Positions 1 to 64,000 of a stretch of 64,000 bases of DNA are shown piece by piece. The DNA lies in assembly GCA_014239735.1 (NCBI GenBank), contig JAAZYI010000024.1, positions 122,670 to 186,669 on the forward strand. Direction: 5' to 3'. This stretch comes from Dehalococcoidia bacterium (GTDB lineage Bacteria > Chloroflexota > Dehalococcoidia > Lucifugimonadales > Lucifugimonadaceae). The notes below the pieces were generated by a model. That model was given only the letters and a program-made list of their open reading frames with translations. It was not told where the DNA came from and did not search any database. The first letter of the stretch is position 1, and each line of letters opens with the position of its first letter. Made by a program: the position numbers and the translations under genes.

Positions 1-35
1 AGGACCTTTAATTTTAGTAATAAACCGCCAAATCA

Positions 36-359
36 TTAGATATGATTATCGACTTTAGATGCAATAACATTTTGTCCTACTGCACCAACAATTTGATCAA
101 CAGGAGCACCATTTTTAAAAATCAGTAGTGTAGGTATGGACCTTATGCCATATGTTGATGACACAGTAGGGTTAGAATCAACATCAAGCTTGCCTACTTT
201 CAATTTACCTTCATATTCATTACTTATATTTTCTACTGATGGAGCGATCATTTTACATGGCCCACACCATTCAGCCCAAAAATCTACTAAAACTGGTTCA
301 CTGGATTTTATTACTTCTTCTTCAAAATTGTTATCATTTAATTCTATTACATTGCTCAT
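36..359 (-). CDS. trxA: Thioredoxin
   Basis: A 107-residue protein of normal thioredoxin length. It carries the redox motif WCGPCK at about residues 31-36, preceded by VDFWAEW, and the cis-proline segment SIPTLLIFKNG at about 74-84. It is a cytoplasmic protein-disulfide reductase. A purine-rich ribosome site (AGAGG) sits 5-6 bases before the ATG. It lies 9 bases downstream of the NuoG-like gene on the same strand and is probably cotranscribed with the NADH module. Family assignment is secure; the specific redox partner is unknown. Confidence 0.97.
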   Translation of the reverse strand: MSNVIELNDNNFEEEVIKSSEPVLVDFWAEWCGPCKMIAPSVENISNEYEGKLKVGKLDVDSNPTVSSTYGIRSIPTLLIFKNGAPVDQIVGAVGQNVIASKVDNHI

Positions 360-368
360 TGTTGCCTC

Positions 369-2954
369 TTATTCTACTTTTATATTATCTATTATTTTGT
401 AACTTAATTTTGGAATATTCATTGACCAGTCTTTATTTTTAGAGTTTTGCATTTCAGTTGCCATTTCTCCAAATAGATTTGTTATGGAGATTGAATTATA
501 TAAGCTATCTAAAATCTTAACTTTGCCTTTAATTTTATAACCTGATGAACCAAATAATGTTACTAATGCCCCTTCATTAATTCCATGCCTCTCTATGATG
601 TCACTGCTTATTTCTAGAATTGTATCAACCTTAACTTCATTCATATCTTCATTTTTCACAATATGAATATCTTCAGAATCTTTGATTAACACTCTTCCTT
701 CATATAATCGAATATCTTTTAAATTGTTTTCAGATAAATTTTCTTGAGTTATAAATGATGGGGTTAATTTATTATTAATAATGAATGATTCGCTTTTTAA
801 ATTATCATAGTCAATTAGTGCAAATCCATTTATATTTTTTGCAATATCTTTAAATATTTCTTTCTCATTTTGGAAGTTTATATTATTAATGTTTAATTTT
901 TTAGAGAGGTCATTAATAATTTGCCAAACTTCTTTAGTATCACCTTTTGGGGTTACCGATGAGTTTGTATATTGAACCCTGTTTTCTAAATTAATATATG
1001 TTCCTGATCTCGTAGAAAAATCTGTAACTGGAAATATAAGATCAAAATTTTTATTTCTATATTCTTTTTTATTAGTAAAAAGAACTTTAACTTTAGCATT
1101 TTTAATTAAGTCATTATTTTCTATTGCCTCTGGTTCTGCGCCATCTTCAAAAATTAGGCAAACTTCTGGGTTAGTATTTTTATCTATATCGCTTACGCTG
1201 TTTAGATTTTCATTAATTCCCATATACAAAGCACCTATTTGATTTGCTCCATTAATAAGTGGAATTAATGAACTTTCTTCATTACTTACATTTCCAGTTA
1301 AATGGTACAGATTTAATAAACTAGATAGATATGAATTCTTATCTTGCTTTTCATTTAATAAATCAGTGCCAAATATAAAAGAACTTGTTCCCTTAGCTAA
1401 TAGGGCTGCTAAATTTTTAATTTCTTCCTCTTTGATGCCTATATCTTTTGCAATTTTTAGTGAATCGTATGAAGAAAATTCTGCAATTGCAATATCTAAG
1501 TTGGGATAATTAATTGTCTCAGATGACTCTTTCGCCTGATCTATAATAATCTTAGATACAGCATTAATTAATTTGTAAATATTTTCAGGATGAATTCTTA
1601 TCCAATTATTTGAGTATCTAGTCATTTCTGTTTCTCTTGGATCTATTACTATGAGGTTCTTTCCTGCCCTTGTAGCTTGCTTTGCATACATTGCGACTAT
1701 ATTTTGCATCTCTGAAGGATTACCTAAAGATAAAAAAATGTTGTCGCTATCTTTTATCTTTGCAAGTTCTCCTTTTCCAGTTGAATATCCAGTAGCTAAA
1801 TAAAGTGATTCAAAAATTTCATTACTATTATTTGTCAGCAAGTTTAAATTTTTAATTCCCAAGTTATCTTTAAATAATATTTTTGATAAATATAGATCCT
1901 CATTGGTACTTCTTGGGCTACTATATATAGATATTGACTCATTGGGAGATTTTTTGATTAAAGAAGATAATTCTCTTAATCCATCTTCATAAGATATTTT
2001 TTCATTATTTTTATATACATAGTTTAGTTTTTTCTCATTAACATAATCATATGCAAATTTACCTCTCATACAGGTTTGTCCTTGATTTGCCTCTCCTGCT
2101 AAATCCCCAATAACTCTTATTATTTTATTAAATTTATTTGATTCTGAAATAATTTGGCAACCTGCTGGGCAATTTGAACAAATAGTTGTTGTCTTTTTTT
2201 CTTTTTTTTCCCATTTATAATCTCTTTCAACAAGTGCACCTGTTGGGCACATATCAATACATGCGCCACAAAATTCACACCCAGATTCTATAAGAGAACT
2301 TCCTGAGGCTGTGCCTACTATTGCTATTCCTGACCTTTGTTTCAATGTAAGTGCATTATCTACTCTTACTTCGTCACAGACTCTTACGCATCTTACACAT
2401 ACAATACATAAGTTATAATCTCTATCATAAAATGGGTCATCAGAATGAATTGGAAGGTCTCTTCTATTGTAATTTAATGGCGTTATCATATCTAATTCTG
2501 TACTTCTGATTGTGTCTTTTAACTCACATCTTTCATTTTTAGGACAAGTTGTACATCTGTCCGTTACAGATACGTGTCTTTGGCAGACATCTTGGGGGCC
2601 ACATAATTCTATTCGGTGGCATGTTAGGCAGCCATGCGGATGCTCTGTAATAAGCAGGTCCATTATTCCTTGCCTCAAGTCTTTTATATCATCTTGTGTT
2701 GATGTGATAATCATGCCATCTGAAACTGGAGTTGTACATGAAGCTTGTATTGATTTTCTTCCATTAACTTCAGTCTCAACAACACACATTCTGCAGGCTC
2801 CATAAGGGTCAAGTCCTGGATGGTAGCATAGATACGGAATATAGACGCCATGATCCATTGCAGCTTGAATGATAGTTTGTCCAGGCTTAGCATTTACATA
2901 TATTCCATTTAAATTAATTGTAGTTAATTTATTATTGTTATCTGTTGTGGTCAT
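369..2954 (-). CDS. nuoG: NADH-quinone oxidoreductase subunit G-like iron-sulfur protein
   Basis: 861 residues. The N-terminal [2Fe-2S] ferredoxin domain has C43, C54, C57 and C73. A NuoG-type His-Cys3 motif follows (H105, C109, C112, C118). Next come extra cysteines at 138-144, two 4Fe-4S repeats (CIVCVRCVRVC near 183-193 and CEFCGACIDMCP near 227-237) and a further CxxCxxxC at the start of a molybdopterin-oxidoreductase-like domain. I see no recognisable Sec/Cys formate-dehydrogenase active site, so electron transfer as NuoG is favoured over FdhA. The start codon overlaps the nuoF stop by one base. It forms a NuoE-F-G module with the next two genes; no membrane subunits are in the window. 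HoxU/FdsA-like use with another catalytic partner remains possible. Confidence 0.88.
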   Translation of the reverse strand: MTTTDNNNKLTTINLNGIYVNAKPGQTIIQAAMDHGVYIPYLCYHPGLDPYGACRMCVVETEVNGRKSIQASCTTPVSDGMIITSTQDDIKDLRQGIMDLLITEHPHGCLTCHRIELCGPQDVCQRHVSVTDRCTTCPKNERCELKDTIRSTELDMITPLNYNRRDLPIHSDDPFYDRDYNLCIVCVRCVRVCDEVRVDNALTLKQRSGIAIVGTASGSSLIESGCEFCGACIDMCPTGALVERDYKWEKKEKKTTTICSNCPAGCQIISESNKFNKIIRVIGDLAGEANQGQTCMRGKFAYDYVNEKKLNYVYKNNEKISYEDGLRELSSLIKKSPNESISIYSSPRSTNEDLYLSKILFKDNLGIKNLNLLTNNSNEIFESLYLATGYSTGKGELAKIKDSDNIFLSLGNPSEMQNIVAMYAKQATRAGKNLIVIDPRETEMTRYSNNWIRIHPENIYKLINAVSKIIIDQAKESSETINYPNLDIAIAEFSSYDSLKIAKDIGIKEEEIKNLAALLAKGTSSFIFGTDLLNEKQDKNSYLSSLLNLYHLTGNVSNEESSLIPLINGANQIGALYMGINENLNSVSDIDKNTNPEVCLIFEDGAEPEAIENNDLIKNAKVKVLFTNKKEYRNKNFDLIFPVTDFSTRSGTYINLENRVQYTNSSVTPKGDTKEVWQIINDLSKKLNINNINFQNEKEIFKDIAKNINGFALIDYDNLKSESFIINNKLTPSFITQENLSENNLKDIRLYEGRVLIKDSEDIHIVKNEDMNEVKVDTILEISSDIIERHGINEGALVTLFGSSGYKIKGKVKILDSLYNSISITNLFGEMATEMQNSKNKDWSMNIPKLSYKIIDNIKVE

Positions 2955-4663
2955 TAAGGTCTTGTCCTTGTAGGTAAAATCATTTCATCAATATTTGAAT
3001 CTACTGGATGATTTGCAGATAAAGCAACATCAAATTCATCTTTAAAATATTTAATTGCAGAGGCAATTGGACTATATCCTAATTGCCCATGACCACATAA
3101 GGATCCAGTCTTCATGCTATTTCCAATTTTTTTAATTACATCCATATCACCATCTTTAGGTTTAGAATTACAAATCCTATTAAGTATATCAAGCATATGT
3201 GTATTTCCTAATCTGCAAGGAAAGCATTTTCCACAACTTTCAAATTGATTAAATGCAACTAAAGTTCTAATTAGATCTACAACATCAGTTGTGCTATCAG
3301 CAACTATAATCCCCCCAGAACCTAAGATTGCGCCTACTTTTGACATCTCGTCAAAATCTATTTTTACATCAAAATCTTCATTGCCTAAAACCCCACCTAA
3401 AGGACCTCCTGTTTGAAGCAACTTAATTTCATTTTTAGTTGAAGAGCCTCCGCCAATATTTTGAAGCAAATCTTTTATAGTCATCCCCATTTCTATTTCA
3501 TACATTCCAGGCCTTTTTATGTGCCCTGAAAGACACACAATTGCTGTTCCTGAGCTACTTTCTGACCCAATCTTCTTATACTCTTCACTACCTTCTTTTA
3601 TTATGTATGGCACATAAGAGAGAGTCTTGACATTATTTATGTTGCTTGGCTTACCCCATAATCCAAAAGCAGCAGGGAATGGAGGTTTAAATCTTGGCAT
3701 TGATCTTTTGCCTTCAATAGCTTCCATTAGTGCTGTTTCTTCGCCAGCAACGTATGAATCTCCAGTTAAGGAAACTTCTACATCATAGCTAAAACCAGTT
3801 CCAAGAATATTTTCTCCTAGTAGATTATGTTCATAAGCTTGCTCTATAGCTTTTCTAGAATTTTCTATAGGAATTTCATGCCCATCTCTTATAAATATAT
3901 GACCATTGCTTGCTCCGGTCGCATAACCAGCAAGAATCAATCCTTCTAGCAACATATGAGGATCATTTTCTAATATACCTTTATCATTAAATGCGCCTGG
4001 ATCACCTTCTTCACAGTTACATAAAATATATTTAATATTACTATTGATTCCGGCTAAAAAGCTCCACTTTATGCCAGTAGAAAATGCTGCTCCTCCTCTA
4101 CCTCTTAAGCCTGAATTTTTAACCCGATTAAGTGTTTTTTCAGGATCTAGTTCATTCAGAGCCGCACTTAAACCTTCGTAGCCACCATTTGCAATATAAT
4201 GATTTATATTAGTTGGAGATATACTTCCAAAATTCTTTGTGGCTATCTGTTTTGTAAATTTTAGAGGCTCACTTTTATCAAGCTCAATAAATCCATCTAT
4301 TGGCTTTTCTCCTTTTGGAACTACTTGCCCAAATACATATTCTGATAATGGTGCATCTTTTTCAATTAAGTAATTAAAAATTTCTTTTGTAATTTTAGGA
4401 GTGACATTATTATAAAAAATTCTTACTCCGCTATTATTTTTAATATCTATTAATGGTTCTGCATAACTTAGCCCCATAGATCCGACTAATGTAATGTTTA
4501 TATTATCCATGTCAGAGGAAAGTTCTTTTAACAAATCAAAAATTTCTTGTGCTCCAGCTGCTTGCCCAGATGCACCATACCCAACCCTAATCCAAATAGT
4601 ATCTTTTGAATTCAAGTTATCCCATTCTTGTAGCGATATATGTTTTATTTGATTAAATTCCAT
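2954..4663 (-). CDS. nuoF: NADH-quinone oxidoreductase subunit F-like (FMN/NADH-binding)
   Basis: 569 residues. Residues about 180-500 hold the flavin/NADH-binding core: GLRGRGGAAFSTGIKW, CNCEEGDPGAFNDK, and AGEETALMEAIEG. The C-terminal 4Fe-4S site is ESCGKCFPCRLG plus a later Cys in SLCGHGQLG. An extra N-terminal thioredoxin-like domain (about 1-115), which normally binds [2Fe-2S], is present but its Cys positions are replaced (GYGASGQAAGA and GSMGLSYAEPL). This subunit should oxidise NADH and pass electrons to NuoG and NuoE. It starts one base after the nuoE stop region, so the three genes form one operon. Confidence 0.93.
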   Translation of the reverse strand: MEFNQIKHISLQEWDNLNSKDTIWIRVGYGASGQAAGAQEIFDLLKELSSDMDNINITLVGSMGLSYAEPLIDIKNNSGVRIFYNNVTPKITKEIFNYLIEKDAPLSEYVFGQVVPKGEKPIDGFIELDKSEPLKFTKQIATKNFGSISPTNINHYIANGGYEGLSAALNELDPEKTLNRVKNSGLRGRGGAAFSTGIKWSFLAGINSNIKYILCNCEEGDPGAFNDKGILENDPHMLLEGLILAGYATGASNGHIFIRDGHEIPIENSRKAIEQAYEHNLLGENILGTGFSYDVEVSLTGDSYVAGEETALMEAIEGKRSMPRFKPPFPAAFGLWGKPSNINNVKTLSYVPYIIKEGSEEYKKIGSESSSGTAIVCLSGHIKRPGMYEIEMGMTIKDLLQNIGGGSSTKNEIKLLQTGGPLGGVLGNEDFDVKIDFDEMSKVGAILGSGGIIVADSTTDVVDLIRTLVAFNQFESCGKCFPCRLGNTHMLDILNRICNSKPKDGDMDVIKKIGNSMKTGSLCGHGQLGYSPIASAIKYFKDEFDVALSANHPVDSNIDEMILPTRTRP

Positions 4664-4664
4664 A

Positions 4665-5135
4665 TTAGATACCAGATATTTTTTCTTTAATTTTACTTAA
4701 AGATGCTTTTCCAAATAATTTATGATCAATGGCAAACACTGGGCCTTGAGAGCAGGCTCCTAAGCAAGTACTATATCTTAATGTAATTTTTCCGTCCTTC
4801 GTTTCTCCTTCTTGATCTATTCCTAAAAGACCATGTACATCTTTTAATATTTTTTGGGAACCTAATATATGACATGTTGGTCCCCAACATATGTCTAGAG
4901 TCACTTCTCCAGGTGGCGTAAATCTAAAATTAGTATAAAAAGATGCAACACCCCAAACATCATTAATAGTTTTTCCAGTATATTTCGCAACTATTTCAAC
5001 CGCATTTTTTGGTATGTAATGAAATTTATTGCTTACAGCTAATAGACTTGAAAGGACCGTAGTTTTAGATATTTTGGGCTGATTTTCAATAGCATCCCTT
5101 ATGTCTTTATCTGTTGGTTTTTTACGATTGCCCAT
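4665..5135 (-). CDS. nuoE: NADH-quinone oxidoreductase subunit E-like [2Fe-2S] protein
   Basis: 156 residues, the usual NuoE/HoxE length. The four cluster cysteines are intact in CWGPTC and CLGACSQGP; the N-terminal helical part has YIPKNAVEIVAKYTG. It contributes the N1a-type cluster of a NADH-dehydrogenase module. First gene of the E-F-G run; it is separated from the upstream SDR end by 36 bases. The intact cluster here contrasts with the cysteine-free Trx-like domain of the neighbouring NuoF. Confidence 0.95.
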   Translation of the reverse strand: MGNRKKPTDKDIRDAIENQPKISKTTVLSSLLAVSNKFHYIPKNAVEIVAKYTGKTINDVWGVASFYTNFRFTPPGEVTLDICWGPTCHILGSQKILKDVHGLLGIDQEGETKDGKITLRYSTCLGACSQGPVFAIDHKLFGKASLSKIKEKISGI

Positions 5136-5171
5136 CTATCAAAATACTTTCTTGTTATTAATATGATTAAT

Positions 5172-5939
5172 TTAGTCTGTCTTGTTCATTGCTGCATTAA
5201 GATCATCTGAAAGATCCCTTTTAATAGTCGGTTTCATTATAATTGTTTCAACAGTTGTCCTAATATCTAGGTTTGCTGTAGCAAAAATCATTTCGGCTAA
5301 ATCTTCAGGTTGCATCATTGTTGATCTTGCATCTTTGTTAGGTATCAATGCCCTATTTTCTAGTATTGGAGTATCTACTTCAGCAGGCATTATTGCTGTT
5401 GCTCTTATTCCCATATTTGAAAATTCGGCATTTATATCTCCCATCAGATTAGTTACAGCTGCTTTTGCTGCACTATAAGCAGCGCCTCCTAATAATCCTG
5501 GGGTTAATGCTGCCATTGATGAGACAGTAATAATAGTTCCATTTTTTTTATCTAACATATTTTTTAAGAATTCTTGGCATATTCTGTATACAGATTTTAA
5601 ATTAACATTAAGCACGTCATCCCATTGATCTTTTGGTATATGGGCAATACTTCTAACAGAACTGCTTGATCCAGCATTATTTATCAAAATTGTTACATTC
5701 CCAAAATTATCTTTAATTTCATTTTTCAATCTAACAATTTCAGAATCTTTTGAGATGTCGCATTTCATTAAATTTATATTTGTTCCATAACTACCAGCTA
5801 ATGATATTGTTTCTTTAAGAGCTTCTTCTCTTCTTCCAATAATTACAGTCTTGATATCGTTCTGAGCAAATTTAATAGCAGTTGCTCTTCCTATACCACT
5901 TCCGCCACCTGTAATTAGACATAAATCAGTTGAATTCAT
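5172..5939 (-). CDS. Short-chain dehydrogenase/reductase
   Basis: 255 residues with the classical SDR pattern: nucleotide-binding TGGGSGIG at residues 10-17, NNAG near 88-91, catalytic Ser in VSSMAA, and YSAAKAA with catalytic Tyr/Lys near 156-160. It is a cytoplasmic NAD(P)-dependent oxidoreductase; the substrate cannot be read from sequence. Its ATG overlaps the stop of the upstream FAD protein by four bases (ATGA), tying it to the envelope-assembly run that begins with rnc. Confidence 0.93.
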   Translation of the reverse strand: MNSTDLCLITGGGSGIGRATAIKFAQNDIKTVIIGRREEALKETISLAGSYGTNINLMKCDISKDSEIVRLKNEIKDNFGNVTILINNAGSSSSVRSIAHIPKDQWDDVLNVNLKSVYRICQEFLKNMLDKKNGTIITVSSMAALTPGLLGGAAYSAAKAAVTNLMGDINAEFSNMGIRATAIMPAEVDTPILENRALIPNKDARSTMMQPEDLAEMIFATANLDIRTTVETIIMKPTIKRDLSDDLNAAMNKTD

Positions 5940-7252
5940 AATTTCCTCACTTTTTCTTTTAATAAAGATACTATTTCTCCAGCAATTTTTATACTGTAAT
6001 TTGTTCCTCTGTCTTCTGGATAAATTTGTGTTGTATTGCCAATCAACAAATTTTCTATTGGTGATTCTATTTCTGGAATTAAGGATGAATAGTTTTTTGG
6101 TATAACTGGTTGGGCTGCACTTACAGCGTTATAATGATAACTTAATAACCATTCTTTATTAAATTCAGGATTAATTTTTTTTAAATTCTTCATATAAATA
6201 TCCAATAATTCTTTAGTATCTTTTTTAAAAATTTCATCAGTATGAGATAAATAATTTGTTATATATAAAATATGATTACCTCCATATCTATCCTTGCTAA
6301 CTAAATTTGTATGTTCTATTAATCCTAAAAAAGGTATTTCATCATCAATAATGTTCATCCAGTAATAAGGAGAGAATTGTTTTCTAAGTTTTAGTATGAA
6401 TACACTTGCACCAAGATATTTAGCAGCAGAAAGTTTATCTGTATATTTTTGGTTAAAATTTATTAATTTTTTGATTTCATATGAAGGCGCTGTGCAGATT
6501 ACAATATCTGTTTTGACTTTTTTCTTTATTCCATCGCAGATGTATTCTATGTTATCTATTCTTCCTTTTTCCTGACCAATAGAAGTAACTTTATGATTAA
6601 GTTTTACTTTGCCACTATTTTCTTCAATATTATCAATTAGAGAATTTATTAATTCTTCAAATGAATATTTAAGGTATCCAAGGATCTCATCCCCTCTTTT
6701 ATTTCTTGAGGCAAACCTTGTTTTCATCTTTGACCAAAACCATGGCATCGCAATCTCTTTATGGTATATACCAAATTTTGCTTTTAATAGTGGCCCCCAA
6801 ACCCTATTGTAAATTTCTTTTCCAGCATATTTCAATATCCACTTATTAGCAGATATTGCTTCATAAGGCTTCCAATTTTTCTTTTTCTGAAGATAGAGAC
6901 TTAGCAGGCCCAATCTTATCCTGTTAATTAAACTTATAGGTTTGTATTTTAATAGATCTATTGGAGTTGAGAATTTGTACAGAGAGCCATTTGCATACAT
7001 TCCAACTGATGATTTATGCCATTCTAAAGATTGGTTTAGTCCTAATTCATCTATTAATTTTATTATTTCATAATCATTTTTAAATATGTGGTGGTAACCT
7101 CTTTCAATATTATATTCATCTATTTTTATGCTTGAAGCCTGACCCCCGAAGAAATAGGAAGATTCATATACTGTTACATCAAAACCATTTTTAGAAAGAT
7201 AATATGCAACCGTAAGGCCTGTAATTCCACCCCCTATTATAGAAACTTTCAT
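5936..7252 (-). CDS. FAD-dependent amine-oxidase/protoporphyrinogen-oxidase-like protein
   Basis: 438 residues. The N-terminus is a Rossmann FAD motif (GGGITGLTVAYYLSKNG) followed by YESSYFFGGQASS. A C-terminal FAD segment reads NLLIGNTTQIYPEDRGTNYS. It resembles the NAD(P)/FAD proteins annotated as protoporphyrinogen oxidase or UDP-galactopyranose mutase-like that occur in polysaccharide clusters. The substrate is unknown. It overlaps its neighbours on both sides by four bases, and its place next to a flippase-like protein and two glycosyltransferase-like proteins suggests an envelope-glycan role rather than heme synthesis. Confidence 0.85.
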   Translation of the reverse strand: MKVSIIGGGITGLTVAYYLSKNGFDVTVYESSYFFGGQASSIKIDEYNIERGYHHIFKNDYEIIKLIDELGLNQSLEWHKSSVGMYANGSLYKFSTPIDLLKYKPISLINRIRLGLLSLYLQKKKNWKPYEAISANKWILKYAGKEIYNRVWGPLLKAKFGIYHKEIAMPWFWSKMKTRFASRNKRGDEILGYLKYSFEELINSLIDNIEENSGKVKLNHKVTSIGQEKGRIDNIEYICDGIKKKVKTDIVICTAPSYEIKKLINFNQKYTDKLSAAKYLGASVFILKLRKQFSPYYWMNIIDDEIPFLGLIEHTNLVSKDRYGGNHILYITNYLSHTDEIFKKDTKELLDIYMKNLKKINPEFNKEWLLSYHYNAVSAAQPVIPKNYSSLIPEIESPIENLLIGNTTQIYPEDRGTNYSIKIAGEIVSLLKEKVRKL

Positions 7253-8259
7253 ATCTTTGATTTCCTAAAATCAACTATAAATGTTCCTAGTCCTATTACA
7301 GAAATAGGAAGCCATAGTATTAAGTGGACCAATATTGTAAATGCAGCCGCTTCATTACTATTTGCCCCAAAAGAAGTAAGAACGACAGTTCCAATAACCT
7401 CAAATGGCCCCCACCCACCGGAAGTCGAAGGTATTATTCCCCCTAAATTAGAAAATACCCCAAAAAATAGTATTGCTATGAATAAGTTTTCTATATCAAA
7501 GTTAAATTGAGTGCTTATAAGATAAAACATTGAAAATTCTATTGCCCATAGAGAGGAAGCAATTAATATAATTTTAAACAATTTATTATTATCTATGGAA
7601 AACATGCCTTCAGCAAAGCTTTCTATATATTTATCTGGGTTAAGGCTTGATCTAAATTTATTTAAAAATTGTAATAGTTTATTGGTTATTAATCTCCATG
7701 TGCCAGTGATAATAATAAATACAAATATTATGGTTGCTGCAGATAAGATTAATATTGAAAAAAAGATTATTTCTATTGATATATTTAAATTACTTGAGAA
7801 ATTTTCTATAAATTCTCTTGGCATGAATATGAGTCCCAGCAATAAAAAAAGCATTAAGGCTACGACATCTGTAACTCTTTCAGCCAAAATAGATCCTAGG
7901 GCAAATGATTTATTTATTTTTTTTAATAGATTAAGGTGATAAATTCTGGCGAATTCACCTAACCTGGCAGGAAGTAAATTATTAAACATATATCCAGAAA
8001 TAACTACATTTAATAAAGATTTAAATTTTATAGTTCCTGCGTGTTTATTTAAAAGCATTTTCCATCTATATGTTCTTAGGAATAGAGAAAGGAAGTAAAT
8101 TATGAACCCCAAGACAACATACCATATAGATATGCTTTTTATGGATTCTAATGTTTTTTCAAAACTATCTACTATCTTCAATAATAAGAATAAACACACC
8201 AAAGATATAAAGGTTCCTATTAAAACCTTATAAACATTATTTTTTATTAATAGAAACAT
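7249..8259 (-). CDS. Lysylphosphatidylglycerol synthetase-type transmembrane protein (UPF0104/AglD-like)
   Basis: 336 residues with about eight hydrophobic segments. Family hallmarks include the SLFLRTYRWKMLL segment, NNLLPARLGEFARIYHL and GGIIPSTSGGWGPFEVIG. Proteins of this family are integral membrane flippases or accessory proteins for lipid-linked sugars or aminoacylated lipids. The catalytic aminoacyl-transferase domain of MprF is absent. It abuts the TIGR03663 gene upstream (one-base overlap) and overlaps the FAD protein by four bases. Function in lipid-glycan transfer is inferred from context. Confidence 0.85.
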   Translation of the reverse strand: MFLLIKNNVYKVLIGTFISLVCLFLLLKIVDSFEKTLESIKSISIWYVVLGFIIYFLSLFLRTYRWKMLLNKHAGTIKFKSLLNVVISGYMFNNLLPARLGEFARIYHLNLLKKINKSFALGSILAERVTDVVALMLFLLLGLIFMPREFIENFSSNLNISIEIIFFSILILSAATIIFVFIIITGTWRLITNKLLQFLNKFRSSLNPDKYIESFAEGMFSIDNNKLFKIILIASSLWAIEFSMFYLISTQFNFDIENLFIAILFFGVFSNLGGIIPSTSGGWGPFEVIGTVVLTSFGANSNEAAAFTILVHLILWLPISVIGLGTFIVDFRKSKI

Positions 8260-10271
8260 TATTTTTTTCTTATTATTGTCATATCAACTGTGCCTATTTC
8301 TCCTATAAAATCTTTAAATCCAACATGCCTAATTAAATAATTAATATTATTAAAATCCCAAACATAATCAGTAAATTCTTGTAATGAAGTAAACCTATAA
8401 TTTTCTGGAAACCACATACGAAAAGGAACCTGCTCAATATTTATATATAAATCACTATTTGTTACTTTAGAATTGAATTTCAAAAAATTCCTACTATTTA
8501 ATATTAAGTAATCATATTTATAGAAATCTTTCTCATTAATTGTATCTTCATTTGTTGAATCAAAATATTTAACATCTGAATCTCTTAAATACCATGCCCA
8601 TGGCCACTGGTATCCTCCCGAGGTATCAATAGCTATAAAAACTTCATTATTACTTAATTTATAGTTTTCAATTTCTTGAACTAAATTATGAACACTAGGA
8701 GATGTTTGAGTGTATACAATGATTTCATCAGGAACATCAGGATTATAAAAAGATGAGTCTATAGAAGTTTTTAGTGTGAATATTGCTAATGTTAATAAAA
8801 TTAAACTAAATGCTACCTTTCCACAATTAATAATTTTCGATTTATTTATTTTTAAATCTTTGAAGCTAATAAATGCAATTAATATTAAAAACCAAACAGA
8901 TATAAAAGAAATTATAAGAGTATTCAATGAAGTGCTATTAAAAAATAATATACATGAAAAAATAAACACAGAAATTAAGGATAAATATTTTAAATAATCT
9001 TTATTATTAATTTTAGTAATATTTTTTGATATTTCTGAGAGTGTTATTCCAGAGTATATAAATAAAGGAAGTATTATATTGACCGCTAACCAGGGCATTT
9101 TTTCACTTGCTATTCCATAAAATAGCATATTATATAAGAACCAAACTATAAGAAAAATTTCAAAAATTCTTATCTTTTTCCTTAAAAATAAAATTGATGT
9201 AATGCTAATAAATATAAGTAGAAATTCATAGTTAATTATTACTAAGAAAAAGTAATACCAGGGCTGAGATCCTCTAGCCACATCTTGCTGAGCTAGCCAG
9301 TAACTTAATGATTGCCAAATTCCAGTAAAAATTCCATCTGGATTAGATCCTAATGATGAAAAAAATACAATAAATATGACCCAAAATGCACTAAAAAGTA
9401 CTATCCATTGTTTCTTAAACCAATAAATTCCAACTGAAAAGGATATTAGAAAAGTTATAAATATAGATACATAAGAAATTAATAACGATAAGTTATCAGA
9501 GGGATATCCAATCCTAGTTGACTCTGATGCGCCAGGAATCATATTTAAATTAAACAAATTGCCTATAATACCTATAATGGGTGAAGCTAAAGGAATTGTT
9601 AATGCAAAAACCAAAATAAATATATCCGAAAACCGTTCGTTGATTATTTTATTTTTTGAATTAATTAAAAAGTTTAATCGTGAAAAAGCTAATGAAAAAA
9701 TACCAATAAAAAAAACAGTCAAGTAATGAGTTTCTTTAATGCAAAAACCTAAACTCAGAAAAATAGAAAATATATATAAATAATTATTTTTTTTAGAAGA
9801 ATATATGTATGAAAATAATGAATAAACCAATAAAAGAGTAATGGTTGCGATAATAATGTCGTTTCTAGCAAACCTGCTGTAATAGAGAATTAGCGGAGAA
9901 AATAGAATAATTAAAGAAGAGAATATAGCAGCTCTTTTTCCAATTAGTTTTATAAATAAAATTGGAGCAAAAGTTAAAATACAACCAAAAATCGCTGGCA
10001 CTATCCTTAAAATGTAATCAGAATCTCCAAATATAAAAAATAATAATGCATTTAAATGAAACAACAATGGTCCATGCATTAATGGATTGTGAGTAAATCC
10101 ATTTCCATTCGCATATGCCCAAGAGTAGTACGCATGAAGAGATTCATCATGATGTATAGCTCTGCTATCTAGAAGTAAAAATCTAGTGACCAATGAAATA
10201 AGAAATATTGTTACCATTAAGTAGGCAACGCTATTATTGCTATTGAATAATGATTTAATTTTTAGATACAT
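8259..10271 (-). CDS. TIGR03663-type membrane glycosyltransferase (GT39-like)
   Basis: 670 residues with about a dozen membrane segments and a soluble C-terminal domain from about residue 505. The first loop has the sequence HHDESLHAYYSWAYANG, with the acidic pair typical of dolichyl-phosphate-mannose-type (GT-C) transferases, then NPLMHGPLLFHLNALLFF. This layout matches the family TIGR03663 found in Chloroflexota and some archaea, commonly beside DUF2298 proteins as here. It probably transfers a sugar from a polyprenyl-phosphate donor at the outer face of the membrane. The stop is four bases from the DUF2298 stop region; the acceptor is unknown. Confidence 0.85.
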   Translation of the reverse strand: MYLKIKSLFNSNNSVAYLMVTIFLISLVTRFLLLDSRAIHHDESLHAYYSWAYANGNGFTHNPLMHGPLLFHLNALLFFIFGDSDYILRIVPAIFGCILTFAPILFIKLIGKRAAIFSSLIILFSPLILYYSRFARNDIIIATITLLLVYSLFSYIYSSKKNNYLYIFSIFLSLGFCIKETHYLTVFFIGIFSLAFSRLNFLINSKNKIINERFSDIFILVFALTIPLASPIIGIIGNLFNLNMIPGASESTRIGYPSDNLSLLISYVSIFITFLISFSVGIYWFKKQWIVLFSAFWVIFIVFFSSLGSNPDGIFTGIWQSLSYWLAQQDVARGSQPWYYFFLVIINYEFLLIFISITSILFLRKKIRIFEIFLIVWFLYNMLFYGIASEKMPWLAVNIILPLFIYSGITLSEISKNITKINNKDYLKYLSLISVFIFSCILFFNSTSLNTLIISFISVWFLILIAFISFKDLKINKSKIINCGKVAFSLILLTLAIFTLKTSIDSSFYNPDVPDEIIVYTQTSPSVHNLVQEIENYKLSNNEVFIAIDTSGGYQWPWAWYLRDSDVKYFDSTNEDTINEKDFYKYDYLILNSRNFLKFNSKVTNSDLYINIEQVPFRMWFPENYRFTSLQEFTDYVWDFNNINYLIRHVGFKDFIGEIGTVDMTIIRKK

Positions 10272-10275
10272 ATAT

Positions 10276-12474
10276 TTACTTTGTTATATATACACTGCAT
10301 GATCCAGATGAATATATTTTATTGTATATATTAAATAAATAAGAACTACTATTCTTATAATTTATAATGTAAGAAATATCATATTTCTTTATAATCTCGT
10401 CAATTTCATTAATATTTTTAGAATCAAAAAGTTTTGTTAAATCTATTTTTCTTTCACTAATTTCTAATTTATTCCCTCTCCATTGGTTTTCATGGCCTGG
10501 CCATCCTATAGGAGTTTGCCTGCCTGTGTATATAGAAAAGAATGAACTTAATTGATAATCATCTCCAACACCTGAGAAAATTACATCATTGGGATTTGCA
10601 TTAAGTTTTATCCATTCAATTGTCTTATTAGAACCGGGGTATCTTCTTTCTATTTCTACTGACGTATCTATAGAATATTCTTTTGATAAATTATTTGTAT
10701 TATCTAAAAATGTAGATATATTTTGCACTGAGCTGATAGATATTAAGGGCAGTATTAAAAACAATAAGAATGTTTTATTAGGAAAGTATCTAGCTATAAA
10801 AACAGGAAATACTATTGAAGCTAAAACCCAAACCTGATAATAGGATTTAAATATAGTATTCATTCTATTGCCAAATAAATCTATGAGATGCACATGCTCT
10901 ACTATCAATAAAATAGATAAAATAGTTAATACAATACTATAGAACATAAAATCTTTTACATAGAGCTTAGCTTTTAAAATAATATATATAGGCACAACTA
11001 AAATTAATGTAGATAAGAAACTTAATAAATAATTTATATAAATATCTTGATTCATTTCTGAAAGAGATAATATACTTCTTGCACTGAATATAAGTGTCGA
11101 TACAATTAGCGAATAAATTATAATTTTTAATATATTAATATCTTTAAAGTTTATCTGGTTAAAAATACTTATATAAATAATTATTAGAGGAAGACCTAAG
11201 ACAATTATTAAGTGAATTATGTTAGTTGAATATAAATTTGTTGCAATAAATGGCAATTCTGTCTGACCACCTAAAGTATTGAAATAATAATCATTTAATA
11301 TCAGGATGCTAATAATAAATCCTAATAAAAACGAGCTTAGTTCATATATATAATTTTTATTTTTATTTTTTAAATAACTTAATAAGTAACAAATAAGAAA
11401 TAGAAATATAAAAAATGGGAGATCCCAAATATTTATAAAGCCCATTATTGGTATTAGTAGTCCAATAATGAAAAATATCATTATTCTGGAACTTGGATAA
11501 TAGTCTCTAATGCAAGATGTGATTGATATTATTAAATAAGTAGTAATTAAGAAAAAGGGTATGCTAATCATGTGAGGGTGCAAGTCACCTAATATAAATG
11601 AAAATGACGGATATTCCTGGATTGTATAATCTAGGCTCTGCCCTCTTACTAAATAATCAATCACTCTTGTAGATCTCCAACCGCTCCCAAAAAGAAAATT
11701 AGGATCGTAACTACCTAAGCCTTTAATATTAACCATGTTAGTTAATATTTTTCCGATTAATGGAATTCTAGATAATAATTCAACTAATATATAAAAATTT
11801 GTAAAAAATAATAAATATAGGGGCCCTAAAGTTGATATCAAATATAATTTATGTCTTGATAAATTAACTTTTTTTAATAATTTCAAAGAAATCGCCCAAG
11901 ATACTATCAAAGAGAAAGAAAATGTAGTTGAAAGTGATAGGTTGTAGGCAAACATTAAATTTGTCCCAGTCAACCTTATTATTCCTCCATATATCCAATA
12001 TCCAAAATAATAATAAGGGTTTTCATGTCCTGAAAACCAAAGATCTGGCACTATTCCATTATTAGAAAAATAAGTAGAAGAAAGCATCATTTGATCCATT
12101 AATTTTTCAGTCCCTATCAAATCTCCATTAAATCCCCTAATAGATATAAATAATAAATGAGAAATCATTAAGATTATTAAAAATATTAATAATTGATAAT
12201 TGAATAAATATGAGAGCCTTTGCTTATTTTTATATAACCAAAAAATAAAAATAATAAAAATTATAGATACAGAGAACAGATAAGATAAATAAATATCATT
12301 TAATGCAAAAAATGATATCCATGATATTAAGCCTATCAAAATTAATGATATAGGAGCACCTAATGATAATTTAATAAAAATATTATCTTTATTAAAAAGA
12401 AATGAATGCACAGGTAGGCAGATTAAATTTATAAATCCAATAAATAAGATCCATAATAATATTTCTAAAAACAT
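10276..12474 (-). CDS. DUF2298 membrane protein (Chlor_Arch_YYY type, glycosyltransferase-like)
   Basis: 732 residues, mostly membrane segments. Recognisable DUF2298 features are ENPYYYFGYWIYGGIIRLTG in the first outer loop, the segment YPSFSFILGDLHPHMISIPF, and NRMNTIFKSYYQVWVL. The C-terminal soluble part has WIKLNANPNDVIFSG and GRQTPIGWPGHENQWRG. The family was named for its Chloroflexota and archaeal members and is thought to be a GT-C-fold glycosyltransferase; no precise reaction is established. It lies three bases from rnc and four from the TIGR03663 gene, so the set is translated from one transcript. Confidence 0.88.
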   Translation of the reverse strand: MFLEILLWILFIGFINLICLPVHSFLFNKDNIFIKLSLGAPISLILIGLISWISFFALNDIYLSYLFSVSIIFIIFIFWLYKNKQRLSYLFNYQLLIFLIILMISHLLFISIRGFNGDLIGTEKLMDQMMLSSTYFSNNGIVPDLWFSGHENPYYYFGYWIYGGIIRLTGTNLMFAYNLSLSTTFSFSLIVSWAISLKLLKKVNLSRHKLYLISTLGPLYLLFFTNFYILVELLSRIPLIGKILTNMVNIKGLGSYDPNFLFGSGWRSTRVIDYLVRGQSLDYTIQEYPSFSFILGDLHPHMISIPFFLITTYLIISITSCIRDYYPSSRIMIFFIIGLLIPIMGFINIWDLPFFIFLFLICYLLSYLKNKNKNYIYELSSFLLGFIISILILNDYYFNTLGGQTELPFIATNLYSTNIIHLIIVLGLPLIIIYISIFNQINFKDINILKIIIYSLIVSTLIFSARSILSLSEMNQDIYINYLLSFLSTLILVVPIYIILKAKLYVKDFMFYSIVLTILSILLIVEHVHLIDLFGNRMNTIFKSYYQVWVLASIVFPVFIARYFPNKTFLLFLILPLISISSVQNISTFLDNTNNLSKEYSIDTSVEIERRYPGSNKTIEWIKLNANPNDVIFSGVGDDYQLSSFFSIYTGRQTPIGWPGHENQWRGNKLEISERKIDLTKLFDSKNINEIDEIIKKYDISYIINYKNSSSYLFNIYNKIYSSGSCSVYITK

Positions 12475-12477
12475 ATT

Positions 12478-13227
12478 TTACCTAAAGCTACTCAACACTT
12501 TCTTAAAAAATGACTTTTTAGCTTTTATATTATTGAAATTATTCTCATCTATGTATTTAATTGCCGTTTCAGCTGCATTTTGCTCAGAAACAATTTTTTT
12601 ATTCCCTTTTGCACTGCTTATCTTTTTATTATTTATATACACGTCAGTGATAAAAACTGGATTATGTGATGGACCAGATACCTTATTTAAGATATATTTT
12701 GGCGGCTCGAGTGACTCAGCCTGCACCATTTCTTGGAGCAAAGATTTTGAGTCTTTATAATTTTGTAAATTATTTATATTTTCCAAAGCATTTTTAAATA
12801 AATTAAGAATAAAATTTTTTACATATTCATAACCTTTATCTATGAATATTGCTCCAATTAGCGCTTCCATGCCGTCAGCTAATGCTGAATCCCTTAAGTT
12901 TCCTCCTCGGTTTAATTCTTCATTACTCATTCTGAGATATTCATTAAGTTTTAATTCTTTCGCTATAGCGGACAAGGATGCCTCATCAACTAATAATGAT
13001 CTTTTGGATGTAAGAATGCCTTCGTTGTCATTTGGATATTCAAAAAAAAGATGCTCTGTAATAATTAAATCAAGAACCGAATCTCCTAAAAATTCTAATC
13101 TTTGATTATATTTTTGTATTTCTATTTTTGTATTCAAATAGAAAGATTTATGCGTAAGAGCACTTTCAAGCAAATTTATATCGATAAAATTAATATTAAG
13201 ATCTGATTGGAGTTTTTCTAAATTCAT
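12478..13227 (-). CDS. rnc: Ribonuclease III
   Basis: 249 residues. The signature RLEFLGDSVLDL (about 44-55) contains the metal-binding acidic residues; a second site is DGMEALIGAIFID near 117-129. The C-terminal double-stranded RNA-binding domain (about 160-230) ends with AAETAIKYI. It processes rRNA precursors and other double-stranded RNA. It is the first gene of the run reaching to 5172. A possible promoter element TAGGAT ends eight bases before the ATG; no Shine-Dalgarno site is obvious. Confidence 0.96.
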   Translation of the reverse strand: MNLEKLQSDLNINFIDINLLESALTHKSFYLNTKIEIQKYNQRLEFLGDSVLDLIITEHLFFEYPNDNEGILTSKRSLLVDEASLSAIAKELKLNEYLRMSNEELNRGGNLRDSALADGMEALIGAIFIDKGYEYVKNFILNLFKNALENINNLQNYKDSKSLLQEMVQAESLEPPKYILNKVSGPSHNPVFITDVYINNKKISSAKGNKKIVSEQNAAETAIKYIDENNFNNIKAKKSFFKKVLSSFR

Positions 13228-13279
13228 CTTTATATATCCTAATTAATTTTTAAATATTAATATAAATAAATCATACACT

Positions 13280-14488
13280 ATGGAAATAAATAAACTGATA
13301 GAAAAATACCTACCTAGAATTGAGAAAGAATTCATATCTTACTTAAGTACTTTTGATAATCATGAATACTCGATATATTTGGTAGGCGGCGCAATTAGAG
13401 ACATTTTACTTGGCATATCACCAAATGAAATAGATATAGCCGTAAAAGGTGATTTTAATTCCTTTATTGAAGGGTTAAACAAAAATTCTAATATTAAAAT
13501 TATTCAAATAACTAAATTTGGCACCTCTAAGATTAATTTCAAAGGCAAATTAATTGATATCGCCAATACTAGGACAGAAGCTTACATTCCAAAAGGTTCT
13601 TTGCCTAAAATAAATCAATTATCAGTTAGCATAGAAAAAGATTTATATAGAAGAGATTTTACTATAAATTCAATTGCATATAGTTTGAATAATTCTAAAA
13701 ACATTCTTATAGATCCTAATAATGGATTATCTGATATTGAAAATAAATTAATCAGGAACATCCACAATGAAAGTTTTAGCGATGATCCAACAAGAATATT
13801 TAGAGCAATTAAGTACTCATCAAGGTTGAAGTTTAGGATAGAAACCGAAACTTTAAATGAACTTAAATCTAAATCAAAATTAATTAACGATTTATCAAAA
13901 CCTAGAATTCTCAATGAGATAAAGAAGTCATTAGATGAAAATAATCCAGAAAAAATTATTAATAATTTAATTGAATTTAATATACTAAATTATTTTTTTG
14001 ATATAAATATAATAAATATAAATTTTAGCCAAACTCCTAAAGATATCTCAAATTATGAATATCTCATTCTGTATTTTACTTACAAGAAAGAAGATAAAAT
14101 ATCTTACTATTTGAATGATTTTGATAATTCCAAAACTTTAGGTAAAAAAGTTGATCAAATTAAAGATATTAGCGCTGTTGTTAAATATATTATTAAAAAT
14201 AACTTTAATGAATTGCCATATGACCAATATTTAAAAATAAGAAAGATACCTATGTCTATATTTGAAGTTTTTAAAACTTTTGATAAAAATGATCAAATAT
14301 TATCTGATTTGATTAAAAGACTATCTAATTCAAAGCCCGAATTAGATTTTGATGATATTAAAAAATTAGGATTTTTAGACCCAAAAGAAATAGGCAGATT
14401 ATTGTTAAAAGTTGAAATTGCTAAATTTAATAATAAATTGATCACAATGGATGATGAAAAAAGTTTTCTAAAAAAAATGATTAGCTAG
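13280..14488 (+). CDS. CCA tRNA nucleotidyltransferase / poly(A) polymerase family
   Basis: 402 residues. The nucleotidyltransferase head has YLVGGAIRDILLG (about 33-45) and the metal-binding NEIDIAVKG. RRDFTINSIAY and DDPTRIFRAIKYSSRL follow, typical of class II enzymes. The C-terminal part is poorly conserved and lacks an HD phosphohydrolase motif. It adds or repairs the tRNA 3' CCA. Both tRNAs in this window already encode CCA, so repair is a likely duty here. It is divergent from rnc and its end overlaps the convergent glycosylase gene by eight bases. Confidence 0.93.
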   Translation: MEINKLIEKYLPRIEKEFISYLSTFDNHEYSIYLVGGAIRDILLGISPNEIDIAVKGDFNSFIEGLNKNSNIKIIQITKFGTSKINFKGKLIDIANTRTEAYIPKGSLPKINQLSVSIEKDLYRRDFTINSIAYSLNNSKNILIDPNNGLSDIENKLIRNIHNESFSDDPTRIFRAIKYSSRLKFRIETETLNELKSKSKLINDLSKPRILNEIKKSLDENNPEKIINNLIEFNILNYFFDINIININFSQTPKDISNYEYLILYFTYKKEDKISYYLNDFDNSKTLGKKVDQIKDISAVVKYIIKNNFNELPYDQYLKIRKIPMSIFEVFKTFDKNDQILSDLIKRLSNSKPELDFDDIKKLGFLDPKEIGRLLLKVEIAKFNNKLITMDDEKSFLKKMIS

Positions 14489-15323
14489 TTTTTTCTCCAT
14501 AAAAGATATATTGCTGTATATAAGCTGAATCATCTTTAAAATTTTCTTGGGCTAATATAGATAATTTATCATTAGATAATTTTGAACTATACCCTAAATT
14601 ATTAATTAAACCTCTTCTTACCCACCTATCAACTGGGAATGTATCTCTTCTTCCGTAACCATATGTCATAATGCAGTCTGCTACCTTTTTCCCTACTCCT
14701 TTGATTTTTATTAATTCATCCAATTTAGTTTGGTAGCTATTAGAATTTTTATTGGTATTAATTTCATTATTAATACTTTTCTTGGCAGCATCAATTAAAT
14801 ATGGTGCTCTAAACCCAAAACCTATTTTTCTTAATTTATTTTCACCTATTTCAATTAGTTCTAAATCACTAGGAAATTTATAATCATATTTGCCATCTCC
14901 TATTTTTCCACCATTTAATATACATAGATCATTTATATTTTTTTTTATTTTTAAAATATTAGATACGCTTGATGTAATAAAGGAAACTATAGCTTCCCAA
15001 GGATCTTGTTTTAATATTCTTAATCCACTATTTAGCTTTATTAGTTTATATATATACTCATTATGTCTATATATATTCTTAAACTTATCTAGATCAAAAT
15101 CTATGCCTAAATATTTTTTTATTTTTATAAAATCATTATTGTCTATCTTTGAATTAATAGATTCCACATTTATTGAGTTTTTTTCATTAGAAATAATGTA
15201 AACCTTGTCGCCTATTACACCTCTATATCTATCTCCATCTCCATGCCATCTAAAAGCCTGTCCACCATCTAAAGTTGCTTTTAAATTGATTATTTGAGAA
15301 TTGCATATTGATATTTTATTCAT
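14481..15323 (-). CDS. ogg: 8-oxoguanine DNA glycosylase/AP lyase (OGG1-type, HhH-GPD)
   Basis: 280 residues from the ATG at 15323 (an upstream in-frame TTG at 15332 is less likely). The N-terminal domain has ATLDGGQAFRWHGDGDRYRGV as in OGG1. The helix-hairpin-helix reads IKGVGKKVADCIM with the catalytic Lys, and PVDRWVRRGL gives the catalytic Asp. DPWEAIVSFITSSVSNI matches the family core. The enzyme removes oxidised guanine from DNA. The start ATGAATAA overlaps the end of the dinG-like gene by eight bases, so the two repair genes are probably coupled. Confidence 0.92.
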   Translation of the reverse strand: MNKISICNSQIINLKATLDGGQAFRWHGDGDRYRGVIGDKVYIISNEKNSINVESINSKIDNNDFIKIKKYLGIDFDLDKFKNIYRHNEYIYKLIKLNSGLRILKQDPWEAIVSFITSSVSNILKIKKNINDLCILNGGKIGDGKYDYKFPSDLELIEIGENKLRKIGFGFRAPYLIDAAKKSINNEINTNKNSNSYQTKLDELIKIKGVGKKVADCIMTYGYGRRDTFPVDRWVRRGLINNLGYSSKLSNDKLSILAQENFKDDSAYIQQYIFYGEKTS

Positions 15324-18018
15324 GCCTATCAATCCAATTTTTTATATAGTCGCCGGAATCGATAATCAAGTCTTCATTATAACTATATCCAGGTAAGCAA
15401 TTTAAAAAGTTTTCGCCATAGTTTTTTGTAATAATTCTGCTGTCTGCACATACAATTGATCCAAAATCTTTATTTGATCTTATTAGCCTTCCTATACCTT
15501 GCTTGAACCTTCTTACTGCATCTGGTACTAAATATTCATTAAATGGATCTATGTACTTCATACTTCTAGCGCTGATTAATGGATCATTAGGAACTGCAAA
15601 TGGTAATTTTGATATTATCAAGACTTTAATTTCAATATTAAATCCAAAATCAATGCCCTGCCAAACAGGACCTGTAGCTAATAAAATAGAGCCTTCTCTT
15701 TTAAATTTACTTATTACTCTTGCCGCTCTTCCATCAACACCCTGAGAAATTATTTTATTATTAAATGAAGATTCTTTTAGCCTTTTTCTCACACTATTAA
15801 GAGATGAATAGGATGTAAATAGTACTAACATCTTGCCTACATTTTTTTCAGCAACATTTATAATTAAATCAGATAAGTTTTTTGTGTATAAATTATTATT
15901 TGGTTCTGGCATATCCTTAGGAACATAAAATAGCACATTATTTTCATAATCAAATTCAGAGTCAAATATTCTATATTCATCTAAATAATCCAAACCAATC
16001 TGATTGCAGAATTCATCAGGAGTATTAAATGATGTAAGTGTAGCCCCAGTTAAAATTATACTTTCTTGATCTTTAAATATCGTCTCTCTCAATTCATCTT
16101 TAACAGAAATAGGTGCACTAATTATTTCAAAATTTTCCTGATTTTGCATTTCAAACCAAGAAACCATATTCATATCTTCAAGAGATAAAATTGAGATTAA
16201 TTTAAGAATTTCACCTTCAAATAATTTTATAGAGTTAACTATATTTTGAAATATAATATTTCCACTTTCTTCATATATTTTATACGCATTATTAAATAAA
16301 TTTTCTGAAATTATTTCTTTTAAAAATTGATAAACATCAGTTATTTCTGATGTTGAATTAACTAAATTATCATCATATATATATTTGCCATAGCTTTTTG
16401 TGCTATCAATATTTTTCTTTATGAGCTCATTTAAATTATCAAGTTTTATAATCAAATTATTTATCTTGTCAGTAAAACTAACTAAAAAATTATCTTTAGT
16501 TAAATCTTGAGGATCAATTTTTACTGTATGGCTATTTATTGATTTATTTAAACTTAGAATTGAGTTTAAATTAACTCTTTTTGTGAAAGCATCTGTTGCT
16601 ACATTTTGCAATTCATGAGCCTCATCTATTATTAAATGATTCGCATCTTTTAAGAGGCTCCTATCTGTAATTGATGTGGACATAGCAAGCGAATGATTTA
16701 TAAGTAATATATTTGATTTTTCAGCCACTTTTCTAGCATGATCTATATAGCATTTATTACATTTTTTTACGCATGATTCGTTTGAAGAAGAAAATTTAGA
16801 AAATATATAATGATCATTCTTTAAATCAATTTCACTTACATCACCTGAAATAGTATATTCATCCCACTTCATTAACTTATATAAAACTCTAGCTTCTCTA
16901 AAATCACCAGGTTCAAACTCCTTTATTATTTCTTTACATAGATAATTTCTTCTTCCTTTAAGTATTGATATATTTACATCACTTAAATGCCCAGAATCTT
17001 CAAGGTAATCACTTATTATTTTCCAATCTTTATTAATTATTTGATCTTGAAGAGCAATTGTATTTGTGGCTATAACAGCTTTTGAATTATTTTTTAATAT
17101 ATCAATAACTATAGGCACTAGATAGCCAAGAGTTTTACCAGTACCAGGAGTTGCTTCAATTAGATTTACTTTAGATTTTAGTAAGTTATTTTCAATGAAT
17201 TCTGCCATTTGAATTTGATTAGGCCTCTTTTCATAATTTTCTATATATTTGCCAACACCATCAGGACTAAAAAAAAATGTGCAATTACTTGGGAATTTAA
17301 TATCTTTATTATCAAGATTTTTTATATTATTTTCCTCTGTATATTTTTTATTTAGGTTCGGTAATTTTGACTCTGAGATACAATTAGACACATATTTAGG
17401 AGCAAATTTTATTCCATTATCTTGATTTATATTTATATACTTGAATTTTTTATTTATTGAACCAAGTTTTGTCTGAATTTTCAACAACTCAATAAAAATA
17501 CCTAAAGTTGCGCAAGAATCGTCTTTTGCACGATGAAAATTTTCTACTTCAATATCAAATCGACTTGATAATGCTTGAAGGTTATATTCACCCTTGTCCA
17601 ACAATACAAAAGCTAAATCATAAGTATCTATAATTGAACCGTTAAATATGAACCCATTTTTCTTTAAGAATCCAATATCAAAATTAGCGTTATGCGCAAT
17701 TACTAAGTGCTGCTCACCTTTTTCATTAGAATAAAAATTAGTAAATTCATTTTTTATTTCGTCTATTACTAAAGCATCTTCTACATCATCATTTTTTATA
17801 CCTGTAAGGTCAGTAACAAATTCACCTATATCGATACCTGGATTTATTAATTCAGAAAAATATTCATAACTTTCTTCATCAATATTTAACTTTGTGGCGC
17901 CAATCTCAATAATCATATCTTTTTCATGGTTTAACCCAGTTGTTTCTATATCCAACGAAACTATTGAGCCTGATGGTGATAATAATTTTAAAATATCTTT
18001 AAGTTCTTTTTGAATCAT
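15316..18018 (-). CDS. dinG: DinG-like ATP-dependent helicase with N-terminal DEDDh exonuclease domain
   Basis: 900 residues. Residues about 17-180 are a DnaQ-type 3'-5' exonuclease (SLDIETTGL, then HNANFDIGFL and HRAKDDSCAT). The helicase part has Walker A in EATPGTGKTLGYL (about 290-302), the DEAH box in LIIDEAHELQNV, and C-terminal ATGPVWQGIDF and RFKQGIGRLIRS. A cysteine set CVKKCNKC plus C372-type residue in RRNYLCKE suggests the iron-sulfur domain of XPD/DinG helicases. The exonuclease fusion is common in Firmicutes and related lineages. It likely unwinds damaged or structured DNA. Confidence 0.92.
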   Translation of the reverse strand: MIQKELKDILKLLSPSGSIVSLDIETTGLNHEKDMIIEIGATKLNIDEESYEYFSELINPGIDIGEFVTDLTGIKNDDVEDALVIDEIKNEFTNFYSNEKGEQHLVIAHNANFDIGFLKKNGFIFNGSIIDTYDLAFVLLDKGEYNLQALSSRFDIEVENFHRAKDDSCATLGIFIELLKIQTKLGSINKKFKYININQDNGIKFAPKYVSNCISESKLPNLNKKYTEENNIKNLDNKDIKFPSNCTFFFSPDGVGKYIENYEKRPNQIQMAEFIENNLLKSKVNLIEATPGTGKTLGYLVPIVIDILKNNSKAVIATNTIALQDQIINKDWKIISDYLEDSGHLSDVNISILKGRRNYLCKEIIKEFEPGDFREARVLYKLMKWDEYTISGDVSEIDLKNDHYIFSKFSSSNESCVKKCNKCYIDHARKVAEKSNILLINHSLAMSTSITDRSLLKDANHLIIDEAHELQNVATDAFTKRVNLNSILSLNKSINSHTVKIDPQDLTKDNFLVSFTDKINNLIIKLDNLNELIKKNIDSTKSYGKYIYDDNLVNSTSEITDVYQFLKEIISENLFNNAYKIYEESGNIIFQNIVNSIKLFEGEILKLISILSLEDMNMVSWFEMQNQENFEIISAPISVKDELRETIFKDQESIILTGATLTSFNTPDEFCNQIGLDYLDEYRIFDSEFDYENNVLFYVPKDMPEPNNNLYTKNLSDLIINVAEKNVGKMLVLFTSYSSLNSVRKRLKESSFNNKIISQGVDGRAARVISKFKREGSILLATGPVWQGIDFGFNIEIKVLIISKLPFAVPNDPLISARSMKYIDPFNEYLVPDAVRRFKQGIGRLIRSNKDFGSIVCADSRIITKNYGENFLNCLPGYSYNEDLIIDSGDYIKNWIDRHE

Positions 18019-18073
18019 TTGACTGAATTTATTCCTTTAGTTATCGTACCGTATCATAAACAAAAAATTAATA

Positions 18074-19039
18074 ATGAAAGTTGCAAGATTAACAGCTAGA
18101 AAAAAAATAGAGTTTACCGAATCAGATGTTATTGAGCCTAGGGAAGGCGAATGTCTATTAAAGGTGAAAGTTGTTTCTATATGTGGAACAGATATTAGAA
18201 GAGAATATGACCAGGATCTTCCTGAAGATGCTTATCCATTAGAACTAGGAGTTCCATGCCATGAAGTAGTTGGTGAGATATACAGATCAAAGTCTAAGCT
18301 TTTCAACGAAGGCGACAGAGTATTGGCTGTTCCTACTGCAGATAACGGCTTGCAAGAATATTTAACATTAAATGAAAGTAGGTTCATTAAATTGCCTAAC
18401 GAAGGCTCATTAGATGAATGGGTGATGTGCCAACATAGCGGAACTGTTTTATATGCTAGTAAAAAATGGGGTAACCCATCCGGCAAAAGTGTAGCAGTGT
18501 TAGGCCAAGGCGGTATTGGGATATCATTTTCAATGATCGCTTCTATGCAAGGTGCAAGCAAGATAATTGGAATAGATATAAATCAGTCAAGATTAGACAT
18601 CTCATCAAACTTAGGAGCCACTCATACTGTAAATCCTGACACTTCTGATTTAATAGAAAGCGTTTCAACTATAACTAATGGAGAAATGCCTGATATAGTT
18701 GTTGAGGCTACTGGTAGACCCGAAGGATTAAATTCGTGTATTAATATAGTCAAAAAGGAAGGATTAGTCATTTGCTTCGGATTGACATCAGAAGATCTAA
18801 TTCCTTTTAGTCAAAATAAATTTTTATCCAAAAATTGCACTATTATTTCAACGTTAATTGCAGGAACGCCTACACCTTTAAAAGAAATTAATGAGATGAT
18901 TGAATTAAAAAAGAATGGGTTAATTGATCCAGGAAAACTAAAGACCCACAACATATCATGGCTTAATGTCCAAGAAGCTTTTGATATGTATACAAGCCAT
19001 TCTGAAGGGCTAGTAAAAATAGCACTTGAAGTTAACTAA
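18074..19039 (+). CDS. Zinc-binding medium-chain alcohol dehydrogenase family protein
   Basis: 321 residues, somewhat short for this family. The N-terminal GroES-like domain has SICGTDIRREYD (catalytic zinc Cys) and GVPCHEVVGEI (His/Glu zinc region) and GDRVLAVP. The Rossmann domain has VLGQGGIGISFSMIASMQGA near 138-157 and IGIDINQSRL. The structural-zinc cysteine quartet is missing. It probably oxidises a polyol or sugar alcohol; substrate not readable. Its stop overlaps the convergent membrane-protein gene by eight bases. A hexamer TATCAT lies 19 bases before the ATG. Confidence 0.88.
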   Translation: MKVARLTARKKIEFTESDVIEPREGECLLKVKVVSICGTDIRREYDQDLPEDAYPLELGVPCHEVVGEIYRSKSKLFNEGDRVLAVPTADNGLQEYLTLNESRFIKLPNEGSLDEWVMCQHSGTVLYASKKWGNPSGKSVAVLGQGGIGISFSMIASMQGASKIIGIDINQSRLDISSNLGATHTVNPDTSDLIESVSTITNGEMPDIVVEATGRPEGLNSCINIVKKEGLVICFGLTSEDLIPFSQNKFLSKNCTIISTLIAGTPTPLKEINEMIELKKNGLIDPGKLKTHNISWLNVQEAFDMYTSHSEGLVKIALEVN

Positions 19040-19472
19040 TCGTTCTTTCAATTAGTTGAGGTAAAAGAAAACATGTTATTAAAGCGTAAAATAATAGATT
19101 ACTAATTTTATGAATATTAACACTCGCTCCTCTAATTAATAGAAATATTAAAAAAATAAAAGGGAATGAAAGTGCCAAAAAAAGGTAATAAAAAAAACCA
19201 TTAGTGTAATTTTGAATAAAATATAAATAACTAAAACCTAAAAAAATAAATAATAATAAAGAGGTTAAATTAATAACAAAAACAGCCAGTATATAAATTT
19301 TTAAAATTGATTGATTTTTATTAAGAAAGAAATTAAACAATTGGGATGAAGTTTTGGTCATAACAATTGCTGAATATGCAGTCAATATTGAGCTATAAAA
19401 TGTTGATACTAAAAAAACACTAATTATCAATATCGAATCCTTTGTTAATAGTTGAATATTTTTGAAAATCAT
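19032..19472 (-). CDS. Hypothetical four-helix membrane protein
   Basis: 146 residues with four strongly hydrophobic segments (about 12-35, 55-80, 88-112 and 124-142). I do not recognise a family. The ATG at 19472 lies inside the end of ispE, overlapping it by 53 bases; an in-frame TTG at 19430 would shorten but not remove the overlap. The reading frame is AT-rich like its neighbours. It could be a real small membrane protein cotranscribed with rsmA and ispE. The lack of recognised motifs keeps confidence moderate. Confidence 0.6.
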   Translation of the reverse strand: MIFKNIQLLTKDSILIISVFLVSTFYSSILTAYSAIVMTKTSSQLFNFFLNKNQSILKIYILAVFVINLTSLLLFIFLGFSYLYFIQNYTNGFFYYLFLALSFPFIFLIFLLIRGASVNIHKISNLLFYALITCFLLPQLIERTIS

Positions 19473-20247
19473 CAGATTTTATATTTTTATTGCTTATAGA
19501 AATCAAAGTCATTCCAGCTCCAGTAAGAAAACAATTACCAAATTTTTCTAACATTTGATGATATTTTTCATTTAACTTAGGAAATTTAGTTAAAGCTTTT
19601 TTCTGAAAACAATTAAAATAATCTTGAGAGACTAGAGACTCATTATTTTGAATTTTTTCCTTTACTTTTTCTGTTAATTTACCATCTGTATAATCATCAG
19701 GTTTTATTGAATTAAACATAAATTGAGTCTTATTATTTATAGTGATTTCAGAATCATATAAATAAACATAAGAATTCCTCAAGTCATTTAATTGATAAAC
19801 TTTTTCACCAAATCCTTCAACTAAGCATGTTCCTCCTTTGAAGAAAAAAGGAAGATCTGAACCTAATTTTGATGAAAATAGCGACAATTCTTCTATTGGA
19901 ATATTTAATTTAAGAATATTATTTATTGCCATTATCACCGAAGAGGCGTTACTAGATCCTCCTCCAAGACCAGAAGAAATTGGTATTTTTTTATTAATAA
20001 TAATCTCAAACGAGTTATTTAGTTTATAAGTGCTCTTGAAGCATTTGATAGCTTTGAAAGCTATATTGTCCTCTTCTGGCACAAATCCATTCTTCAATAT
20101 AATGGAATCATGATCAGATTCATTTATATTAATTTCATCTCTTAGATTAATATTTTGATATATGCCTTTAAGGTCATGATATCCATTTTCTAATTTGCTT
20201 AGTATTTCAATTACTAAATTTATTTTTGCGTAAGAATATATTTTCAT
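19420..20247 (-). CDS. ispE: 4-diphosphocytidyl-2-C-methyl-D-erythritol kinase
   Basis: 275 residues. GHMP-kinase motifs are PISSGLGGGSSNASSVI (ATP loop, about 91-107) and the C-terminal LTGAGMTLISI. The N-terminus SYAKINLVIEIL carries the conserved Lys/Asn. It phosphorylates CDP-methylerythritol in the MEP isoprenoid pathway. It overlaps rsmA by four bases and continues the lepA-rsmA-ispE operon. The C-terminal 18 codons overlap the next reading frame. Confidence 0.95.
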   Translation of the reverse strand: MKIYSYAKINLVIEILSKLENGYHDLKGIYQNINLRDEININESDHDSIILKNGFVPEEDNIAFKAIKCFKSTYKLNNSFEIIINKKIPISSGLGGGSSNASSVIMAINNILKLNIPIEELSLFSSKLGSDLPFFFKGGTCLVEGFGEKVYQLNDLRNSYVYLYDSEITINNKTQFMFNSIKPDDYTDGKLTEKVKEKIQNNESLVSQDYFNCFQKKALTKFPKLNEKYHQMLEKFGNCFLTGAGMTLISISNKNIKSDDFQKYSTINKGFDIDN

Positions 20248-21038
20248 AATTCAATTATTGTATTAAATATTTTTAACCAATCATTATTTTCTAAATTACC
20301 TGGTCTTAATTTTGGGTCAATATTGATTTTTATTAATTCATTACTCAGCAATCTCTTATCTATCTTCAAAGATAGTGACAATGAATTGACTAAGGTTTTT
20401 CTTGGAGCAGAAAAACCTTTCTTTATAAAACTTAATAATTTTTCTGGCTCACCTATAATTTCATTATCTTTTTTTGTTTCTAATAATATTATTGATGAAA
20501 TTACATTAGGTTCTGGATTAAAAGCTTCTTTTGGAACATCAGTAATTTTTTCAACTTTTGAATATGTTTGAATTGAGTGGCCTAGAAATTTCATTTTAGG
20601 AACTGAAGATAAATAATTATCAGCAACTTCTTTTTGAATCATTATAATTAAATATTTTGGCTTAAAAGTAGCAGTAATAAAATTTCTAACTATCATATTT
20701 GCTGAATAATATGGCAAATTTCCAACTAATAAATATGGATCTTGAAAAAAATCATGGTCATCAATATTAAATAATCCAGCATCTAAATTTAGAAAATCTG
20801 TATTACCATCTCTATATTTATTAATTAAATCTAAATATAGCTTTTTATCTAACTCTATACCTAAAAAATTTGTTGAATATTTCACCAGATCCGATGTTAT
20901 TGACCCAGTTCCAGGCCCAACTTCCAAAATATTCTTTATTCCAAGATTATGAACATAATCAATGATAATTTTTTTATATCTTAGATCTGTTAAAAAATGT
21001 TGCCCTAATTTCGGCTTTTTGTTGCTATTTCGCTTCAT
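20244..21038 (-). CDS. rsmA: 16S rRNA dimethyladenosine transferase (RsmA/KsgA)
   Basis: 264 residues. The N-terminus KPKLGQHFL, SAM motif LEVGPGTGSITSDL (about 39-52) and catalytic LVGNLPYYSANMIV (about 103-116) are diagnostic. It dimethylates two adjacent adenosines near the 3' end of 16S rRNA. The ATG overlaps the lepA end by 14 bases, so translation is likely coupled. The family is secure. Confidence 0.97.
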   Translation of the reverse strand: MKRNSNKKPKLGQHFLTDLRYKKIIIDYVHNLGIKNILEVGPGTGSITSDLVKYSTNFLGIELDKKLYLDLINKYRDGNTDFLNLDAGLFNIDDHDFFQDPYLLVGNLPYYSANMIVRNFITATFKPKYLIIMIQKEVADNYLSSVPKMKFLGHSIQTYSKVEKITDVPKEAFNPEPNVISSIILLETKKDNEIIGEPEKLLSFIKKGFSAPRKTLVNSLSLSLKIDKRLLSNELIKINIDPKLRPGNLENNDWLKIFNTIIEL

Positions 21039-22851
21039 TTTTTAACACTGCCATAAAAGCTTCTTGAGGGACTTCTACAGAACCAAGTCTTTTCATTCTT
21101 TTTTTTCCTTCTGCCTGTTTTTGCAATAATTTTCTTTTTCTTGAGATATCGCCACCATAACATTTAGCAGTCACATTTTTTCTTAACGCCTTAACTGTTT
21201 CTCTTGATATAATCTTACTTCCCACTGCTGCCTGAATAGGTATATCAAACATTTGCCTAGGGATAAGTTCTTTTAATTTCGAAACTAATTGCCTGCCAAT
21301 CGGCAAAGAATTTTCTGAATGTACTATTATAGAAAGAGCATCTACTTTCTCTTCATTTACAAGAATTTGTAATTTAACTAATTTCTCATCCTTTGGTTTA
21401 GTAAGTTGATAGTCCATTGATGCATATCCTTTGGTAGAAGATTTTAATTGGCTATGAAAATCAGTTAATATCTCAGCCAAAGGCATATTAAACTCTAATA
21501 AGACTCTTTGATTATCTGCGTCTGAGCTTTCTCCCCCACCTTGAAGCCATTCCATCTTTCTATATTCACCTCTTTTATTTACTACTATATCTATTACTGG
21601 CCCTATAAAATTTGATGGGCATACTATTGATAAATCAACAAATGGCTCCAGCACTCTTTGAATTTTTTCATCTTCTGGCCATTTAGAAGGATCATCAACG
21701 TCTATAACTTTTCCTGAAACTGTTTCTACTGTGTATTTAACAGTAGGGGCAGTGACAATCAAATCAAGCCCATATTCTCTTTCTAAGCGCTCTTGAATAA
21801 TATCCATATGCAAAAGCCCTAAAAAACCACATCTGAACCCAAAGCCTAATGCACCAGAACTTTCTGGCTCAAAAATTAGTGAAGCATCATTTAATTGCAA
21901 CTTACCTAAAGCATCTCTTAAATCAGAATAATCATCTCCATCTATAGGATAAAGACCGCTATATACCATTGGTTTTGATGACTCATAGCCCTTTAATGAT
22001 TCTTTTGATGGGTTTTCTTTAGTAGTTAATGTTTCTCCTACCCTGCAATCAGAGACATTTTTTAACCCTGTCGCTACATATCCAACTTCACCTATAGTTA
22101 ATTTATCTATTTCACTAAGATTTGGCTCAAAAATTCCCACTTCATTAGCTTCAGCAACTTTTTTTGTAGACATTAACATTAAATTTTCATTCTTATTAAT
22201 CTCTCCATTAACTACTCTTACATAAGCTATTACTCCTTTAAATTGATCATATTTTGAATCAAAAACTAAAGCTTGTAATGAGTTAGTGATATCTCCGGAG
22301 GGAGGTGGAATTTTATTAATTATTTGCTCTATTAAATTTTCTACTCCCTCTCCCGTTTTTGCAGACACTTTTAATATTTCTTTTTCATCAAAACCAAGAG
22401 ATGAATTAATTTCACTAATTACTCTATCTACTTGGGCATTAGATGAATCAATTTTATTAAGCACTGGAATAATTACCACATCTTGCTCAATGGCTAGATA
22501 AACATTAGCTAAAGTTTGCGCCTGTATTCCCTGAGTACAATCAATTAATAATAATGCCCCTTCACATGCAGCGAGAGATCTTGATACTTCGTAATTGAAA
22601 TCAACATGACCTGGAGTGTCAATTAAATTTAACTGGAAGTTAGAGGATCCTGACATATAATTTAACCTCATTGCTTGAGCTTTTATTGTAATACCTCTTT
22701 CTTTTTCAAGGTCCATCGTATCAAGCAGTTGATCTTCAGAAGTACCCTTTTCTTTGCCCAATGAAATATCAATAAGCCTATCAGCTAAAGTTGACTTGCC
22801 ATGATCAATATGAGCAATAATTGAAAAATTTCTTATATATTTCTTATCCAT
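21025..22851 (-). CDS. lepA: Elongation factor 4 (LepA)
   Basis: 608 residues from the ATG at 22851. The frame stays open upstream through the tRNA, but homology begins at MDKKYIRNFSIIAHIDHGK. G motifs are DHGKSTLADRL, DTPGHVDF and NKID. The LepA-specific C-terminal domain is present, with GGDISRKRKLLQKQAEGKKR near the end. It is a ribosome-associated GTPase. The start is only three bases beyond the encoded CCA of tRNA-Leu, leaving no room for a normal ribosome site after tRNA processing. First protein gene of the lepA-rsmA-ispE operon. Confidence 0.98.
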   Translation of the reverse strand: MDKKYIRNFSIIAHIDHGKSTLADRLIDISLGKEKGTSEDQLLDTMDLEKERGITIKAQAMRLNYMSGSSNFQLNLIDTPGHVDFNYEVSRSLAACEGALLLIDCTQGIQAQTLANVYLAIEQDVVIIPVLNKIDSSNAQVDRVISEINSSLGFDEKEILKVSAKTGEGVENLIEQIINKIPPPSGDITNSLQALVFDSKYDQFKGVIAYVRVVNGEINKNENLMLMSTKKVAEANEVGIFEPNLSEIDKLTIGEVGYVATGLKNVSDCRVGETLTTKENPSKESLKGYESSKPMVYSGLYPIDGDDYSDLRDALGKLQLNDASLIFEPESSGALGFGFRCGFLGLLHMDIIQERLEREYGLDLIVTAPTVKYTVETVSGKVIDVDDPSKWPEDEKIQRVLEPFVDLSIVCPSNFIGPVIDIVVNKRGEYRKMEWLQGGGESSDADNQRVLLEFNMPLAEILTDFHSQLKSSTKGYASMDYQLTKPKDEKLVKLQILVNEEKVDALSIIVHSENSLPIGRQLVSKLKELIPRQMFDIPIQAAVGSKIISRETVKALRKNVTAKCYGGDISRKRKLLQKQAEGKKRMKRLGSVEVPQEAFMAVLKNEAK

Positions 22852-22854
22852 AAG

Positions 22855-22938
22855 TGGTGGGGGAGAAAGGAGTCGAACCTTCACGCCTTGCGGCACATGC
22901 TCCTAAGGCATGCGTGTCTGCCATTTCACCACTCCCCC
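22855..22938 (-). tRNA. tRNA-Leu (anticodon UAG)
   Basis: The reverse strand folds as a class II tRNA. The acceptor stem pairs GGGGGAG (22932-22938) with CTCCCCC, followed by discriminator A and an encoded CCA (22855-22857). The anticodon stem is CATGC/GCATG around the loop CTTAGGA, so the anticodon is UAG. The long variable arm (TGCCGCAAGGCGT) and the T-arm with GGTTCGACTCC support leucine identity. It lies directly upstream of lepA. Confidence 0.97.
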
Positions 22939-22990
22939 GTATTATATTGTTTCTAAAAGAAATTATAACAGTACATATTTATAATTTTCA

Positions 22991-23410
22991 TTAGGAAAGG
23001 AAATCAAGTATATACAAAGTTTCTCCATTAGCGTTAATAAATTTTATAGGTTCTTCACTTTGAATATGCATTTTTGCCTTATCAGATAAATAAAATAATG
23101 GATCTCTTTTAGCTACAATTTCTTTGTCAACAAATGAAATATCTAATTTAAGATATTCTAGATTGACTAATTTATTTGAAATTAATAAATCTAATGATTC
23201 TTCAAATATCTTATCCAATTGAATATCTAAATTTTTATTGTTAAGAATTTTATTATTAGGATCATATTTTTTATATGAATTTTTAATTCTTAGAATTAAA
23301 CCCTCTTTTAAAATATTTAACCCAATAGGATCTTTTTGAAATACTAAGAACTGAAGTATAGGTCTAAATAGTTCATTAATTCTTAAAGGGTTTGAAAATT
23401 CAAAATTCAA
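22991..23410 (-). CDS. Hypothetical protein
   Basis: 139 residues, soluble, rich in Lys, Asn and Leu; no signal peptide or membrane segment. I recognise no domain. The start overlaps the panB end by four bases (ATGA), which supports a real gene translated with panB. It ends about 50 bases upstream of tRNA-Leu. Any role in pantothenate synthesis would be speculation. Confidence 0.7.
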   Translation of the reverse strand: MNFEFSNPLRINELFRPILQFLVFQKDPIGLNILKEGLILRIKNSYKKYDPNNKILNNKNLDIQLDKIFEESLDLLISNKLVNLEYLKLDISFVDKEIVAKRDPLFYLSDKAKMHIQSEEPIKFINANGETLYILDFLS

Positions 23411-24273
23411 TCTTTTGAATAATTATTACTATAATCGATTATTTGTTGAAGATCTTCTCCCTCAATAGAATAAAGGTGCTTTTCTTCTGGGAAAAGATTC
23501 TTTTCAATATCATCTTTATAGTTTTTAAATGCTCCTTTAATTATTGACGATAAGTCTGCATATTTTTTCACAAATTTAGGGTCAACATCTCCTACAAATA
23601 ATCCTAACATGTCATGTGATATTACTAATTGGCCATCCACATTTCTTCCAGAACCAATTCCATATAACGGGTTTTTAACATGCTTATAAAGCTCTGCAGT
23701 TACTTCTTCAGGAACACATTCAAGTAAATGAAATACTGCCCCTGCATCTTCAACAGCAATAAGGTCTCTTAATAATTTTTTAAATGAAGTTAAGCTTCTT
23801 CCTTGGATTCTATATCCACCTATTTGAGCCAGGCTCTGAGGAGTTAGCCCTAAATGTGAAACAACTGGTATTCCAGCATTTGTTATTGCTGTTATTCTTG
23901 GAGCCATTTCTTTTCCGCCTTCAAGCTTAACTGCATCACAACCTATAGCCATTAATTTCCCAGCATTTCTTACTGCTTCCTCGTCACTAATTTGATATGA
24001 CATATAAGGAAGGTCGCCAACAATGAAGCAATGATCTGACCCTTTAACAACAGAAGTTGTAAACATAATCATGTCTTCCATAGTTACTGAAATTGTTGAC
24101 TCCTTGCCCATCATCGTCATTCCACCAGAATCACCAACAAGAATCATGTCTATTCCAGCTTCATCTGCAAACCTAGCAGTTGCGAAATCATATGCAGTAA
24201 GCCAAGATATTTTTTTATTATTTCTTTTTCTATTTCTAAGAACTGGAAGGGTTATTTTCTTTCTTTCTGTCAT
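23407..24273 (-). CDS. panB: 3-methyl-2-oxobutanoate hydroxymethyltransferase
   Basis: 288 residues, slightly longer than the usual ~265. Motifs are SWLTAYDFATARFADEAGID (about 22-41), DMILVGDSGGMTMMG (magnesium site), DAVKLEGG and GIPVVSHLGLTPQS. It makes ketopantoate from 2-oxoisovalerate and methylene-tetrahydrofolate in the pantothenate/CoA pathway. A GGAG ribosome site stands before the ATG. The gene is divergent from the SMP-30 gene at 24369. Confidence 0.95.
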   Translation of the reverse strand: MTERKKITLPVLRNRKRNNKKISWLTAYDFATARFADEAGIDMILVGDSGGMTMMGKESTISVTMEDMIMFTTSVVKGSDHCFIVGDLPYMSYQISDEEAVRNAGKLMAIGCDAVKLEGGKEMAPRITAITNAGIPVVSHLGLTPQSLAQIGGYRIQGRSLTSFKKLLRDLIAVEDAGAVFHLLECVPEEVTAELYKHVKNPLYGIGSGRNVDGQLVISHDMLGLFVGDVDPKFVKKYADLSSIIKGAFKNYKDDIEKNLFPEEKHLYSIEGEDLQQIIDYSNNYSKD

Positions 24274-24333
24274 CTTATTCTCCTATATATTTCAAGATAG
24301 CAATTTTAACTTATATTTTTATAATAAAACAAC

Positions 24334-24362
24334 TTGGCTACTTTTATTGTCATTGATAGAAT
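24334..24362 (+). promoter_or_regulatory. Candidate promoter with leaderless start
   Basis: TTGGCT (24334-24339) and TAGAAT (24357-24362) are separated by 17 bases and resemble sigma-70 -35 and -10 boxes. The -10 element ends exactly six bases before the ATG at 24369, so transcription would begin on or next to the start codon. No Shine-Dalgarno site is present. This is the best single case of the recurring pattern. Confidence 0.45.
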
Positions 24363-24368
24363 TGCATT

Positions 24369-25253
24369 ATGAATAATGTTTCAAGAATTATTGACGAACA
24401 AGCCAACGTTGGCGAAGGTCCATTATGGGATGAAGAAAATCAAGTTCTATATTGGGCTGACATAAGATCTGGTAGGTTATTTAAATACAACCCTGAAACT
24501 AATATAAACCAAACTATTTATAATGGAATTTTTGTTGGCGGTTTTTCTAAAAATTCTTTTGGAGGGCTAACATTAGGAACATGGAATGGTGTTCTTCTAT
24601 GGGAATCTGAAAGAAAAAAAAGGTGGATTCATCAAGGAATTTATAAAGGAGAAAAACTACAATTTAATGATTGCATTGCAGCGCCAGATGGTTCTTTTTT
24701 AGCTGGAACTTTTTATCCTTACCAAATTCATGGCTTTGAAAAATTAGGTAAATTATATCGTTTCTATCCTAATGGAAATATTGATATTGTATCTGAAAAT
24801 CATGGTTGCTCGAACGGCATGGGATTTTCACCTGACTTAGAATATTTCTACCATTCTGACCCAAGTAAAAAATCTATTGTGAGGCACAAATATGATAGTT
24901 CTACCCATGAAATTGGTCCTGCTGAAGAGTGGTTTATTCACGATAGAGATGGCTCTCCGGATGGCATGACTGTTGATTCTGAAGGCTACGTTTGGTCCGC
25001 ATTATGGGGAGGCTCTGGTGTTATAAAAATTGATCCTGATGCTAATGTTGTAGATAAAATCAACGTGGATGCTTACCAAACATCAAGTTGTATGTTTGGC
25101 GGTAAAGATTTAACTGACTTATATATTACTTCTGCAGGAACTCCTGATTCTTTAGCCAACGTTAAGTCTGGAACCTATTTAGGGGGATCTTTATTTAAGG
25201 CTGAAACTAACTCGGTTGGTAAAATTGAATTTGAAACAAATTTTGAATTTTAA
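24369..25253 (+). CDS. SMP-30/gluconolactonase family protein
   Basis: 294 residues of six-bladed beta-propeller type. Typical residues: EGPLWDEENQVLYWADI (metal-binding Glu, about 17-33), FNDCIAAPDGSFLAGT (Asn/Asp near 98-113), SNGMGFSPD (Asn/Gly near 148) and DGSPDGMTVDSEGYVWSA (metal-binding Asp near 196-213). These proteins hydrolyse sugar lactones in the cytoplasm. A second paralogue lies at 49302. With nearby enolase-superfamily dehydratases it fits oxidative sugar breakdown, though the actual lactone is unknown. Its stop overlaps the convergent DUF502 gene by four bases. Confidence 0.93.
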   Translation: MNNVSRIIDEQANVGEGPLWDEENQVLYWADIRSGRLFKYNPETNINQTIYNGIFVGGFSKNSFGGLTLGTWNGVLLWESERKKRWIHQGIYKGEKLQFNDCIAAPDGSFLAGTFYPYQIHGFEKLGKLYRFYPNGNIDIVSENHGCSNGMGFSPDLEYFYHSDPSKKSIVRHKYDSSTHEIGPAEEWFIHDRDGSPDGMTVDSEGYVWSALWGGSGVIKIDPDANVVDKINVDAYQTSSCMFGGKDLTDLYITSAGTPDSLANVKSGTYLGGSLFKAETNSVGKIEFETNFEF

Positions 25254-25918
25254 TTAGACTCATCTATCTGCTCTCTTCCGGCCCAATCAATATACCCTGG
25301 ACTGCCTATTCCTCCGCCAATAATAAACTTCATTGCTTTATCTGCAGAAATGTCTAAATATCTTATTTTATCTGTAGGTATAATTACCATCCAGCCAGTA
25401 TTTGGAACAGGAGTTGAAGGCATGTACACAATCCCGTGTTTTTTTTCATTTTCAAAATCAACAATCTTTGTTAAAAAACCAATGGTCCATACTCCATCTT
25501 TTGGGTACTCAATGGCCACTACAGTTCCAAAATTACCATCACCTGAACCTCTAAAAGCGCCCGCTATTTCTTTGGATGTAGTATATGTCGCACCAACTAC
25601 AGGTATCTTTTTCAATATTGTTTCAATCCAGCCAAAACGCCTTCTCGCTGATGCATAATTTGCAAAAATACCTAGCACCAAAACTATTACAATTATTAAA
25701 ATAAAGCTTATACCTGGAAGTGTCCTATTAAAAAATGTTTCAATATATGGCCTAAAAATCCCATCAATTAAATTGAAAGCGAATGTTAAAATAAAATATG
25801 TAACAGCTAGAGGGAAAAAAACAAAAATTCCTGTTACAAATCTTGTCCTAAACCAGTTTGCAATTTTCTTTCTTTTTCTTTCTTCAGAATTATTTTCTTG
25901 AGATGGGTCCGTAGTCAT
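25250..25918 (-). CDS. DUF502 family membrane protein
   Basis: 222 residues. Two membrane segments lie near residues 27-50 and 70-92. Family motifs are FVTGIFVFFPLAVTYFIL, IPVVGATYTTSKEIAGAF and VYMPSTPVPNTGWMVIIP. The soluble C-terminal half is probably cytoplasmic. The family is widespread in bacteria with no established function. A TATATT hexamer ends six bases before the ATG, with no ribosome site. Confidence 0.88.
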   Translation of the reverse strand: MTTDPSQENNSEERKRKKIANWFRTRFVTGIFVFFPLAVTYFILTFAFNLIDGIFRPYIETFFNRTLPGISFILIIVIVLVLGIFANYASARRRFGWIETILKKIPVVGATYTTSKEIAGAFRGSGDGNFGTVVAIEYPKDGVWTIGFLTKIVDFENEKKHGIVYMPSTPVPNTGWMVIIPTDKIRYLDISADKAMKFIIGGGIGSPGYIDWAGREQIDESN

Positions 25919-25924
25919 ATAAAT

Positions 25925-25930
25925 AATATA
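25925..25930 (-). promoter_or_regulatory. Candidate -10 element of the DUF502 gene
   Basis: On the minus strand TATATT ends six bases before the ATG at 25918. The distance implies a leaderless transcript. A chance match is possible in this AT-rich sequence. Confidence 0.3.
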
Positions 25931-26016
25931 AAGTAAGTTTTTAAATTTTCATAGTCAAATTAGTAAGTTAGAAATAATATATGTACTATAATTATTTAAA
26001 TAACAAATTTATTACC

Positions 26017-26601
26017 ATGAGAACAATTAAATTTATATTATTAATTCTCTTATCAACTATGCTTTTCTTATTATTGGCTTGCGGATCGATGCAAGACGAA
26101 CTTCCTGGAGCCAATATTGAAAAAATATCAAACTCTGAGAAAAATCTTGCTCTTGATGATGTTACGGCAATAGGATTCAAAAAAAATAAAACTTACAAAG
26201 TAAAAGATATCCCTGAAGCCAAATCAGCTTATTATGGCTTTTTGAAAATTCCAAAAGAAAAAATAACAATTGATTACGAACTCAGGTTTTATGAAAATCA
26301 AGAAAAGGCTAAATCTATAGGAGTTGAGTGGGTAACAGAAAGAATTGGAAAAGACGCAATTTTAACTAAGGGGGATGCGACTTGGAAAGAAGGTGTTAGG
26401 GAAGCTAGGACTTGCGGAGGTGATTCAGGCCACGGGAAAGGCTACTCTTTAGTTGTTGCCTCATCAACTTGCAATCTTGCTAAATATTTTGATTATTTTA
26501 TTTATGGAAATATGATCATTCTCTGCCAAGGAAAGGATATTGAGCAGTCATCCAATAATTGCAGATTAATTTTAAGCAAACTTGAACCAGATGGGGAGTA
26601 A
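26017..26601 (+). CDS. Lipoprotein of a local paralogous family (member 1)
   Basis: 194 residues from the ATG at 26017, chosen because it gives a normal lipoprotein signal (MRTIKFILLILLSTMLFLLLACGS, lipobox LLAC); an in-frame ATG at 25981 would add 12 residues. The body has GFKKNKTYKV, AKSAYYGFLK, YELRFYENQEKAKSIGVEW, TWKEGV and IYGNMIILCQG plus a late Cys. These blocks recur in the proteins at 41743, 52827 and 53555. The function is unknown; location should be the outer face of the cell membrane. The enolase-family gene begins three bases after the stop, so they are probably cotranscribed. Confidence 0.82.
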   Translation: MRTIKFILLILLSTMLFLLLACGSMQDELPGANIEKISNSEKNLALDDVTAIGFKKNKTYKVKDIPEAKSAYYGFLKIPKEKITIDYELRFYENQEKAKSIGVEWVTERIGKDAILTKGDATWKEGVREARTCGGDSGHGKGYSLVVASSTCNLAKYFDYFIYGNMIILCQGKDIEQSSNNCRLILSKLEPDGE

Positions 26602-26604
26602 AAA

Positions 26605-27933
26605 ATGACCTTAAATATAGTTAGTTCAAAGGTATCTGATATCAGGGTGCCTACATCTGATTCACTGCTAGGATCAGACCCATTTCATAAAAAACCAAAT
26701 TATTCTTGTGTATACACAACCATTGAGCTTTCTAATGGGGTTTCTGGAAACTCAGTTTGTTTTACATCTGGAGCAGGTAATGATTGGATAGCTTATGGAG
26801 TTAAGGACGTATTAAAACTTCTAAAAAATTATGATTTCAATAAATTTATTGATAATCCAGGAAAATTATACAAAATGATCAACGATCATCATCAATTAAG
26901 ATGGCTTGCAGATGGAGTAAATAGAATGGCCCTTGGATGTGTCATGAATTCTATGTGGGATTGTTGGGCAAAAATTGAGAAAAAACCACTATGGAAACTT
27001 TTAGTAGATTTAGAGCCTCAAACAATTATTAATTCTATAGATTGGCGATACTTAAAAGATGCAATCCTTCCTGAAGAAGCTATAGACATATTGAATGAAA
27101 ATTTGGCAAATCATGGCAATCTTGAAAAAACTCTCTCTGAATCTGGTCCCAAAGCTTATTCAACTGCAGGCTGGCTTGGCCTTACTGATGAACAAATAAA
27201 AGACACTATAAATGAAATGAAGGTAGAAGGGTTTGATTGCTTTAAAATGAAAGTTGGGCAAGATATAAATCAGGACTTAGAGAGACTTTCTTTTATAAGA
27301 GATCAAATTGGGTATGATGCAAAATTAATGCTTGATTGCAACCAAGTATGGGGAGTCGATGAAGCAATTGAATGCATGAAGAAACTCGCAAAATTTAAAC
27401 CTACATGGATAGAAGAGCCCACAGCTAGAGATGATGTTCAAGGGCATCTAAAAATTGCAAAAGCAATCGAGCCTCTAGGAATAAAAGTTGCTACTGGAGA
27501 ACAAGTTCCATCTCCAGTAATTTTTAAACAGATGCTACAATCTGGAGCCATTGGTTTTTGCCAAATAGATGCAAGCAGGCTTGGAGGTGTAAATGATGTT
27601 ATTGCGGTAATCTTGCTAGCAAAAAAATATAATGTGCCTGTATGTCCCCATGGGGGAGGAATAGGTTTATGCAACATGATTGTTCATTATTCTTTGTGGG
27701 ATCAAATCAAAGTTTCAAGTAATTCAGACAATCAACTAGTAGAATACCTGAATTTTCTTCAAGATGATGTGTTCATATCTCCAGCTTTAGTGAAAAATGG
27801 GCGCTATGTTACACCTAAAACATATGGATGGGGACTTGAAATGAAAAAAGATTTCTTTGAATCTCATATCTATCCTAGCGGAAGTATTTGGAAAGATCGA
27901 GTCGAATCTGGAAGCATTACATTTACTGCTTAG
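26605..27933 (+). CDS. Enolase-superfamily sugar-acid dehydratase (L-fuconate dehydratase-like)
   Basis: 442 residues. The N-terminus (VSDIRVPTS, DPFHKKPNYSCVYTTIE) matches the L-fuconate dehydratase/ENOSF1 subgroup. Catalytic features are KMKVG with the Lys-x-Lys pair near 214-216, metal ligands in DCNQVW, EEPTARDD and TGEQVPSP, and the catalytic His in CPHGGGIGL. The insert EKTLSESGPKAYSTAGWLG also fits this subgroup. It should dehydrate a sugar acid to a 2-keto-3-deoxy acid. The exact sugar is not certain. Confidence 0.88.
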   Translation: MTLNIVSSKVSDIRVPTSDSLLGSDPFHKKPNYSCVYTTIELSNGVSGNSVCFTSGAGNDWIAYGVKDVLKLLKNYDFNKFIDNPGKLYKMINDHHQLRWLADGVNRMALGCVMNSMWDCWAKIEKKPLWKLLVDLEPQTIINSIDWRYLKDAILPEEAIDILNENLANHGNLEKTLSESGPKAYSTAGWLGLTDEQIKDTINEMKVEGFDCFKMKVGQDINQDLERLSFIRDQIGYDAKLMLDCNQVWGVDEAIECMKKLAKFKPTWIEEPTARDDVQGHLKIAKAIEPLGIKVATGEQVPSPVIFKQMLQSGAIGFCQIDASRLGGVNDVIAVILLAKKYNVPVCPHGGGIGLCNMIVHYSLWDQIKVSSNSDNQLVEYLNFLQDDVFISPALVKNGRYVTPKTYGWGLEMKKDFFESHIYPSGSIWKDRVESGSITFTA

Positions 27934-27934
27934 A

Positions 27935-28093
27935 GTGCTATTTAAATCTAGAAATATTTTTTTTATTTTAGTAATGATTTTTGTTATTTCTTTTTTCATT
28001 TCTTCTATTTTTATAGATAATGATGGCCATGATAAAAAGGGCAAATCAAGTTTACCGGATTATGGAGAAGCCTACAGTGATCATGGATTCTAA
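27935..28093 (+). CDS. Small single-span membrane protein
   Basis: Open frame of 52 codons from GTG 27935, or 39 codons from ATG 27974. One strong hydrophobic segment (FFILVMIFVISFFISSIFI) is followed by a polar tail ending in DYGEAYSDHGF. It starts just after the enolase-family stop and overlaps the start of the next lipoprotein by 11 bases. No family is recognised. The context makes it plausible, but its size limits confidence. Confidence 0.5.
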   Translation: MLFKSRNIFFILVMIFVISFFISSIFIDNDGHDKKGKSSLPDYGEAYSDHGF

Positions 28094-28433
28094 AAATACC
28101 ATAGCTCTTTTATCTGTTTTATTATTAATATCTTCATGCTCTACAAATAATGATTTGGAATATCAAACTAAACTAGAAAATTGTGTATCTGCTCTTACAA
28201 CTATAATACTTAGTCATAATCATGATGTGACAGCTTTAACTCCTAGGTCTATTAAAACATTACCTCCAAGAAATTATTATCCCGAATTTCCAGATCCTAT
28301 GATGGAAGCAGATGCATATTGGAATCCTGGCGCAAAAAGGACATTTAAAATTATTGAAGAAAATTGTCCTGCAAAATATTATAATGATAATGTCCTCCAA
28401 GAAAGTAAATCATTTATTAATTATGGAAACTAA
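28083..28433 (+). CDS. Small lipoprotein of unknown function
   Basis: 116 residues from the ATG at 28083 (upstream in-frame ATGs would place the signal peptide internally). The N-terminus has the lipobox LLISSC. The mature part is polar, with ILSHNHDVTALTPRS, proline-rich RNYYPEFPDP and two later cysteines. It is unlike the two lipoprotein families elsewhere in the window. It overlaps the next small gene by 11 bases. Function unknown. Confidence 0.72.
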   Translation: MDSKNTIALLSVLLLISSCSTNNDLEYQTKLENCVSALTTIILSHNHDVTALTPRSIKTLPPRNYYPEFPDPMMEADAYWNPGAKRTFKIIEENCPAKYYNDNVLQESKSFINYGN

Positions 28434-28668
28434 AAAATTAAATCAAGAAATTCAAATACATATACTTAAAATGATTAATGATCAGTTTATGTATTCTGAA
28501 GAAATAATAGAAAAATGTTTTCATATATATAAAGGTAAAATATCAACCCCTAACCCAAAACTTACTATAAAAAATCAGATTAAAATTCTATCTGATGAAA
28601 AATTAGTTGCTTACTACCATGGTTATAAAATAACACCTAGAGGCAAGACTTTATTGCTAGAATCCTGA
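28423..28668 (+). CDS. Small winged-helix-like protein
   Basis: 81 residues from the ATG at 28423, which overlaps the upstream lipoprotein stop. A longer frame upstream is likely spurious. The sequence LTIKNQIKILSDEKLVAYYHGYKITPRGKTLL looks like the recognition helix, wing and ending of a winged helix-turn-helix domain (the last part resembles YxLTxxGxxLL). It may be a small transcription regulator. The end overlaps the convergent trhO gene by 12 bases. Confidence 0.6.
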   Translation: METKKLNQEIQIHILKMINDQFMYSEEIIEKCFHIYKGKISTPNPKLTIKNQIKILSDEKLVAYYHGYKITPRGKTLLLES

Positions 28669-29604
28669 TTCAAAATATTCGTCTGCTGAAACTTCTAAAA
28701 AAGAGTAATTTTTTCCTCTTATTCGTGCCAGATTAGTTTGTTTAGCTCTTTCCCTTAAGCCATTTTTTTTAGCCTCAGATGTTTTATTAAAACAATTTTT
28801 ACATGAAACATCCTCTTCAAATAATTCTGACTCTCTGTCAATATCATTTATCGGGTTCCTGCACCCAGAACAAATTTTATATGTCCCTTCTTTAAGTCCC
28901 GTTTTAAGGGAAACTCTTCTGTCGAAAACAAAACATTCTCCATTCCATTTACTATTATCTTCATTAATTTTTTCTAGATAGCTTAAAATTCCACCGTTAA
29001 GTTGATATACGTTTTTCATTCCTTGTCCAACAAGATAAGAACTAGCTTTTTCACAACGTATGCCTCCTGTACAAAACATAGCTACTTTTGTGTCTTTATT
29101 TTTCAATAATTTTTCTTCTGCATATTTTTTAAAGTCAATAAAACTTTTCGTGTCAGGGTTTTCAGCATTTTCAAAGGAACCCATTTCAACCTCAAAATCA
29201 TTTCTAACATCCACCAGTATTAATTCAGAGTCATCTATTAAATCATTCCAATCTCCTGCATCTATATATTTACCTCTATTTTTCATAAGATCTAAATCTT
29301 CTTTAAATGTAACTATCTCATTTTTAATTCTCACTTTTAATCTAGGGAAAGGTAAAAATTCAGCTGAAGATAATTTTTCATTTAAATTGTGATATCCAAT
29401 TTCTTTAAAGTATAAAATCAACTTTGATATTGATTTTTCTGAGCCTGAAACAGTTCCATTAATACCTTCGCTAGACAAAAGTATGGTTCCTTTAATTTTT
29501 GAAAAAATGCATTTCTTTTTTAACAAGGACTCAACCTCGCATAAATCATTTCTTTCAATAAACTGGTAAAATGCTAACACTACAAATTTATTCAAATAAT
29601 ACAT
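28657..29604 (-). CDS. trhO: tRNA uridine-34 hydroxylase, rhodanese family (TrhO/YceA)
   Basis: 315 residues. The N-terminal acylphosphatase-like part has GTILLSSEGINGTVSG. The rhodanese domain reads ILVDVRNDFEVEMGSF, with the catalytic Cys in MFCTGGIRCEKAS (about 176-188). A C-terminal zinc-type cysteine set occurs in CSGCRNP and CKNC. Members hydroxylate U34 of certain tRNAs without oxygen-dependent folding cofactors. The family call is firm. Confidence 0.93.
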   Translation of the reverse strand: MYYLNKFVVLAFYQFIERNDLCEVESLLKKKCIFSKIKGTILLSSEGINGTVSGSEKSISKLILYFKEIGYHNLNEKLSSAEFLPFPRLKVRIKNEIVTFKEDLDLMKNRGKYIDAGDWNDLIDDSELILVDVRNDFEVEMGSFENAENPDTKSFIDFKKYAEEKLLKNKDTKVAMFCTGGIRCEKASSYLVGQGMKNVYQLNGGILSYLEKINEDNSKWNGECFVFDRRVSLKTGLKEGTYKICSGCRNPINDIDRESELFEEDVSCKNCFNKTSEAKKNGLRERAKQTNLARIRGKNYSFLEVSADEYFESGF

Positions 29605-29612
29605 CCAATACT

Positions 29613-29798
29613 ATGTCATTAATAACTAAAATATTGATATTTATAACTATATCTTCCATGATGATATCAATTTCTCGCATTTTCAGGAAAGCTGAATATG
29701 GGGGAATTAATCAAGAGAAATCAATAAACTCATCAATATTATCTATCTCTTTTGTATTAATATTAGGATTAATTATAATAATGTTATCTAATTTTTAG
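29613..29798 (+). CDS. Small two-helix membrane protein
   Basis: 61 residues from the ATG at 29613; a frame start at 29571 would run into trhO on the other strand. Two hydrophobic segments (about 3-22 and 38-58) flank a polar loop (FRKAEYGGINQEKS). The layout recalls small twin-helix membrane proteins, but I cannot assign a family. It lies eight bases before the DinB-like gene and its AGGAGG ribosome site. Confidence 0.6.
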   Translation: MSLITKILIFITISSMMISISRIFRKAEYGGINQEKSINSSILSISFVLILGLIIIMLSNF

Positions 29799-29806
29799 GA
29801 GGAAAA

Positions 29807-30295
29807 ATGTCATCACATATAATAACTGGGTACTACAAATTATCTATAGATCAAATGGAGAATTATTATAAAGATTTGACCGATAATGATATAAAAAAAA
29901 TATTCCCTCCACTAAATTGCATTGGTTGGTTAATGGGTCATTCGTCCGTTTATAATTATGAGATAGCAAACAAAATTAAAGAAATTAAAATCCCTGATGA
30001 GGCAAATAAATACAGAAATGGGCAACCACATTCAACCCCAGACTTAAAAGATATTGTTAGCTTATGGGAAAATTCAGTTGAAACAGTAAAAAATTCACTA
30101 AAATTACTAACTGATGAAGATCTTTCATCGAAAATTACTTGGATTAAAGATGATGAAAAAATCAACTTTGGAACTGACATCTCTAGGATGACTTTCCACT
30201 ATTGGAATCATTTAGGAGAAATAGCGTCTGTGAGGCAATTAATAGGTAAGGATCCTGGAAATCCAGGCTACGGCTCATGGGATTGGAGATATTAA
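29807..30295 (+). CDS. DinB-like domain protein
   Basis: 162 residues. The four-helix DinB/YfiT layout is suggested by CIGWLMGHSSVYNYE (first His, about 46-60) and MTFHYWNHLGEIASVRQLIG (second His pair, about 127-146). Proteins of this type bind a metal and often act as thiol-dependent transferases. An AGGAGG ribosome site precedes the ATG by five bases. Substrate unknown. Confidence 0.8.
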   Translation: MSSHIITGYYKLSIDQMENYYKDLTDNDIKKIFPPLNCIGWLMGHSSVYNYEIANKIKEIKIPDEANKYRNGQPHSTPDLKDIVSLWENSVETVKNSLKLLTDEDLSSKITWIKDDEKINFGTDISRMTFHYWNHLGEIASVRQLIGKDPGNPGYGSWDWRY

Positions 30296-30316
30296 TTTAT
30301 TATAGATAAAAAATCT

Positions 30317-30868
30317 TCATTTTTTATCTTTATATTTTTCATTTAGTAAAATTATTAATTCTTTAAGCCTTTCAGCAGCTAAATCATTATCTTCAGATCT
30401 TAAGGGCTCAAACATGAATAAGGCGTTCCCATCTATTTGAAAGACTGTATACAAAGGCTCTCTTCTAGGACATTCGCCTCTAAAAAGGGCAGCTCCTGAA
30501 AAACCTCTACATCCTGTTCTTTCAACTTTTGGTCCATAAAATGAACCTGAGTCTCCACTATCAGAGTCAGTTTTAGATTGTTGAATAATTTCTGTCTGTT
30601 CTTGCCCAGCAATTTGTCCAAAATTATTAGCTAATTCAGATGTGCTATAAAGTATAATTGCTACTTCCCTGCCCTTTATATAACCCCATCTAGAAAAATC
30701 AGCTTCTGGAAAGTTTGTTTCAAATCCACCTTTATTTTTCCATCCAATTAAGCTCAAATCGCTCTGTTCATATTTAAAGTTAGAATCTTCGGTTGCACCA
30801 CATGAAATAAATATAACCGCAAGAAGGAAAATATTACGATGACAAAAACTTTTAATTTGATTTGACAT
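30317..30868 (-). CDS. Lipoprotein of a local paralogous family (member 2, type B)
   Basis: 183 residues with a lipoprotein signal (LLAVIFISCGA). The body contains ETNFPEADFSRWGYIKGREV, SELANNFGQIAGQEQTE, YGPKVERTGCRG, and CPRREPLYTVFQIDGNALFM with EPLRSED. The same blocks appear in the protein at 52205. The general layout (a xxFPxAxxxxWGYxKxR block, then AxxxGxxxGxE) parallels the type A lipoproteins, suggesting one superfamily. TATGAT ends eight bases before the ATG. Function unknown. Confidence 0.8.
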   Translation of the reverse strand: MSNQIKSFCHRNIFLLAVIFISCGATEDSNFKYEQSDLSLIGWKNKGGFETNFPEADFSRWGYIKGREVAIILYSTSELANNFGQIAGQEQTEIIQQSKTDSDSGDSGSFYGPKVERTGCRGFSGAALFRGECPRREPLYTVFQIDGNALFMFEPLRSEDNDLAAERLKELIILLNEKYKDKK

Positions 30869-30876
30869 AAGTTAAT

Positions 30877-30882
30877 ATCATA
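30877..30882 (-). promoter_or_regulatory. Candidate -10 element, lipoprotein 30868
   Basis: TATGAT on the minus strand ends eight bases before the ATG at 30868. It belongs to the set of close promoter-like boxes in this window. Confidence 0.3.
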
Positions 30883-30898
30883 CTCGCATTTTTAGATT

Positions 30899-31855
30899 AT
30901 GAATAACGACAATGAAAACCCAATAAGGCTAATTGCATCTAGGCATTCAGCTTTCTATACCCCTTTATTGCTAACAATAGATTTAGGTTCATCTGACGCC
31001 AATTTTATGAAATCCTTATCCCGTGGATTTAACTGTAATTATTCCGTTGCTGAAAATAACCAAAATGTTTATGAAATGATAATGAACGATGATATAGATA
31101 TTGCTCAGTCATCAGTGTCTGGCAGTTGGAATAATAAATATTCTGAAAATATATTCCATTTTGCTGAAATAAATAAAACTGATGGTTTTTATTTAATAAG
31201 ACGAGATGACGTGACAGATAAAGAATTCGAATGGAAAGATCTTATTGGGTCTACAGTGCTAGTTGATCACGCGAAACAGCCCAATTATATGTTTAAATAT
31301 GCTTGCTATAAAAAAAATATTGAATATTCAGAAATAGATACTATTAATGCAGGATCTCCAGATGAAATGGTTAAAGCTTTTAGAGGTGGAGAGGGTGATT
31401 ATATTCATCTACAATCTCCTGAGTCAATAGATCTTACTTATAATGTTTATGACGAAGAAGACAGTATAATTAGGCCAAAAGTGGGTGAAACGGTTGCCTC
31501 TATAGGCAAGGTTATAGGACCTCTTTCTTTTAGCACTTTAATATGCAAAAAGACATTTATGGAAACGCCTGCTTTTCATAAATTTATTGAAATATTCCAC
31601 ACAACTAAATTATATGCACAAACTGAAGATTCTTTAAAAATTGCTGAAATTACAAATGAATTCTTTCCTGACACAGAATTAGATTATCTTGATAAAACTA
31701 TAAAAAATTATCAAAATTTAAATTGTTGGAATGGAGATTTTACTGTCTCTGAAAATCATTATGATAAAACATTAGAAATCTTTAGATTTAATGGCCTCGA
31801 AGGAATATTTCCATATTCTGATAATATTTTAAATTTTGGGTTAGAAAATAATTAG
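30899..31855 (+). CDS. Periplasmic-binding-like protein (NMT1/THI5-like) without signal peptide
   Basis: 318 residues. The fold is suggested by IDIAQSSVSGSWN, LIGSTVLVDHAKQPNYMFKYA and GSPDEMVKAFRGGEGDYIHLQ, typical of NMT1/THI5 and ABC substrate-binding proteins that bind aromatic or sulfonated compounds. No signal peptide or lipobox exists: the start MNNDNENPIRLIASRHSAF is polar. It has no permease or ATPase neighbours. It may be a cytoplasmic enzyme or sensor that uses the binding fold. Start is the first ATG; no ribosome site is seen. Confidence 0.7.
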   Translation: MNNDNENPIRLIASRHSAFYTPLLLTIDLGSSDANFMKSLSRGFNCNYSVAENNQNVYEMIMNDDIDIAQSSVSGSWNNKYSENIFHFAEINKTDGFYLIRRDDVTDKEFEWKDLIGSTVLVDHAKQPNYMFKYACYKKNIEYSEIDTINAGSPDEMVKAFRGGEGDYIHLQSPESIDLTYNVYDEEDSIIRPKVGETVASIGKVIGPLSFSTLICKKTFMETPAFHKFIEIFHTTKLYAQTEDSLKIAEITNEFFPDTELDYLDKTIKNYQNLNCWNGDFTVSENHYDKTLEIFRFNGLEGIFPYSDNILNFGLENN

Positions 31856-31869
31856 CCTTACGCACCTTA

Positions 31870-32421
31870 TCAATTAACTAATTTAAGCAAGATTCCATAT
31901 TTTGGATATTTATTTGACCACTCTTGTGTTTCTCTATCCCAAATCATAAAAAAGAAGTCAAAATCATAGTAGTTAGAATGCCTTTCAAAATCATAGTCAA
32001 TTGCCAGAGTAAAGGTAGCTGTTTCTTTTAGCAGTATTCTCTTATTAAGCAAAAAGGTTTTAGAATCAGTTTCTCCAATTATTTCTTCCATCTTTATTGG
32101 AGCAGGATTAATATTAGCTGTAGTAACATCACTAACAATCTCAAACATTTGTTCTGGATTATCAATATAAAACTTTGTTCCAAATCTTATATCAGACTCA
32201 AGAACAGCATCGATATCTATAATCTGACCTTCGACTCCTGAAAATCTATATTTATGGACTTCTTTCTTTTCAGAAAAATTATTTAACTGATTTATACCAA
32301 TCTCAATTCCTCCTTTATATTCAATAATTGGAGTATTTCTTGGAGAAAAACCAGCATAAACCCATAGTAATATAGATCCAGCGATTGCCAATCCTAAAGC
32401 AGAGAATAAAAATATCCACAC
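31870..32421 (-). CDS. Hypothetical membrane-anchored protein
   Basis: 183 residues from a GTG. One N-terminal hydrophobic helix (about 1-24) anchors a polar domain with beta-rich stretches such as EVHKYRFSGVEGQIIDIDAV and KETATFTLAIDYDFER. The pattern resembles a small sugar- or protein-binding beta-sandwich facing outside, but no family is identified. It converges on the NMT1-like gene with 14 bases between stops. A start upstream in another frame was not supported. Confidence 0.65.
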   Translation of the reverse strand: MWIFLFSALGLAIAGSILLWVYAGFSPRNTPIIEYKGGIEIGINQLNNFSEKKEVHKYRFSGVEGQIIDIDAVLESDIRFGTKFYIDNPEQMFEIVSDVTTANINPAPIKMEEIIGETDSKTFLLNKRILLKETATFTLAIDYDFERHSNYYDFDFFFMIWDRETQEWSNKYPKYGILLKLVN

Positions 32422-32473
32422 AAAGAAAAATCATGGGGCATTCATTAATTCTTTTAAGGTTGTAAATCTTGCA

Positions 32474-33235
32474 TTACTGAGCAAGGTAGCCTCCATCAAT
32501 TACTAATTCAGAACCTGTAACCCATGAACTCTCATCCGAAGCTAAATACAATATTCCGTATGCAACATCAATTGGGTTACCAATTCTTCCTAATGGTGTA
32601 GATTTATTTCTTTGCTCCCTAACACCAGGCTTATTATGTAGTTTCTTAGTCATATTAGTTTCTAGGAACCCTGGATGAACAGAATTAACTCTTACATTAC
32701 TTGATGCATACTGAATTGCTGCTGCTTTTGTGAGGGTAGTAACAGAACCTTTTGCCGCATGATAAACAGCTCCCATTTCACTACCAACTTTACCGAATAT
32801 AGAGGATACATTTATAACCGATCCATCTTTATTTTTTATCATTTCTGGGATGATATTTTTCATTCCCAAAAAAACCCCAGTCGAATTTACACTCATCGCC
32901 AGTTCCCATATTTCTTCAGATGTGTTTATTAAATCCCATCTAGTTTCAGGATTAGATAATGCCGCATTATTAACTAACACATTAATGTTTTTTTTATCTG
33001 ACTTAAGAATCACTAGAAATTCCTGCCAAGCTAATTTACTAGAAATATCTAGGGATATTTCTTTAAATTGATCTTTATACCCATTTTCTATTAACTCATT
33101 AGTATCAATAGGGTTAATATCAGACATATATACAAAAGATCCCTCTGAAAGGAAAAGTTTGCTAGTTTCATAACCTAAACCAGATCCAGCTCCAGTAATT
33201 AATGCAATCTTATTTTTCAATCTTTTATTACTCAT
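32474..33235 (-). CDS. Short-chain dehydrogenase/reductase
   Basis: 253 residues from ATG 33235 (an in-frame TTG lies six bases upstream). SDR motifs: TGAGSGLGYETS (about 13-24), NNAAL near 89, VSSIFGKVG with catalytic Ser, YHAAKGS with catalytic Tyr/Lys, and the C-terminal ASDESSWVTGSELVIDGGYL. This is the family of NAD(P)-dependent sugar or hydroxysteroid dehydrogenases. TATAAT lies ten bases before the ATG. Together with the adjacent ribokinase it fits carbohydrate metabolism. Confidence 0.93.
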   Translation of the reverse strand: MSNKRLKNKIALITGAGSGLGYETSKLFLSEGSFVYMSDINPIDTNELIENGYKDQFKEISLDISSKLAWQEFLVILKSDKKNINVLVNNAALSNPETRWDLINTSEEIWELAMSVNSTGVFLGMKNIIPEMIKNKDGSVINVSSIFGKVGSEMGAVYHAAKGSVTTLTKAAAIQYASSNVRVNSVHPGFLETNMTKKLHNKPGVREQRNKSTPLGRIGNPIDVAYGILYLASDESSWVTGSELVIDGGYLAQ

Positions 33236-33291
33236 TAGCAACCTTATTATATTTTCAAATAGATAAATTTATAAATCAACTAAATTAAAAA

Positions 33292-34230
33292 CTAATTAGA
33301 AATTCTCTTCAGGGCATTAAAATCTTTATCTAATTCTGTGAATTTGGGAAATGATTCACATGCCCCTAACTTAAGAGTGCTAATTGAAGCAGCATATTGT
33401 GCGTAATCTAATGAACTTCTAATGCTTGATTTTTCATTAATTTTTATAGCAAATGCACCATTAAAACAATCTCCGCTACCTACCGGATCAATAGAATTTA
33501 CTTTATATGCTGGAAGTTTCCCGTTCTCTTCTCCAGCAAAAACAATTCCATCTTTCCCAAGTGTAATAATTACATTTTTTGGACCCATATTTTTAATCTC
33601 TTTAGCAGCCTTTAATTCATTTCCAGTTATTTTTTCACCTAGAATAAATTCAGCTTCGTGCTTATTAGGTGTAAGAAAATCAACAAATTTTAGATACTTA
33701 GGAAAATTTTTAAAATCATTATTTGGTGGGCCCGGATCCAGAATGGTTGTAATATTTTTTGATTTAGCAATTTCCAATATCTTGTAATTTGTTTCTATTG
33801 GTATTTCTTGCTGAAGCATAACTATAGATATTGATTCTGAAATTTCTGTGAAAATTTTCACTTCTGAAGATCCATTTCTTGAATTTGCTCCAGGATACAC
33901 ACTAATTTGGTTATTATTTTCTGAGTCTATATAAATAATTGCATTTCCAGTCATATCATCATTAATTGTTTTTAAATCTGATAAGTCTATACTTTCATTC
34001 AATAAGTCATTTTTGATTTTATCTCCAAATCCATCATTCCCTATAGAGCCAATAAACTTTACATTTTTTTCTTTATTTAGTCTTGATGCCGCTACAGACT
34101 GATTTAATCCTTTTCCTCCTAATGATATATATGAATTATCACTAGATAGTGTTTCTCCGCGATTGGGAAATCTTTCACCCTTGTGAGTAATATCAATATT
34201 TGCTGATCCAATAATTACTATTTGATTCAT
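33292..34230 (-). CDS. rbsK: Ribokinase (PfkB family)
   Basis: 312 residues. Ribokinase landmarks are the N-terminal VIIGSANIDIT, SLGGKGLNQSVAASRL (PfkB signature 1, about 36-51), TILDPGPPN and the C-terminal DPVGSGDCFNGAFA with the catalytic Asp and anion hole. It phosphorylates D-ribose or a close sugar. No ribose transporter lies nearby. A perfect TATAAT sits about 29 bases before the ATG, so this gene seems to have a normal leader. Confidence 0.92.
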   Translation of the reverse strand: MNQIVIIGSANIDITHKGERFPNRGETLSSDNSYISLGGKGLNQSVAASRLNKEKNVKFIGSIGNDGFGDKIKNDLLNESIDLSDLKTINDDMTGNAIIYIDSENNNQISVYPGANSRNGSSEVKIFTEISESISIVMLQQEIPIETNYKILEIAKSKNITTILDPGPPNNDFKNFPKYLKFVDFLTPNKHEAEFILGEKITGNELKAAKEIKNMGPKNVIITLGKDGIVFAGEENGKLPAYKVNSIDPVGSGDCFNGAFAIKINEKSSIRSSLDYAQYAASISTLKLGACESFPKFTELDKDFNALKRISN

Positions 34231-34236
34231 TTTTTC

Positions 34237-34264
34237 TTGTTAGAATTGAAAATATCTGTATTAT
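34237..34264 (+). promoter_or_regulatory. Candidate promoter of the DUF2784-like gene
   Basis: TTGTTA (34237-34242) and TATTAT (34259-34264), 16 bases apart, resemble -35 and -10 boxes. The -10 ends nine bases before the ATG at 34274, implying a leader of only a few bases. Confidence 0.35.
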
Positions 34265-34273
34265 ACATTTTTA

Positions 34274-34603
34274 ATGAGTACTCAAGAAAAAAAACTTATA
34301 GATTATATATTGTTATATTCGGTGATTATTTCTCATCACCTATATATTGTTCTATTTATTGCATCCCTTCCAGTAATGATTATTAAAGCTCCTTGGTATA
34401 TAAGCATCCCTTTAATAAGTTGGTTTTTAAACGCTTCAATTGGGCAAGGCTGGATTTGCCCAATGACTGCCATTGAAAATAGGTTTCGTAAAAAGGTTGG
34501 GTACCCACAAATAAACACATTCGTTAAGCACTATTACATAAAACCCTATATAAGATATAAAATTAAATCTAAGATACGATCTGCTAAAAAAGATACGATT
34601 TAG
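34274..34603 (+). CDS. Small membrane protein, DUF2784-like
   Basis: 109 residues with two hydrophobic segments (about 12-35 and 38-55). The segment ISWFLNASIGQGWICPMTAIENRF resembles the CPLTxxEN motif of DUF2784 membrane proteins. The C-terminus is strongly basic (KIKSKIRSAKK). Function unknown. The family assignment is from motif memory and is tentative. Confidence 0.6.
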   Translation: MSTQEKKLIDYILLYSVIISHHLYIVLFIASLPVMIIKAPWYISIPLISWFLNASIGQGWICPMTAIENRFRKKVGYPQINTFVKHYYIKPYIRYKIKSKIRSAKKDTI

Positions 34604-34623
34604 CCTATATCAAATTTTTCAAA

Positions 34624-35472
34624 TTATGAATTTATTAACTGCTCAAGAAGCTTTATATACTCATTTGGCTTTTCAAATCTAACATTATGCCCAGTATCAA
34701 ATCTATAAATTTCACATTCATCAATATTATCTGAGACTTTATTTGCTATAACATCTAGCATTATTCCACCTTTTTGATTATTGCCTCCTATTAAATATGT
34801 TTTGGCTTCAACATTTTTTGCAATGTTTGGAGCATCATGCCAAGCCCAATCATTATTATCTCCTGCATTCTGCCAGATCTTTATGTCATGATGGAATGCT
34901 AGCGAAGCTCTAACAGCTCCCCAAAAAGGATTTGTTTCAAATATTTCAGGATCAAAAATTTGATAAGAATATATTGCATCAAGCACTGTTCTCCATTTGG
35001 GTTTATGTTCATTGAAAAAATTACTGCCATTTTTATACTTAACAACCTGATTATTTATTAATTCATCTGATATTTTTTCATTTATTATCTTGCCTTTTTC
35101 TTCTGAGAACCATGGGGGGTCTTCTAATAATTGATGTGTGATTTTCGATCCTAGCTTTGAAGAAATTTGAAGTCCTATGGATGCTCCTAAAGAATGGCCA
35201 ACAATTATTAATTCTTGATTTAATGATTCCACAAATTCAAGTATAGGCGCAGAATAAGTATTAATATCATAATTATCTAAGTGCCCACTTTTATTATGAC
35301 CCGGAAGATCTACAGCATAAATTTTATACGAACCAAATTTATCAATTAGGTGTTTCCACACTTCCCATCCACCTTGCCACCCATGTATAAAAAGTATAGC
35401 TTTTTTATTTTCAACACCGTTGAAAAAGTAGTTTAAATCTACATTTGATGCTTTAAAAGTATTCTCAATCAT
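34624..35472 (-). CDS. Alpha/beta hydrolase
   Basis: 282 residues from ATG 35472, chosen because AGGAG stands just before it; the frame extends ten codons further. Fold landmarks are LFIHGWQGGWEVW (oxyanion loop), AVDLPGHNKSG, the nucleophile elbow VGHSLGAS near 92-99, and the C-terminal DTGHNVRFEKP with the catalytic His. It is a cytoplasmic esterase or C-C hydrolase of unknown substrate. Confidence 0.9.
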   Translation of the reverse strand: MIENTFKASNVDLNYFFNGVENKKAILFIHGWQGGWEVWKHLIDKFGSYKIYAVDLPGHNKSGHLDNYDINTYSAPILEFVESLNQELIIVGHSLGASIGLQISSKLGSKITHQLLEDPPWFSEEKGKIINEKISDELINNQVVKYKNGSNFFNEHKPKWRTVLDAIYSYQIFDPEIFETNPFWGAVRASLAFHHDIKIWQNAGDNNDWAWHDAPNIAKNVEAKTYLIGGNNQKGGIMLDVIANKVSDNIDECEIYRFDTGHNVRFEKPNEYIKLLEQLINS

Positions 35473-35518
35473 TATCTCCTTTTCAAAAAAGTATTGTAAC
35501 ATTTATTTATTACCAAAT

Positions 35519-35524
35519 TATAAT
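35519..35524 (+). promoter_or_regulatory. Candidate -10 element of the cupin gene
   Basis: A perfect TATAAT ends seven bases before the ATG at 35532, which favours that start over the in-frame ATG at 35523, itself overlapping the box. Confidence 0.4.
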
Positions 35525-35531
35525 GATAATT

Positions 35532-35849
35532 ATGAAACCAGTAATAAAAAATATTAGCAATTTTAAAAATCCTATACTAGGCTCTAAAGATGGCGTGCCT
35601 ACCGTAGTCTCTCTATATCATGATCATGCTCCTGGAGAATCTAGCAAGCACCATTCTCACAACTGGGAGCATCAAGTTTTTATAACACGAGGCGTAGGTA
35701 TTATCTGGGTTGATGATATAGAATATCCAATTAAGCAAGGTGATTTTGTACTTGTTCCACCAAATTGCACCCATCACTTTAAAAATACCGGCAATTCAAT
35801 ATTAAGTAGAGTTACATTTAACCCTAAAGCTAGTGAGGAATACTTATGA
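35532..35849 (+). CDS. Cupin domain protein
   Basis: 105 residues from ATG 35532; ATG 35523 would add three. Cupin motif 1 is SSKHHSHNWEHQVFITRGVG (two or three metal-binding His and a Glu, about residues 36-55) and motif 2 is VPPNCTHHFKN (final His near 80). It is a small metal-binding beta-barrel, possibly a sensor or isomerase/dioxygenase-like enzyme. The stop overlaps the next gene in ATGA form. Confidence 0.9.
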   Translation: MKPVIKNISNFKNPILGSKDGVPTVVSLYHDHAPGESSKHHSHNWEHQVFITRGVGIIWVDDIEYPIKQGDFVLVPPNCTHHFKNTGNSILSRVTFNPKASEEYL

Positions 35850-36079
35850 GCGGGTTAATTTTTAACATGATTATTTCTTTCATAATTATTTGGGCTGGAA
35901 TAGAAGTTTTTCTTAATTTTGCAAATAGGGTATCTGTATATGAATCTGGTATCTCTCATAAGAATTTTATGATCAGCTTAAGAATGCTTTCCTTTATTTT
36001 ATTTGCAGCAACGTTACTTTTTATTCAAGTTAATTTAGAAATTTTTGATACAAAAATTAAATTTATTTGTTATTTATAA
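35846..36079 (+). CDS. Small two-helix membrane protein
   Basis: 77 residues with hydrophobic helices at about 4-22 and 44-65. No family is recognised. It overlaps the cupin stop by four bases and stops immediately before the MFS start, so cupin, this protein and the transporter form one operon. It may assist the transporter, which is inference. Confidence 0.7.
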   Translation: MSGLIFNMIISFIIIWAGIEVFLNFANRVSVYESGISHKNFMISLRMLSFILFAATLLFIQVNLEIFDTKIKFICYL

Positions 36080-37309
36080 ATGACAAAGCTATCTCAATAT
36101 ACATTATTAATTTCAGCGGCCTCATGCGTGTTTATCACTTTAGGACTAAATCATACCCAAGGTTTATTTCTTCTTCCAATGAGCGAAAAATTAAATGCGG
36201 GACGTGAATTATTCAGTTTGGCTGGTGGGCTTGGGGTATTATTTTCTGGTTTATTTGCTCCAATTTTTGGTGGCTTAGCTGATAAATATGGTGCTGGCAA
36301 AGCTCTATTCATTTTATGCTCACTTCAGGTATTAAGTTGGATTTGGCTTGGTAATATTGAGAATAATTTTGATTTAATAGGTGCCAGGATACTACTAGGA
36401 ATAGGAGCTTCAGCAATACTTGGTATTGCTTTATCAGTAACAGGAAAATCAGTTTCTACTAATAATAAATCCCTATTTCTTGGGCTTATTATGGCCTCAG
36501 GATCTTTAGGTCAATTTGTCATTGTTCCAATTATTAATATAATTATTCAAAATTATGATTGGCAAATTGCCACAGTGATATCCGCATTTATTGTTTCCTC
36601 TATTTTTTTATTCTCTTTTTTAATAAGCAAAAATACATCGTCAAAAAAAACTGATTTACCTGAATTAGAGAATGCTGGAAAAAATGAGATTTCAAAACCC
36701 TCTCAATCATTAATAGATTCACTTAAAGAAGCTTCAAAAAATAAAAGCTACATTCTACTAACCACTGGATTCTTTGTGTGTGGCTTCCATGTCACTTTTG
36801 TAGCGACGCACTTACCTGCCTTTTTAAATGACAATAATCTTCAAGAATGGGTAGGCGCATCGGCTCTATCCTTAATTGGGTTATTTAACATCATAGGGAC
36901 ATTATCTTTCGGGTATTTAGGTTCAAAACTATCTAAGAAAAACTTATTGTCATCATTATATAGCATGAGATCACTGCTATTTTTAATATTTATAATTTCT
37001 CCGAAAAGCGAACTAACTGTTTTAATTTTTGCTTCTATCCTAGGAATTTTATGGCTTTCAACAGTCCCATTAACAAATGGAATAATATCTGACATATTTG
37101 GTCAAGGATATGTAACTATGCTTTTTGGCATAACAATACTTTCTCATAACATAGGGTCATTCTTAGGTTCATGGATAGGAGGCAGGGTATACGATATATA
37201 TGGCTCGTATGATCCTGTATGGTGGATATGCGTACTATTAGGCTTTACTTCTGCTGCAATCAATTACCCTATTATAATTAAACCTGTAAAAAGATTACAG
37301 CAGGCATAG
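36080..37309 (+). CDS. Major facilitator superfamily transporter
   Basis: 409 residues with about twelve membrane helices. The loop after helix 2 has GGLADKYGAGKALF, the MFS motif A (G-x-x-x-D-x-x-G-x-x). The central loop (about 185-215) is polar. The second half has FGYLGSKLSKKNLL. It resembles MFS carriers for monocarboxylates or small organic anions. The direction and substrate cannot be read. It is the last gene of the cupin operon and ends two bases from cspA's stop. Confidence 0.9.
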   Translation: MTKLSQYTLLISAASCVFITLGLNHTQGLFLLPMSEKLNAGRELFSLAGGLGVLFSGLFAPIFGGLADKYGAGKALFILCSLQVLSWIWLGNIENNFDLIGARILLGIGASAILGIALSVTGKSVSTNNKSLFLGLIMASGSLGQFVIVPIINIIIQNYDWQIATVISAFIVSSIFLFSFLISKNTSSKKTDLPELENAGKNEISKPSQSLIDSLKEASKNKSYILLTTGFFVCGFHVTFVATHLPAFLNDNNLQEWVGASALSLIGLFNIIGTLSFGYLGSKLSKKNLLSSLYSMRSLLFLIFIISPKSELTVLIFASILGILWLSTVPLTNGIISDIFGQGYVTMLFGITILSHNIGSFLGSWIGGRVYDIYGSYDPVWWICVLLGFTSAAINYPIIIKPVKRLQQA

Positions 37310-37311
37310 TC

Positions 37312-37515
37312 TTATTTTTTTGCTAGATTTATAGCGTTAGTTTTTCCGTTATTTTCTTCAATTTCGTAGGTAACTTCATCACCTTCGTCTAAACTTTCAA
37401 TTCCAGCAGATTTCATTGCAGAAATGTGAACGAACACATCTTTGCTGTTATCATCGTCAACGATGAAACCAAATCCCTTTGTGGAATTAAACCATTTAAT
37501 TTTTCCTGAACTCAT
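37312..37515 (-). CDS. cspA: Cold-shock protein (CSD family)
   Basis: 67 residues from ATG 37515; the frame continues seven codons upstream but a strong AGGAGG at 37521-37526 marks this start. RNA-binding motifs are KGFGFI (RNP1) and VFVHIS (RNP2), after GKIKWFN. It binds single-stranded RNA or DNA as a chaperone. Its upstream region is long for this genome and can fold (see leader). Confidence 0.97.
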
Positions 37516-37520
37516 AACAT

Positions 37521-37607
37521 CCTCCTTAGTAACCAAAATAAATTGGGAGTGAGTATAGGCGAGACGCCTGTTTATTTAATTAACAGGAAGCAGTATATAT
37601 CGCTCCC
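37521..37607 (-). promoter_or_regulatory. Structured 5' leader of cspA
   Basis: In the minus-strand RNA an outer stem can form between GGGAG (37603-37607) and CTCCC (37545-37549). Inside, CCTGTT/AACAGG (37567-37572 with 37582-37587) and AGGCG/CGCCT (37557-37561 with 37565-37569) are two hairpins sharing the triplet at 37567-37569, so they compete. The strong ribosome site follows at 37521-37526. This suggests a temperature-sensitive switch, as known for other cold-shock mRNAs; not proven here. Confidence 0.5.
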
Positions 37608-37614
37608 GCAAAAA

Positions 37615-37641
37615 ATAATAGTGTTTTTTATAACAATTCAA
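37615..37641 (-). promoter_or_regulatory. Candidate cspA promoter
   Basis: On the minus strand TTGAAT (37636-37641) and TATTAT (37615-37620) are 15 bases apart. Transcription would begin near 37607, exactly at the outer stem of the leader. The spacer is short, so this is tentative. The remaining bases to 37710 hold no other visible feature apart from the possible promoter of the gene at 37711. Confidence 0.35.
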
Positions 37642-37710
37642 TTTACTTCCAATTATTTGGTTTTGTATTATAATTTTTTTTAATTTAGTGAAACCTAGGA
37701 ATATTATTAA

Positions 37711-38172
37711 GTGAGATATAAATATTACTTCGCATATGGCAGTAATCTCAATTTAGGACAAATGAAAACTAGATGCCCAGATTATAAACTTGCAATGAGC
37801 TTTACATTGCACGGCTATAGATTAATGTTTAGATCTGTGGCGGACATAGAAAAATATCAAAATTCAAAAGTTGAAGGTGTAATTTTTTTGATCTCGCCAC
37901 AAGATGAAAGAAGTCTAGATAAATATGAAGGTGTTCCAAATATATATAGAAAAGAATACTTTAATTGCAAAATAAACAATAATGAAGAAAGCGTTTTGTA
38001 TTATAAAATGAATTCAGAAGGAGTGGGGAAGCCTACTAATAGATACTACAATGCAATTCATGAAGGGTATTTGCAAAATAATTTAAATGTCTCATTATTA
38101 AAAGATACGCTTAAATATTCTTTAAGTAACGAGAAAGAGCCAATATTTTTTTCTGAAAGATGGAAAGATTGA
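37711..38172 (+). CDS. Gamma-glutamylcyclotransferase-like protein
   Basis: 153 residues starting at GTG. The substrate loop YFAYGSNLNLGQM (about 5-17) and SLDKYEGVPNIYRKEYF are typical of the GGCT/AIG2-like fold. The catalytic Glu is probably in the segment ISPQDERSLDKYEG. It could release 5-oxoproline from gamma-glutamyl compounds. It lies three bases before the enolase-family gene. A TAGGA may serve as weak ribosome site. Confidence 0.85.
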   Translation: MRYKYYFAYGSNLNLGQMKTRCPDYKLAMSFTLHGYRLMFRSVADIEKYQNSKVEGVIFLISPQDERSLDKYEGVPNIYRKEYFNCKINNNEESVLYYKMNSEGVGKPTNRYYNAIHEGYLQNNLNVSLLKDTLKYSLSNEKEPIFFSERWKD

Positions 38173-38175
38173 ATT

Positions 38176-39333
38176 ATGAAAATCACTAATATAAAAACAT
38201 ACTCAATTGAAGGTAAATTGAAAGAGCCTTTCTGGTGGGGAAATGGAGGAAATGATAAAAGATCTGCAACACTTGTAAAAATTGAAACAGATGAAGGCAT
38301 CCATGGATGGGGTGAAGGATGGGGTGGAGTAGGCCTATTTAAAGATATGTTTAATAAGGCAGTTATAGGTAATAATCCACTTGAAAGAGAAAAAATTTGG
38401 GCTAATATGTTTGATGAGCTCAATAATCCAATAATCTATCCTGGAATTGGTGGTAGCGCTATGAGCGCTATTGATATCGCATTATGGGACATAACAGGCA
38501 AAAAGCTAGGGGTACCTATTTCAGTTCTTTTGGGTGGCAAAGTTAAAGATAAAGTTCACGTTTATGCAACAGGACTTTACTACACCAGAAAAAATTTCAA
38601 AGAAGAAATTAATGAAAGAATAAAAGAAGCAACAAAGTACGAGAGAGAAGGCTTTAATGCAATGAAAATTAAAGTTGGGGCTTTAACAGTTGATGAAGAT
38701 TTAGAAAGAGTTAGAAAAGTAAAATCTTCACTTAAAAAAGACACAATGCTATCTGTTGATGCTAATCAATCATATGACCTAAGAACTGCCAAGTATGTGT
38801 CAGATAAATTGCAAGAAATGAATATCTTTTTCTTTGAAGAACCTATTATGGGGCTAGACGTTGAAGGTTATAAAGAACTAGCAAGATATTCAAAAATCAG
38901 AATAAGTGGTGGAGAAAGTTTAAGAACTAGATATCAATTTAAAGATTTTATAAACAATAAGGCATTTGACATTGCTCAGCCTGATGTTGGAAATGTTGGA
39001 GGAATAACTGAATTTAAACATGTTCAATCACTTGCATATGCAAATGGAATTCACGTTTATCCTCATGTATGGGGCACATCAATAATGATTGCTGCTTCCT
39101 TGCACCTTGCTTCTACTTTCACAAACTTACCAATTTCAACATCTCCAAGCCAATTTTCACAAGAACCTATTATGGAATTTGATCAATCCGAAAATCCAAT
39201 TAGATACTCTATTGAGAGCAAACAATCAGATTCATTTAAATTTGAGAATGGTTATTTATATGTTCCTGAAAAGCCTGGCTTAGGAGTTGATATAGACGAA
39301 AATAAAGTTGAAAAGTTTTCTATAGATGAGTAA
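38176..39333 (+). CDS. Mandelate racemase/muconate lactonising enzyme family protein
   Basis: 385 residues. Catalytic Lys-x-Lys lies in AMKIKVGA (near 163-165), metal ligands in SVDANQSY, FFEEPIMG and SGGESL, and the catalytic His in YPHVWGTS. The N-terminal capping domain includes EPFWWGNGGNDKRSATLVKIE. It resembles galactarate-dehydratase or cycloisomerase groups; the reaction is not fixed by these residues. Its end overlaps the DEAD-box helicase start by eight bases. Confidence 0.9.
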   Translation: MKITNIKTYSIEGKLKEPFWWGNGGNDKRSATLVKIETDEGIHGWGEGWGGVGLFKDMFNKAVIGNNPLEREKIWANMFDELNNPIIYPGIGGSAMSAIDIALWDITGKKLGVPISVLLGGKVKDKVHVYATGLYYTRKNFKEEINERIKEATKYEREGFNAMKIKVGALTVDEDLERVRKVKSSLKKDTMLSVDANQSYDLRTAKYVSDKLQEMNIFFFEEPIMGLDVEGYKELARYSKIRISGGESLRTRYQFKDFINNKAFDIAQPDVGNVGGITEFKHVQSLAYANGIHVYPHVWGTSIMIAASLHLASTFTNLPISTSPSQFSQEPIMEFDQSENPIRYSIESKQSDSFKFENGYLYVPEKPGLGVDIDENKVEKFSIDE

Positions 39334-40459
39334 TTTTTCAAACTTTGATCTATCAAAGGAATCTCAGAAAGCTTTAGATGGGCTAGGTTTTAAACAACCT
39401 ACTCCAATTCAGTCAAAAGCAATACCTATAGGCTTAACGGGGCAGGACATATTAGCAAATGCACAAACTGGCTCAGGCAAAACGTTGGCTTTTGCGCTAC
39501 CTTTAATTGAAAAAATTAAGAGCAATAATAAGTCGTCTGGCTTAATACTTACTCCAACAAGAGAATTAGCCAAACAAATATATTCAGTAGTAAATATTAT
39601 TCTTAGTTATCATGAGAAAATTAGTAGTATATTGTTGATCGGCGGAGAAGGAATATACTCACAAACAAATAGTCTTAAAAAAAGTCCTCAAATAATTATT
39701 GGGACTCCAGGTAGAATTAATGACCATTTAGATAGAGGATCGCTAAATATTAACAATTGTAATTTAGTGGTTTTAGATGAGACTGACAAAATGCTGGAGA
39801 TGGGATTTGAATTCCAGGTCAGAGACATTCTTAAATCTATTAGTAGTAAAAAACAAATGTTAATGTTTTCTGCAACTCTCCCTAATCAAATAATAAAATT
39901 ATCATCTAAATATTCAAATAACCCTCAAAGAATTTCTATCCAACAAAATGAAGTATTGAATCATAACATCAAGCAAGATGTTATTAAGGTTCCCCCAAAA
40001 GATAAATTCAAAGAGCTTTCAAATCAAATTCAAAAACGAAATGGGTCGATTTTAGTTTTTGTAAAAACAAAGTATGGAACTGAAAAATTATCTAAAAGAT
40101 TAAAAAATGAGGGCATTAAATCTACTGCCCTTCATGGTGGGCTAAGACAAAATAAGAGAAGCAGAATTATGGATAATTTTAGAGATCAAAAGTTTAGAAT
40201 TATGATTGCTACTGATATTGCCTCTAGAGGAATTGATGTTCCTCATATTGAGCACGTAATAAATTATGATTTGCCTCAAGCACCTGAAGATTTTGTTCAT
40301 AGAATTGGCAGAACTGCAAGAGCAGGTTCTGTCGGAGAAGCTTTAAGTTTTGTAACGCCCAATGATTCGAAAATTTGGAAATCGATCGAGATGACAATTC
40401 AAAGAATATCTAACAAAGGAAACATTCAAAAATCATTTAAAAAAAAGAAGCGAAGATAA
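39326..40459 (+). CDS. DEAD-box-type ATP-dependent RNA helicase
   Basis: 377 residues. Motifs in order: Q motif KQPTPIQSKAIP, Walker A AQTGSGKT (about 45-52), PTRELA, motif II VLDETDKM (DETD instead of DEAD), SATLP, ATDIASRGIDVP and HRIGRTARAG. The basic C-terminus (KSFKKKKRR) probably aids RNA binding. It remodels RNA, for example in ribosome assembly or cold adaptation; cspA lies nearby but in a different unit. Confidence 0.93.
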   Translation: MSNFSNFDLSKESQKALDGLGFKQPTPIQSKAIPIGLTGQDILANAQTGSGKTLAFALPLIEKIKSNNKSSGLILTPTRELAKQIYSVVNIILSYHEKISSILLIGGEGIYSQTNSLKKSPQIIIGTPGRINDHLDRGSLNINNCNLVVLDETDKMLEMGFEFQVRDILKSISSKKQMLMFSATLPNQIIKLSSKYSNNPQRISIQQNEVLNHNIKQDVIKVPPKDKFKELSNQIQKRNGSILVFVKTKYGTEKLSKRLKNEGIKSTALHGGLRQNKRSRIMDNFRDQKFRIMIATDIASRGIDVPHIEHVINYDLPQAPEDFVHRIGRTARAGSVGEALSFVTPNDSKIWKSIEMTIQRISNKGNIQKSFKKKKRR

Positions 40460-40460
40460 T

Positions 40461-41705
40461 TTAATCAAAAAAATCTTTATCCCCCTCTTTAAGATATTTT
40501 TTTGCGCCATCATTAAATGTGATTCCCAAACCTGGCGTATCCCATACATCAATATAACTATTTTTTACTATAGGGTTCGGGAGACCATCAATAATGTCAT
40601 ACCACCATTGATGACAAGGAACGCAATACTCAAAAGCAATATAATTTTTTGGCAACGTAGCCGCCAATTGAACATGAGCTGCCAATCCAATTAACCCGTC
40701 AATAGTTCCGTGAGGAGCAATCATGATTCCATTCATATCTGCGTACTCTGCAATCCATTTTGTTTCAGCTATTCCACCAACATCTAACGGATCAGGACCT
40801 ACAACATTAACAGCTCTTTTATCAATTAAATCTTTAAAATTATGCCTTAGATAAATTTGCTCCCCTGTATGAATTGGAGTTGATGTATTCATAGTTACAT
40901 CTCTATATAAATCTGCTAATACGTATGGGGTATAGTCACCTGTAATCATATCCTCAAGCCACATTATATTCAGGTCTTCTACAGCCTTAGCTATTTTTAG
41001 TGCATCATTTGGGAAGATACCTGGCCCAAGATCTAGAGCTAGGCCAACTTCATCTCCTAAAACTTCTTTCATTGCTCTTATACAATCAATAGTATAGTTA
41101 AATCCTTTTTCAGTAATTTGGGCTCCATTGGGAATATATTGACTCAGCGCCCAAGGTTCTGTTGAATCATCATCAGGAATAATACTATTATTATCATCCC
41201 AAACTACATCGCCATAAAAATAATCTTTAAAGTTTGATGCAAATTCTCCATGCACAGCAATGCCCTGTTTTATGATTGAAAATCCTTCATCCAGTTCTTT
41301 CATTCTTAATGTATTTTTTGCAAAATTTTCAGGACTATCTTCGCCATCTAAAGGAAATCTTATCCCTCCGTTATAAACCAAAACTCTATCCCTAACTTTT
41401 CCGCCAAGTAATTTATGTATAGGTAAATTAGCAGCTTTTCCAGCTATATCCCATAAAGCGACTTCAATAGCACTCACAGCTGCTCCGTAGGGCTTAAAAG
41501 AACCTAATCTTCTAATTTTTCTCATTACTCTTTCAACATTCGTAGGGTCTTCGCCGATTATTAGTGGCTTATAAAATAATACAAATGGCTTTAAATATGG
41601 TTTTGCCCACTCAGCTTGTCCATACCCATAAATTCCCTCATCAGTATTAATTCTGACAACGGGTGTCTTTCCAATTATTGCACACTTTAAATCTGTTATT
41701 TTCAT
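40461..41705 (-). CDS. Enolase-superfamily protein (mannonate/galactonate dehydratase-like)
   Basis: 414 residues. Conserved parts: RINTDEGIYGYG, SAIEVALWDIAGKAANLPIHKLLGG, metal ligands in LALDLGPGI, WLEDM and HTGEQIYL, and the catalytic His in IAPHGTIDG. At the usual Lys-x-Lys place it has IIKQGIAVHG, so the second Lys is Gly. An acidic insertion (about 165-200) is present. This points to a variant reaction or a subgroup I cannot name. A TATAGT hexamer ends six bases before the ATG. Confidence 0.85.
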   Translation of the reverse strand: MKITDLKCAIIGKTPVVRINTDEGIYGYGQAEWAKPYLKPFVLFYKPLIIGEDPTNVERVMRKIRRLGSFKPYGAAVSAIEVALWDIAGKAANLPIHKLLGGKVRDRVLVYNGGIRFPLDGEDSPENFAKNTLRMKELDEGFSIIKQGIAVHGEFASNFKDYFYGDVVWDDNNSIIPDDDSTEPWALSQYIPNGAQITEKGFNYTIDCIRAMKEVLGDEVGLALDLGPGIFPNDALKIAKAVEDLNIMWLEDMITGDYTPYVLADLYRDVTMNTSTPIHTGEQIYLRHNFKDLIDKRAVNVVGPDPLDVGGIAETKWIAEYADMNGIMIAPHGTIDGLIGLAAHVQLAATLPKNYIAFEYCVPCHQWWYDIIDGLPNPIVKNSYIDVWDTPGLGITFNDGAKKYLKEGDKDFFD

Positions 41706-41711
41706 ATGGTT

Positions 41712-41717
41712 ACTATA
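41712..41717 (-). promoter_or_regulatory. Candidate -10 element, enolase-family gene at 41705
   Basis: TATAGT on the minus strand ends six bases before the ATG at 41705, without a ribosome site. The 37-base divergent region up to 41742 must also hold the promoter of the lipoprotein gene. Confidence 0.3.
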
Positions 41718-41742
41718 TTATAAAACTAAACAACTTATAACT

Positions 41743-42246
41743 ATGAAAAAAAATTTTATACCAACAATCTTGTTACTATTGTCATGTTCTTCAGGGGAGG
41801 AATTGCCTGAACCAATAGAAAAAATTACAGATTCAGGAATTATATTTTCTATACAAGAAATAAAAGAAATGGGCTTCAAGAAAAATCACGAATATAAAGT
41901 TGATGATTTGCCAGGTGCAGTTTCTGCATATTTTGGATTTATAAAAAATGATTTAGGAGATCCTGAAGATTATGAAATCAGGTTTTATAATAATCACTCT
42001 GACGCCATCGAGTTAGGTATAAAATATACTGATAATGTTACAGGCGAAAATGGATGTATATCAAAAGATTGTGCTTTATGGGCAGAAGGATTAAAACACA
42101 GAATAAGAATGTCTGATTTAGGAACCTTGCACCCTAAATATATGAGCTACCTTGTTTACAACAACTTTATTTTAATGTGCCCTGGATACGATGAAGGTGA
42201 AGCATTGGGCAAGTGCACTTCGATTATTAATAAGTTAACAAAATAA
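41743..42246 (+). CDS. Lipoprotein of a local paralogous family (member 3, type A)
   Basis: 167 residues with the signal TILLLLSCSSG. Type A blocks: MGFKKNHEYKVDDLPGAVSA, YFGFIKN, YEIRFYNNHSDAIELGIKY, ALWAEGLKHR and NNFILMCPGYDEG with a final Cys in GKCTSIINKL. The central segment NVTGENGCISKDCALW is nearly the same as in the protein at 52827. Probably outward-facing and membrane-anchored. Function unknown. Confidence 0.82.
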   Translation: MKKNFIPTILLLLSCSSGEELPEPIEKITDSGIIFSIQEIKEMGFKKNHEYKVDDLPGAVSAYFGFIKNDLGDPEDYEIRFYNNHSDAIELGIKYTDNVTGENGCISKDCALWAEGLKHRIRMSDLGTLHPKYMSYLVYNNFILMCPGYDEGEALGKCTSIINKLTK

Positions 42247-42258
42247 TATCTATATATT

Positions 42259-43632
42259 TTAACTTGTTCTTATCTCAAAGTTTTTTTCTTCATCAAGTCT
42301 TTTTCTAATTATATCCTTTGTTAGTGGATTTTTTGGCCAAGAACCTGGAGATATTAAAGATAGCCTGATCAGCAGCCTTGAAAATGAAGAAATATAATAC
42401 TTAAGATCTTTTATATTTAATTTATCAAATGTATCTGGAGCTTCATGATGATATTCACAATCAGGATATCTTCCAAAAAACCTCCACCTCCAAGGATGGG
42501 AAGCATCAATCCCAGCTTCTAAAAATGGGAAGTGATCTGAATGTCCATCTAATTGTGCCATAACATGCACTTTCAGATTCTCATTAAGTGTATCTAATTG
42601 ATTCTGCAGAAAGTTTCTTAAATGCGAAAATCCTAAGACTATTCCTTTAAGGTTACCCGTAGATAATTCATCACAATTAAGTACAAATCTTGGTTTTATA
42701 TTACCTGAATTATAATTATTATTTACATGAAAAAATGATCCTTGAAGTCTTTGCTCTTCTGCGCTCAATGTAATAAATTTCAAGCCTATTCTGGGTTTAA
42801 TATTAAATTTATCTAATGCCATCTTTATTGATCTTGCAGTTTCTATCACGGCAATCGCTCCTGAGGTATTATCATTTCCACCAGGAGTATCAAATACAGT
42901 GTCATGATGTCCGCACATAACAATATATTCATCTTTTATTTCTCCAGGTATATCAGCAATAACGTTTGATGTTTCAGCATTATAAAATTCTGTAGACACA
43001 ATCAGTTTTGCTTTTAGGCTTTTCTGAGCATATCTCTTTAGTAATAATAAGTGCTCGCTTGATGTATTAACTATTGGTAATGGAGGGTATACAGATTCAG
43101 GATCCCTAGTATCCCATACCGAAGAGTACTCCATTCTTCTTCCTGATTTAGGGTCACCGATTATTATTGCAGAAGCACCCATTTCTGAAATAAAGTTAAC
43201 TCTATTGCTTATTGGCTCCTGCTCAGTAAAAGGTTCATGCTTTCTATTAACTAGCGCAATCTTACCTTTTATATCTTTTAGTTTTTCATTAACTTCTCTT
43301 TTAGTCCCAAAACCTAAATCAATTAAATTTAAATTTAGATCAACAGACGGACATCTGTGATAGGGCCTAACATCAAGCTGCTTCTTATCTACTTCTAAAA
43401 TACTTTTATGAAATTTATAAGTTTCAATATTGAAACTTTCATGATAGGTTTCAAGGCCTTCATTTTTCCAGAAATCATGTATATATTCTGTAGCATTTCT
43501 TTCATTGTCAGATGTTGCCCATCTTGACCCAATATCAATAGCTAGCTTTTCATTAAGGTTCTCAATTTTAGAATTTATCCAGGAGTTACCTATAATCCAC
43601 TGGTCAATATCTGAAAAATTATAATCATTCAT
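42259..43632 (-). CDS. M28 family zinc peptidase
   Basis: 457 residues. Two-zinc ligands are visible in MCGHHDTV (His/Asp), GGNDNTSGAIAVIE (Asp), LSAEEQRLQGS (Glu pair), LNCDELS and the final His in EYHHEAPDT. A PA (protease-associated) domain insert is likely near 115-215 (GKIALVNRKHEP to ASAIIIGD). No signal peptide, so it is probably cytoplasmic or of unusual export. It should be an aminopeptidase or carboxypeptidase. Confidence 0.9.
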   Translation of the reverse strand: MNDYNFSDIDQWIIGNSWINSKIENLNEKLAIDIGSRWATSDNERNATEYIHDFWKNEGLETYHESFNIETYKFHKSILEVDKKQLDVRPYHRCPSVDLNLNLIDLGFGTKREVNEKLKDIKGKIALVNRKHEPFTEQEPISNRVNFISEMGASAIIIGDPKSGRRMEYSSVWDTRDPESVYPPLPIVNTSSEHLLLLKRYAQKSLKAKLIVSTEFYNAETSNVIADIPGEIKDEYIVMCGHHDTVFDTPGGNDNTSGAIAVIETARSIKMALDKFNIKPRIGLKFITLSAEEQRLQGSFFHVNNNYNSGNIKPRFVLNCDELSTGNLKGIVLGFSHLRNFLQNQLDTLNENLKVHVMAQLDGHSDHFPFLEAGIDASHPWRWRFFGRYPDCEYHHEAPDTFDKLNIKDLKYYISSFSRLLIRLSLISPGSWPKNPLTKDIIRKRLDEEKNFEIRTS

Positions 43633-43674
43633 AGTTAAATTTTTGATTAATTCTATTAATTGGTCAATTTTTTA

Positions 43675-46326
43675 TTAGCCAGTATTTTTTAATCCAGCAG
43701 AAAGTCCATTTATAGTTAGCAATAGACCTCTTGTTAAAAGCTGAGTGTCGCTATTATTTTTTCTAATCTTCTTCAGGAAAATAATTTGAAACATGTTTAG
43801 CGGAAGCAAATATGCCTCTCTAACATCTAAGGTTTTTTTGAGTGTAGGATTATTTTCTAATAATGATTTCTGTGAAGTAATTTTTTTTATTAAACTTTCT
43901 GATCTATTAAATTCTTTTTTGATTTCATTAAAAATTTCATACTGACCATCATGCAACTCATCTACATAAGATTCTGAAATTGCCATGTCTGTCTTAGCTA
44001 AATTCATTTCTACGCTAGATACTAAAGTCCTAAAGAATTTCAGCTCTTCGTACATTTTCTTTATTTCTTGTTCTTTTCCTTCTTCTATAGCTCTCTCAAT
44101 TGCATAACCAAAGCCATACCATCCTGTAATAATTTGTCTAGATTGAGACCAAGAAAAGACCCAAGGTATCGCTCTAAGATCCTTTAATGTATTACTACCT
44201 GAATTTCTTTTAGAGGGTCTAGAGCCAATATTCATTTTTGAAAATTCCTCAAGAGGAGTACTTTTTTTTACGTAATCAACAAAATTTTCTTCATTAATCA
44301 ATTTGCGATAATAATCATAACTTTCATTAGAAAGGAAGTTCATCAGTCCATTCCATTTTTCTGAATCATTTTTCTTTTTATCTAAAGATGCCTCAATTAC
44401 AGAAGACAATATTATCTTAAGATTTATTTGAGATAGATCGGAGTTTGCAAAATTATCTGAAATTACCTCTCCCTGCTGAGTAACTTTAATTTTTCCATTT
44501 ATAGTACCTTGAGGTTGCGCAAGAATTGCTTCTCCGGATGGACCTCCTCCCCTACTTGATGATCCGCCTCTTCCATGAAATATAGTTAAACTCAAACTAA
44601 ATTTATCCGCTAAAGATGATATTAAAGATTGAGACTTATAAAGATCCCATTGAGACTTGAGTATCCCTCCATCTTTATTGGAATCTGAATACCCGATCAT
44701 AACTTCTACTGAATCTCCAGATTCATAAATATTACTCCAAAAGTCCTCTAAGATTTTTATACTATTTTCAAGGTCTTCAATTGTCTCAAGCAAAGGTACT
44801 ATATTAAATTTACTAAATTCCTTTTTGTCTTTAATAAGACCAGTAGCAATCGCTAAGTAAGCAATTGAAAGCAAGTCTTCCGAATTACCAGCCATAGCTA
44901 CTATCCAAGTATTAATGGCATCATCTCCATATTTCTTTTTTGAATCTGTAATAGTTTCAAAAGTCCTAATAACTTCAAGTGTAGGTTCAGATAGATTTAA
45001 TTCATCAAGTTTAATAGCTGATGATTTCGCAATTCCATTTAATAATTCTTTCTTAAAATCACCTTCTTCTGAATTCAATATTTCTTTTGCGGCATAAGTT
45101 GTGATAGATGCATCTTCCCTAATGTCCATTTCTGCAATTGTCAGTCCTCCTGTTTTTAAAGACTCAATGAGCTTCTTTAAAGTTTTTATATCGGTTGGGG
45201 CACCTCTATTATTATTTAGCGAATCTAGCACTAGTTCTAAATCGCAAATGAGCTCCACAGAGGTATACAGGTTTAATTTAAATTTCTCTAGTATTATTGA
45301 AATGGAGAGCCTGTAAGGTTCTTCAGAAAATTTCTCATAATCCAATTTATTTCTTTCTAGAATAAATTCTGTATTGGTTTTAATGTAATCACTTAAATCA
45401 CCAGAAATAGTAACTATATGAACAGACTGGCTTAATCTGTTAATCAAATTATATAAAACATTATTAATCCTTTTGCAGTTCCTTTTATACTGCATTTCTA
45501 ATATTTCACTTGTTAAATTATGGGTCACATTAGGATTTCCATCCCTATCGCCTCCTACCCAAGTTCCTATTTTTATAGGAGTTATTTTTTTATCTATCCC
45601 AAGATCTTTAATTAGGTTATTTACTTCTAAATTAAGTTCTGGAATCTCATCACTAACTACGTTTTCAATAAAAAAGAGATTGTTATCTGCTTCATCATAA
45701 GGAGATGGCTTAAGTTGTCTGAGCTCATCTGTCTGTATTATCACCTTTGCAACTTCTTTTAATTCTTCTTGTCCAGACAGTTCTGAAAATGCCATTCCAG
45801 ACGATCTTTCTAAATATCTCTCTTTTATAATTTCATGGAGCACATTTATCTGATTAAGAATTTCTGGACGTGCAGCTTCTGTTGGATGAGCAGTAAAAAC
45901 AAGTTTTATGTCTAGATTTTCAAGAAATTCACTTATAACTGATTCGGAGTGCGATTTAAATATTTCTTCAATTCTATTCGAAAAGCGTTTATCATCATGA
46001 TTTTGGGCGGAAAGATCTTCAACTCTATAAATGTGCTCTACAACATTTGCTACATGGAAATATAGAGTATAAGCCCTTATTAGCCGGATTGCCCAGTATG
46101 GCTCATACTCTTTAAGCACAGATATTAAATTGTTTAATTTATCTTTTGAACTCTCTTTTTTATAAGCTCTTGACTGATAATCATCAATTAGGTCTCTTAC
46201 TTCATTAACCTTAATTAAAAATTCTTCCCCAAATTCTTCTTCAAGTATATCCGCAACCAGATTGCCAATGACTTTTATTTCAAAGTTCATCTCAGATAAA
46301 AGTTTATTATTTTCTTTGTAGGACAT
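43675..46326 (-). CDS. ppc: Phosphoenolpyruvate carboxylase
   Basis: 883 residues, normal length. Active-site blocks: VFTAHPTEAARPEIL (first catalytic His, about 154-168), GYSDSNKDGGILKSQW, LTIFHGRGGSSSRGGGPSGEA (second His) and IGSRPSKR with RAIPWVFSWSQSR. The C-terminus LTINGLSAGLKNTG is the conserved PEPC ending. It forms oxaloacetate from PEP and bicarbonate, refilling the TCA cycle. It is divergent from the 846-residue envelope protein. Confidence 0.97.
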   Translation of the reverse strand: MSYKENNKLLSEMNFEIKVIGNLVADILEEEFGEEFLIKVNEVRDLIDDYQSRAYKKESSKDKLNNLISVLKEYEPYWAIRLIRAYTLYFHVANVVEHIYRVEDLSAQNHDDKRFSNRIEEIFKSHSESVISEFLENLDIKLVFTAHPTEAARPEILNQINVLHEIIKERYLERSSGMAFSELSGQEELKEVAKVIIQTDELRQLKPSPYDEADNNLFFIENVVSDEIPELNLEVNNLIKDLGIDKKITPIKIGTWVGGDRDGNPNVTHNLTSEILEMQYKRNCKRINNVLYNLINRLSQSVHIVTISGDLSDYIKTNTEFILERNKLDYEKFSEEPYRLSISIILEKFKLNLYTSVELICDLELVLDSLNNNRGAPTDIKTLKKLIESLKTGGLTIAEMDIREDASITTYAAKEILNSEEGDFKKELLNGIAKSSAIKLDELNLSEPTLEVIRTFETITDSKKKYGDDAINTWIVAMAGNSEDLLSIAYLAIATGLIKDKKEFSKFNIVPLLETIEDLENSIKILEDFWSNIYESGDSVEVMIGYSDSNKDGGILKSQWDLYKSQSLISSLADKFSLSLTIFHGRGGSSSRGGGPSGEAILAQPQGTINGKIKVTQQGEVISDNFANSDLSQINLKIILSSVIEASLDKKKNDSEKWNGLMNFLSNESYDYYRKLINEENFVDYVKKSTPLEEFSKMNIGSRPSKRNSGSNTLKDLRAIPWVFSWSQSRQIITGWYGFGYAIERAIEEGKEQEIKKMYEELKFFRTLVSSVEMNLAKTDMAISESYVDELHDGQYEIFNEIKKEFNRSESLIKKITSQKSLLENNPTLKKTLDVREAYLLPLNMFQIIFLKKIRKNNSDTQLLTRGLLLTINGLSAGLKNTG

Positions 46327-46366
46327 ATATAATTATTAATATATCCTTTTACTGAATATATTTCCT

Positions 46367-48907
46367 ATGAAAAATTATAAAACATTATTCTTATCAATAA
46401 TTTTATTAGTCTCTTCTGTTGGCATCATCAGTGCCGATGAAAATAAACATGTTCCTCCTCCTCAATCTTTATTTATAGCACCTAGCATAGATCAGATATG
46501 GAATCCATATGCGAGATCATGGAACAGCCCCAAAAAAGCATTCCAAGTTAATACGGTACATGAAATAGAATCAGAAATGGATTTGAAATCTAGTGGTCAA
46601 AAACCTATTCAAAATATATTTTCAGGTGATCATGGATTTATGACTCTGGAAGAAGGTGCATTCGAACTTGGAGGTATGCCTATGGAATGGTCAATAAGGG
46701 GAACAGAAGACCAAACTGCATATTTTTATGCGGATGATTATGGGTTGAGAGTTCGCGGACATTTCAGACCAGGCTATAAAAATGACATAGAACATCCTTG
46801 TCAAACAGGGCCAAAAGATAGTCACACTTCTTACCTTAGCCCCTTTCATCCTGTAAATTTAAGCGGCCAACACATTACTGGCCCAGGTACTGACTTAAAT
46901 TATGAAACAGGGATTTCACTTGCGTATGACAATGGCAAAATAGAATTAGGATTAACTGGTGATCAGAGAACTGTCATGCTATTTGGGACTCAAAAATCCG
47001 ATTGCTACACAGGGCCTATGTTCGTTACAGAAGACGATGGCATAATTGTTGCATTAGATTTTAAAAATGTTTTTACTGATAAATATAAACCTGGAATAAA
47101 TTTCATTCAATTTGAATACTGGGTATATTATGACCCTGCACATTTTCAGAATTTAGCACAAGATATTGATCATCAAATTGCTAACTCACCAATATATTGC
47201 GATCCTAGGTATGCACATACACATGGCTCTGGTCACTGGTCTGGATCTGCTGGGCAAATGGCTAGCAAGCAAATTACTGCGGGTTACGCCAATGAATGCT
47301 TGGGGATATCTTTTGAATTTTTTCCTCCTGAAAATGCAAATTCAACAAATATATTTAATGTAAGGCCTTCAGGGCCTGGCGATGAAAATGTATTTATGTC
47401 AATAGGGCTAGGGTCAGATGACTGGATAGAACTAGAATTTGAACCTTTAAAATGCGGAAATGAGATGCGTGATAGCACCAGGATTATAGGAAATAATCGA
47501 AGATATTTAGAGGATAATGAGAGTGAAAGTTATTTAATAGATTTTAAATATAATCCCATTACAACTTATCCTTACAGGTTAGCTTCTGCCAATTCTGGTG
47601 CGACTGGAGGGCCAAACGAATATGAAATGCTTTGGCGTGTCGGAAACATGATAAGTAATTCAGGAAATACTACTGATAATGGCAAACCTATAAATTATTG
47701 TTTCCTAAGAGATTACATACACAATGAAAAAGGCAGCGACCCTTGGCAAAGATTAATTGACCCTGATATGGATGGTGAATTTTCTTCGCTTTACGATAAC
47801 GAATTTGTACCATATGGGACGGATATTTCTCCTATGAGCATCACTTGGGAAACTTCACAGTTAGCTGTTATGGGGAGAAATGGGAGGAAAACGGCAAATA
47901 CTTCAATGGGATGTGATGGGCCTGATGCAGGATGTACATTTTCAAGTCTTCAAGTAAATTTATCGAACGAATTTGGAAATAAAATTAGGGGTGAAATAAA
48001 TAATACATTAAGGCATATCATATATGTTGATGGAACAGAAGCATCTTTTCCTATAGAAAACGCAGCACGAAAAGCTTGGTTTTACACAAACACCCATAAA
48101 GTAAGAATTAAGTTCAGGATGGATGCGCAACCAGGTGTAAATTTATCTTTAAAAGAGAGAGAGAACAAATGGGACGCAATTTTAAATACCATGATGGTTA
48201 TTCCTGTGCAGCCAGAAAGTGAATTCATGAATGAAAAATTAAGTTTTAAGAGCTCCTATAGAAATGGAGAATATCTAGGAATTCCTACTAATCAACAAAA
48301 TGGATTTTTTTATAATAATAAAGATTATGAATGGGTAACTACCCTTAAAAATAAGATAAATGAAGAAAATGCGCCTGTCGTAAAAGTGCTTGAAAATATA
48401 ATAGAAGCTCCAATTATTGATAAGCCATTGGATATAGCTTCAAAAGCAACAAGCTTATTTTCTGGAAATAAGGAAGAGAAAATTGACACTTCTTTATTTG
48501 ATGCTTCTGAACAAGCAGTTAGAGACAGAGAAAGGCAACTACAAGAATTAGAAGAACAACGCAGAAAATTAGACCAAGAAAGTGCTAATAGACAAGATGA
48601 CCTAGAATTTCAAAGAGAAATGCAAAGATTAGAATTAGAATCAATGAGGGCTGAACTTGAACTTGAAAGAGAAAGAATGGAGCTAGAAATGGAAAGACAA
48701 AATTTAGAAGATCAAGAAAATATGAGAGTAAATAATAAGGAATATTTTTCAGAAGATGACAGAGGTTTCTTTTCTAAGCCAAAAGCAGGTACTGAAAAAA
48801 CAGGGGGAGGTTTTCAAGATATCACTTCAGACCCAACAAAGCTGGCAATGCTAGGATTAGCAGTAACCTTGGGAACAACATTGCTACAAATGTTCAGAGG
48901 CAATTAG
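46367..48907 (+). CDS. Large secreted protein with coiled coil and C-terminal membrane anchor
   Basis: 846 residues; no family recognised. A signal peptide (about 1-23, cleavage likely after ISA) is followed by a ~650-residue extracellular part. That part is rich in aromatic residues and contains several cysteines and HTHGSGHWSGSAGQM. Residues about 715-785 form a highly charged coiled coil (runs of RERQLQELEEQRRKL and LELERERMELEMERQNLE). After a polar linker, a hydrophobic segment (about 822-842) ends with RGN. So the protein probably spans or anchors in the membrane at its C-terminus. It is followed by a small coiled-coil/membrane protein and could be a surface structure or envelope assembly protein. 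Confidence 0.8.
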   Translation: MKNYKTLFLSIILLVSSVGIISADENKHVPPPQSLFIAPSIDQIWNPYARSWNSPKKAFQVNTVHEIESEMDLKSSGQKPIQNIFSGDHGFMTLEEGAFELGGMPMEWSIRGTEDQTAYFYADDYGLRVRGHFRPGYKNDIEHPCQTGPKDSHTSYLSPFHPVNLSGQHITGPGTDLNYETGISLAYDNGKIELGLTGDQRTVMLFGTQKSDCYTGPMFVTEDDGIIVALDFKNVFTDKYKPGINFIQFEYWVYYDPAHFQNLAQDIDHQIANSPIYCDPRYAHTHGSGHWSGSAGQMASKQITAGYANECLGISFEFFPPENANSTNIFNVRPSGPGDENVFMSIGLGSDDWIELEFEPLKCGNEMRDSTRIIGNNRRYLEDNESESYLIDFKYNPITTYPYRLASANSGATGGPNEYEMLWRVGNMISNSGNTTDNGKPINYCFLRDYIHNEKGSDPWQRLIDPDMDGEFSSLYDNEFVPYGTDISPMSITWETSQLAVMGRNGRKTANTSMGCDGPDAGCTFSSLQVNLSNEFGNKIRGEINNTLRHIIYVDGTEASFPIENAARKAWFYTNTHKVRIKFRMDAQPGVNLSLKERENKWDAILNTMMVIPVQPESEFMNEKLSFKSSYRNGEYLGIPTNQQNGFFYNNKDYEWVTTLKNKINEENAPVVKVLENIIEAPIIDKPLDIASKATSLFSGNKEEKIDTSLFDASEQAVRDRERQLQELEEQRRKLDQESANRQDDLEFQREMQRLELESMRAELELERERMELEMERQNLEDQENMRVNNKEYFSEDDRGFFSKPKAGTEKTGGGFQDITSDPTKLAMLGLAVTLGTTLLQMFRGN

Positions 48908-48951
48908 TCCTAACCTTTAATTAAATTGAGTTTTTTTGTAACCTAATTTTC

Positions 48952-49305
48952 ATGATGATGACACCTGAAAGAGAAAAAATTGAGATAATCATTAGAGAAA
49001 TATCTTCAATAAATGTAAACGATTCTTATTCAAGAGAGAAGAATTTAGGGAATATTGAAAGGCTTATAAATTTAAAACAAGATCTTGAAAGAATTAAGCC
49101 AGATTCCAGATTAATTTTCAACCCTTCTATTAAAGAATTAAGTTCTAAAATGAAAAAACTCTTAGTACAAAAAGATTTTCATGACATGGAATGGCAAAAC
49201 CCTAATAAATTACTTATGGCAATAACACCTGGATTTATATTTGTTTGCTTGATTGCTCCGCCAGCTGTTTTTGCTTTATTAACCTTAATCTATGTTTTAA
49301 AATGA
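48952..49305 (+). CDS. Small membrane-anchored helical protein
   Basis: 117 residues. Residues 5-75 are charged and helical (EKIEIIIREISS, ERLINLKQDLERIK), and a C-terminal hydrophobic helix lies near 87-115. It overlaps the next SMP-30 gene in ATGA form. The combination of coiled coil and C-terminal anchor echoes the C-terminus of the upstream 846-residue protein. Function unknown. Confidence 0.7.
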   Translation: MMMTPEREKIEIIIREISSINVNDSYSREKNLGNIERLINLKQDLERIKPDSRLIFNPSIKELSSKMKKLLVQKDFHDMEWQNPNKLLMAITPGFIFVCLIAPPAVFALLTLIYVLK

Positions 49306-50171
49306 AGCCAGAAATTTTTGCAGAAAATCTAATCTTTCCTGAAGGCTCAAGATGGAAAAATAACAAGTTAATTTTTTCGGATATTTTTTCTAATGAAGTT
49401 ATAAGTTTCACTGAAGAAGGAAATAAAGAAACTATTGTAAAAATAGACGGACTTCCGGTGGGATTAGGCTGGAATCAAAATAACGACCTTCTCATAAACT
49501 CGTTGCAAGAAAAAAAAGTTTTGGTATTTGACGGCAAAACAACTAAAGAATATGCAGATATTGGAGCCCATGAAAATAATTTTATTAACGACATGACCAC
49601 TGACGCATCAGGTAGAGCATATGTGGGGACAGTTGCTCTAGAATCATTCAATGAGAATATCCCAATTGCTCCAGACAATATGCCTACATTCAGCTCAATA
49701 ATGCTTGTTGATATAGATGGCTTAGTTAGAAGAGTTGCAGATAGAATGACATTTACTAACGGAATGGCAATAAGTCCTGATGGTAAAAAATTAGTTGTCG
49801 CTGAAACATTTGCATATAGATTATCAATATTTGATATAAAACCTAATGGCGACTTAGATAATCGAAGGATATTTGCTGATTTAGGTGCACCTACAGACGG
49901 AATTACAATGGATGCAAAGGGAAGAGTATGGGTTGCAATACCTTATTATACCTTTGGCGGTCCAGGTGGTTGGGTAAGAGTTGAAGACGGAGGTAAAGTG
50001 TCTGGAAAAATCGATTCTGATACTCATGGGGCTTTTGATTGTGTTCTTGGAGGAAAGAATATGGATAATCTTTACCTGCTTGAAGGTGCAATTTTAGGAA
50101 ATGAAAGAATAAAGGGTGGCGGCCGTATTAGAGTTTGTAAAGTTGATTGCCCTGGATTTATTCAAAATTAA
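49302..50171 (+). CDS. SMP-30/gluconolactonase family protein
   Basis: 289 residues from ATG 49302 (overlapping the previous TGA; an upstream in-frame ATG lies inside the previous gene). Propeller landmarks: NLIFPEGSRWKNNKLIFSDI (metal-binding Glu), NFINDMTTDASGRAYVGT (Asn/Asp), TNGMAISPDGKKLVVAE and APTDGITMDAKGRVWVAIP (metal-binding Asp). It should hydrolyse a sugar lactone. It is clearly different from the other SMP-30 protein at 24369. Its stop overlaps the convergent LysE gene by four bases. Confidence 0.92.
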   Translation: MKPEIFAENLIFPEGSRWKNNKLIFSDIFSNEVISFTEEGNKETIVKIDGLPVGLGWNQNNDLLINSLQEKKVLVFDGKTTKEYADIGAHENNFINDMTTDASGRAYVGTVALESFNENIPIAPDNMPTFSSIMLVDIDGLVRRVADRMTFTNGMAISPDGKKLVVAETFAYRLSIFDIKPNGDLDNRRIFADLGAPTDGITMDAKGRVWVAIPYYTFGGPGGWVRVEDGGKVSGKIDSDTHGAFDCVLGGKNMDNLYLLEGAILGNERIKGGGRIRVCKVDCPGFIQN

Positions 50172-50749
50172 GTCAAAAGAAACCAAATAACAAATAACAC
50201 AGTCACTCCAAAAATTGCTCTTTTAACCCAAATATTATCATTGAACACTTTTCCTAAAATTTTTCCAAATATACCCCATGATGAATGAAATATAATTTGG
50301 CCTAATGTAAAAATTATCCATATAATTAGAGACCTTTCAAATTGAGATAATGCAAGATCAGAAATTTGAGATTGAGCTAGCAATATCATACTCCAGGACT
50401 TTGGGCTCAAAGGGTGAACTAATAGCCCATTTTTAAATCTAAATTTTGATAAATTTGGGGTTCCTGAAATATTTTTTAACGATGAAAATGCCAAATATAT
50501 AATATATATGGACGAAATATATTTAAGAAATTCAAAAATTATTTTATTTTCAACAATAAATACTCCCAGCCCTACCCCAATTATTATATGAACAAATAAT
50601 TTACCTATTAACAAACCAAATAAAAACTTAACAGATCTATAAAAGCTTAAAGAAGAACTGCCTGCCATCATCATTAATAAATTAGCAGGGCCAGGGCTCC
50701 CAGTCATAAATATTGCAAAAATTATTAAGCTAATTATTGAGATTGACAT
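50168..50749 (-). CDS. LysE/RhtB-type amino-acid exporter
   Basis: 193 residues with about six membrane helices. The conserved N-terminal MTGSPGPANLLMM (family GPGP-like region near 17-24) and LLIGKLFVHIIIGVGLG are typical. The C-terminal half has HPLSPKSWSM. It exports amino acids or related metabolites. The ATG overlaps the upstream methyltransferase-like gene stop by one base. Confidence 0.85.
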   Translation of the reverse strand: MSISIISLIIFAIFMTGSPGPANLLMMMAGSSSLSFYRSVKFLFGLLIGKLFVHIIIGVGLGVFIVENKIIFEFLKYISSIYIIYLAFSSLKNISGTPNLSKFRFKNGLLVHPLSPKSWSMILLAQSQISDLALSQFERSLIIWIIFTLGQIIFHSSWGIFGKILGKVFNDNIWVKRAIFGVTVLFVIWFLLT

Positions 50750-51609
50750 TAAAATATTTTAGGAAATAATAAGCCAACATTTTTTTTATAGTTGATATAT
50801 TTTTCATCACTACCCCATCTCTCATTAGCTATTAATTCAAGTTGAGGGGCACCAGAAATATATCTTAACAATATGAATACAAATATTGGGCTAATTAATG
50901 CTATGTATCCTGTTCCAATAATATATCTAATTGAGATGATGGCAATACCAGTCCAAATTAATATTTCTCCTAAATAATTCGGATGCCTTGAGTAAGCCCA
51001 AAGCCCCGTATTAATAAATCCAGAAGGATTAGTTATTTTAAAGTTTCTTTTCTGGTTATCGGCTAAAATCTCAATAATAAAACCAATCAGCCAAACTAAA
51101 AAACCACCCCATTCAATCAAGCCAAAAGCGTGAGTAGATTCGGATGTTAAAACAATAATAATGGGAAGTGAAGATAAAATTATCCAAATTGCTTGCATGT
51201 TCCATAATACAAATAGTTTTGAGGGAGTTTTTAAATATTCTTGCAATCTTATATCCTTCTTTGCCTTAATTCTTCTAAACAATAAAAATAAGCCTAGCCT
51301 GGAAGTCCATAAAAACAGCAAGATAGAAATTAAAAACTTATTAAAATCAGAACTACCCATGAAAATTAAGCCTATAGCCAACAAAGATATAAAGCTTAAA
51401 CTCCCAATGAAATCAAATAACAATTCGGTTTTAAATATAAGTGAGTGAAAATACGAAATGATTTGAATTAATACAACTGCCAAAGTCATAATGTATACCA
51501 CCGGCAATCCTTGGTATTCAATGGATGTAAAACTTAGAATATATGAAACAAATATTAAGATACTCCACATCAATAAAACACTAATTATATTTTTAATAGT
51601 TTTAGTCAT
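50749..51609 (-). CDS. DUF1295/isoprenylcysteine methyltransferase-like membrane protein
   Basis: 286 residues with about seven helices. The C-terminal signature TGLWAYSRHPNYLGEILIWTGIAI (about 205-228) is shared by DUF1295, steroid 5-alpha-reductase and ICMT families. The substrate, probably a lipid, is unknown. TATGGT ends six bases before the ATG without a ribosome site. It leads the two-gene operon with the LysE-like gene. Confidence 0.88.
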   Translation of the reverse strand: MTKTIKNIISVLLMWSILIFVSYILSFTSIEYQGLPVVYIMTLAVVLIQIISYFHSLIFKTELLFDFIGSLSFISLLAIGLIFMGSSDFNKFLISILLFLWTSRLGLFLLFRRIKAKKDIRLQEYLKTPSKLFVLWNMQAIWIILSSLPIIIVLTSESTHAFGLIEWGGFLVWLIGFIIEILADNQKRNFKITNPSGFINTGLWAYSRHPNYLGEILIWTGIAIISIRYIIGTGYIALISPIFVFILLRYISGAPQLELIANERWGSDEKYINYKKNVGLLFPKIF

Positions 51610-51615
51610 AAATTA

Positions 51616-51621
51616 ACCATA
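51616..51621 (-). promoter_or_regulatory. Candidate -10 element, DUF1295 gene
   Basis: TATGGT on the minus strand ends six bases before the ATG at 51609. It is one of the leaderless-type boxes. Confidence 0.3.
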
Positions 51622-51713
51622 CCTTTTGTGTATTATTTTTACTAAACATTTAAATTAATTTTTCCTAATATACAATAAGAATTTGGAATTAATTGTGAGT
51701 TAGGAGAATAGTA

Positions 51714-51842
51714 ATAAAAAGCTTCAAGTGGAAAAATATACCCGTCAATATACCGGAAACAAAAAATGAATGGATTTTTTTGGTAATTCTTCCATTAACT
51801 ACACCCTTGTTTATTTTCCTATTTGTTTGGATTTATAACTAG
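51714..51842 (+). CDS. Putative 42-residue membrane peptide with ATA start
   Basis: An open frame of 42 sense codons. AGGAGA at 51702-51707 stands six bases before an ATA codon (51714), the right distance for initiation; no ATG, GTG or TTG occurs early in the frame, and an in-frame TGA lies at 51696. The peptide has a basic start (KSFKWKNIP), PETKNEW, then one membrane helix (WIFLVILPLTTPLFIFLFVW) and ends YN. It could be a real peptide with AUA initiation, a sequence variant or decayed gene. Upstream bases 51610-51695 show only the DUF1295 promoter. Confidence 0.35.
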   Translation: MKSFKWKNIPVNIPETKNEWIFLVILPLTTPLFIFLFVWIYN

Positions 51843-51847
51843 AAATC

Positions 51848-52132
51848 TTAAATAACTTCACCTATTACAAATTCTCCGTCATTCCACGAAGGTTCTTCTT
51901 CTAGGAACTCCATCATCTTAATAAAATTTTGATGAGTTTCTGGTTTTTCTGCATTTGATTTATATGCCTCTTTATCTTTAAAAACAGCAATACCAATCAA
52001 GTCTCCATTATCATCAGGATTCATAACATACCAAGATATCATGCCCTCTGGAACTGAATTATCTCTGAAAGAGTTTATTAGGCTATCTTTCATCCCTTGC
52101 TTTGGTTTTAAACTAAATATACTTCCGTACAT
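51848..52132 (-). CDS. Antibiotic-biosynthesis-monooxygenase-like (ABM) protein
   Basis: 94 residues of the ferredoxin-like dimeric alpha/beta barrel type: YGSIFSLKPKQGMKDSLI at the start, VPEGMISWYVMNPDDNG in the middle and AEKPETHQNFIKMMEFL near the end. A strong AAGGAGG ribosome site lies five bases before the ATG. Function unknown; such proteins often act as small heme or quinone mono-oxygenases or stress proteins. Confidence 0.75.
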   Translation of the reverse strand: MYGSIFSLKPKQGMKDSLINSFRDNSVPEGMISWYVMNPDDNGDLIGIAVFKDKEAYKSNAEKPETHQNFIKMMEFLEEEPSWNDGEFVIGEVI

Positions 52133-52204
52133 AAATACCTCCTTATCTTTATATTTATATCACAAAAATATTTCCAAGCTGTTATCATATTTTTGGGAGA
52201 TACA

Positions 52205-52819
52205 ATGAAGATTTTATTTTATTTATCAATTTTTTCAATTATTATTGGATGCTCGCCTGAGCCATCTTACGAAGGATCGAACAAAGTCTATTCTATGGAT
52301 GATGTTGCCTCAGCTGGCCTCAAAGTTAAAAAGGATTTTGCTACAGAATTCCCAGATGCAACTCACGCAAAATGGGGTTTCTATAAAGGAAGAGATGTGG
52401 CTGTAATAAGATATGATTCAGTAGAGCTTGCTAATGCATCAGGCCAAATAGCTGGCAGCGAGCAAACTCAAAAAATTGAAGTTGTAGAAAAAAATATAGC
52501 TCATGGCCCAAAAGTAGAAAGAACTGAATGCAGAGGGCACAAAGCAAATAAACCTAACTCATCGAGCGTATATTTTAAATCAGACAGAAGTCAATTAGGT
52601 TTTGAGGATACTATACTTTTAAACAAGCTCATCTTTATAGAAGAATCAAATAAATCACAACAAATGAAACCTAGCTGGATGGCTTGCGTAAGGCGAGAAC
52701 CCATGTACACAGAGTTTCTTGTTCATGGGAACCTAGTAATAATGATAGAGCCCTTAGCAACAGAAGATAAAAATGACACTGTTAAATTTTTAGAAAAAAC
52801 TGCTAGTAGCCTGCCTTAG
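52205..52819 (+). CDS. Lipoprotein of a local paralogous family (member 4, type B)
   Basis: 204 residues from ATG 52205, preceded by GGGAGA; an in-frame TTG at 52193 is less likely. The signal is LSIFSIIIGCSPE. Type B blocks: TEFPDATHAKWGFYKGRDV, AVIRYDSVELANASGQIAGS, HGPKVERTECRG, ACVRREPMYTEFLVHGNLVI and EPLATED. It is clearly paralogous to the protein at 30317 but has an insertion near 120-155. Its stop is seven bases from the convergent type A lipoprotein gene. Function unknown. Confidence 0.82.
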   Translation: MKILFYLSIFSIIIGCSPEPSYEGSNKVYSMDDVASAGLKVKKDFATEFPDATHAKWGFYKGRDVAVIRYDSVELANASGQIAGSEQTQKIEVVEKNIAHGPKVERTECRGHKANKPNSSSVYFKSDRSQLGFEDTILLNKLIFIEESNKSQQMKPSWMACVRREPMYTEFLVHGNLVIMIEPLATEDKNDTVKFLEKTASSLP

Positions 52820-52826
52820 ACTTAGA

Positions 52827-53399
52827 TTATTTAGTAATTGCTGGCATTGCACTTGGCACAACTTCGTACAAAGTTTTAGAACATCTTAACTGGGAATCTT
52901 CCACATTATAACCAGGGCACATCATTATCATATTTCCATAAATGACATATGTAAGATACTTTGGTTTTGGTTGGCCATTTCCTGCGTGTGTATTTCCCAG
53001 CCTCTCTGCTAAAAACTGACGATGTTTTATATCCGGAGTCCATAAAGCACAATCTTTTGTAATGCATCCCTCTTCTCCGGTTGCATTTTCAACATATTCA
53101 GTTCCAATTTGAACAGCATCAGAGTGATTAGCATAAAACCTAATTTCATAATCAATTTTTTGATCATCAGGATCTAATTTATTTTTTATAAATCCATAAT
53201 ATGCCGAAGTAGCTCCTGGAAGATCATCAACCTTATATTCTTTACTCTTTTTAAAACTAACGGTTTTAAAATCATCTATAGAAAAAATTTGATCTACATT
53301 CGTAACTTGATCAACGATAGGAATAGCATTAGACTCTTCGCTTGAGCCACAACCTACCAATAAAAATATACTTATCAAACTTAAAATTATCTTTTTCAT
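52827..53399 (-). CDS. Lipoprotein of a local paralogous family (member 5, type A)
   Basis: 190 residues with signal SIFLLVGCGSS. Blocks shared with 41743 and 53555: VSFKKSKEYKVDDLPGATSA, YYGFIKNKL, YEIRFYANHSDAVQIGTEY, NATGEEGCITKDCALW and IYGNMIMMCPGY with a final Cys. The distance to the divergent gene at 53555 is 155 bases. TAGTAT ends six bases before the ATG. Unknown function. Confidence 0.82.
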   Translation of the reverse strand: MKKIILSLISIFLLVGCGSSEESNAIPIVDQVTNVDQIFSIDDFKTVSFKKSKEYKVDDLPGATSAYYGFIKNKLDPDDQKIDYEIRFYANHSDAVQIGTEYVENATGEEGCITKDCALWTPDIKHRQFLAERLGNTHAGNGQPKPKYLTYVIYGNMIMMCPGYNVEDSQLRCSKTLYEVVPSAMPAITK

Positions 53400-53405
53400 A
53401 TTTAT

Positions 53406-53411
53406 ATACTA
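53406..53411 (-). promoter_or_regulatory. Candidate -10 element, lipoprotein 53399
   Basis: TAGTAT on the minus strand ends six bases before the ATG. A weak -35-like TCCACA lies 17 bases further upstream (53429-53434). Confidence 0.35.
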
Positions 53412-53542
53412 CCGTAAAAATTAAAGAATGTGGAAGATTATTTTGGCATATCTACTAAGATTCAATCAAGAAATTATTGATTAATAGTAAATTATTCCTC
53501 TAATAATACGCCTATATTTTTTATAACTAATTAAAATTCTGA

Positions 53543-53548
53543 TAATAT
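53543..53548 (+). promoter_or_regulatory. Candidate -10 element, lipoprotein 53555
   Basis: TAATAT ends six bases before the ATG at 53555, with no ribosome site. The remaining bases of the 53400-53554 interval show no RNA or gene I can support. Confidence 0.35.
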
Positions 53549-53554
53549 TTTTCT

Positions 53555-54118
53555 ATGAAAGTATTTAAAAAAATTATTCTTTATTCAATTTTATTAATTT
53601 CTATTGTTGCTTGTTCATCTGAGCCAGAAGAAATATTAATCGATAAGATTACTCCTTCAGATATTATTTTTTCCTACGAATCTCTTAGCGCTGTTGGCTT
53701 TAAAAAATCAAGAGAATATAAAGTTGAGGGACTAACAAACGCTGTTAGTGCATATTATGGATTCGTTAAAGAAAATCCTGAGGTTGATTATGAAATTCGT
53801 TTTTATAAGTCTCATAGTGATGCTATTGAATTCGGAACTAGTTTTGCTGAAGAAAGAACTGGTGAAGATGCTGTACTAAAAAAAGATGCTGCTACATGGA
53901 AGGAAGGGGTTAAAGATGCAAGAAGTTGTGCAGGTAATCCTCACGGTACAGTAAGTAAAGGTGGTACTGCGAATATAGCTCACGATATCCAAAATTGCAT
54001 GCATGTTAAATATGCTGATTACATAATATACGGAAATATGGTTATGCTTTGCGCTGGATGGGAATCTGAAGGTTCTTTTAGAAATTGCCAAATCATAATT
54101 AATAAATTGAATGAATAA
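53555..54118 (+). CDS. Lipoprotein of a local paralogous family (member 6, type A)
   Basis: 187 residues. Lipobox in ILLISIVACSSE. Blocks: VGFKKSREYKVEGL, AVSAYYGFVKE, YEIRFYKSHSDAIEFGTSF, ERTGEDAVLKKDAATWKEGV and IYGNMVMLCAGW plus NCQIIINKL. It resembles member 1 (26017) most in the ARSCAG/ARTCGG stretch. Probably anchored on the outer face of the membrane. Function unknown. Confidence 0.82.
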   Translation: MKVFKKIILYSILLISIVACSSEPEEILIDKITPSDIIFSYESLSAVGFKKSREYKVEGLTNAVSAYYGFVKENPEVDYEIRFYKSHSDAIEFGTSFAEERTGEDAVLKKDAATWKEGVKDARSCAGNPHGTVSKGGTANIAHDIQNCMHVKYADYIIYGNMVMLCAGWESEGSFRNCQIIINKLNE

Positions 54119-54150
54119 TCTGTACTAAATCAATATGTTTGCTTAATTTT

Positions 54151-54294
54151 ATGGATAAGAAAAAAACAGAAGAAGGTATTGTTATTACTGAAAAGAATAA
54201 AGATATTCTTAAAGCAGTAGATGAGCATAAGAAATATCTTAAAGAAAAAGAAACAGCTGAAAGAATTGCAAAAAAATTTGGTCTAAAGAAATAG
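54151..54294 (+). CDS. Putative small charged protein
   Basis: 47 residues, MDKKKTEEGIVITEKNKD followed by a Lys/Glu-rich predicted helix (LKAVDEHKKYLKEKETAERI) and AKKFGLKK. It begins 32 bases after a lipoprotein stop and lies before tRNA-Lys on the opposite strand. No ribosome site is evident. The codon use looks like that of its neighbours and the frame avoids stops in AT-rich sequence, so it may be a real small protein. No family known. Confidence 0.45.
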   Translation: MDKKKTEEGIVITEKNKDILKAVDEHKKYLKEKETAERIAKKFGLKK

Positions 54295-54315
54295 ATATTT
54301 AGGTTTAACTCTAGT

Positions 54316-54390
54316 TGGTGACCCGCCTCGGGCTCGAACCGAGAACCTATTGATTAAGAGTCAATTGCTCTACCATTGAGCTAGCGGGCC
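54316..54390 (-). tRNA. tRNA-Lys (anticodon CUU)
   Basis: The minus strand forms a full cloverleaf. The acceptor stem GGCCCGC pairs with GCGGGTC (one G-U pair), then A and an encoded CCA (54316-54318). The anticodon stem is ATTGA/TCAAT around loop CTCTTAA, so the anticodon is CUU. The D-arm AGCTCAATGGTAGAGC and T-arm CTCGGTTCGAGCCCGAG are standard. It stands alone. Confidence 0.96.
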
Positions 54391-54420
54391 ACGCTGAAGA
54401 ATTATATCTAGAAATTTATA

Positions 54421-55692
54421 TTATGTAGAGTATTTAACAATCATTCTATTTGTATTACTTAACATTAAAACCAATATAGCTCCCCAAAGACTTGATATGG
54501 CAGAGACCCAAATTGCAAAAACATAGCCTCCAGTTATATCAAATACCACTCCAGGTATTACTCCACCAATAGCCATTCCTATTCCTGCTCCAAAAAGTTG
54601 CCAACCATAAGTTGTGCCCATGGGAAATCGGCCATAATATTGTTTATTTATAACAGGAACCACTGTGCCCTCGCCCCCATAAGGAAGCCCAAACAGAATA
54701 GCAAATAAATAAAAATCAAAAACTGTGGTTGCATTTAAAAGAAGTAAAACTGATAATCCTTGTCCTAAAAATGAAAGAAAAATTATCGGTTTGCTGCCAT
54801 ATTTATCGCCAATTATAGGAGCCGCGAACCGGGAAAAAATGCTTGCAATAGCAATAATACTAAGTATACCAGAAGCGGTTACTAAGCTTATGCCTTGATT
54901 AACTGCCATTGGTATCGCTGCAACCAAAATTACAGAATGGCCAACACAACCCCAAAAATGAATATTTATTAGGTGCCAAAAGCTATCAGTTTTATAAATC
55001 AATTTCTGATGCTTAGAATTCCACAAAATCCCTTTCATTTCTGATTTATCATCGGTACTTAGCCAGCCATAAGGAAGAGTAGATTTCTTTTCCGGAGAAT
55101 CATAAAAGAACAAAAGGCATATTGCGATTACCAAAGAACCCAATATTCCAAATATTAGAAAAGTATTTTGCCATCCAAAATATTCAAAACATATAGCCAA
55201 GGCTTGAATAGAAAGTGCTGGCCCTATGCTCCATGCGACCATCATGGCTCCTGTACCTATTCCTGTCCCTCTTTTAAACCAACTAATAACTGCTGGAACT
55301 ATTGGAACTAGATATATTGACTGAGCGACCCCTAATACAATTCCATATGAAATATAAAATTCAATTATTGAAGAAGCAGAAGCGGTCCAAGTCATGCCTA
55401 TAAGGAAAAGTACTGTTCCAATAGCCATGGCTTTTCTAGCCCCCATTAAATCTCCCATTATTCCTGCAATAGGACTAAATAGAGCTGTGCATAAAGCTGC
55501 AATTGCGTATCCTAGGCCTATTTGTCCTTGAGACCACCCGAAAGTTTGAGACATAGGATCTACCATCACTCCAAATACATTTCTGATAGTACTTCCCACC
55601 ATTTGAATGATAGATGCGATTATTACTACTACCCATGCAAAATGACGCAATTGATATTTTTCATCTATTCTCTTAATTAATGAAGTGGACAT
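54421..55692 (-). CDS. Major facilitator superfamily transporter (monocarboxylate-like)
   Basis: 423 residues from ATG 55692; the frame also offers GTG at 55719. About twelve helices. MFS motif A occurs in SPIAGIMGDLMGARKAMAIG (about 65-84). The shape of the second half (FGLPYGGEGTVVPVINKQYYG) resembles oxalate/formate or monocarboxylate carriers. It follows a small membrane protein and a tautomerase in one operon. Substrate perhaps an organic acid. Confidence 0.88.
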   Translation of the reverse strand: MSTSLIKRIDEKYQLRHFAWVVVIIASIIQMVGSTIRNVFGVMVDPMSQTFGWSQGQIGLGYAIAALCTALFSPIAGIMGDLMGARKAMAIGTVLFLIGMTWTASASSIIEFYISYGIVLGVAQSIYLVPIVPAVISWFKRGTGIGTGAMMVAWSIGPALSIQALAICFEYFGWQNTFLIFGILGSLVIAICLLFFYDSPEKKSTLPYGWLSTDDKSEMKGILWNSKHQKLIYKTDSFWHLINIHFWGCVGHSVILVAAIPMAVNQGISLVTASGILSIIAIASIFSRFAAPIIGDKYGSKPIIFLSFLGQGLSVLLLLNATTVFDFYLFAILFGLPYGGEGTVVPVINKQYYGRFPMGTTYGWQLFGAGIGMAIGGVIPGVVFDITGGYVFAIWVSAISSLWGAILVLMLSNTNRMIVKYST

Positions 55693-55859
55693 ACTAATAT
55701 AAAACTCCTTTCCCACCACACATCAGCCAAATTATTCTGGTTAGCTCTGTTTTTAATTCTATTTTCTGAATAATCAGCTCCTATATAAATTAGCAGAGCC
55801 AATGAAACAAAAATTGTCATAACGATCATACTGAGGCCTTTATGTGGAGTTTCGTTCAT
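55677..55859 (-). CDS. Small single-span membrane protein
   Basis: 60 residues with a helix at about 10-28 (MIVMTIFVSLALLIYIGA) and a polar tail (YSENRIKNRANQNN). The start is TAATG-coupled with the tautomerase stop and the end overlaps the MFS start by 16 bases. No family recognised. Position suggests an accessory role for the transporter, as also seen before the MFS gene at 36080. Confidence 0.62.
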   Translation of the reverse strand: MNETPHKGLSMIVMTIFVSLALLIYIGADYSENRIKNRANQNNLADVWWERSFILVCPLH

Positions 55860-56047
55860 TATTTAGATTCTGATACTAATTTTCCTGACTGAGCCCAATC
55901 AGATTTCTTAATATCGTGATAAATAATATGTGTTGCATCTGGTGTTGTTTCTCCGATCTCAACTACTGCATTAGTTATAGCTTTAGCTAGCTTTGCTTTT
56001 TGTTCTGCAGATCTACCCTCAAACCATTTAACTTCAATTGTAGGCAT
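55859..56047 (-). CDS. 4-oxalocrotonate tautomerase family protein
   Basis: 62 residues, the usual subunit size. It begins with the catalytic Pro after Met (MPTIEVKWFEGRSAEQKAKLAKAI). The central ITNAVVEIGE and the Arg near 13 are conserved. It interconverts enol and keto acids in aromatic or dicarboxylate breakdown. GGAG precedes the ATG. With the following MFS carrier it might handle an organic acid. Confidence 0.88.
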   Translation of the reverse strand: MPTIEVKWFEGRSAEQKAKLAKAITNAVVEIGETTPDATHIIYHDIKKSDWAQSGKLVSESK

Positions 56048-56107
56048 TTTTGTCTCCTATTTAAGTATAATTAAATTAAATTAAATATATAACTCATAGT
56101 TTAATAA

Positions 56108-57043
56108 ATGAATAAAGAAAAAGAATTCATAAAAATAATAAAAGAAACACTTAATCTTAAAGAAGATAATAACATTAAAATTGGAATAGGTGACGATGCA
56201 GCAATAGTTTCAGGATCAGCTAATCAAATCGTTTGCTCAGACTCTATTATTGAAGGGGTTCATTTCGACTTAAATTATTTTTCCCTTGAAGATGTTGGAT
56301 GGAAAAGCATAGCAATAAATCAAAGCGATATTGCTTCTATGGGTGGTGAACCAAAGTTTTTTACTGTTTCTTGTGGATTCCCAAAAAATTTTACAAATAA
56401 TGATGTAAAAAAAATCATAAAAGGAATAAAATCTGCTTGTGATAATAATGGCGGAAAGGTTGTAGGAGGAGATATTATACTTTCTGAAAAAATATTTATT
56501 TCAATATCATCAATAGGTGAAATTTATGGTACTAATTTTATGACTAGATCATCAGCAAAACCAGGAGAAAAAATTGCTGTGACAGGAACATTGGGAAATT
56601 CAGCTGCTGGATTGAAATTGATTAAAGATGGTATTAAAGAAAATATTTTTTCAAACTTCCATTTAAGACCTATTCCAAAAATTAAAACAGGAATTTTATT
56701 ATCAAAGAATGGGGTAAATTGCTGTATGGATATAAGTGATGGGCTGCACAATGATTTAATAAATCTTTGTGATTCTAGTAAAGTCTCTGCATCAATAAAA
56801 ATTGAAAATATACCTGTTTCTAGTGAATTAAAAAATATGTTTCCTGATAATTATCATGATATAGCTATTAATGGCGGAGAAGATTTTGAACTCTTATTTA
56901 CATTTAATGATTTACCAAAAGGCTTATTAGATGAAATAATTATTATAGGAGAAATTAAGGAAATTAATTCTAATCAAATTGAATATAATTTGAAAGGCAA
57001 TAAATATACGCCAAATTTTAATCCATGGAGGCATTTTGAATAA
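56108..57043 (+). CDS. thiL: Thiamine-monophosphate kinase
   Basis: 311 residues. Motifs: IGIGDDAAIV (nucleotide/Mg site, about 25-34), VCSDSIIEGVHFDL, DIASMGGEPKFFTVS, GGDI and the C-terminal MDISDGLHNDLINLC with GEDFELLFTF. It makes thiamine diphosphate from the monophosphate. It starts the thiL-tsaE-tsaB-ndk operon. A matching thiE lies at 60802. No TPP riboswitch is present in the 60-base leader. Confidence 0.95.
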   Translation: MNKEKEFIKIIKETLNLKEDNNIKIGIGDDAAIVSGSANQIVCSDSIIEGVHFDLNYFSLEDVGWKSIAINQSDIASMGGEPKFFTVSCGFPKNFTNNDVKKIIKGIKSACDNNGGKVVGGDIILSEKIFISISSIGEIYGTNFMTRSSAKPGEKIAVTGTLGNSAAGLKLIKDGIKENIFSNFHLRPIPKIKTGILLSKNGVNCCMDISDGLHNDLINLCDSSKVSASIKIENIPVSSELKNMFPDNYHDIAINGGEDFELLFTFNDLPKGLLDEIIIIGEIKEINSNQIEYNLKGNKYTPNFNPWRHFE

Positions 57044-57494
57044 TTTTACAGCAGAAATAGTAACTAATGCTCCAGAAGAAACTTTAGAGGTAGGAGTTAA
57101 GCTAGCTCCATTTATTGGCGTTGGTAAAATTGCATATTTAAAAGGGCCGCTAGGTGCTGGAAAGACAACTTTAGTTAAAGGGATAACAAGTTATTATAAT
57201 TGCACACAACCAGCTAAAAGCCCTACTTTCATACTTGTAACATCTTATTTTGGAGATATATCCATAAATCATTGCGATTTTTTTAGGCTTAATAATTCTG
57301 AAGAAATATTTGACCTAGCTCTTGAAGAATATTTAGAGGATGGAAACTTAATTATTGAATGGCCAGAAATAGGAGAAAAGTATCTACCTGATCCAGATGT
57401 AGAAATTATTCTTGAGCATACAGATGACGAGAATAAAAGAAAGATATCTATAAATTCTTACAATAAACAGGTTCTGAGCAGCATTAAAAAATGA
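57036..57494 (+). CDS. tsaE: tRNA threonylcarbamoyladenosine biosynthesis ATPase TsaE
   Basis: 152 residues. Walker A is LKGPLGAGKTTLVKGI (about 33-48), followed by SPTFILVTSYFG and HCDFFRL (catalytic Asp and Glu region). The start is TTG 57036, supported by GGAGG four bases upstream and an overlap with the thiL stop. It works with TsaB and TsaD in the t6A tRNA modification. TsaD is not in this window. Confidence 0.94.
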   Translation: MNNFTAEIVTNAPEETLEVGVKLAPFIGVGKIAYLKGPLGAGKTTLVKGITSYYNCTQPAKSPTFILVTSYFGDISINHCDFFRLNNSEEIFDLALEEYLEDGNLIIEWPEIGEKYLPDPDVEIILEHTDDENKRKISINSYNKQVLSSIKK

Positions 57495-58144
57495 AAAATA
57501 TCTTAGCAATAGACACATCTACAAAAAATGTATCCGTATCCATATTTTCAGAAGATAACATAATGTATGAAAAATGTTGGGTTTCAAAAAATAATCACAG
57601 TATTGAATTAATAGATTCAATTAATAAAGGATTTTCTAAGACCCATTTGTCTCACCATGACCTTGATTGTATTGCGGTTGCTATAGGTCCGGGCGGCTTT
57701 AGCTCTATAAGAGTAGGGGTAAGTATGTCGCTAGGACTTGCAAAAGCCAATAAGATTAAAACTTTAGGGATACCTACATTTGAAATTGAGTTAGAAAATT
57801 ATAGAGATTCAAATTACAAAGATAACTTAGTATCTCTAGTGCCAGCCGGATTTGATGCTTACTGCTGGAAAGATATCAAGAACATAGAGAATAAAAATCC
57901 AGATGGAATCGTAAATGTAAATGATATCGATAAAACTTTTGATAAGAATACATTTTTTTGCGGAGAAAATTTATCAACAATTTTTGAAAAAATTTCTAGT
58001 TTCAAATATGCTGATCGAAGTCACAGGGAGCCTAAAGATATTTTAAAATTAATAAAAAGGTTAAAGTCAGAAAATGATTTAAAAAAATATTCTGATTTAA
58101 CTCCAATTTATTCAAGGTCACCAAATATAACAAAGAAAAAGTAG
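57491..58144 (+). CDS. tsaB: tRNA threonylcarbamoyladenosine biosynthesis protein TsaB
   Basis: 217 residues, Kae1-like fold without the metal site of TsaD. N-terminal LAIDTSTKNVSVSIF (phosphate loop) and VAIGPGGFSSIRVGVSMSLGLA (about 57-78) are characteristic. It overlaps the tsaE stop by four bases and couples translation with it. It scaffolds the t6A synthase. Confidence 0.93.
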   Translation: MKNILAIDTSTKNVSVSIFSEDNIMYEKCWVSKNNHSIELIDSINKGFSKTHLSHHDLDCIAVAIGPGGFSSIRVGVSMSLGLAKANKIKTLGIPTFEIELENYRDSNYKDNLVSLVPAGFDAYCWKDIKNIENKNPDGIVNVNDIDKTFDKNTFFCGENLSTIFEKISSFKYADRSHREPKDILKLIKRLKSENDLKKYSDLTPIYSRSPNITKKK

Positions 58145-58152
58145 GAGAAATA

Positions 58153-58605
58153 ATGGGAACTGAATCAACTTTAGTTTTAGTAAAGCCTGATGGAGTCAAT
58201 CGAGGTGTAGTAGGAGATGTAATTTCTAGGCTTGAATCAACTGGTCTAAAAATTTCTGGCCTAAAGCTCATTCAAATAGACAATGATCTGGCAGGGAAAC
58301 ATTACCAAGAACACAAAGAAAAGCCTTTTTTTGGTAGCCTAATAGAATTCATTACCTCATCTCCAGTAGTAGCAATGGTAATCTCTGGGCCAGATGCAAT
58401 TCAAAAAACAAGAACTATAATGGGATCCACAAACCCATTAGAATCTGCACCAGGAACAATAAGAGGTGATTTTGGCCTGACCGTTGAAAAAAATATTATT
58501 CATGGGTCTGCAAATAGTGAAGATGCCGAAAGAGAAATAGCGCTTTATTTTAATGATGATGAAATAATTAGATACACAAGATCTATAGATAATTGGATTG
58601 AATAA
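58153..58605 (+). CDS. ndk: Nucleoside diphosphate kinase
   Basis: 150 residues. Signature motifs STLVLVKPDGVNRGVVG (about 4-20), MVISGPDAIQKTR and the active-site NIIHGSANSEDAEREI, with His in IHGSAN. It equalises nucleoside triphosphate pools. A GGAG ribosome site precedes the ATG. Its stop lies two bases from the convergent rsfS stop. Confidence 0.97.
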   Translation: MGTESTLVLVKPDGVNRGVVGDVISRLESTGLKISGLKLIQIDNDLAGKHYQEHKEKPFFGSLIEFITSSPVVAMVISGPDAIQKTRTIMGSTNPLESAPGTIRGDFGLTVEKNIIHGSANSEDAEREIALYFNDDEIIRYTRSIDNWIE

Positions 58606-58607
58606 TT

Positions 58608-58964
58608 TTATTGGAGCCTAATAATTTCTTTTGCGCTAGACCATAAATCTTCTAAGTCGTAATTTTCTCTACTTCTTTTTGAGAGAATATGAACGCTAAG
58701 CCCAAAAAAATCAAGTAATATCCATCCTGTTTTTCCAGTACCTTCTTTATGATGAATTTTTTTGCCGTCTTTTTTCATAGCTCTCATTATTTTTTGAGCT
58801 AAATTTTCAAGGTGTCTATCTGTTTGGCCTGTTACCAAAATAGAATAGTCAGAAAAAATTGAAATCTCGCTAGTATCTAGCAAAATTATCTCTTCTCCTA
58901 AGTTTTCTGAAGCTATATCTGCAATTTTTCTTGCATTATTTTCTAATAAGATTGACTTACCCAT
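58608..58964 (-). CDS. rsfS: Ribosomal silencing factor RsfS
   Basis: 118 residues. The core DTSEISIFSDYSILVTGQTDRHLENLA and DGKKIHHKEGTGKTGWILLDFFGLSVHIL is typical of RsfS/Iojap. It binds ribosomal protein L14 and blocks subunit joining under poor nutrition. A perfect TATAAT ends eight bases before the ATG. Confidence 0.95.
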   Translation of the reverse strand: MGKSILLENNARKIADIASENLGEEIILLDTSEISIFSDYSILVTGQTDRHLENLAQKIMRAMKKDGKKIHHKEGTGKTGWILLDFFGLSVHILSKRSRENYDLEDLWSSAKEIIRLQ

Positions 58965-58972
58965 ATATATAA

Positions 58973-58978
58973 ATTATA
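58973..58978 (-). promoter_or_regulatory. Candidate -10 element of rsfS
   Basis: TATAAT on the minus strand ends eight bases before the ATG at 58964, implying an almost leaderless mRNA. Confidence 0.35.
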
Positions 58979-59012
58979 AACCTTTCGTGTATATTAATTA
59001 AGATTGTATAAA

Positions 59013-60149
59013 ATGTCTGACTCAAATAATAATAAAACTGTTGTTGTAGCAATGAGCGGAGGAGTTGACTCTTCTGTTGCTGCTGTATTACTCCATAAGC
59101 AAGGATTTAATGTTATTGGTGTAACTATGCGCCTATTTCCATATGAAGACAATACGGCTTCTAAGCTGAATAAAAGCTGCTGCTCCCTAGATGATGTAGA
59201 AGATGCGAGATCTGTTTGTAGGCAAATAGGAGCAAAACATTACTTCCTAAACTTTGAAAAGGAATTTAACGAACACGTAATTAATTATTTTGTATCTGAA
59301 TATCAAAAGGGAAGGACTCCTTTTCCATGCTTAGCTTGTAATGACAGACTTAAATTCGATTTCCTCCTTAAAAGAGCTGAATTTCTCAAAGCTGACTATA
59401 TTGCAACCGGTCATTACGCAACTATTTTAAAAAATAATGATAAATTTGAGCTCATAAAAGGCGAGGATGAAACTAAAGATCAAAGCTACGTTCTCTTTAA
59501 TTTAAATCAAAAAATTCTAAAAAAACTAAAACTTCCAATTGGAATTTATCCGAAAACAAAAATAAGAGAAATAGCGACAGAATTTGGATTAATTAATGCT
59601 GATAAGCCTGACTCTCAAGATATATGCTTTATCCCAGATAGAGATTATAAAAAATATATCGATAAAAAAGTTAAGAAAACAGAAGGAAGTATTATAAATT
59701 CTTCTGGAAAGATACTTGGTAAACATGATGGAATTCACAACTTTACTATAGGGCAAAGAAAGGGCTTAGGGATTGAAAGTGATGGAAAACCACTTTTTGT
59801 AACTAACATATATTCTGATAATAACAATGTTGAAGTAGGCCCCTCTAAAGAACTTATGAAAAACAATGTGCTGATGTCTTCAGTTAATTTTATTTCTGGA
59901 GAAAAACCATCAGATGATATTAAATTGGAAGCCAAAATTAGGTATAAAAGCTTCCCTGCTTCAGGCAGCCTAGTTCACTTAGAAAATGGGGATGCAAAAT
60001 TTATTTTTGATGAGCCTCAAAGAGCAATAACACCTGGGCAAGCCCTAGTCTTCTATAAAGAAAATATGGTGCTGGGGGGAGGATTTATAGAATTTGATAA
60101 ATCTTCTAATCAAAGTATATCAACCCAAGCTGTTAAATTATCATCATAG
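59013..60149 (+). CDS. mnmA: tRNA-specific 2-thiouridylase MnmA
   Basis: 378 residues from ATG 59013; an in-frame TTG at 59004 adds three codons. PP-loop AMSGGVDSSVAAVLL (about 14-28), the catalytic Cys pair in PCLACN (near 107-112) and QDICFIPD (about 205-212), and ATGHYATI are intact. It adds sulfur to U34 of tRNA-Lys/Glu/Gln. It ends TAG at 60147-60149, overlapping the probable ATA start of rnhB in the string ATAG. Confidence 0.96.
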   Translation: MSDSNNNKTVVVAMSGGVDSSVAAVLLHKQGFNVIGVTMRLFPYEDNTASKLNKSCCSLDDVEDARSVCRQIGAKHYFLNFEKEFNEHVINYFVSEYQKGRTPFPCLACNDRLKFDFLLKRAEFLKADYIATGHYATILKNNDKFELIKGEDETKDQSYVLFNLNQKILKKLKLPIGIYPKTKIREIATEFGLINADKPDSQDICFIPDRDYKKYIDKKVKKTEGSIINSSGKILGKHDGIHNFTIGQRKGLGIESDGKPLFVTNIYSDNNNVEVGPSKELMKNNVLMSSVNFISGEKPSDDIKLEAKIRYKSFPASGSLVHLENGDAKFIFDEPQRAITPGQALVFYKENMVLGGGFIEFDKSSNQSISTQAVKLSS

Positions 60150-60805
60150 AGAATATTAAAAAATATATTTCAACTCTAGAAATTCCTGATTTTCCAAATT
60201 CTATTATCGAAGAAAAAATTTTAGACAGAGGAATAAATAATATTATCGGGATTGATGAAGTGGGGAGGGGCACAATTGCAGGCCCAGTGGTTTCAGCATC
60301 TGTAAAACTTGATAAAAATTTATTATTGGGTAATCCTGAAAAGTTTAACGACAGCAAAAAATTATCTGGAAAAGAAAGATTAAATAAATTTCAAAAAATT
60401 ATTTATTCAGATTCTATTTTTTCAATTGGAATAGCAACTCATAAAGAAATAGATATTCATGGAATTGTGGAGGCCACAAAGCTATCCATGAAAAGATCAG
60501 TAAATAAATTAAAAACAAAAATAGATATTATTTTAATAGATGCTATAAATTTAGATATTAAAGAATATAATATTGGCTTTAATAAAGCTGACGCAATATC
60601 AGTTTCAGTTGCTGCCGCATCAATTATTGCAAAAGTTGCCAGAGACCATATGATGTCTAGAATTTATGCTAATTTGTATCCGGATTATTATTTTCAAGAT
60701 AATAAAGGGTATGGATCTAAGGCTCATATTGAATCTATTAATTCTAACGGTATTAGTAAAATACATAGAAAATCTTTTAGTCCTATAAGCAACATGATGC
60801 TATGA
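60146..60805 (+). CDS. rnhB: Ribonuclease HII with an apparent non-canonical start
   Basis: About 219 residues if started at ATA 60146. The active-site block GIDEVGRGTIAGP begins at 60248; the first ordinary start codon in frame is GTG 60260, which would delete the catalytic Asp-Glu pair. Upstream of it the frame is open to a TAA at 60134 and encodes family-like sequence (ISTLEIPDFPN, then EEKILDRGINNI). All possible starts there are ATT, ATC or ATA; ATA 60146 overlaps the mnmA stop in the usual style of this genome. Other catalytic blocks are FNDSKKLSGKER, ILIDA, and SVAAASIIAKVARD. The enzyme removes RNA from RNA-DNA hybrids. Confidence 0.88.
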   Translation: MENIKKYISTLEIPDFPNSIIEEKILDRGINNIIGIDEVGRGTIAGPVVSASVKLDKNLLLGNPEKFNDSKKLSGKERLNKFQKIIYSDSIFSIGIATHKEIDIHGIVEATKLSMKRSVNKLKTKIDIILIDAINLDIKEYNIGFNKADAISVSVAAASIIAKVARDHMMSRIYANLYPDYYFQDNKGYGSKAHIESINSNGISKIHRKSFSPISNMML

Positions 60806-61431
60806 AAAATTTAGGTTTATATATAATTATTGATCCTAACAATATAGGAAAATCTGATCTATATCGCCTTACAAAAGATATTATAGATGCAGGCGTAGAT
60901 ACCATTCAATTAAGGAATAAGACTTCTGATAACAAGGAAGTAATTGGCCAGGCAAATTTAATTAAAAAATTGTGCGACTCTAGCAATAAAACTTTTATAA
61001 TAAATGACAGGGTTGATGTGGCTATTCAAACTAAACCAGATGGCATTCATTTAGGCAGGGATGATATGGATGTAAATAAATGCAGAGAAATATTTGGAAG
61101 TAATTTTATAATAGGCAACTCAAATGCAACAACAGAAGAAGCATTAATATCTAGTAAGCTTCATCTTGATTATGTAGCCATAGGAAGTTTGTTTGAAACA
61201 ATCACTAAAAAAGATACAATACCTTCGTCAATAAATGTTATAAAAGATCTTAAGGACTCTAAATTTAAATTGCCTATCGTCGGGATAGGTGGAATAAACA
61301 AAGAAAGAGCATATAGCGTACTTGAGTCAGGAGCTGATTCACTATGCATATCGAGTGCTGTAACTTTGGCAAATAACCCTAAAAAGGAAGTGCTAGATCT
61401 AAAAAAAATAATGGAAAAATATGGAAAATAA
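60802..61431 (+). CDS. thiE: Thiamine-phosphate synthase
   Basis: 209 residues. TIM-barrel motifs: VDTIQLRNKTSDN (about 34-46), FIINDRVDVAIQTKPDGIHLG, and VGIGGINKERAYSVLESGADSLCIS. It joins the thiazole and pyrimidine moieties of thiamine. It overlaps the rnhB stop by four bases (ATGA). Together with thiL at 56108, this gives two steps of thiamine synthesis in the window. Confidence 0.94.
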   Translation: MKNLGLYIIIDPNNIGKSDLYRLTKDIIDAGVDTIQLRNKTSDNKEVIGQANLIKKLCDSSNKTFIINDRVDVAIQTKPDGIHLGRDDMDVNKCREIFGSNFIIGNSNATTEEALISSKLHLDYVAIGSLFETITKKDTIPSSINVIKDLKDSKFKLPIVGIGGINKERAYSVLESGADSLCISSAVTLANNPKKEVLDLKKIMEKYGK

Positions 61432-62068
61432 ATCATTAGCCTCAATAAAAAAAGTTACTAAATCAAGTAATTTAATGTTCAAAAAAATTCATGAATCTAG
61501 AGAAATAGGATTAAAAATATCTAGAGAGATAATTGGTATTTCATCTAGGTCTATAAGAGCAGCTCACAGAGGGGAATATAAAGAGTCACAAAAATTAATT
61601 GATGAAGGCATGAAAAAATTAAAATCTGTAAAACCAAAAATAATTAAACATGCTTCAGATATGAATTCCACTTTTATGTTAGATGGGGAGAAGGAACTAT
61701 GCGAGGCTATATTTTTCATATCTTTTACATCAAATAAATCTATACCTTCTAAATATATTGATAGCTTTTCTCCTAGCTCTTTACTGAAAGGTATGGCTGA
61801 AGCAGCAAGTGAATTGAGAAGGTCAGCTTTAGATAGGATAAGAGACAATGAAGTTTTAGAATCAGAAAAATATTTAGAACTAATGAATGAAGTTGTGGAT
61901 GTTTTAGAATCAGTTGATTTTCCTGAAGGTGTAACAGCAGGTTTAAGAAGAACAACAGATCAATTAAGAAGTGTGGTGGAAAGAACACGGGGAGACATTA
62001 CAATTGCTTTAGAAAGAAAAGAACTAGAAAGAAGTATTAATTCTTTGAAGGAAGAATTAAATAAATAA
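61421..62068 (+). CDS. Translin family protein
   Basis: 215 residues, nearly all helical. The C-terminal signature FPEGVTAGLRRTTDQLRSVVERTRGDITIALERKEL and the central AAHRGEY with FLDGE-like acidic residues match translin/TRAX-type single-stranded nucleic-acid-binding proteins known mainly from eukaryotes and archaea. It overlaps the thiE end by 11 bases. The role is probably RNA or DNA binding or endonuclease; not established in bacteria as far as I know. Confidence 0.78.
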   Translation: MENKSLASIKKVTKSSNLMFKKIHESREIGLKISREIIGISSRSIRAAHRGEYKESQKLIDEGMKKLKSVKPKIIKHASDMNSTFMLDGEKELCEAIFFISFTSNKSIPSKYIDSFSPSSLLKGMAEAASELRRSALDRIRDNEVLESEKYLELMNEVVDVLESVDFPEGVTAGLRRTTDQLRSVVERTRGDITIALERKELERSINSLKEELNK

Positions 62069-62083
62069 AAGCGAGGAAAAATC

Positions 62084-64000
62084 ATGGATAATTTAGTTTT
62101 AATTGTATTAATATCAGCTGGAATCGCATTGCTGTCAGCTGTTTATTTTTTCTGGAGTGTTGTTAAAAGAAAAGTAGAAAATAAAGAACTTTCTGAAATA
62201 GCTGGCCTTATTCAAGAAGGCTCTTATGCTTTTCTTAAGAAGGAGTATACAATTCTTTCATTTTTTGTAGTCATTATGTTTGTAATTCTTTGGCTTGTAG
62301 TTGACCTTGATCTATTTAATAAATTCGATACAAACCGTGCTCTATGGCAGCCATGGACAGCTATCTCTTATTTAGCTGGCGCAATAGGCTCTTCAATAGC
62401 AGGATTAGTAGGCATGAATGTTGCTGTGAGAGGAAATTCTAGAACCGCTGAAGCTGCTGAAAGTGGTCTTAATCAAGCTTTAAGAGTTGCATTTAATACC
62501 GGGAGCGTAATGGGTCTTACAGTAGTAGGAGTTGGTCTGTTAGGAGTAACCTTATTATGGGTCATTTTTGACCAGATTGCTGGAACCGCATCTGCCACAA
62601 GTATAATTGCTGGTTTTGGTTTTGGTGCCTCGTCTATAGCATTATTTGCAAGAGTTGGGGGAGGAATATACACAAAAGCTGCTGACGTAGGTGCTGACCT
62701 AGTTGGAAAAGTGGAAGCAGGAATTCCTGAAGACGACCCTAGAAACCCGGCTACTATAGCAGATAATGTTGGTGATAATGTTGGTGATGTGGCAGGTATG
62801 GGTGCTGATTTATTTGAATCGTATGCTGGATCATTAATTGCAACAATATCTTTAGCTATATTAGTTGGCGTGGATAATGTATCTACTGCCTCTCTAGTAA
62901 TGCTACCTTTAGTTATTAGCGCAATTGGAATTATAGCTTCAATTATTGGTACATTTTTAGTTAGAACCAAACCTGATGCATCAATGAATTCATTATTGTG
63001 GTCATTTAGAATAGGTATTTTTGGGGCCGCTATTCTTGCTTTGGTAGGAATTTATTTTGCAAACTCCTTCTTGTTTGATACAGCGCTACCAATTGAATTA
63101 TTTTTTGTTGTCTTAACTGGACTTGCTGTAGGACAAGTTATAGGAACAGCAACGGAGTATTTTACTTCTTATGAATACTTTCCTGTTAAGTGGATATCAA
63201 AACAATCCCTAACAGGTCATCCATCAAATATTATTGCAGGAATCTCTGTAGGGCTATACAGCACAGCTATACCAGCCTTATCTATTGTAGTCGGAATATT
63301 GATTGCATTTAATCTTGCTGGACTCTATGGAGTTGGATTAGCAGCAGTAGGAATGCTCTCCACATTAGGAATAACTTTATCTACTGATGCCTATGGACCA
63401 GTTGCTGATAACGCAGGAGGGCTAGCAGAACAAGCTGGCTTAAAACCTGAAGTAAGGGAAAGAACTGACGCACTTGATGCTTTAGGGAACACAACTGCTG
63501 CTACAGGAAAAGGGTTTGCAATTGGGTCTGCAATTTTGACCGCATTAGCACTTTTAGCTGCATACGGACAAGTAACAGGCTTAACCGATGCTGCAGGCGT
63601 TACCACTATAAATATTATGGACCCAAAAGTTTTAAGTGGGGTTCTTATAGGCGCATTACTACCTTTCTTATTTTCTGGAATGACAATGCAGGCAGTAGGA
63701 ACTGCAGCTGGAGCAATGATTGAAGAAGTCAGGAGGCAATTCAGAGAAATAAAAGGCCTAAAAGAAGGCAAAAAGGGAGTAAAACCTGATGCAGCGAGAG
63801 CAGTTGCAATTAGTACTGCCGGATCTCTAAAAGCTATGGTATTGCCTAGTATTTTGGCAATTATTTCTCCTATACTTGTTGGGCTTATCTTAAAGGCTGA
63901 GGCTCTTGGAGGAATGTTAGCCGGATCAATAGTCTCAGGATTCCTTCTAGCTATTTTTATGGCAAATTCTGGAGGTGCTTGGGATAATGCAAAAAAATAT
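62084..64000 (+). CDS. hppA: Membrane-bound pyrophosphatase, K+-dependent type (truncated by the window end)
   Basis: 639 codons from ATG 62084, open at the window end. It is preceded by AGCGAGGA. Diagnostic motifs: GGGIYTKAADVGADLVGKVE, the substrate-binding GIPEDDPRNPATIADNVGDN and VGDVAGMGADLFES. The site at residues 468-477 reads GNTTAATGKG; Ala at the first position after GNTT is the K+-dependent signature (Lys in K+-independent forms). Such enzymes pump H+, Na+ or both using pyrophosphate. Around sixteen membrane helices are expected. Two long frames on the opposite strand are shadows. Confidence 0.97.
   Translation, partial: MDNLVLIVLISAGIALLSAVYFFWSVVKRKVENKELSEIAGLIQEGSYAFLKKEYTILSFFVVIMFVILWLVVDLDLFNKFDTNRALWQPWTAISYLAGAIGSSIAGLVGMNVAVRGNSRTAEAAESGLNQALRVAFNTGSVMGLTVVGVGLLGVTLLWVIFDQIAGTASATSIIAGFGFGASSIALFARVGGGIYTKAADVGADLVGKVEAGIPEDDPRNPATIADNVGDNVGDVAGMGADLFESYAGSLIATISLAILVGVDNVSTASLVMLPLVISAIGIIASIIGTFLVRTKPDASMNSLLWSFRIGIFGAAILALVGIYFANSFLFDTALPIELFFVVLTGLAVGQVIGTATEYFTSYEYFPVKWISKQSLTGHPSNIIAGISVGLYSTAIPALSIVVGILIAFNLAGLYGVGLAAVGMLSTLGITLSTDAYGPVADNAGGLAEQAGLKPEVRERTDALDALGNTTAATGKGFAIGSAILTALALLAAYGQVTGLTDAAGVTTINIMDPKVLSGVLIGALLPFLFSGMTMQAVGTAAGAMIEEVRRQFREIKGLKEGKKGVKPDAARAVAISTAGSLKAMVLPSILAIISPILVGLILKAEALGGMLAGSIVSGFLLAIFMANSGGAWDNAKKY

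Follow-up and report, generated by a model that had tools for sequence, protein, structure and literature searches.

tRNA-Leu(UAG) directly before lepA in a genus of Dehalococcoidia: a candidate for tRNA punctuation in bacteria

In the genus of small-genome ocean bacteria studied here (g1), the elongation factor 4 gene lepA starts 3 or 9 nt behind tRNA-Leu(UAG) in every genome with a complete lepA. The best-supported reading of this arrangement is that tRNA maturation would leave a near-leaderless lepA mRNA, whose expression may depend on the processing, because the junction is present at 5/5 loci, lepA of relatives carries a leaderless signature at 34/43 loci, an SD sequence precedes it at 0/43, and a suitable −10 element lies in the tRNA at 0/5. 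We consider it fairly probable that the arrangement works by tRNA punctuation, in which lepA would share the promoter of the tRNA and tRNA 3′ maturation would free its near-leaderless mRNA.

The junction in the window and in its genus

The window is a stretch of 64,000 nt on contig 24 of a Dehalococcoidia genome (G000; GCA_014239735.1; 1.29 Mb assembled, 89% complete), which by LepA similarity and genome size looks SAR202-like (Chloroflexota). The features around the junction are as follows.

22962..22991, minus strand: putative promoter of the tRNA (and of lepA by read-through), ATGAAA-18 nt-TATAAT with TG before the second hexamer
22855..22938, minus strand: tRNA-Leu, anticodon UAG, CCA encoded (ARAGORN; Rfam RF00005)
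22852..22854, minus strand: 3-nt spacer CTT between CCA and ATG, read from the sequence
21025..22851, minus strand: lepA (elongation factor 4), 608 aa, without SD (TIGR01393; start in agreement with relatives)
20244..21038, minus strand: rsmA/ksgA-like rRNA adenine dimethyltransferase gene (Pfam PF00398, 112.7 bits), overlapping the end of lepA
19420..20247, minus strand: GHMP kinase gene (putatively ispE-like; Pfam PF00288, 51.8 bits), overlapping the rsmA-like gene

The tRNA reached 55.9 bits with RF00005 (gathering score 29), and its 3′ terminus reads ...CTCCCCC-A-CCA, so the CCA is encoded in the gene. The LepA/EF4 model TIGR01393 matched with 909.9 bits at a cut-off of 533.9. A preliminary description of this DNA had placed three bases of the same strand between the CCA end (22855) and the lepA ATG (22851), and the sequence and ARAGORN agree on this spacing; the ATG occupies 22851-22849 on the minus strand, as does the tRNA. 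That description had also called the T-arm and acceptor, where a ribosome site would have to lie before processing, not purine-rich; by eye, no purine-rich SD is in reach of the ATG at this locus, and the closest purine-rich stretch is GAAGG in the T-arm of the tRNA, about 30 nt on the 5′ side. If the cut falls right behind CCA, the CTT spacer is predicted to be the 5′ leader of lepA mRNA. The RNA fold of the junction has a z-score of 0.04 and carries no information.

No terminator-like site was found between the tRNA and lepA, and both lie on the same strand, as in a tRNA-mRNA operon. The putative promoter matches the consensus at 10/12 positions, has an extended −10 and ends 23 nt before the tRNA; its TGTTATAAT block is kept in the three closest genomes (L001-L003). 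In this AT-rich genome 3 such sites were found and 4.0 expected in shuffles, so that the site is weak evidence when taken alone. The rsmA-like gene is probably on the lepA transcript, and the GHMP kinase gene probably follows on the same RNA. An rsmA-like ORF, recognised by eye from GQHFL near its start, is downstream of lepA at 5/5 g1 loci. On the 5′ side of the tRNA, the window has panB (PF02548) and a 139-aa ORF. This ORF (22991-23410), between panB and the tRNA, has no Pfam match; it is present in three near genomes and does not stand before the tRNA in two other g1 genomes.

Ten genomes of g1 were examined, and five of them (G000, G005, G006, G007 and G008) have a complete lepA. In G002 a contig edge leaves just the end of lepA, and G001, G003, G004 and G009 gave no lepA match; the assemblies of G001-G004 and G009 are incomplete (55-83%). 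The preliminary description had suggested comparing the synteny of tRNA-Leu and lepA in relatives, and this comparison found tRNA-Leu(UAG) directly before lepA in 5/5 genomes with a complete lepA, with spacers of 3 or 9 nt. The spacers are CTT, CTT and TTT in three near genomes, and 9 nt in two genomes at 68% LepA identity. Compared with the window, third codon positions of lepA are 70 and 62% identical in two near genomes and the spacer is still 3 nt, and this persistence, rather than the existence of one tight junction, is the informative part. Two further matches with 94 and 92% LepA identity (L032 and L031) coincide with the contigs G005:C1 and G008:C17 and were not counted as independent cases. 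A T-stem pair of the tRNA changes by eye from A-U to G-C on both sides among g1 genomes. The gene before the tRNA differs by subclade, being either panB with the 139-aa ORF or a 428-aa ORF, and the order tRNA-lepA-rsmA is constant.

Other tRNA-gene junctions and compaction

ARAGORN found 31 distinct tRNAs in G000 (30 loci from the Rfam search), and 5/31 have a long ORF of the same strand within 10 nt downstream:

Leu(UAG)-lepA, 3 nt
Glu(UUC)-297-aa amidohydrolase-like ORF, 3 nt (no NCBIfam match; named from the sequence)
Val(GAC)-thrS, 6 nt
Arg(UCU)-aminotransferase, 10 nt
Ser(UGA)-epimerase-like ORF, 10 nt (weak NCBIfam matches only)

Over the ten g1 genomes, 25 junctions of 12 nt or less were collected (Glu 8, Val 7, Leu 5, Arg 2, Ser 2, Met 1), with 1 to 5 per genome and spacers of 2 to 11 nt; the count omits two Glu matches that lie at contig ends in G008. 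Junctions outside G000 were preselected by a pattern that requires ATG within 12 nt, and hence the 25 junctions are not a rate and the use of ATG among them is uninformative. Glu(UUC) precedes an amidohydrolase-like gene of 295-297 aa by 3-10 nt in 8/10 g1 genomes (L118, L181, L189, L191, L200, L163, L164 and L169).

For thrS, 30 loci were compared, 8 in g1 (L250-L257) and 22 outside (L258-L279), among which the tRNA-less L258 ends at a contig end. Outside g1, tRNA-Val(GAC) lies 89-308 nt upstream in 18/22 loci, and an SD 4-mer is present in 18/22. In g1 the gap is 2-6 nt in 7/8 loci and 73 nt in G006, and an SD precedes thrS at 0/8, the locus with the 73-nt gap included. The wide gap in G006 indicates that an abutting tRNA is not obligatory. 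Judged from these loci, thrS, SD-led in most relatives, would have lost its leader and SD and come to abut the tRNA in g1. At 7 thrS loci (one of g1), no Rfam match besides the tRNA was above its gathering score.

Seven g1 junctions with gaps of 20-38 nt all have an SD-like stretch by eye, with AAGGAG in 3/3 of those behind Glu(CUC), and junctions with gaps of at least 49 nt are mostly without one. Genes behind tRNAs would seem to use an SD or else a very short spacer.

A close fit of this kind may arise without any function. Under plain compaction the tRNA would be cut from a co-transcript without functional coupling, any leftover 5′ end would do in a lineage that tolerates leaderless and SD-less mRNAs, and the close fit would be neutral. 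This explanation overlaps with tRNA punctuation, since the RNA mechanism is shared and the meaning is different, and we regard it as evenly poised between right and wrong. Intergenic DNA makes up 6% of 184 kb of the window's genome by a simple ORF caller, and for a tRNA placed at random in intergenic DNA the probability that it ends 0-12 nt before a start of the same strand is 6.4%. Among 31 tRNAs, 2.0 tight junctions are expected in G000 and 5 are observed (binomial P 0.045), so that a single tight junction is not improbable and compaction alone could be sufficient for their number. Streamlined SAR202 genomes are described in the accessible part of PMC11994032, and the spread of g1 spacers from 2 to 11 nt is also in keeping with compaction. 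The same can be said of the weak use of SD in the window's genome, where SD was counted at 18/83 and 29/89 genes with controls of 8 and 11; for this reason a missing SD alone is no proof of leaderless translation. Against compaction, three junctions recur in g1 (Glu in 8, Val in 7 and Leu in 5 genomes) without drift to larger gaps except at thrS of G006, and the lepA gaps are stable although third codon positions of lepA differ by 30 and 38% in two near genomes.

A wider reading, which we hold tentatively and would rather doubt than assert, is that the SAR202-like, streamlined g1 would generally rely on tRNA 3′ maturation to make the mRNAs of several genes near-leaderless, replacing their former starts and tying translation-factor synthesis to tRNA maturation. 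It would then be the counterpart, in a free-living bacterium, of mitochondrial tRNA punctuation. The genes concerned would be lepA, thrS and the amidohydrolase-like gene, and in fewer genomes those of the aminotransferase and the epimerase-like protein; the starts replaced would have been promoter-made for lepA and SD-led for thrS. In the 184 kb, −10 elements at 4-10 nt precede 15/83 first genes (8 and 13 in two control windows) and 11/89 inner genes (controls 6 and 8), a mild excess from which we make no claim that leaderless genes are common genome-wide. A pattern search for the 16S 3′ end gave no match in the window's genome. The pattern T-arm-CCA-N{0,12}-ATG had 58 matches in the ten g1 genomes and its GTA control 33, several of which overlap ATG matches; this contrast is too weak, and only ORF-checked junctions were therefore used. 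One match in G000, at tRNA-His, was rejected as a gene junction, since the next feature is another tRNA.

Tight junctions, defined outside g1 as 12 nt or less with an ORF of at least 100 aa, were also counted in 12 genomes, six of the family, two of the class and four of the phylum. Pattern matches were examined completely in ten genomes, and for 8/13 in G112 and 5/7 in G096, the left-out matches not being tRNA-like by eye. In the family, G018 has two and G010, G016, G013, G023 and G048 have one each; in the class, G095 and G106 have one each; in the phylum, G112 has one and G092, G096 and G107 have none. The junction ORFs of G010 and G112 look spurious or misplaced. With 5 tight junctions G000 exceeds all 12 outside genomes, and the trait is not private to g1.

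Some further genes close behind tRNAs were seen. tRNA-Ser(GCU) lies before a tRNA-modification gene, which we take from its sequence to be miaB-like, at 20 nt in G000 (L132) and 11 nt in G016 (L228), in two genera. At L229, L239 and L248 (genera g5 and g8), a gene named metallo-hydrolase-like from its sequence begins 6-15 nt behind tRNA-Asp(GUC). In another family of the same class (L319 and L328; two genomes of one genus), an ORF of 261-263 aa begins 7 nt behind tRNA-Thr(CGU); the actual start may lie a few codons downstream.

Promoter signature and start codon of lepA

Outside g1, 43 lepA loci of the same family or order were read (L006-L030 and L134-L151, a subset of the lepA places listed). 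TAnnnT lies 4-9 nt before the start codon in 34/43, and in equal-width control windows further upstream in 1, 6, 2, 4 and 3 of the 43; SD 4-mers at −18 to −5 are found in 0/43. On these two counts the lepA mRNA looks ancestrally leaderless, and the ancestral mRNA was most likely made by a promoter and started at or near the start codon. The 9/43 loci in which the −10-like hexamer is absent may have an SD-less leader. At the five g1 loci, neither TAnnnT 4-9 nt before the ATG (0/5) nor, by eye, an SD (0/5) was found, and lepA of g1 accordingly shares with leaderless genes the lack of an SD and not the −10 element immediately before the start. We infer that the own promoter of lepA is missing in g1 and that the tRNA end stands in its place.

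At L027, in another family, 70 nt separate tRNA-Leu(UAG) from the lepA ATG downstream of it, and TAAAAT is still found 7 nt before this ATG; this single case from another family possibly represents an intermediate state. The same tRNA is upstream of lepA by about 1 kb at L025, with 5S rRNA between them on the other strand, and by 5.7 kb in G023. Flanks of up to 1.5 kb showed no tRNA at the other 23 loci of L006-L030 or at the 18 loci L134-L151. A linkage of tRNA-Leu and lepA ancestral in the order is possible. On a Mycoplasmataceae contig (L060), a tRNA-Lys ends 71 nt before a lepA match on the same strand.

Ribosomes might also start on the uncut or partly cut tRNA-mRNA without an SD, in which case lepA would not need tRNA processing; we find this improbable. 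SD-less genes are common in the window's genome, and elsewhere ribosomal protein S1 is known to assist initiation (accessible part of PMC5397173). However, a folded acceptor stem a few nt before the AUG would presumably lie within the space that the 30S subunit needs. In addition, an uncut tRNA is useless to the cell.

A promoter inside the tRNA gene could produce a primary lepA transcript with no or a short leader, as in the relatives, and we rate this as quite improbable. Promoters within tRNA genes are conceivable, and the −10-like element 4-9 nt before the start in 34/43 relatives gives this idea its model. However, TAnnnT is missing at 4-9 nt in 5/5 g1 loci, and the stretch in question is CTCCCCCACCA in three near genomes, fixed by tRNA folding. 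The preliminary description, which had proposed that lepA expression may depend on tRNA processing, had named a promoter within the tRNA and relatives with a normal leader as observations that would speak against it; no promoter was seen within the tRNA at the five g1 loci, and no SD-led lepA among the relatives read.

The start itself was set by one rule at all loci, taking an ATG within 10 codons of the IRNFSIIAHIDHGKS motif, or else GTG or TTG. In the window the ATG is 5 codons ahead of this conserved motif, and the position of the lepA start codon is well supported. A misassigned start, with the true one elsewhere behind an ordinary leader, is almost certainly wrong, since the chosen start is 2-6 codons ahead of IRNFSIIAHIDHGKS in 48/48 loci read, the window included, and the sole upstream in-frame start listed, a GTG inside the tRNA, would mean translating tRNA sequence.

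Proposed processing and known systems

According to the punctuation model, the tRNA promoter would drive a single transcription unit of tRNA-Leu(UAG) and lepA, which probably extends to rsmA and the kinase gene. RNA polymerase would read through the tRNA, RNase P would cut the tRNA 5′ end, and an endonuclease would cut at or just behind CCA, which would make the tRNA usable and leave about 0-5 nt of leader before lepA; in two sister genomes the leader could be as long as about 9-11 nt. The freed lepA mRNA would then be translated as a leaderless mRNA. In evolution, lepA would already have been leaderless, transcribed from a promoter of its own whose end lay 4-9 nt ahead of the start codon; in g1 this promoter would have gone missing, and the tRNA processing site would have taken over the definition of the mRNA 5′ end. 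Both thrS behind tRNA-Val(GAC) and the amidohydrolase-like gene behind tRNA-Glu(UUC) seem to be organised likewise.

In mitochondria, excision of flanking tRNAs releases leaderless mRNAs, which is called tRNA punctuation. The g1 junctions resemble it in having the start codon 0-10 nt behind a tRNA and no SD, and presumably also in an mRNA 5′ end made by tRNA 3′ processing and in near-leaderless translation. As in punctuation, a start of the same strand stands directly behind the tRNA, with no promoter in the 3-9 nt between them (no TAnnnT, 5/5). Unlike in mitochondria, the case is bacterial and concerns some genes only, the CCA is encoded, and the tRNA apparently has its own promoter. There is also no single polycistronic transcript split by many tRNAs, since the tRNAs are on many contigs and 5/31 abut genes. 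In the accessible part of PMC4633059, the term tRNA punctuation occurs in the title of a reference. The g1 arrangement would be punctuation-like in its working without being the mitochondrial system.

Bacterial tRNA-mRNA operons offer another comparison, because tRNA and lepA are on one strand, probably on one transcript, and would be separated by tRNA processing. In such operons, of which E. coli tRNA-tufB is an example, the protein gene retains its own leader and SD, unlike here, where the lepA spacer is 3 nt.

With leaderless bacterial genes, lepA of g1 shares the lack of an SD, and lepA of most relatives has right before its start the −10-like element that Zheng et al. 2011 used as signature (PMC3160421, accessible part). 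Unlike in those genes, the 5′ end of g1 lepA would stem from processing and not from a transcription start. The survey of Zheng et al. reported leaderless genes in 4/12 Chloroflexi genomes, at 4.7%, and the word tRNA does not occur in the accessible portion of its main text (PMC3160421). In E. coli, the stress-induced endonuclease MazF makes leaderless mRNAs (accessible part of PMC3848588). The g1 case would be like this one in that an endonuclease cut, and not a promoter, creates the leaderless 5′ end, and unlike it in that the cut would be routine tRNA maturation. Among the open-licence papers searched, no report of bacterial leaderless mRNAs from tRNA 3′ processing was found. It is plausible that g1 combines leaderless bacterial genes with a mitochondrion-like use of tRNAs.

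If this holds, the junctions point to a route by which a free-living bacterium acquires mitochondrial-style, tRNA-punctuated leaderless expression: the promoter of a gene that can already cope with a leaderless start is lost, and a tRNA processing site is used in its stead. The output of two translation genes would then be tied to tRNA maturation. Surveys that seek a promoter before the start codon would miss such processing-made starts, and metatranscriptomes could show whether leaderless translation in bacteria depends on processed monophosphate ends.

A tRNA must be excised from its transcript in order to function. Exonucleases by themselves would leave no downstream mRNA. Above their cut-offs, the models of RNase Z and RNase E/G each found 0/10 g1 genomes, with weaker matches in 9 and 6 genomes, and controls reached the cut-off in 9/14 and 6/14, respectively. 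RNase Y was found in 9/10 g1 genomes, and a role in tRNA-lepA cleavage would be speculation. In the accessible parts of PMC3848588 and PMC4681348, Propionibacterium acnes, described as lacking an obvious tRNase Z, cuts a few nt behind the encoded CCA or between the Cs, and Streptomyces coelicolor between the Cs. The g1 candidates for RNase Z are MBL-fold proteins that score no higher than 110.7 bits in the search of the genomes, or 137.3 bits when one protein is scored whole, at a cut-off of 292.95, and a divergent RNase Z among them is possible. Several g1 genomes carry such weakly RNase Z-like MBL-fold proteins (L282 and L280) in multiple copies.

Follow-up and report, generated by a model that had tools for sequence, protein, structure and literature searches.

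Among described systems, the closest to the arrangement reported here are the C-terminal sorting pairs LPXTG/sortase, PEP-CTERM/exosortase, GlyGly-CTERM/rhombosortase and MYXO-CTERM/myxosortase, in which a motif, a membrane helix and a basic end are borne by unrelated exported proteins. The GlyGly-CTERM/rhombosortase pair was recognised by homology limited to the C-terminus and by near-perfect co-distribution with one membrane protein, the genes being consecutive in most genomes with a single target and far apart otherwise (PMC3237569). Membrane proteins with bPH_2 domains include YdbS and YdbT, which are paired with each other (PMC8657885), and archaeal SlaB comprises a beta-rich head, a long helix and a C-terminal membrane helix (PMC10903991). 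SAR202 bacteria reportedly have S-layers but no peptidoglycan (PMC11994032), so that no covalent wall linkage would be available, which raises the question of how such cells hold their surface proteins.

The window, the whole stretch of 64,000 nucleotides analysed here, derives from a Dehalococcoidia bacterium and contains a gene for a secreted protein of 846 residues. We consider it probable, at roughly 0.6, that this protein is displayed on the cell surface and that a clade-specific anchor module keeps it in the membrane, oriented Nout-Cin; the module would be recognised in trans by a membrane protein with a PH domain.

Architecture of the secreted protein

The open reading frame starts at ATG 46367 and ends in the stop codon 48905-48907, encoding 846 residues in a confirmed frame, with stops throughout the opposite strand of 46367-48907; a divergent PEP carboxylase gene lies on one side and a small open reading frame with a C-terminal hydrophobic stretch on the other. 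Hydropathy places the strongest hydrophobic stretch at residues 5-23 and the second at residues 825-843. The coordinates, frame and length given in an earlier, sequence-only reading of this DNA are exact, and the secreted character that it proposed fits a Sec-type signal peptide with its hydrophobic stretch at residues 5-23. The gene comprises the following features:

46367..48907, + strand: whole gene, 846 aa plus stop; relatives present in the same genus
46367..46435, + strand: Sec-type signal peptide, residues 1-23, likely cut between ISA and DE; hydrophobic maximum at 5-23
46613..47164, + strand: SAR202 accessory domain, residues ~83-266; profile relatives, mainly beta by AlphaFold
47165..48490, + strand: residues 267-708, rest of the ectodomain plus linker; relatives identified within the genus only, AlphaFold uninformative
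48491..48745, + strand: charged alpha-helical stalk, residues 709-793; helix by AlphaFold, no heptad signal
48734..48904, + strand: conserved C-terminal module, residues 790-846; from alignments, E = 1.3e-23 in the window gene
48839..48895, + strand: transmembrane helix of the module, residues 825-843; from hydropathy

Around the locus, three small lipoprotein-like paralogues are found, not in tandem (window 41743-42246, 52827-53399 and 53555-54118), with the pattern ..GFKK..EYKVDDLPGA.SAY.GF......DYEIRFY..HSDAIE.G. In addition, a lipoprotein-like family with the pattern ..FATEFP.A..AKWGF.KGR.VA.I.YD..E.AN..GQIAG..Q.. occurs near the window gene (52193-52819) and directly beside its relative in genome G008 (L005 797-1342).

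The ectodomain of about 650 residues matched no known family: Pfam and NCBIfam gave no match above cut-off for the whole 846-residue protein, the PDB sequence search gave none for residues 24-700, and PADLOC, searched for a known family of the ectodomain, returned nothing above cut-off. A match of residues 24-700 to a known enzyme or S-layer family, which would have spoken against the earlier reading, was searched for and not encountered. The TolB NCBIfam model, representing a propeller, does not match the window protein, and ATAD3_N and TMEM247 were rejected as families, both matches lying below cut-off and being confined to the charged helix.

Structure prediction of the head, suggested in the earlier reading, gave a divided result: the full-length AlphaFold model (five sequences) has a mean pLDDT of 33 and an unusable head, whereas residues 74-277 reach moderate confidence (pLDDT 62.7, pTM 0.63) with a mainly beta core. 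The accessory domain follows the pattern ..GYFY..GY....GT.xSxCY.GLL.F.QG..YG.iDpi....L.i.WW..D.GVTDF and has relatives in 17 of the 247 genomes searched in the order; most of these lie in other exported proteins, where a Thr-Pro linker frequently precedes the domain. Further module proteins that carry it are (i) a 1118-aa LRR/NHL protein of G318 and (ii) a 1322-aa protein of G006 (L106 489-4457), which comprises a propeller-like part, a long charged helix, the accessory domain, a second long helix and the module, an apparent fusion of two surface-protein plans. Foldseek found no match to the 74-277 model at E <= 0.001. Two structure matches were considered and proved too weak to assign, namely the HmuY-like PinO (6r2h), with the highest Z at 6.2, and a Methanosarcina S-layer domain (3u2g; Z 5.9, rmsd 4.3, 100 residues).

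Charged single helices are a recognised helix class, and the spacer between head and membrane is probably a stalk of this kind rather than a coiled coil, because heptad signal is missing and i/i+4 salt bridges are in excess in most of the related stalks. Residues 712-784 contain 52% D/E/K/R and 27% hydrophobic residues, and the helices 709-742 and 746-793 are the best-predicted part of the poor full-length AlphaFold model. The charged coiled coil of about 70 residues claimed earlier therefore stands as a charged helix, whereas a coiled coil is not supported: in the window stalk, analysed in all seven registers, 34% of shuffles equal or beat the heptad contrast (p = 0.34), seven long paralogous or homologous stalks do not rise above shuffles (p = 0.15-0.95), and neither does an eighth stalk of 53 residues. 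On the other hand, i/i+4 opposite-charge pairs exceed shuffles in six of these seven long stalks (p <= 0.03); for the window protein alone, which is a weak test, p = 0.10. Among carriers the stalk ranges from about 50 to 450 residues, and it is absent in several relatives. The helical stalks of ~450-500 residues at loci L008 and L105, in other carriers, are rich in E/Q/R/D and contain few Pro or Gly.

The overall plan had been called unfamiliar, but it is not without precedent: in archaeal SlaB a beta-rich head, a long helix and a C-terminal membrane helix follow in a similar order. The window protein might accordingly form the stalk in a surface layer built from two components, as SlaB does, a reading that we regard as highly improbable. 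A helix and a membrane segment are present, and mainly beta structure is predicted for one part of the head, residues 74-277; SAR202 cells are reported with S-layers and without peptidoglycan (PMC11994032), and residues 83-266 weakly resemble the Methanosarcina S-layer domain (3u2g, Z 5.9), although a Z under 8 may mean a common arrangement only. However, the heptad periodicity that a coiled-coil trimer would show does not rise above shuffles in the stalk; PF07752, the Methanosarcina-type S-layer family, does not match the window protein and is absent from 113 genomes, with a positive Methanosarcina control; and the head is found in four of ten genomes of the genus, all drafts, whereas a lattice part should be near universal. 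The window protein looks more like an individual surface protein than a layer support, since few genomes of the genus have the gene, a PEP carboxylase gene adjoins it, and its anchor is common to propeller and LRR proteins. Of the spacer role proposed earlier, secretion, the C-terminal anchor and the helical spacer fit the evidence, but there is no sign that a surface layer or sheath is supported.

A shared C-terminal module

The sequence-only reading had correctly placed a C-terminal anchor, here the hydrophobic helix 825-843, but had missed the conserved homology module, common to other proteins, to which it belongs. The module occupies the last ~55 residues with the pattern RGFF...G...DP..LA..G..VT.G.T.LQM.RG, followed by the stop, and when 13 tails are aligned, 14 columns within the final ~50 residues do not vary at all, among them R-G, D-P, L-A, G, T, G, Q and the R-G that precedes the stop; judged from this alignment, it is conserved far beyond a generic membrane helix. 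Only Arg-Gly-Asn follows the transmembrane helix of the window protein, and the basic end past the helix consists of one or two residues only (R or K plus Gly). The predicted topology is Nout-Cin, because in most of the family the net charge is negative before the helix and positive after it.

The genome that contains the window (1.29 Mb in 50 contigs, 89% complete) encodes three more proteins whose similarity is confined to residues ~710-846; two are TolB/PD40 propellers by HMM and the third is propeller-like by sequence. An apparent orthologue in G008, joined by inference into one gene from pieces at two contig ends, shares 58% identity with the window protein across residues 5-231, compared with 92% in the last 73. 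The module is present in eight of ten genomes of the genus, and a profile built from the 13 tails finds members in other genera and families; after refinement it matches 66 genes. These belong to 33 of the 250 genomes searched in the order (SAR202-type Chloroflexota), covering 11 genera and the families f1, f4, f25, f26, f29 and f31. Beyond the order, 400 genomes sampled from the phylum contained no module. A pattern scan of 84,980 species returned 19 loci, all titled Chloroflexi, Dehalococcoidia or SAR202, in keeping with the earlier pointer to Chloroflexota. A viral origin of the module was rejected, as viral contigs contained no relative.

The heads to which the module is attached are unrelated, and include TolB-like PD40 propellers, RCC1 repeats, an NHL-type propeller, LRRs and others. 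As far as the sequences tell, the tail is the constant part whereas stalk and head vary, since heads differ among carriers and the stalk is long, short or missing.

A bPH_2 membrane protein beside the module

Directly downstream of distant module genes lies a gene for a membrane protein of 219-260 aa, scoring 27.9 and 34.5 bits against a curated cut-off of 22 for bPH_2 (PF03703). Its 27 sequences display four hydrophobic peaks and then the PH domain; no Cys, Ser, His, Asp or Lys is conserved among them at 95%, and their profile matches no solved structure. At E <= 1e-20 the profile matches 34 of 250 genomes: both genes occur in 31, the module only in 2 (drafts 55% and 78% complete), the PH gene only in 3 and neither in 214 (Fisher p = 8e-34), and by genus all 11 module genera have the PH gene (Fisher p = 4e-12), these p-values being uncorrected for ancestry, with vertical inheritance of one operon explaining part of the co-distribution. 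The genomes are drafts, and absences are weak.

At each of the 30 PH loci examined, a module gene lies directly upstream on the same strand; the gap is -1 to +106 nt, many of the pairs overlap or come close to it, and this adjacency is retained over at least six families. In single-module genomes with a PH gene, the two are adjacent in every case examined. Where modules outnumber the PH gene, at four to one in the window's genome (G000) and seven to one in G006, one module lies beside it and the others elsewhere; the window gene is such an extra copy, not adjacent to the PH gene. The pair of G000, on contig C20, comprises a module-bearing PD40 propeller (L103 3981-5615) and the bPH_2 protein (5666-6370), then an MFS-type transporter that is also seen in G002 (L016). 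Some genomes of genus g6 carry two complete module/PH pairs. At L048 and L051 (G024 and G014, of the same genus), a third gene after the pair encodes a membrane protein of ~212-226 aa with a charged helical stretch, MDIGFVTSLVSIPLVGALGTAAWR. In G041, which has the PH gene and no match to the module profile, the frame that immediately precedes PH encodes a PD40-type propeller and closes with DIDLVTLTLVGVLLALVTLGLQLFRRR; with this divergent, module-like tail, the association predicted a member that the profile had missed. In G438 (L142), the PH match is fragmentary, the PH frame looks broken and no module was found upstream.

The tail could be a plain membrane anchor that needs no partner, with the PH protein serving a separate function and sharing an ancestral operon. 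Anchoring takes no more than a hydrophobic helix of 19 residues with positive charge behind it, and neither the window gene nor the other extra copies are near PH; we nevertheless hold this to be unlikely, considering that specific residues are conserved across unrelated heads, that both genes occur in 11 of 11 module genera, and that adjacency over at least six families, often touching or overlapping, exceeds what a passive pair would need. Alternatively, the tail could be a sorting signal that is cut off, as in PEP-CTERM, GlyGly-CTERM or MYXO-CTERM proteins, the PH protein being or accompanying the processing enzyme. This would account for the three-part layout, the likeness at the C-terminus only, the near-perfect co-distribution, the single-carrier adjacency and the separation elsewhere, all of them the GlyGly-CTERM/rhombosortase pattern. 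Such processing appears quite unlikely, as the PH protein has no evident catalytic residue (27 sequences, 95% threshold) and its profile resembles no solved structure, the basic end is only one or two residues long, and sortase and exosortase (PF04203, PF09721) are absent from the ten draft genomes of the genus. Finally, the two proteins could be a sensor pair whose head binds an external ligand and signals via the module helix to the PH protein. Propellers, LRRs and RCC1 repeats commonly serve as binding scaffolds, and the PH domain is predicted inside; at the loci read, however, the pair has no recurrent neighbour that is a kinase, a regulator or otherwise involved in signalling, and signalling does not need a long charged stalk, which makes this reading improbable.

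Proposed mechanism and comparison with known systems

In the preferred reading, a surface protein with an anchor recognised in trans, Sec would export the window protein, the 650-residue head including the accessory domain 83-266 would sit outside the cell, and the charged single-helix stalk would raise it off the membrane. The last ~55 residues would hold the protein in the cytoplasmic membrane with the C-terminus inside, as a clade-specific anchor used by many different surface proteins. Most likely, the four-helix membrane protein with its cytoplasmic bPH_2 domain would recognise the module within the membrane, and would serve all carriers in trans as a retention partner, oligomer base or sorting factor. 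Genome comparison documents the shared module, the varied heads, the gene pairing, the co-distribution and the many-to-one copy numbers. Topology, physical contact and action in trans on the window protein are predictions, and so is its dependence on the PH protein, since the gene does not lie beside PH. A more specific version, plausible though short of probable, would make the bPH_2 protein a dedicated non-protease receptor of a C-terminal surface-anchoring tag with interchangeable heads and varied stalks, the window protein being a trans client.

SAR202 bacteria abound in the ocean, and the module/PH pattern points to a previously undescribed mode of surface fixing in them; searches of an open-access library, which do not amount to a full literature check, turned up no report that connects SAR202 to a tag of this kind. 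If the reading is true, the conserved tag and its partner would allow SAR202 surface proteins to be listed from sequence alone, and a PH-domain protein would be added to the few membrane partners by which C-terminal tags are read.

Several carriers of the window's genome resemble TolB/PD40 propeller proteins in their heads, but the carriers are membrane-anchored and fall far under the TolB NCBIfam equivalog cut-off of 343, two scoring 83.7 and 32.8 bits, and the window protein has no propeller match. With Sulfolobus SlaB it would share the head, helix and membrane-helix plan in cells without peptidoglycan, but differs in having no heptad signature, no sequence link found and an anchor module common to unrelated heads. 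The partner resembles YdbS/YdbT and DdE/DdF of enterocin DD14 in combining transmembrane helices with a bPH_2 domain; in contrast to YdbS/YdbT, it is a protein of 219-260 aa that has four helices and a single PH domain, and is paired with a secreted anchor protein. The module/PH pair differs from the CTERM systems in its motif and in its four-helix bPH_2 partner without conserved catalytic residues, and should not be filed as one of them because a protease partner is among their defining features. By analogy, it behaves genomically like a CTERM sorting system, closest to GlyGly-CTERM/rhombosortase in its near-perfect many-to-one co-distribution with one membrane protein and in the adjacency of the two genes where there is one carrier.
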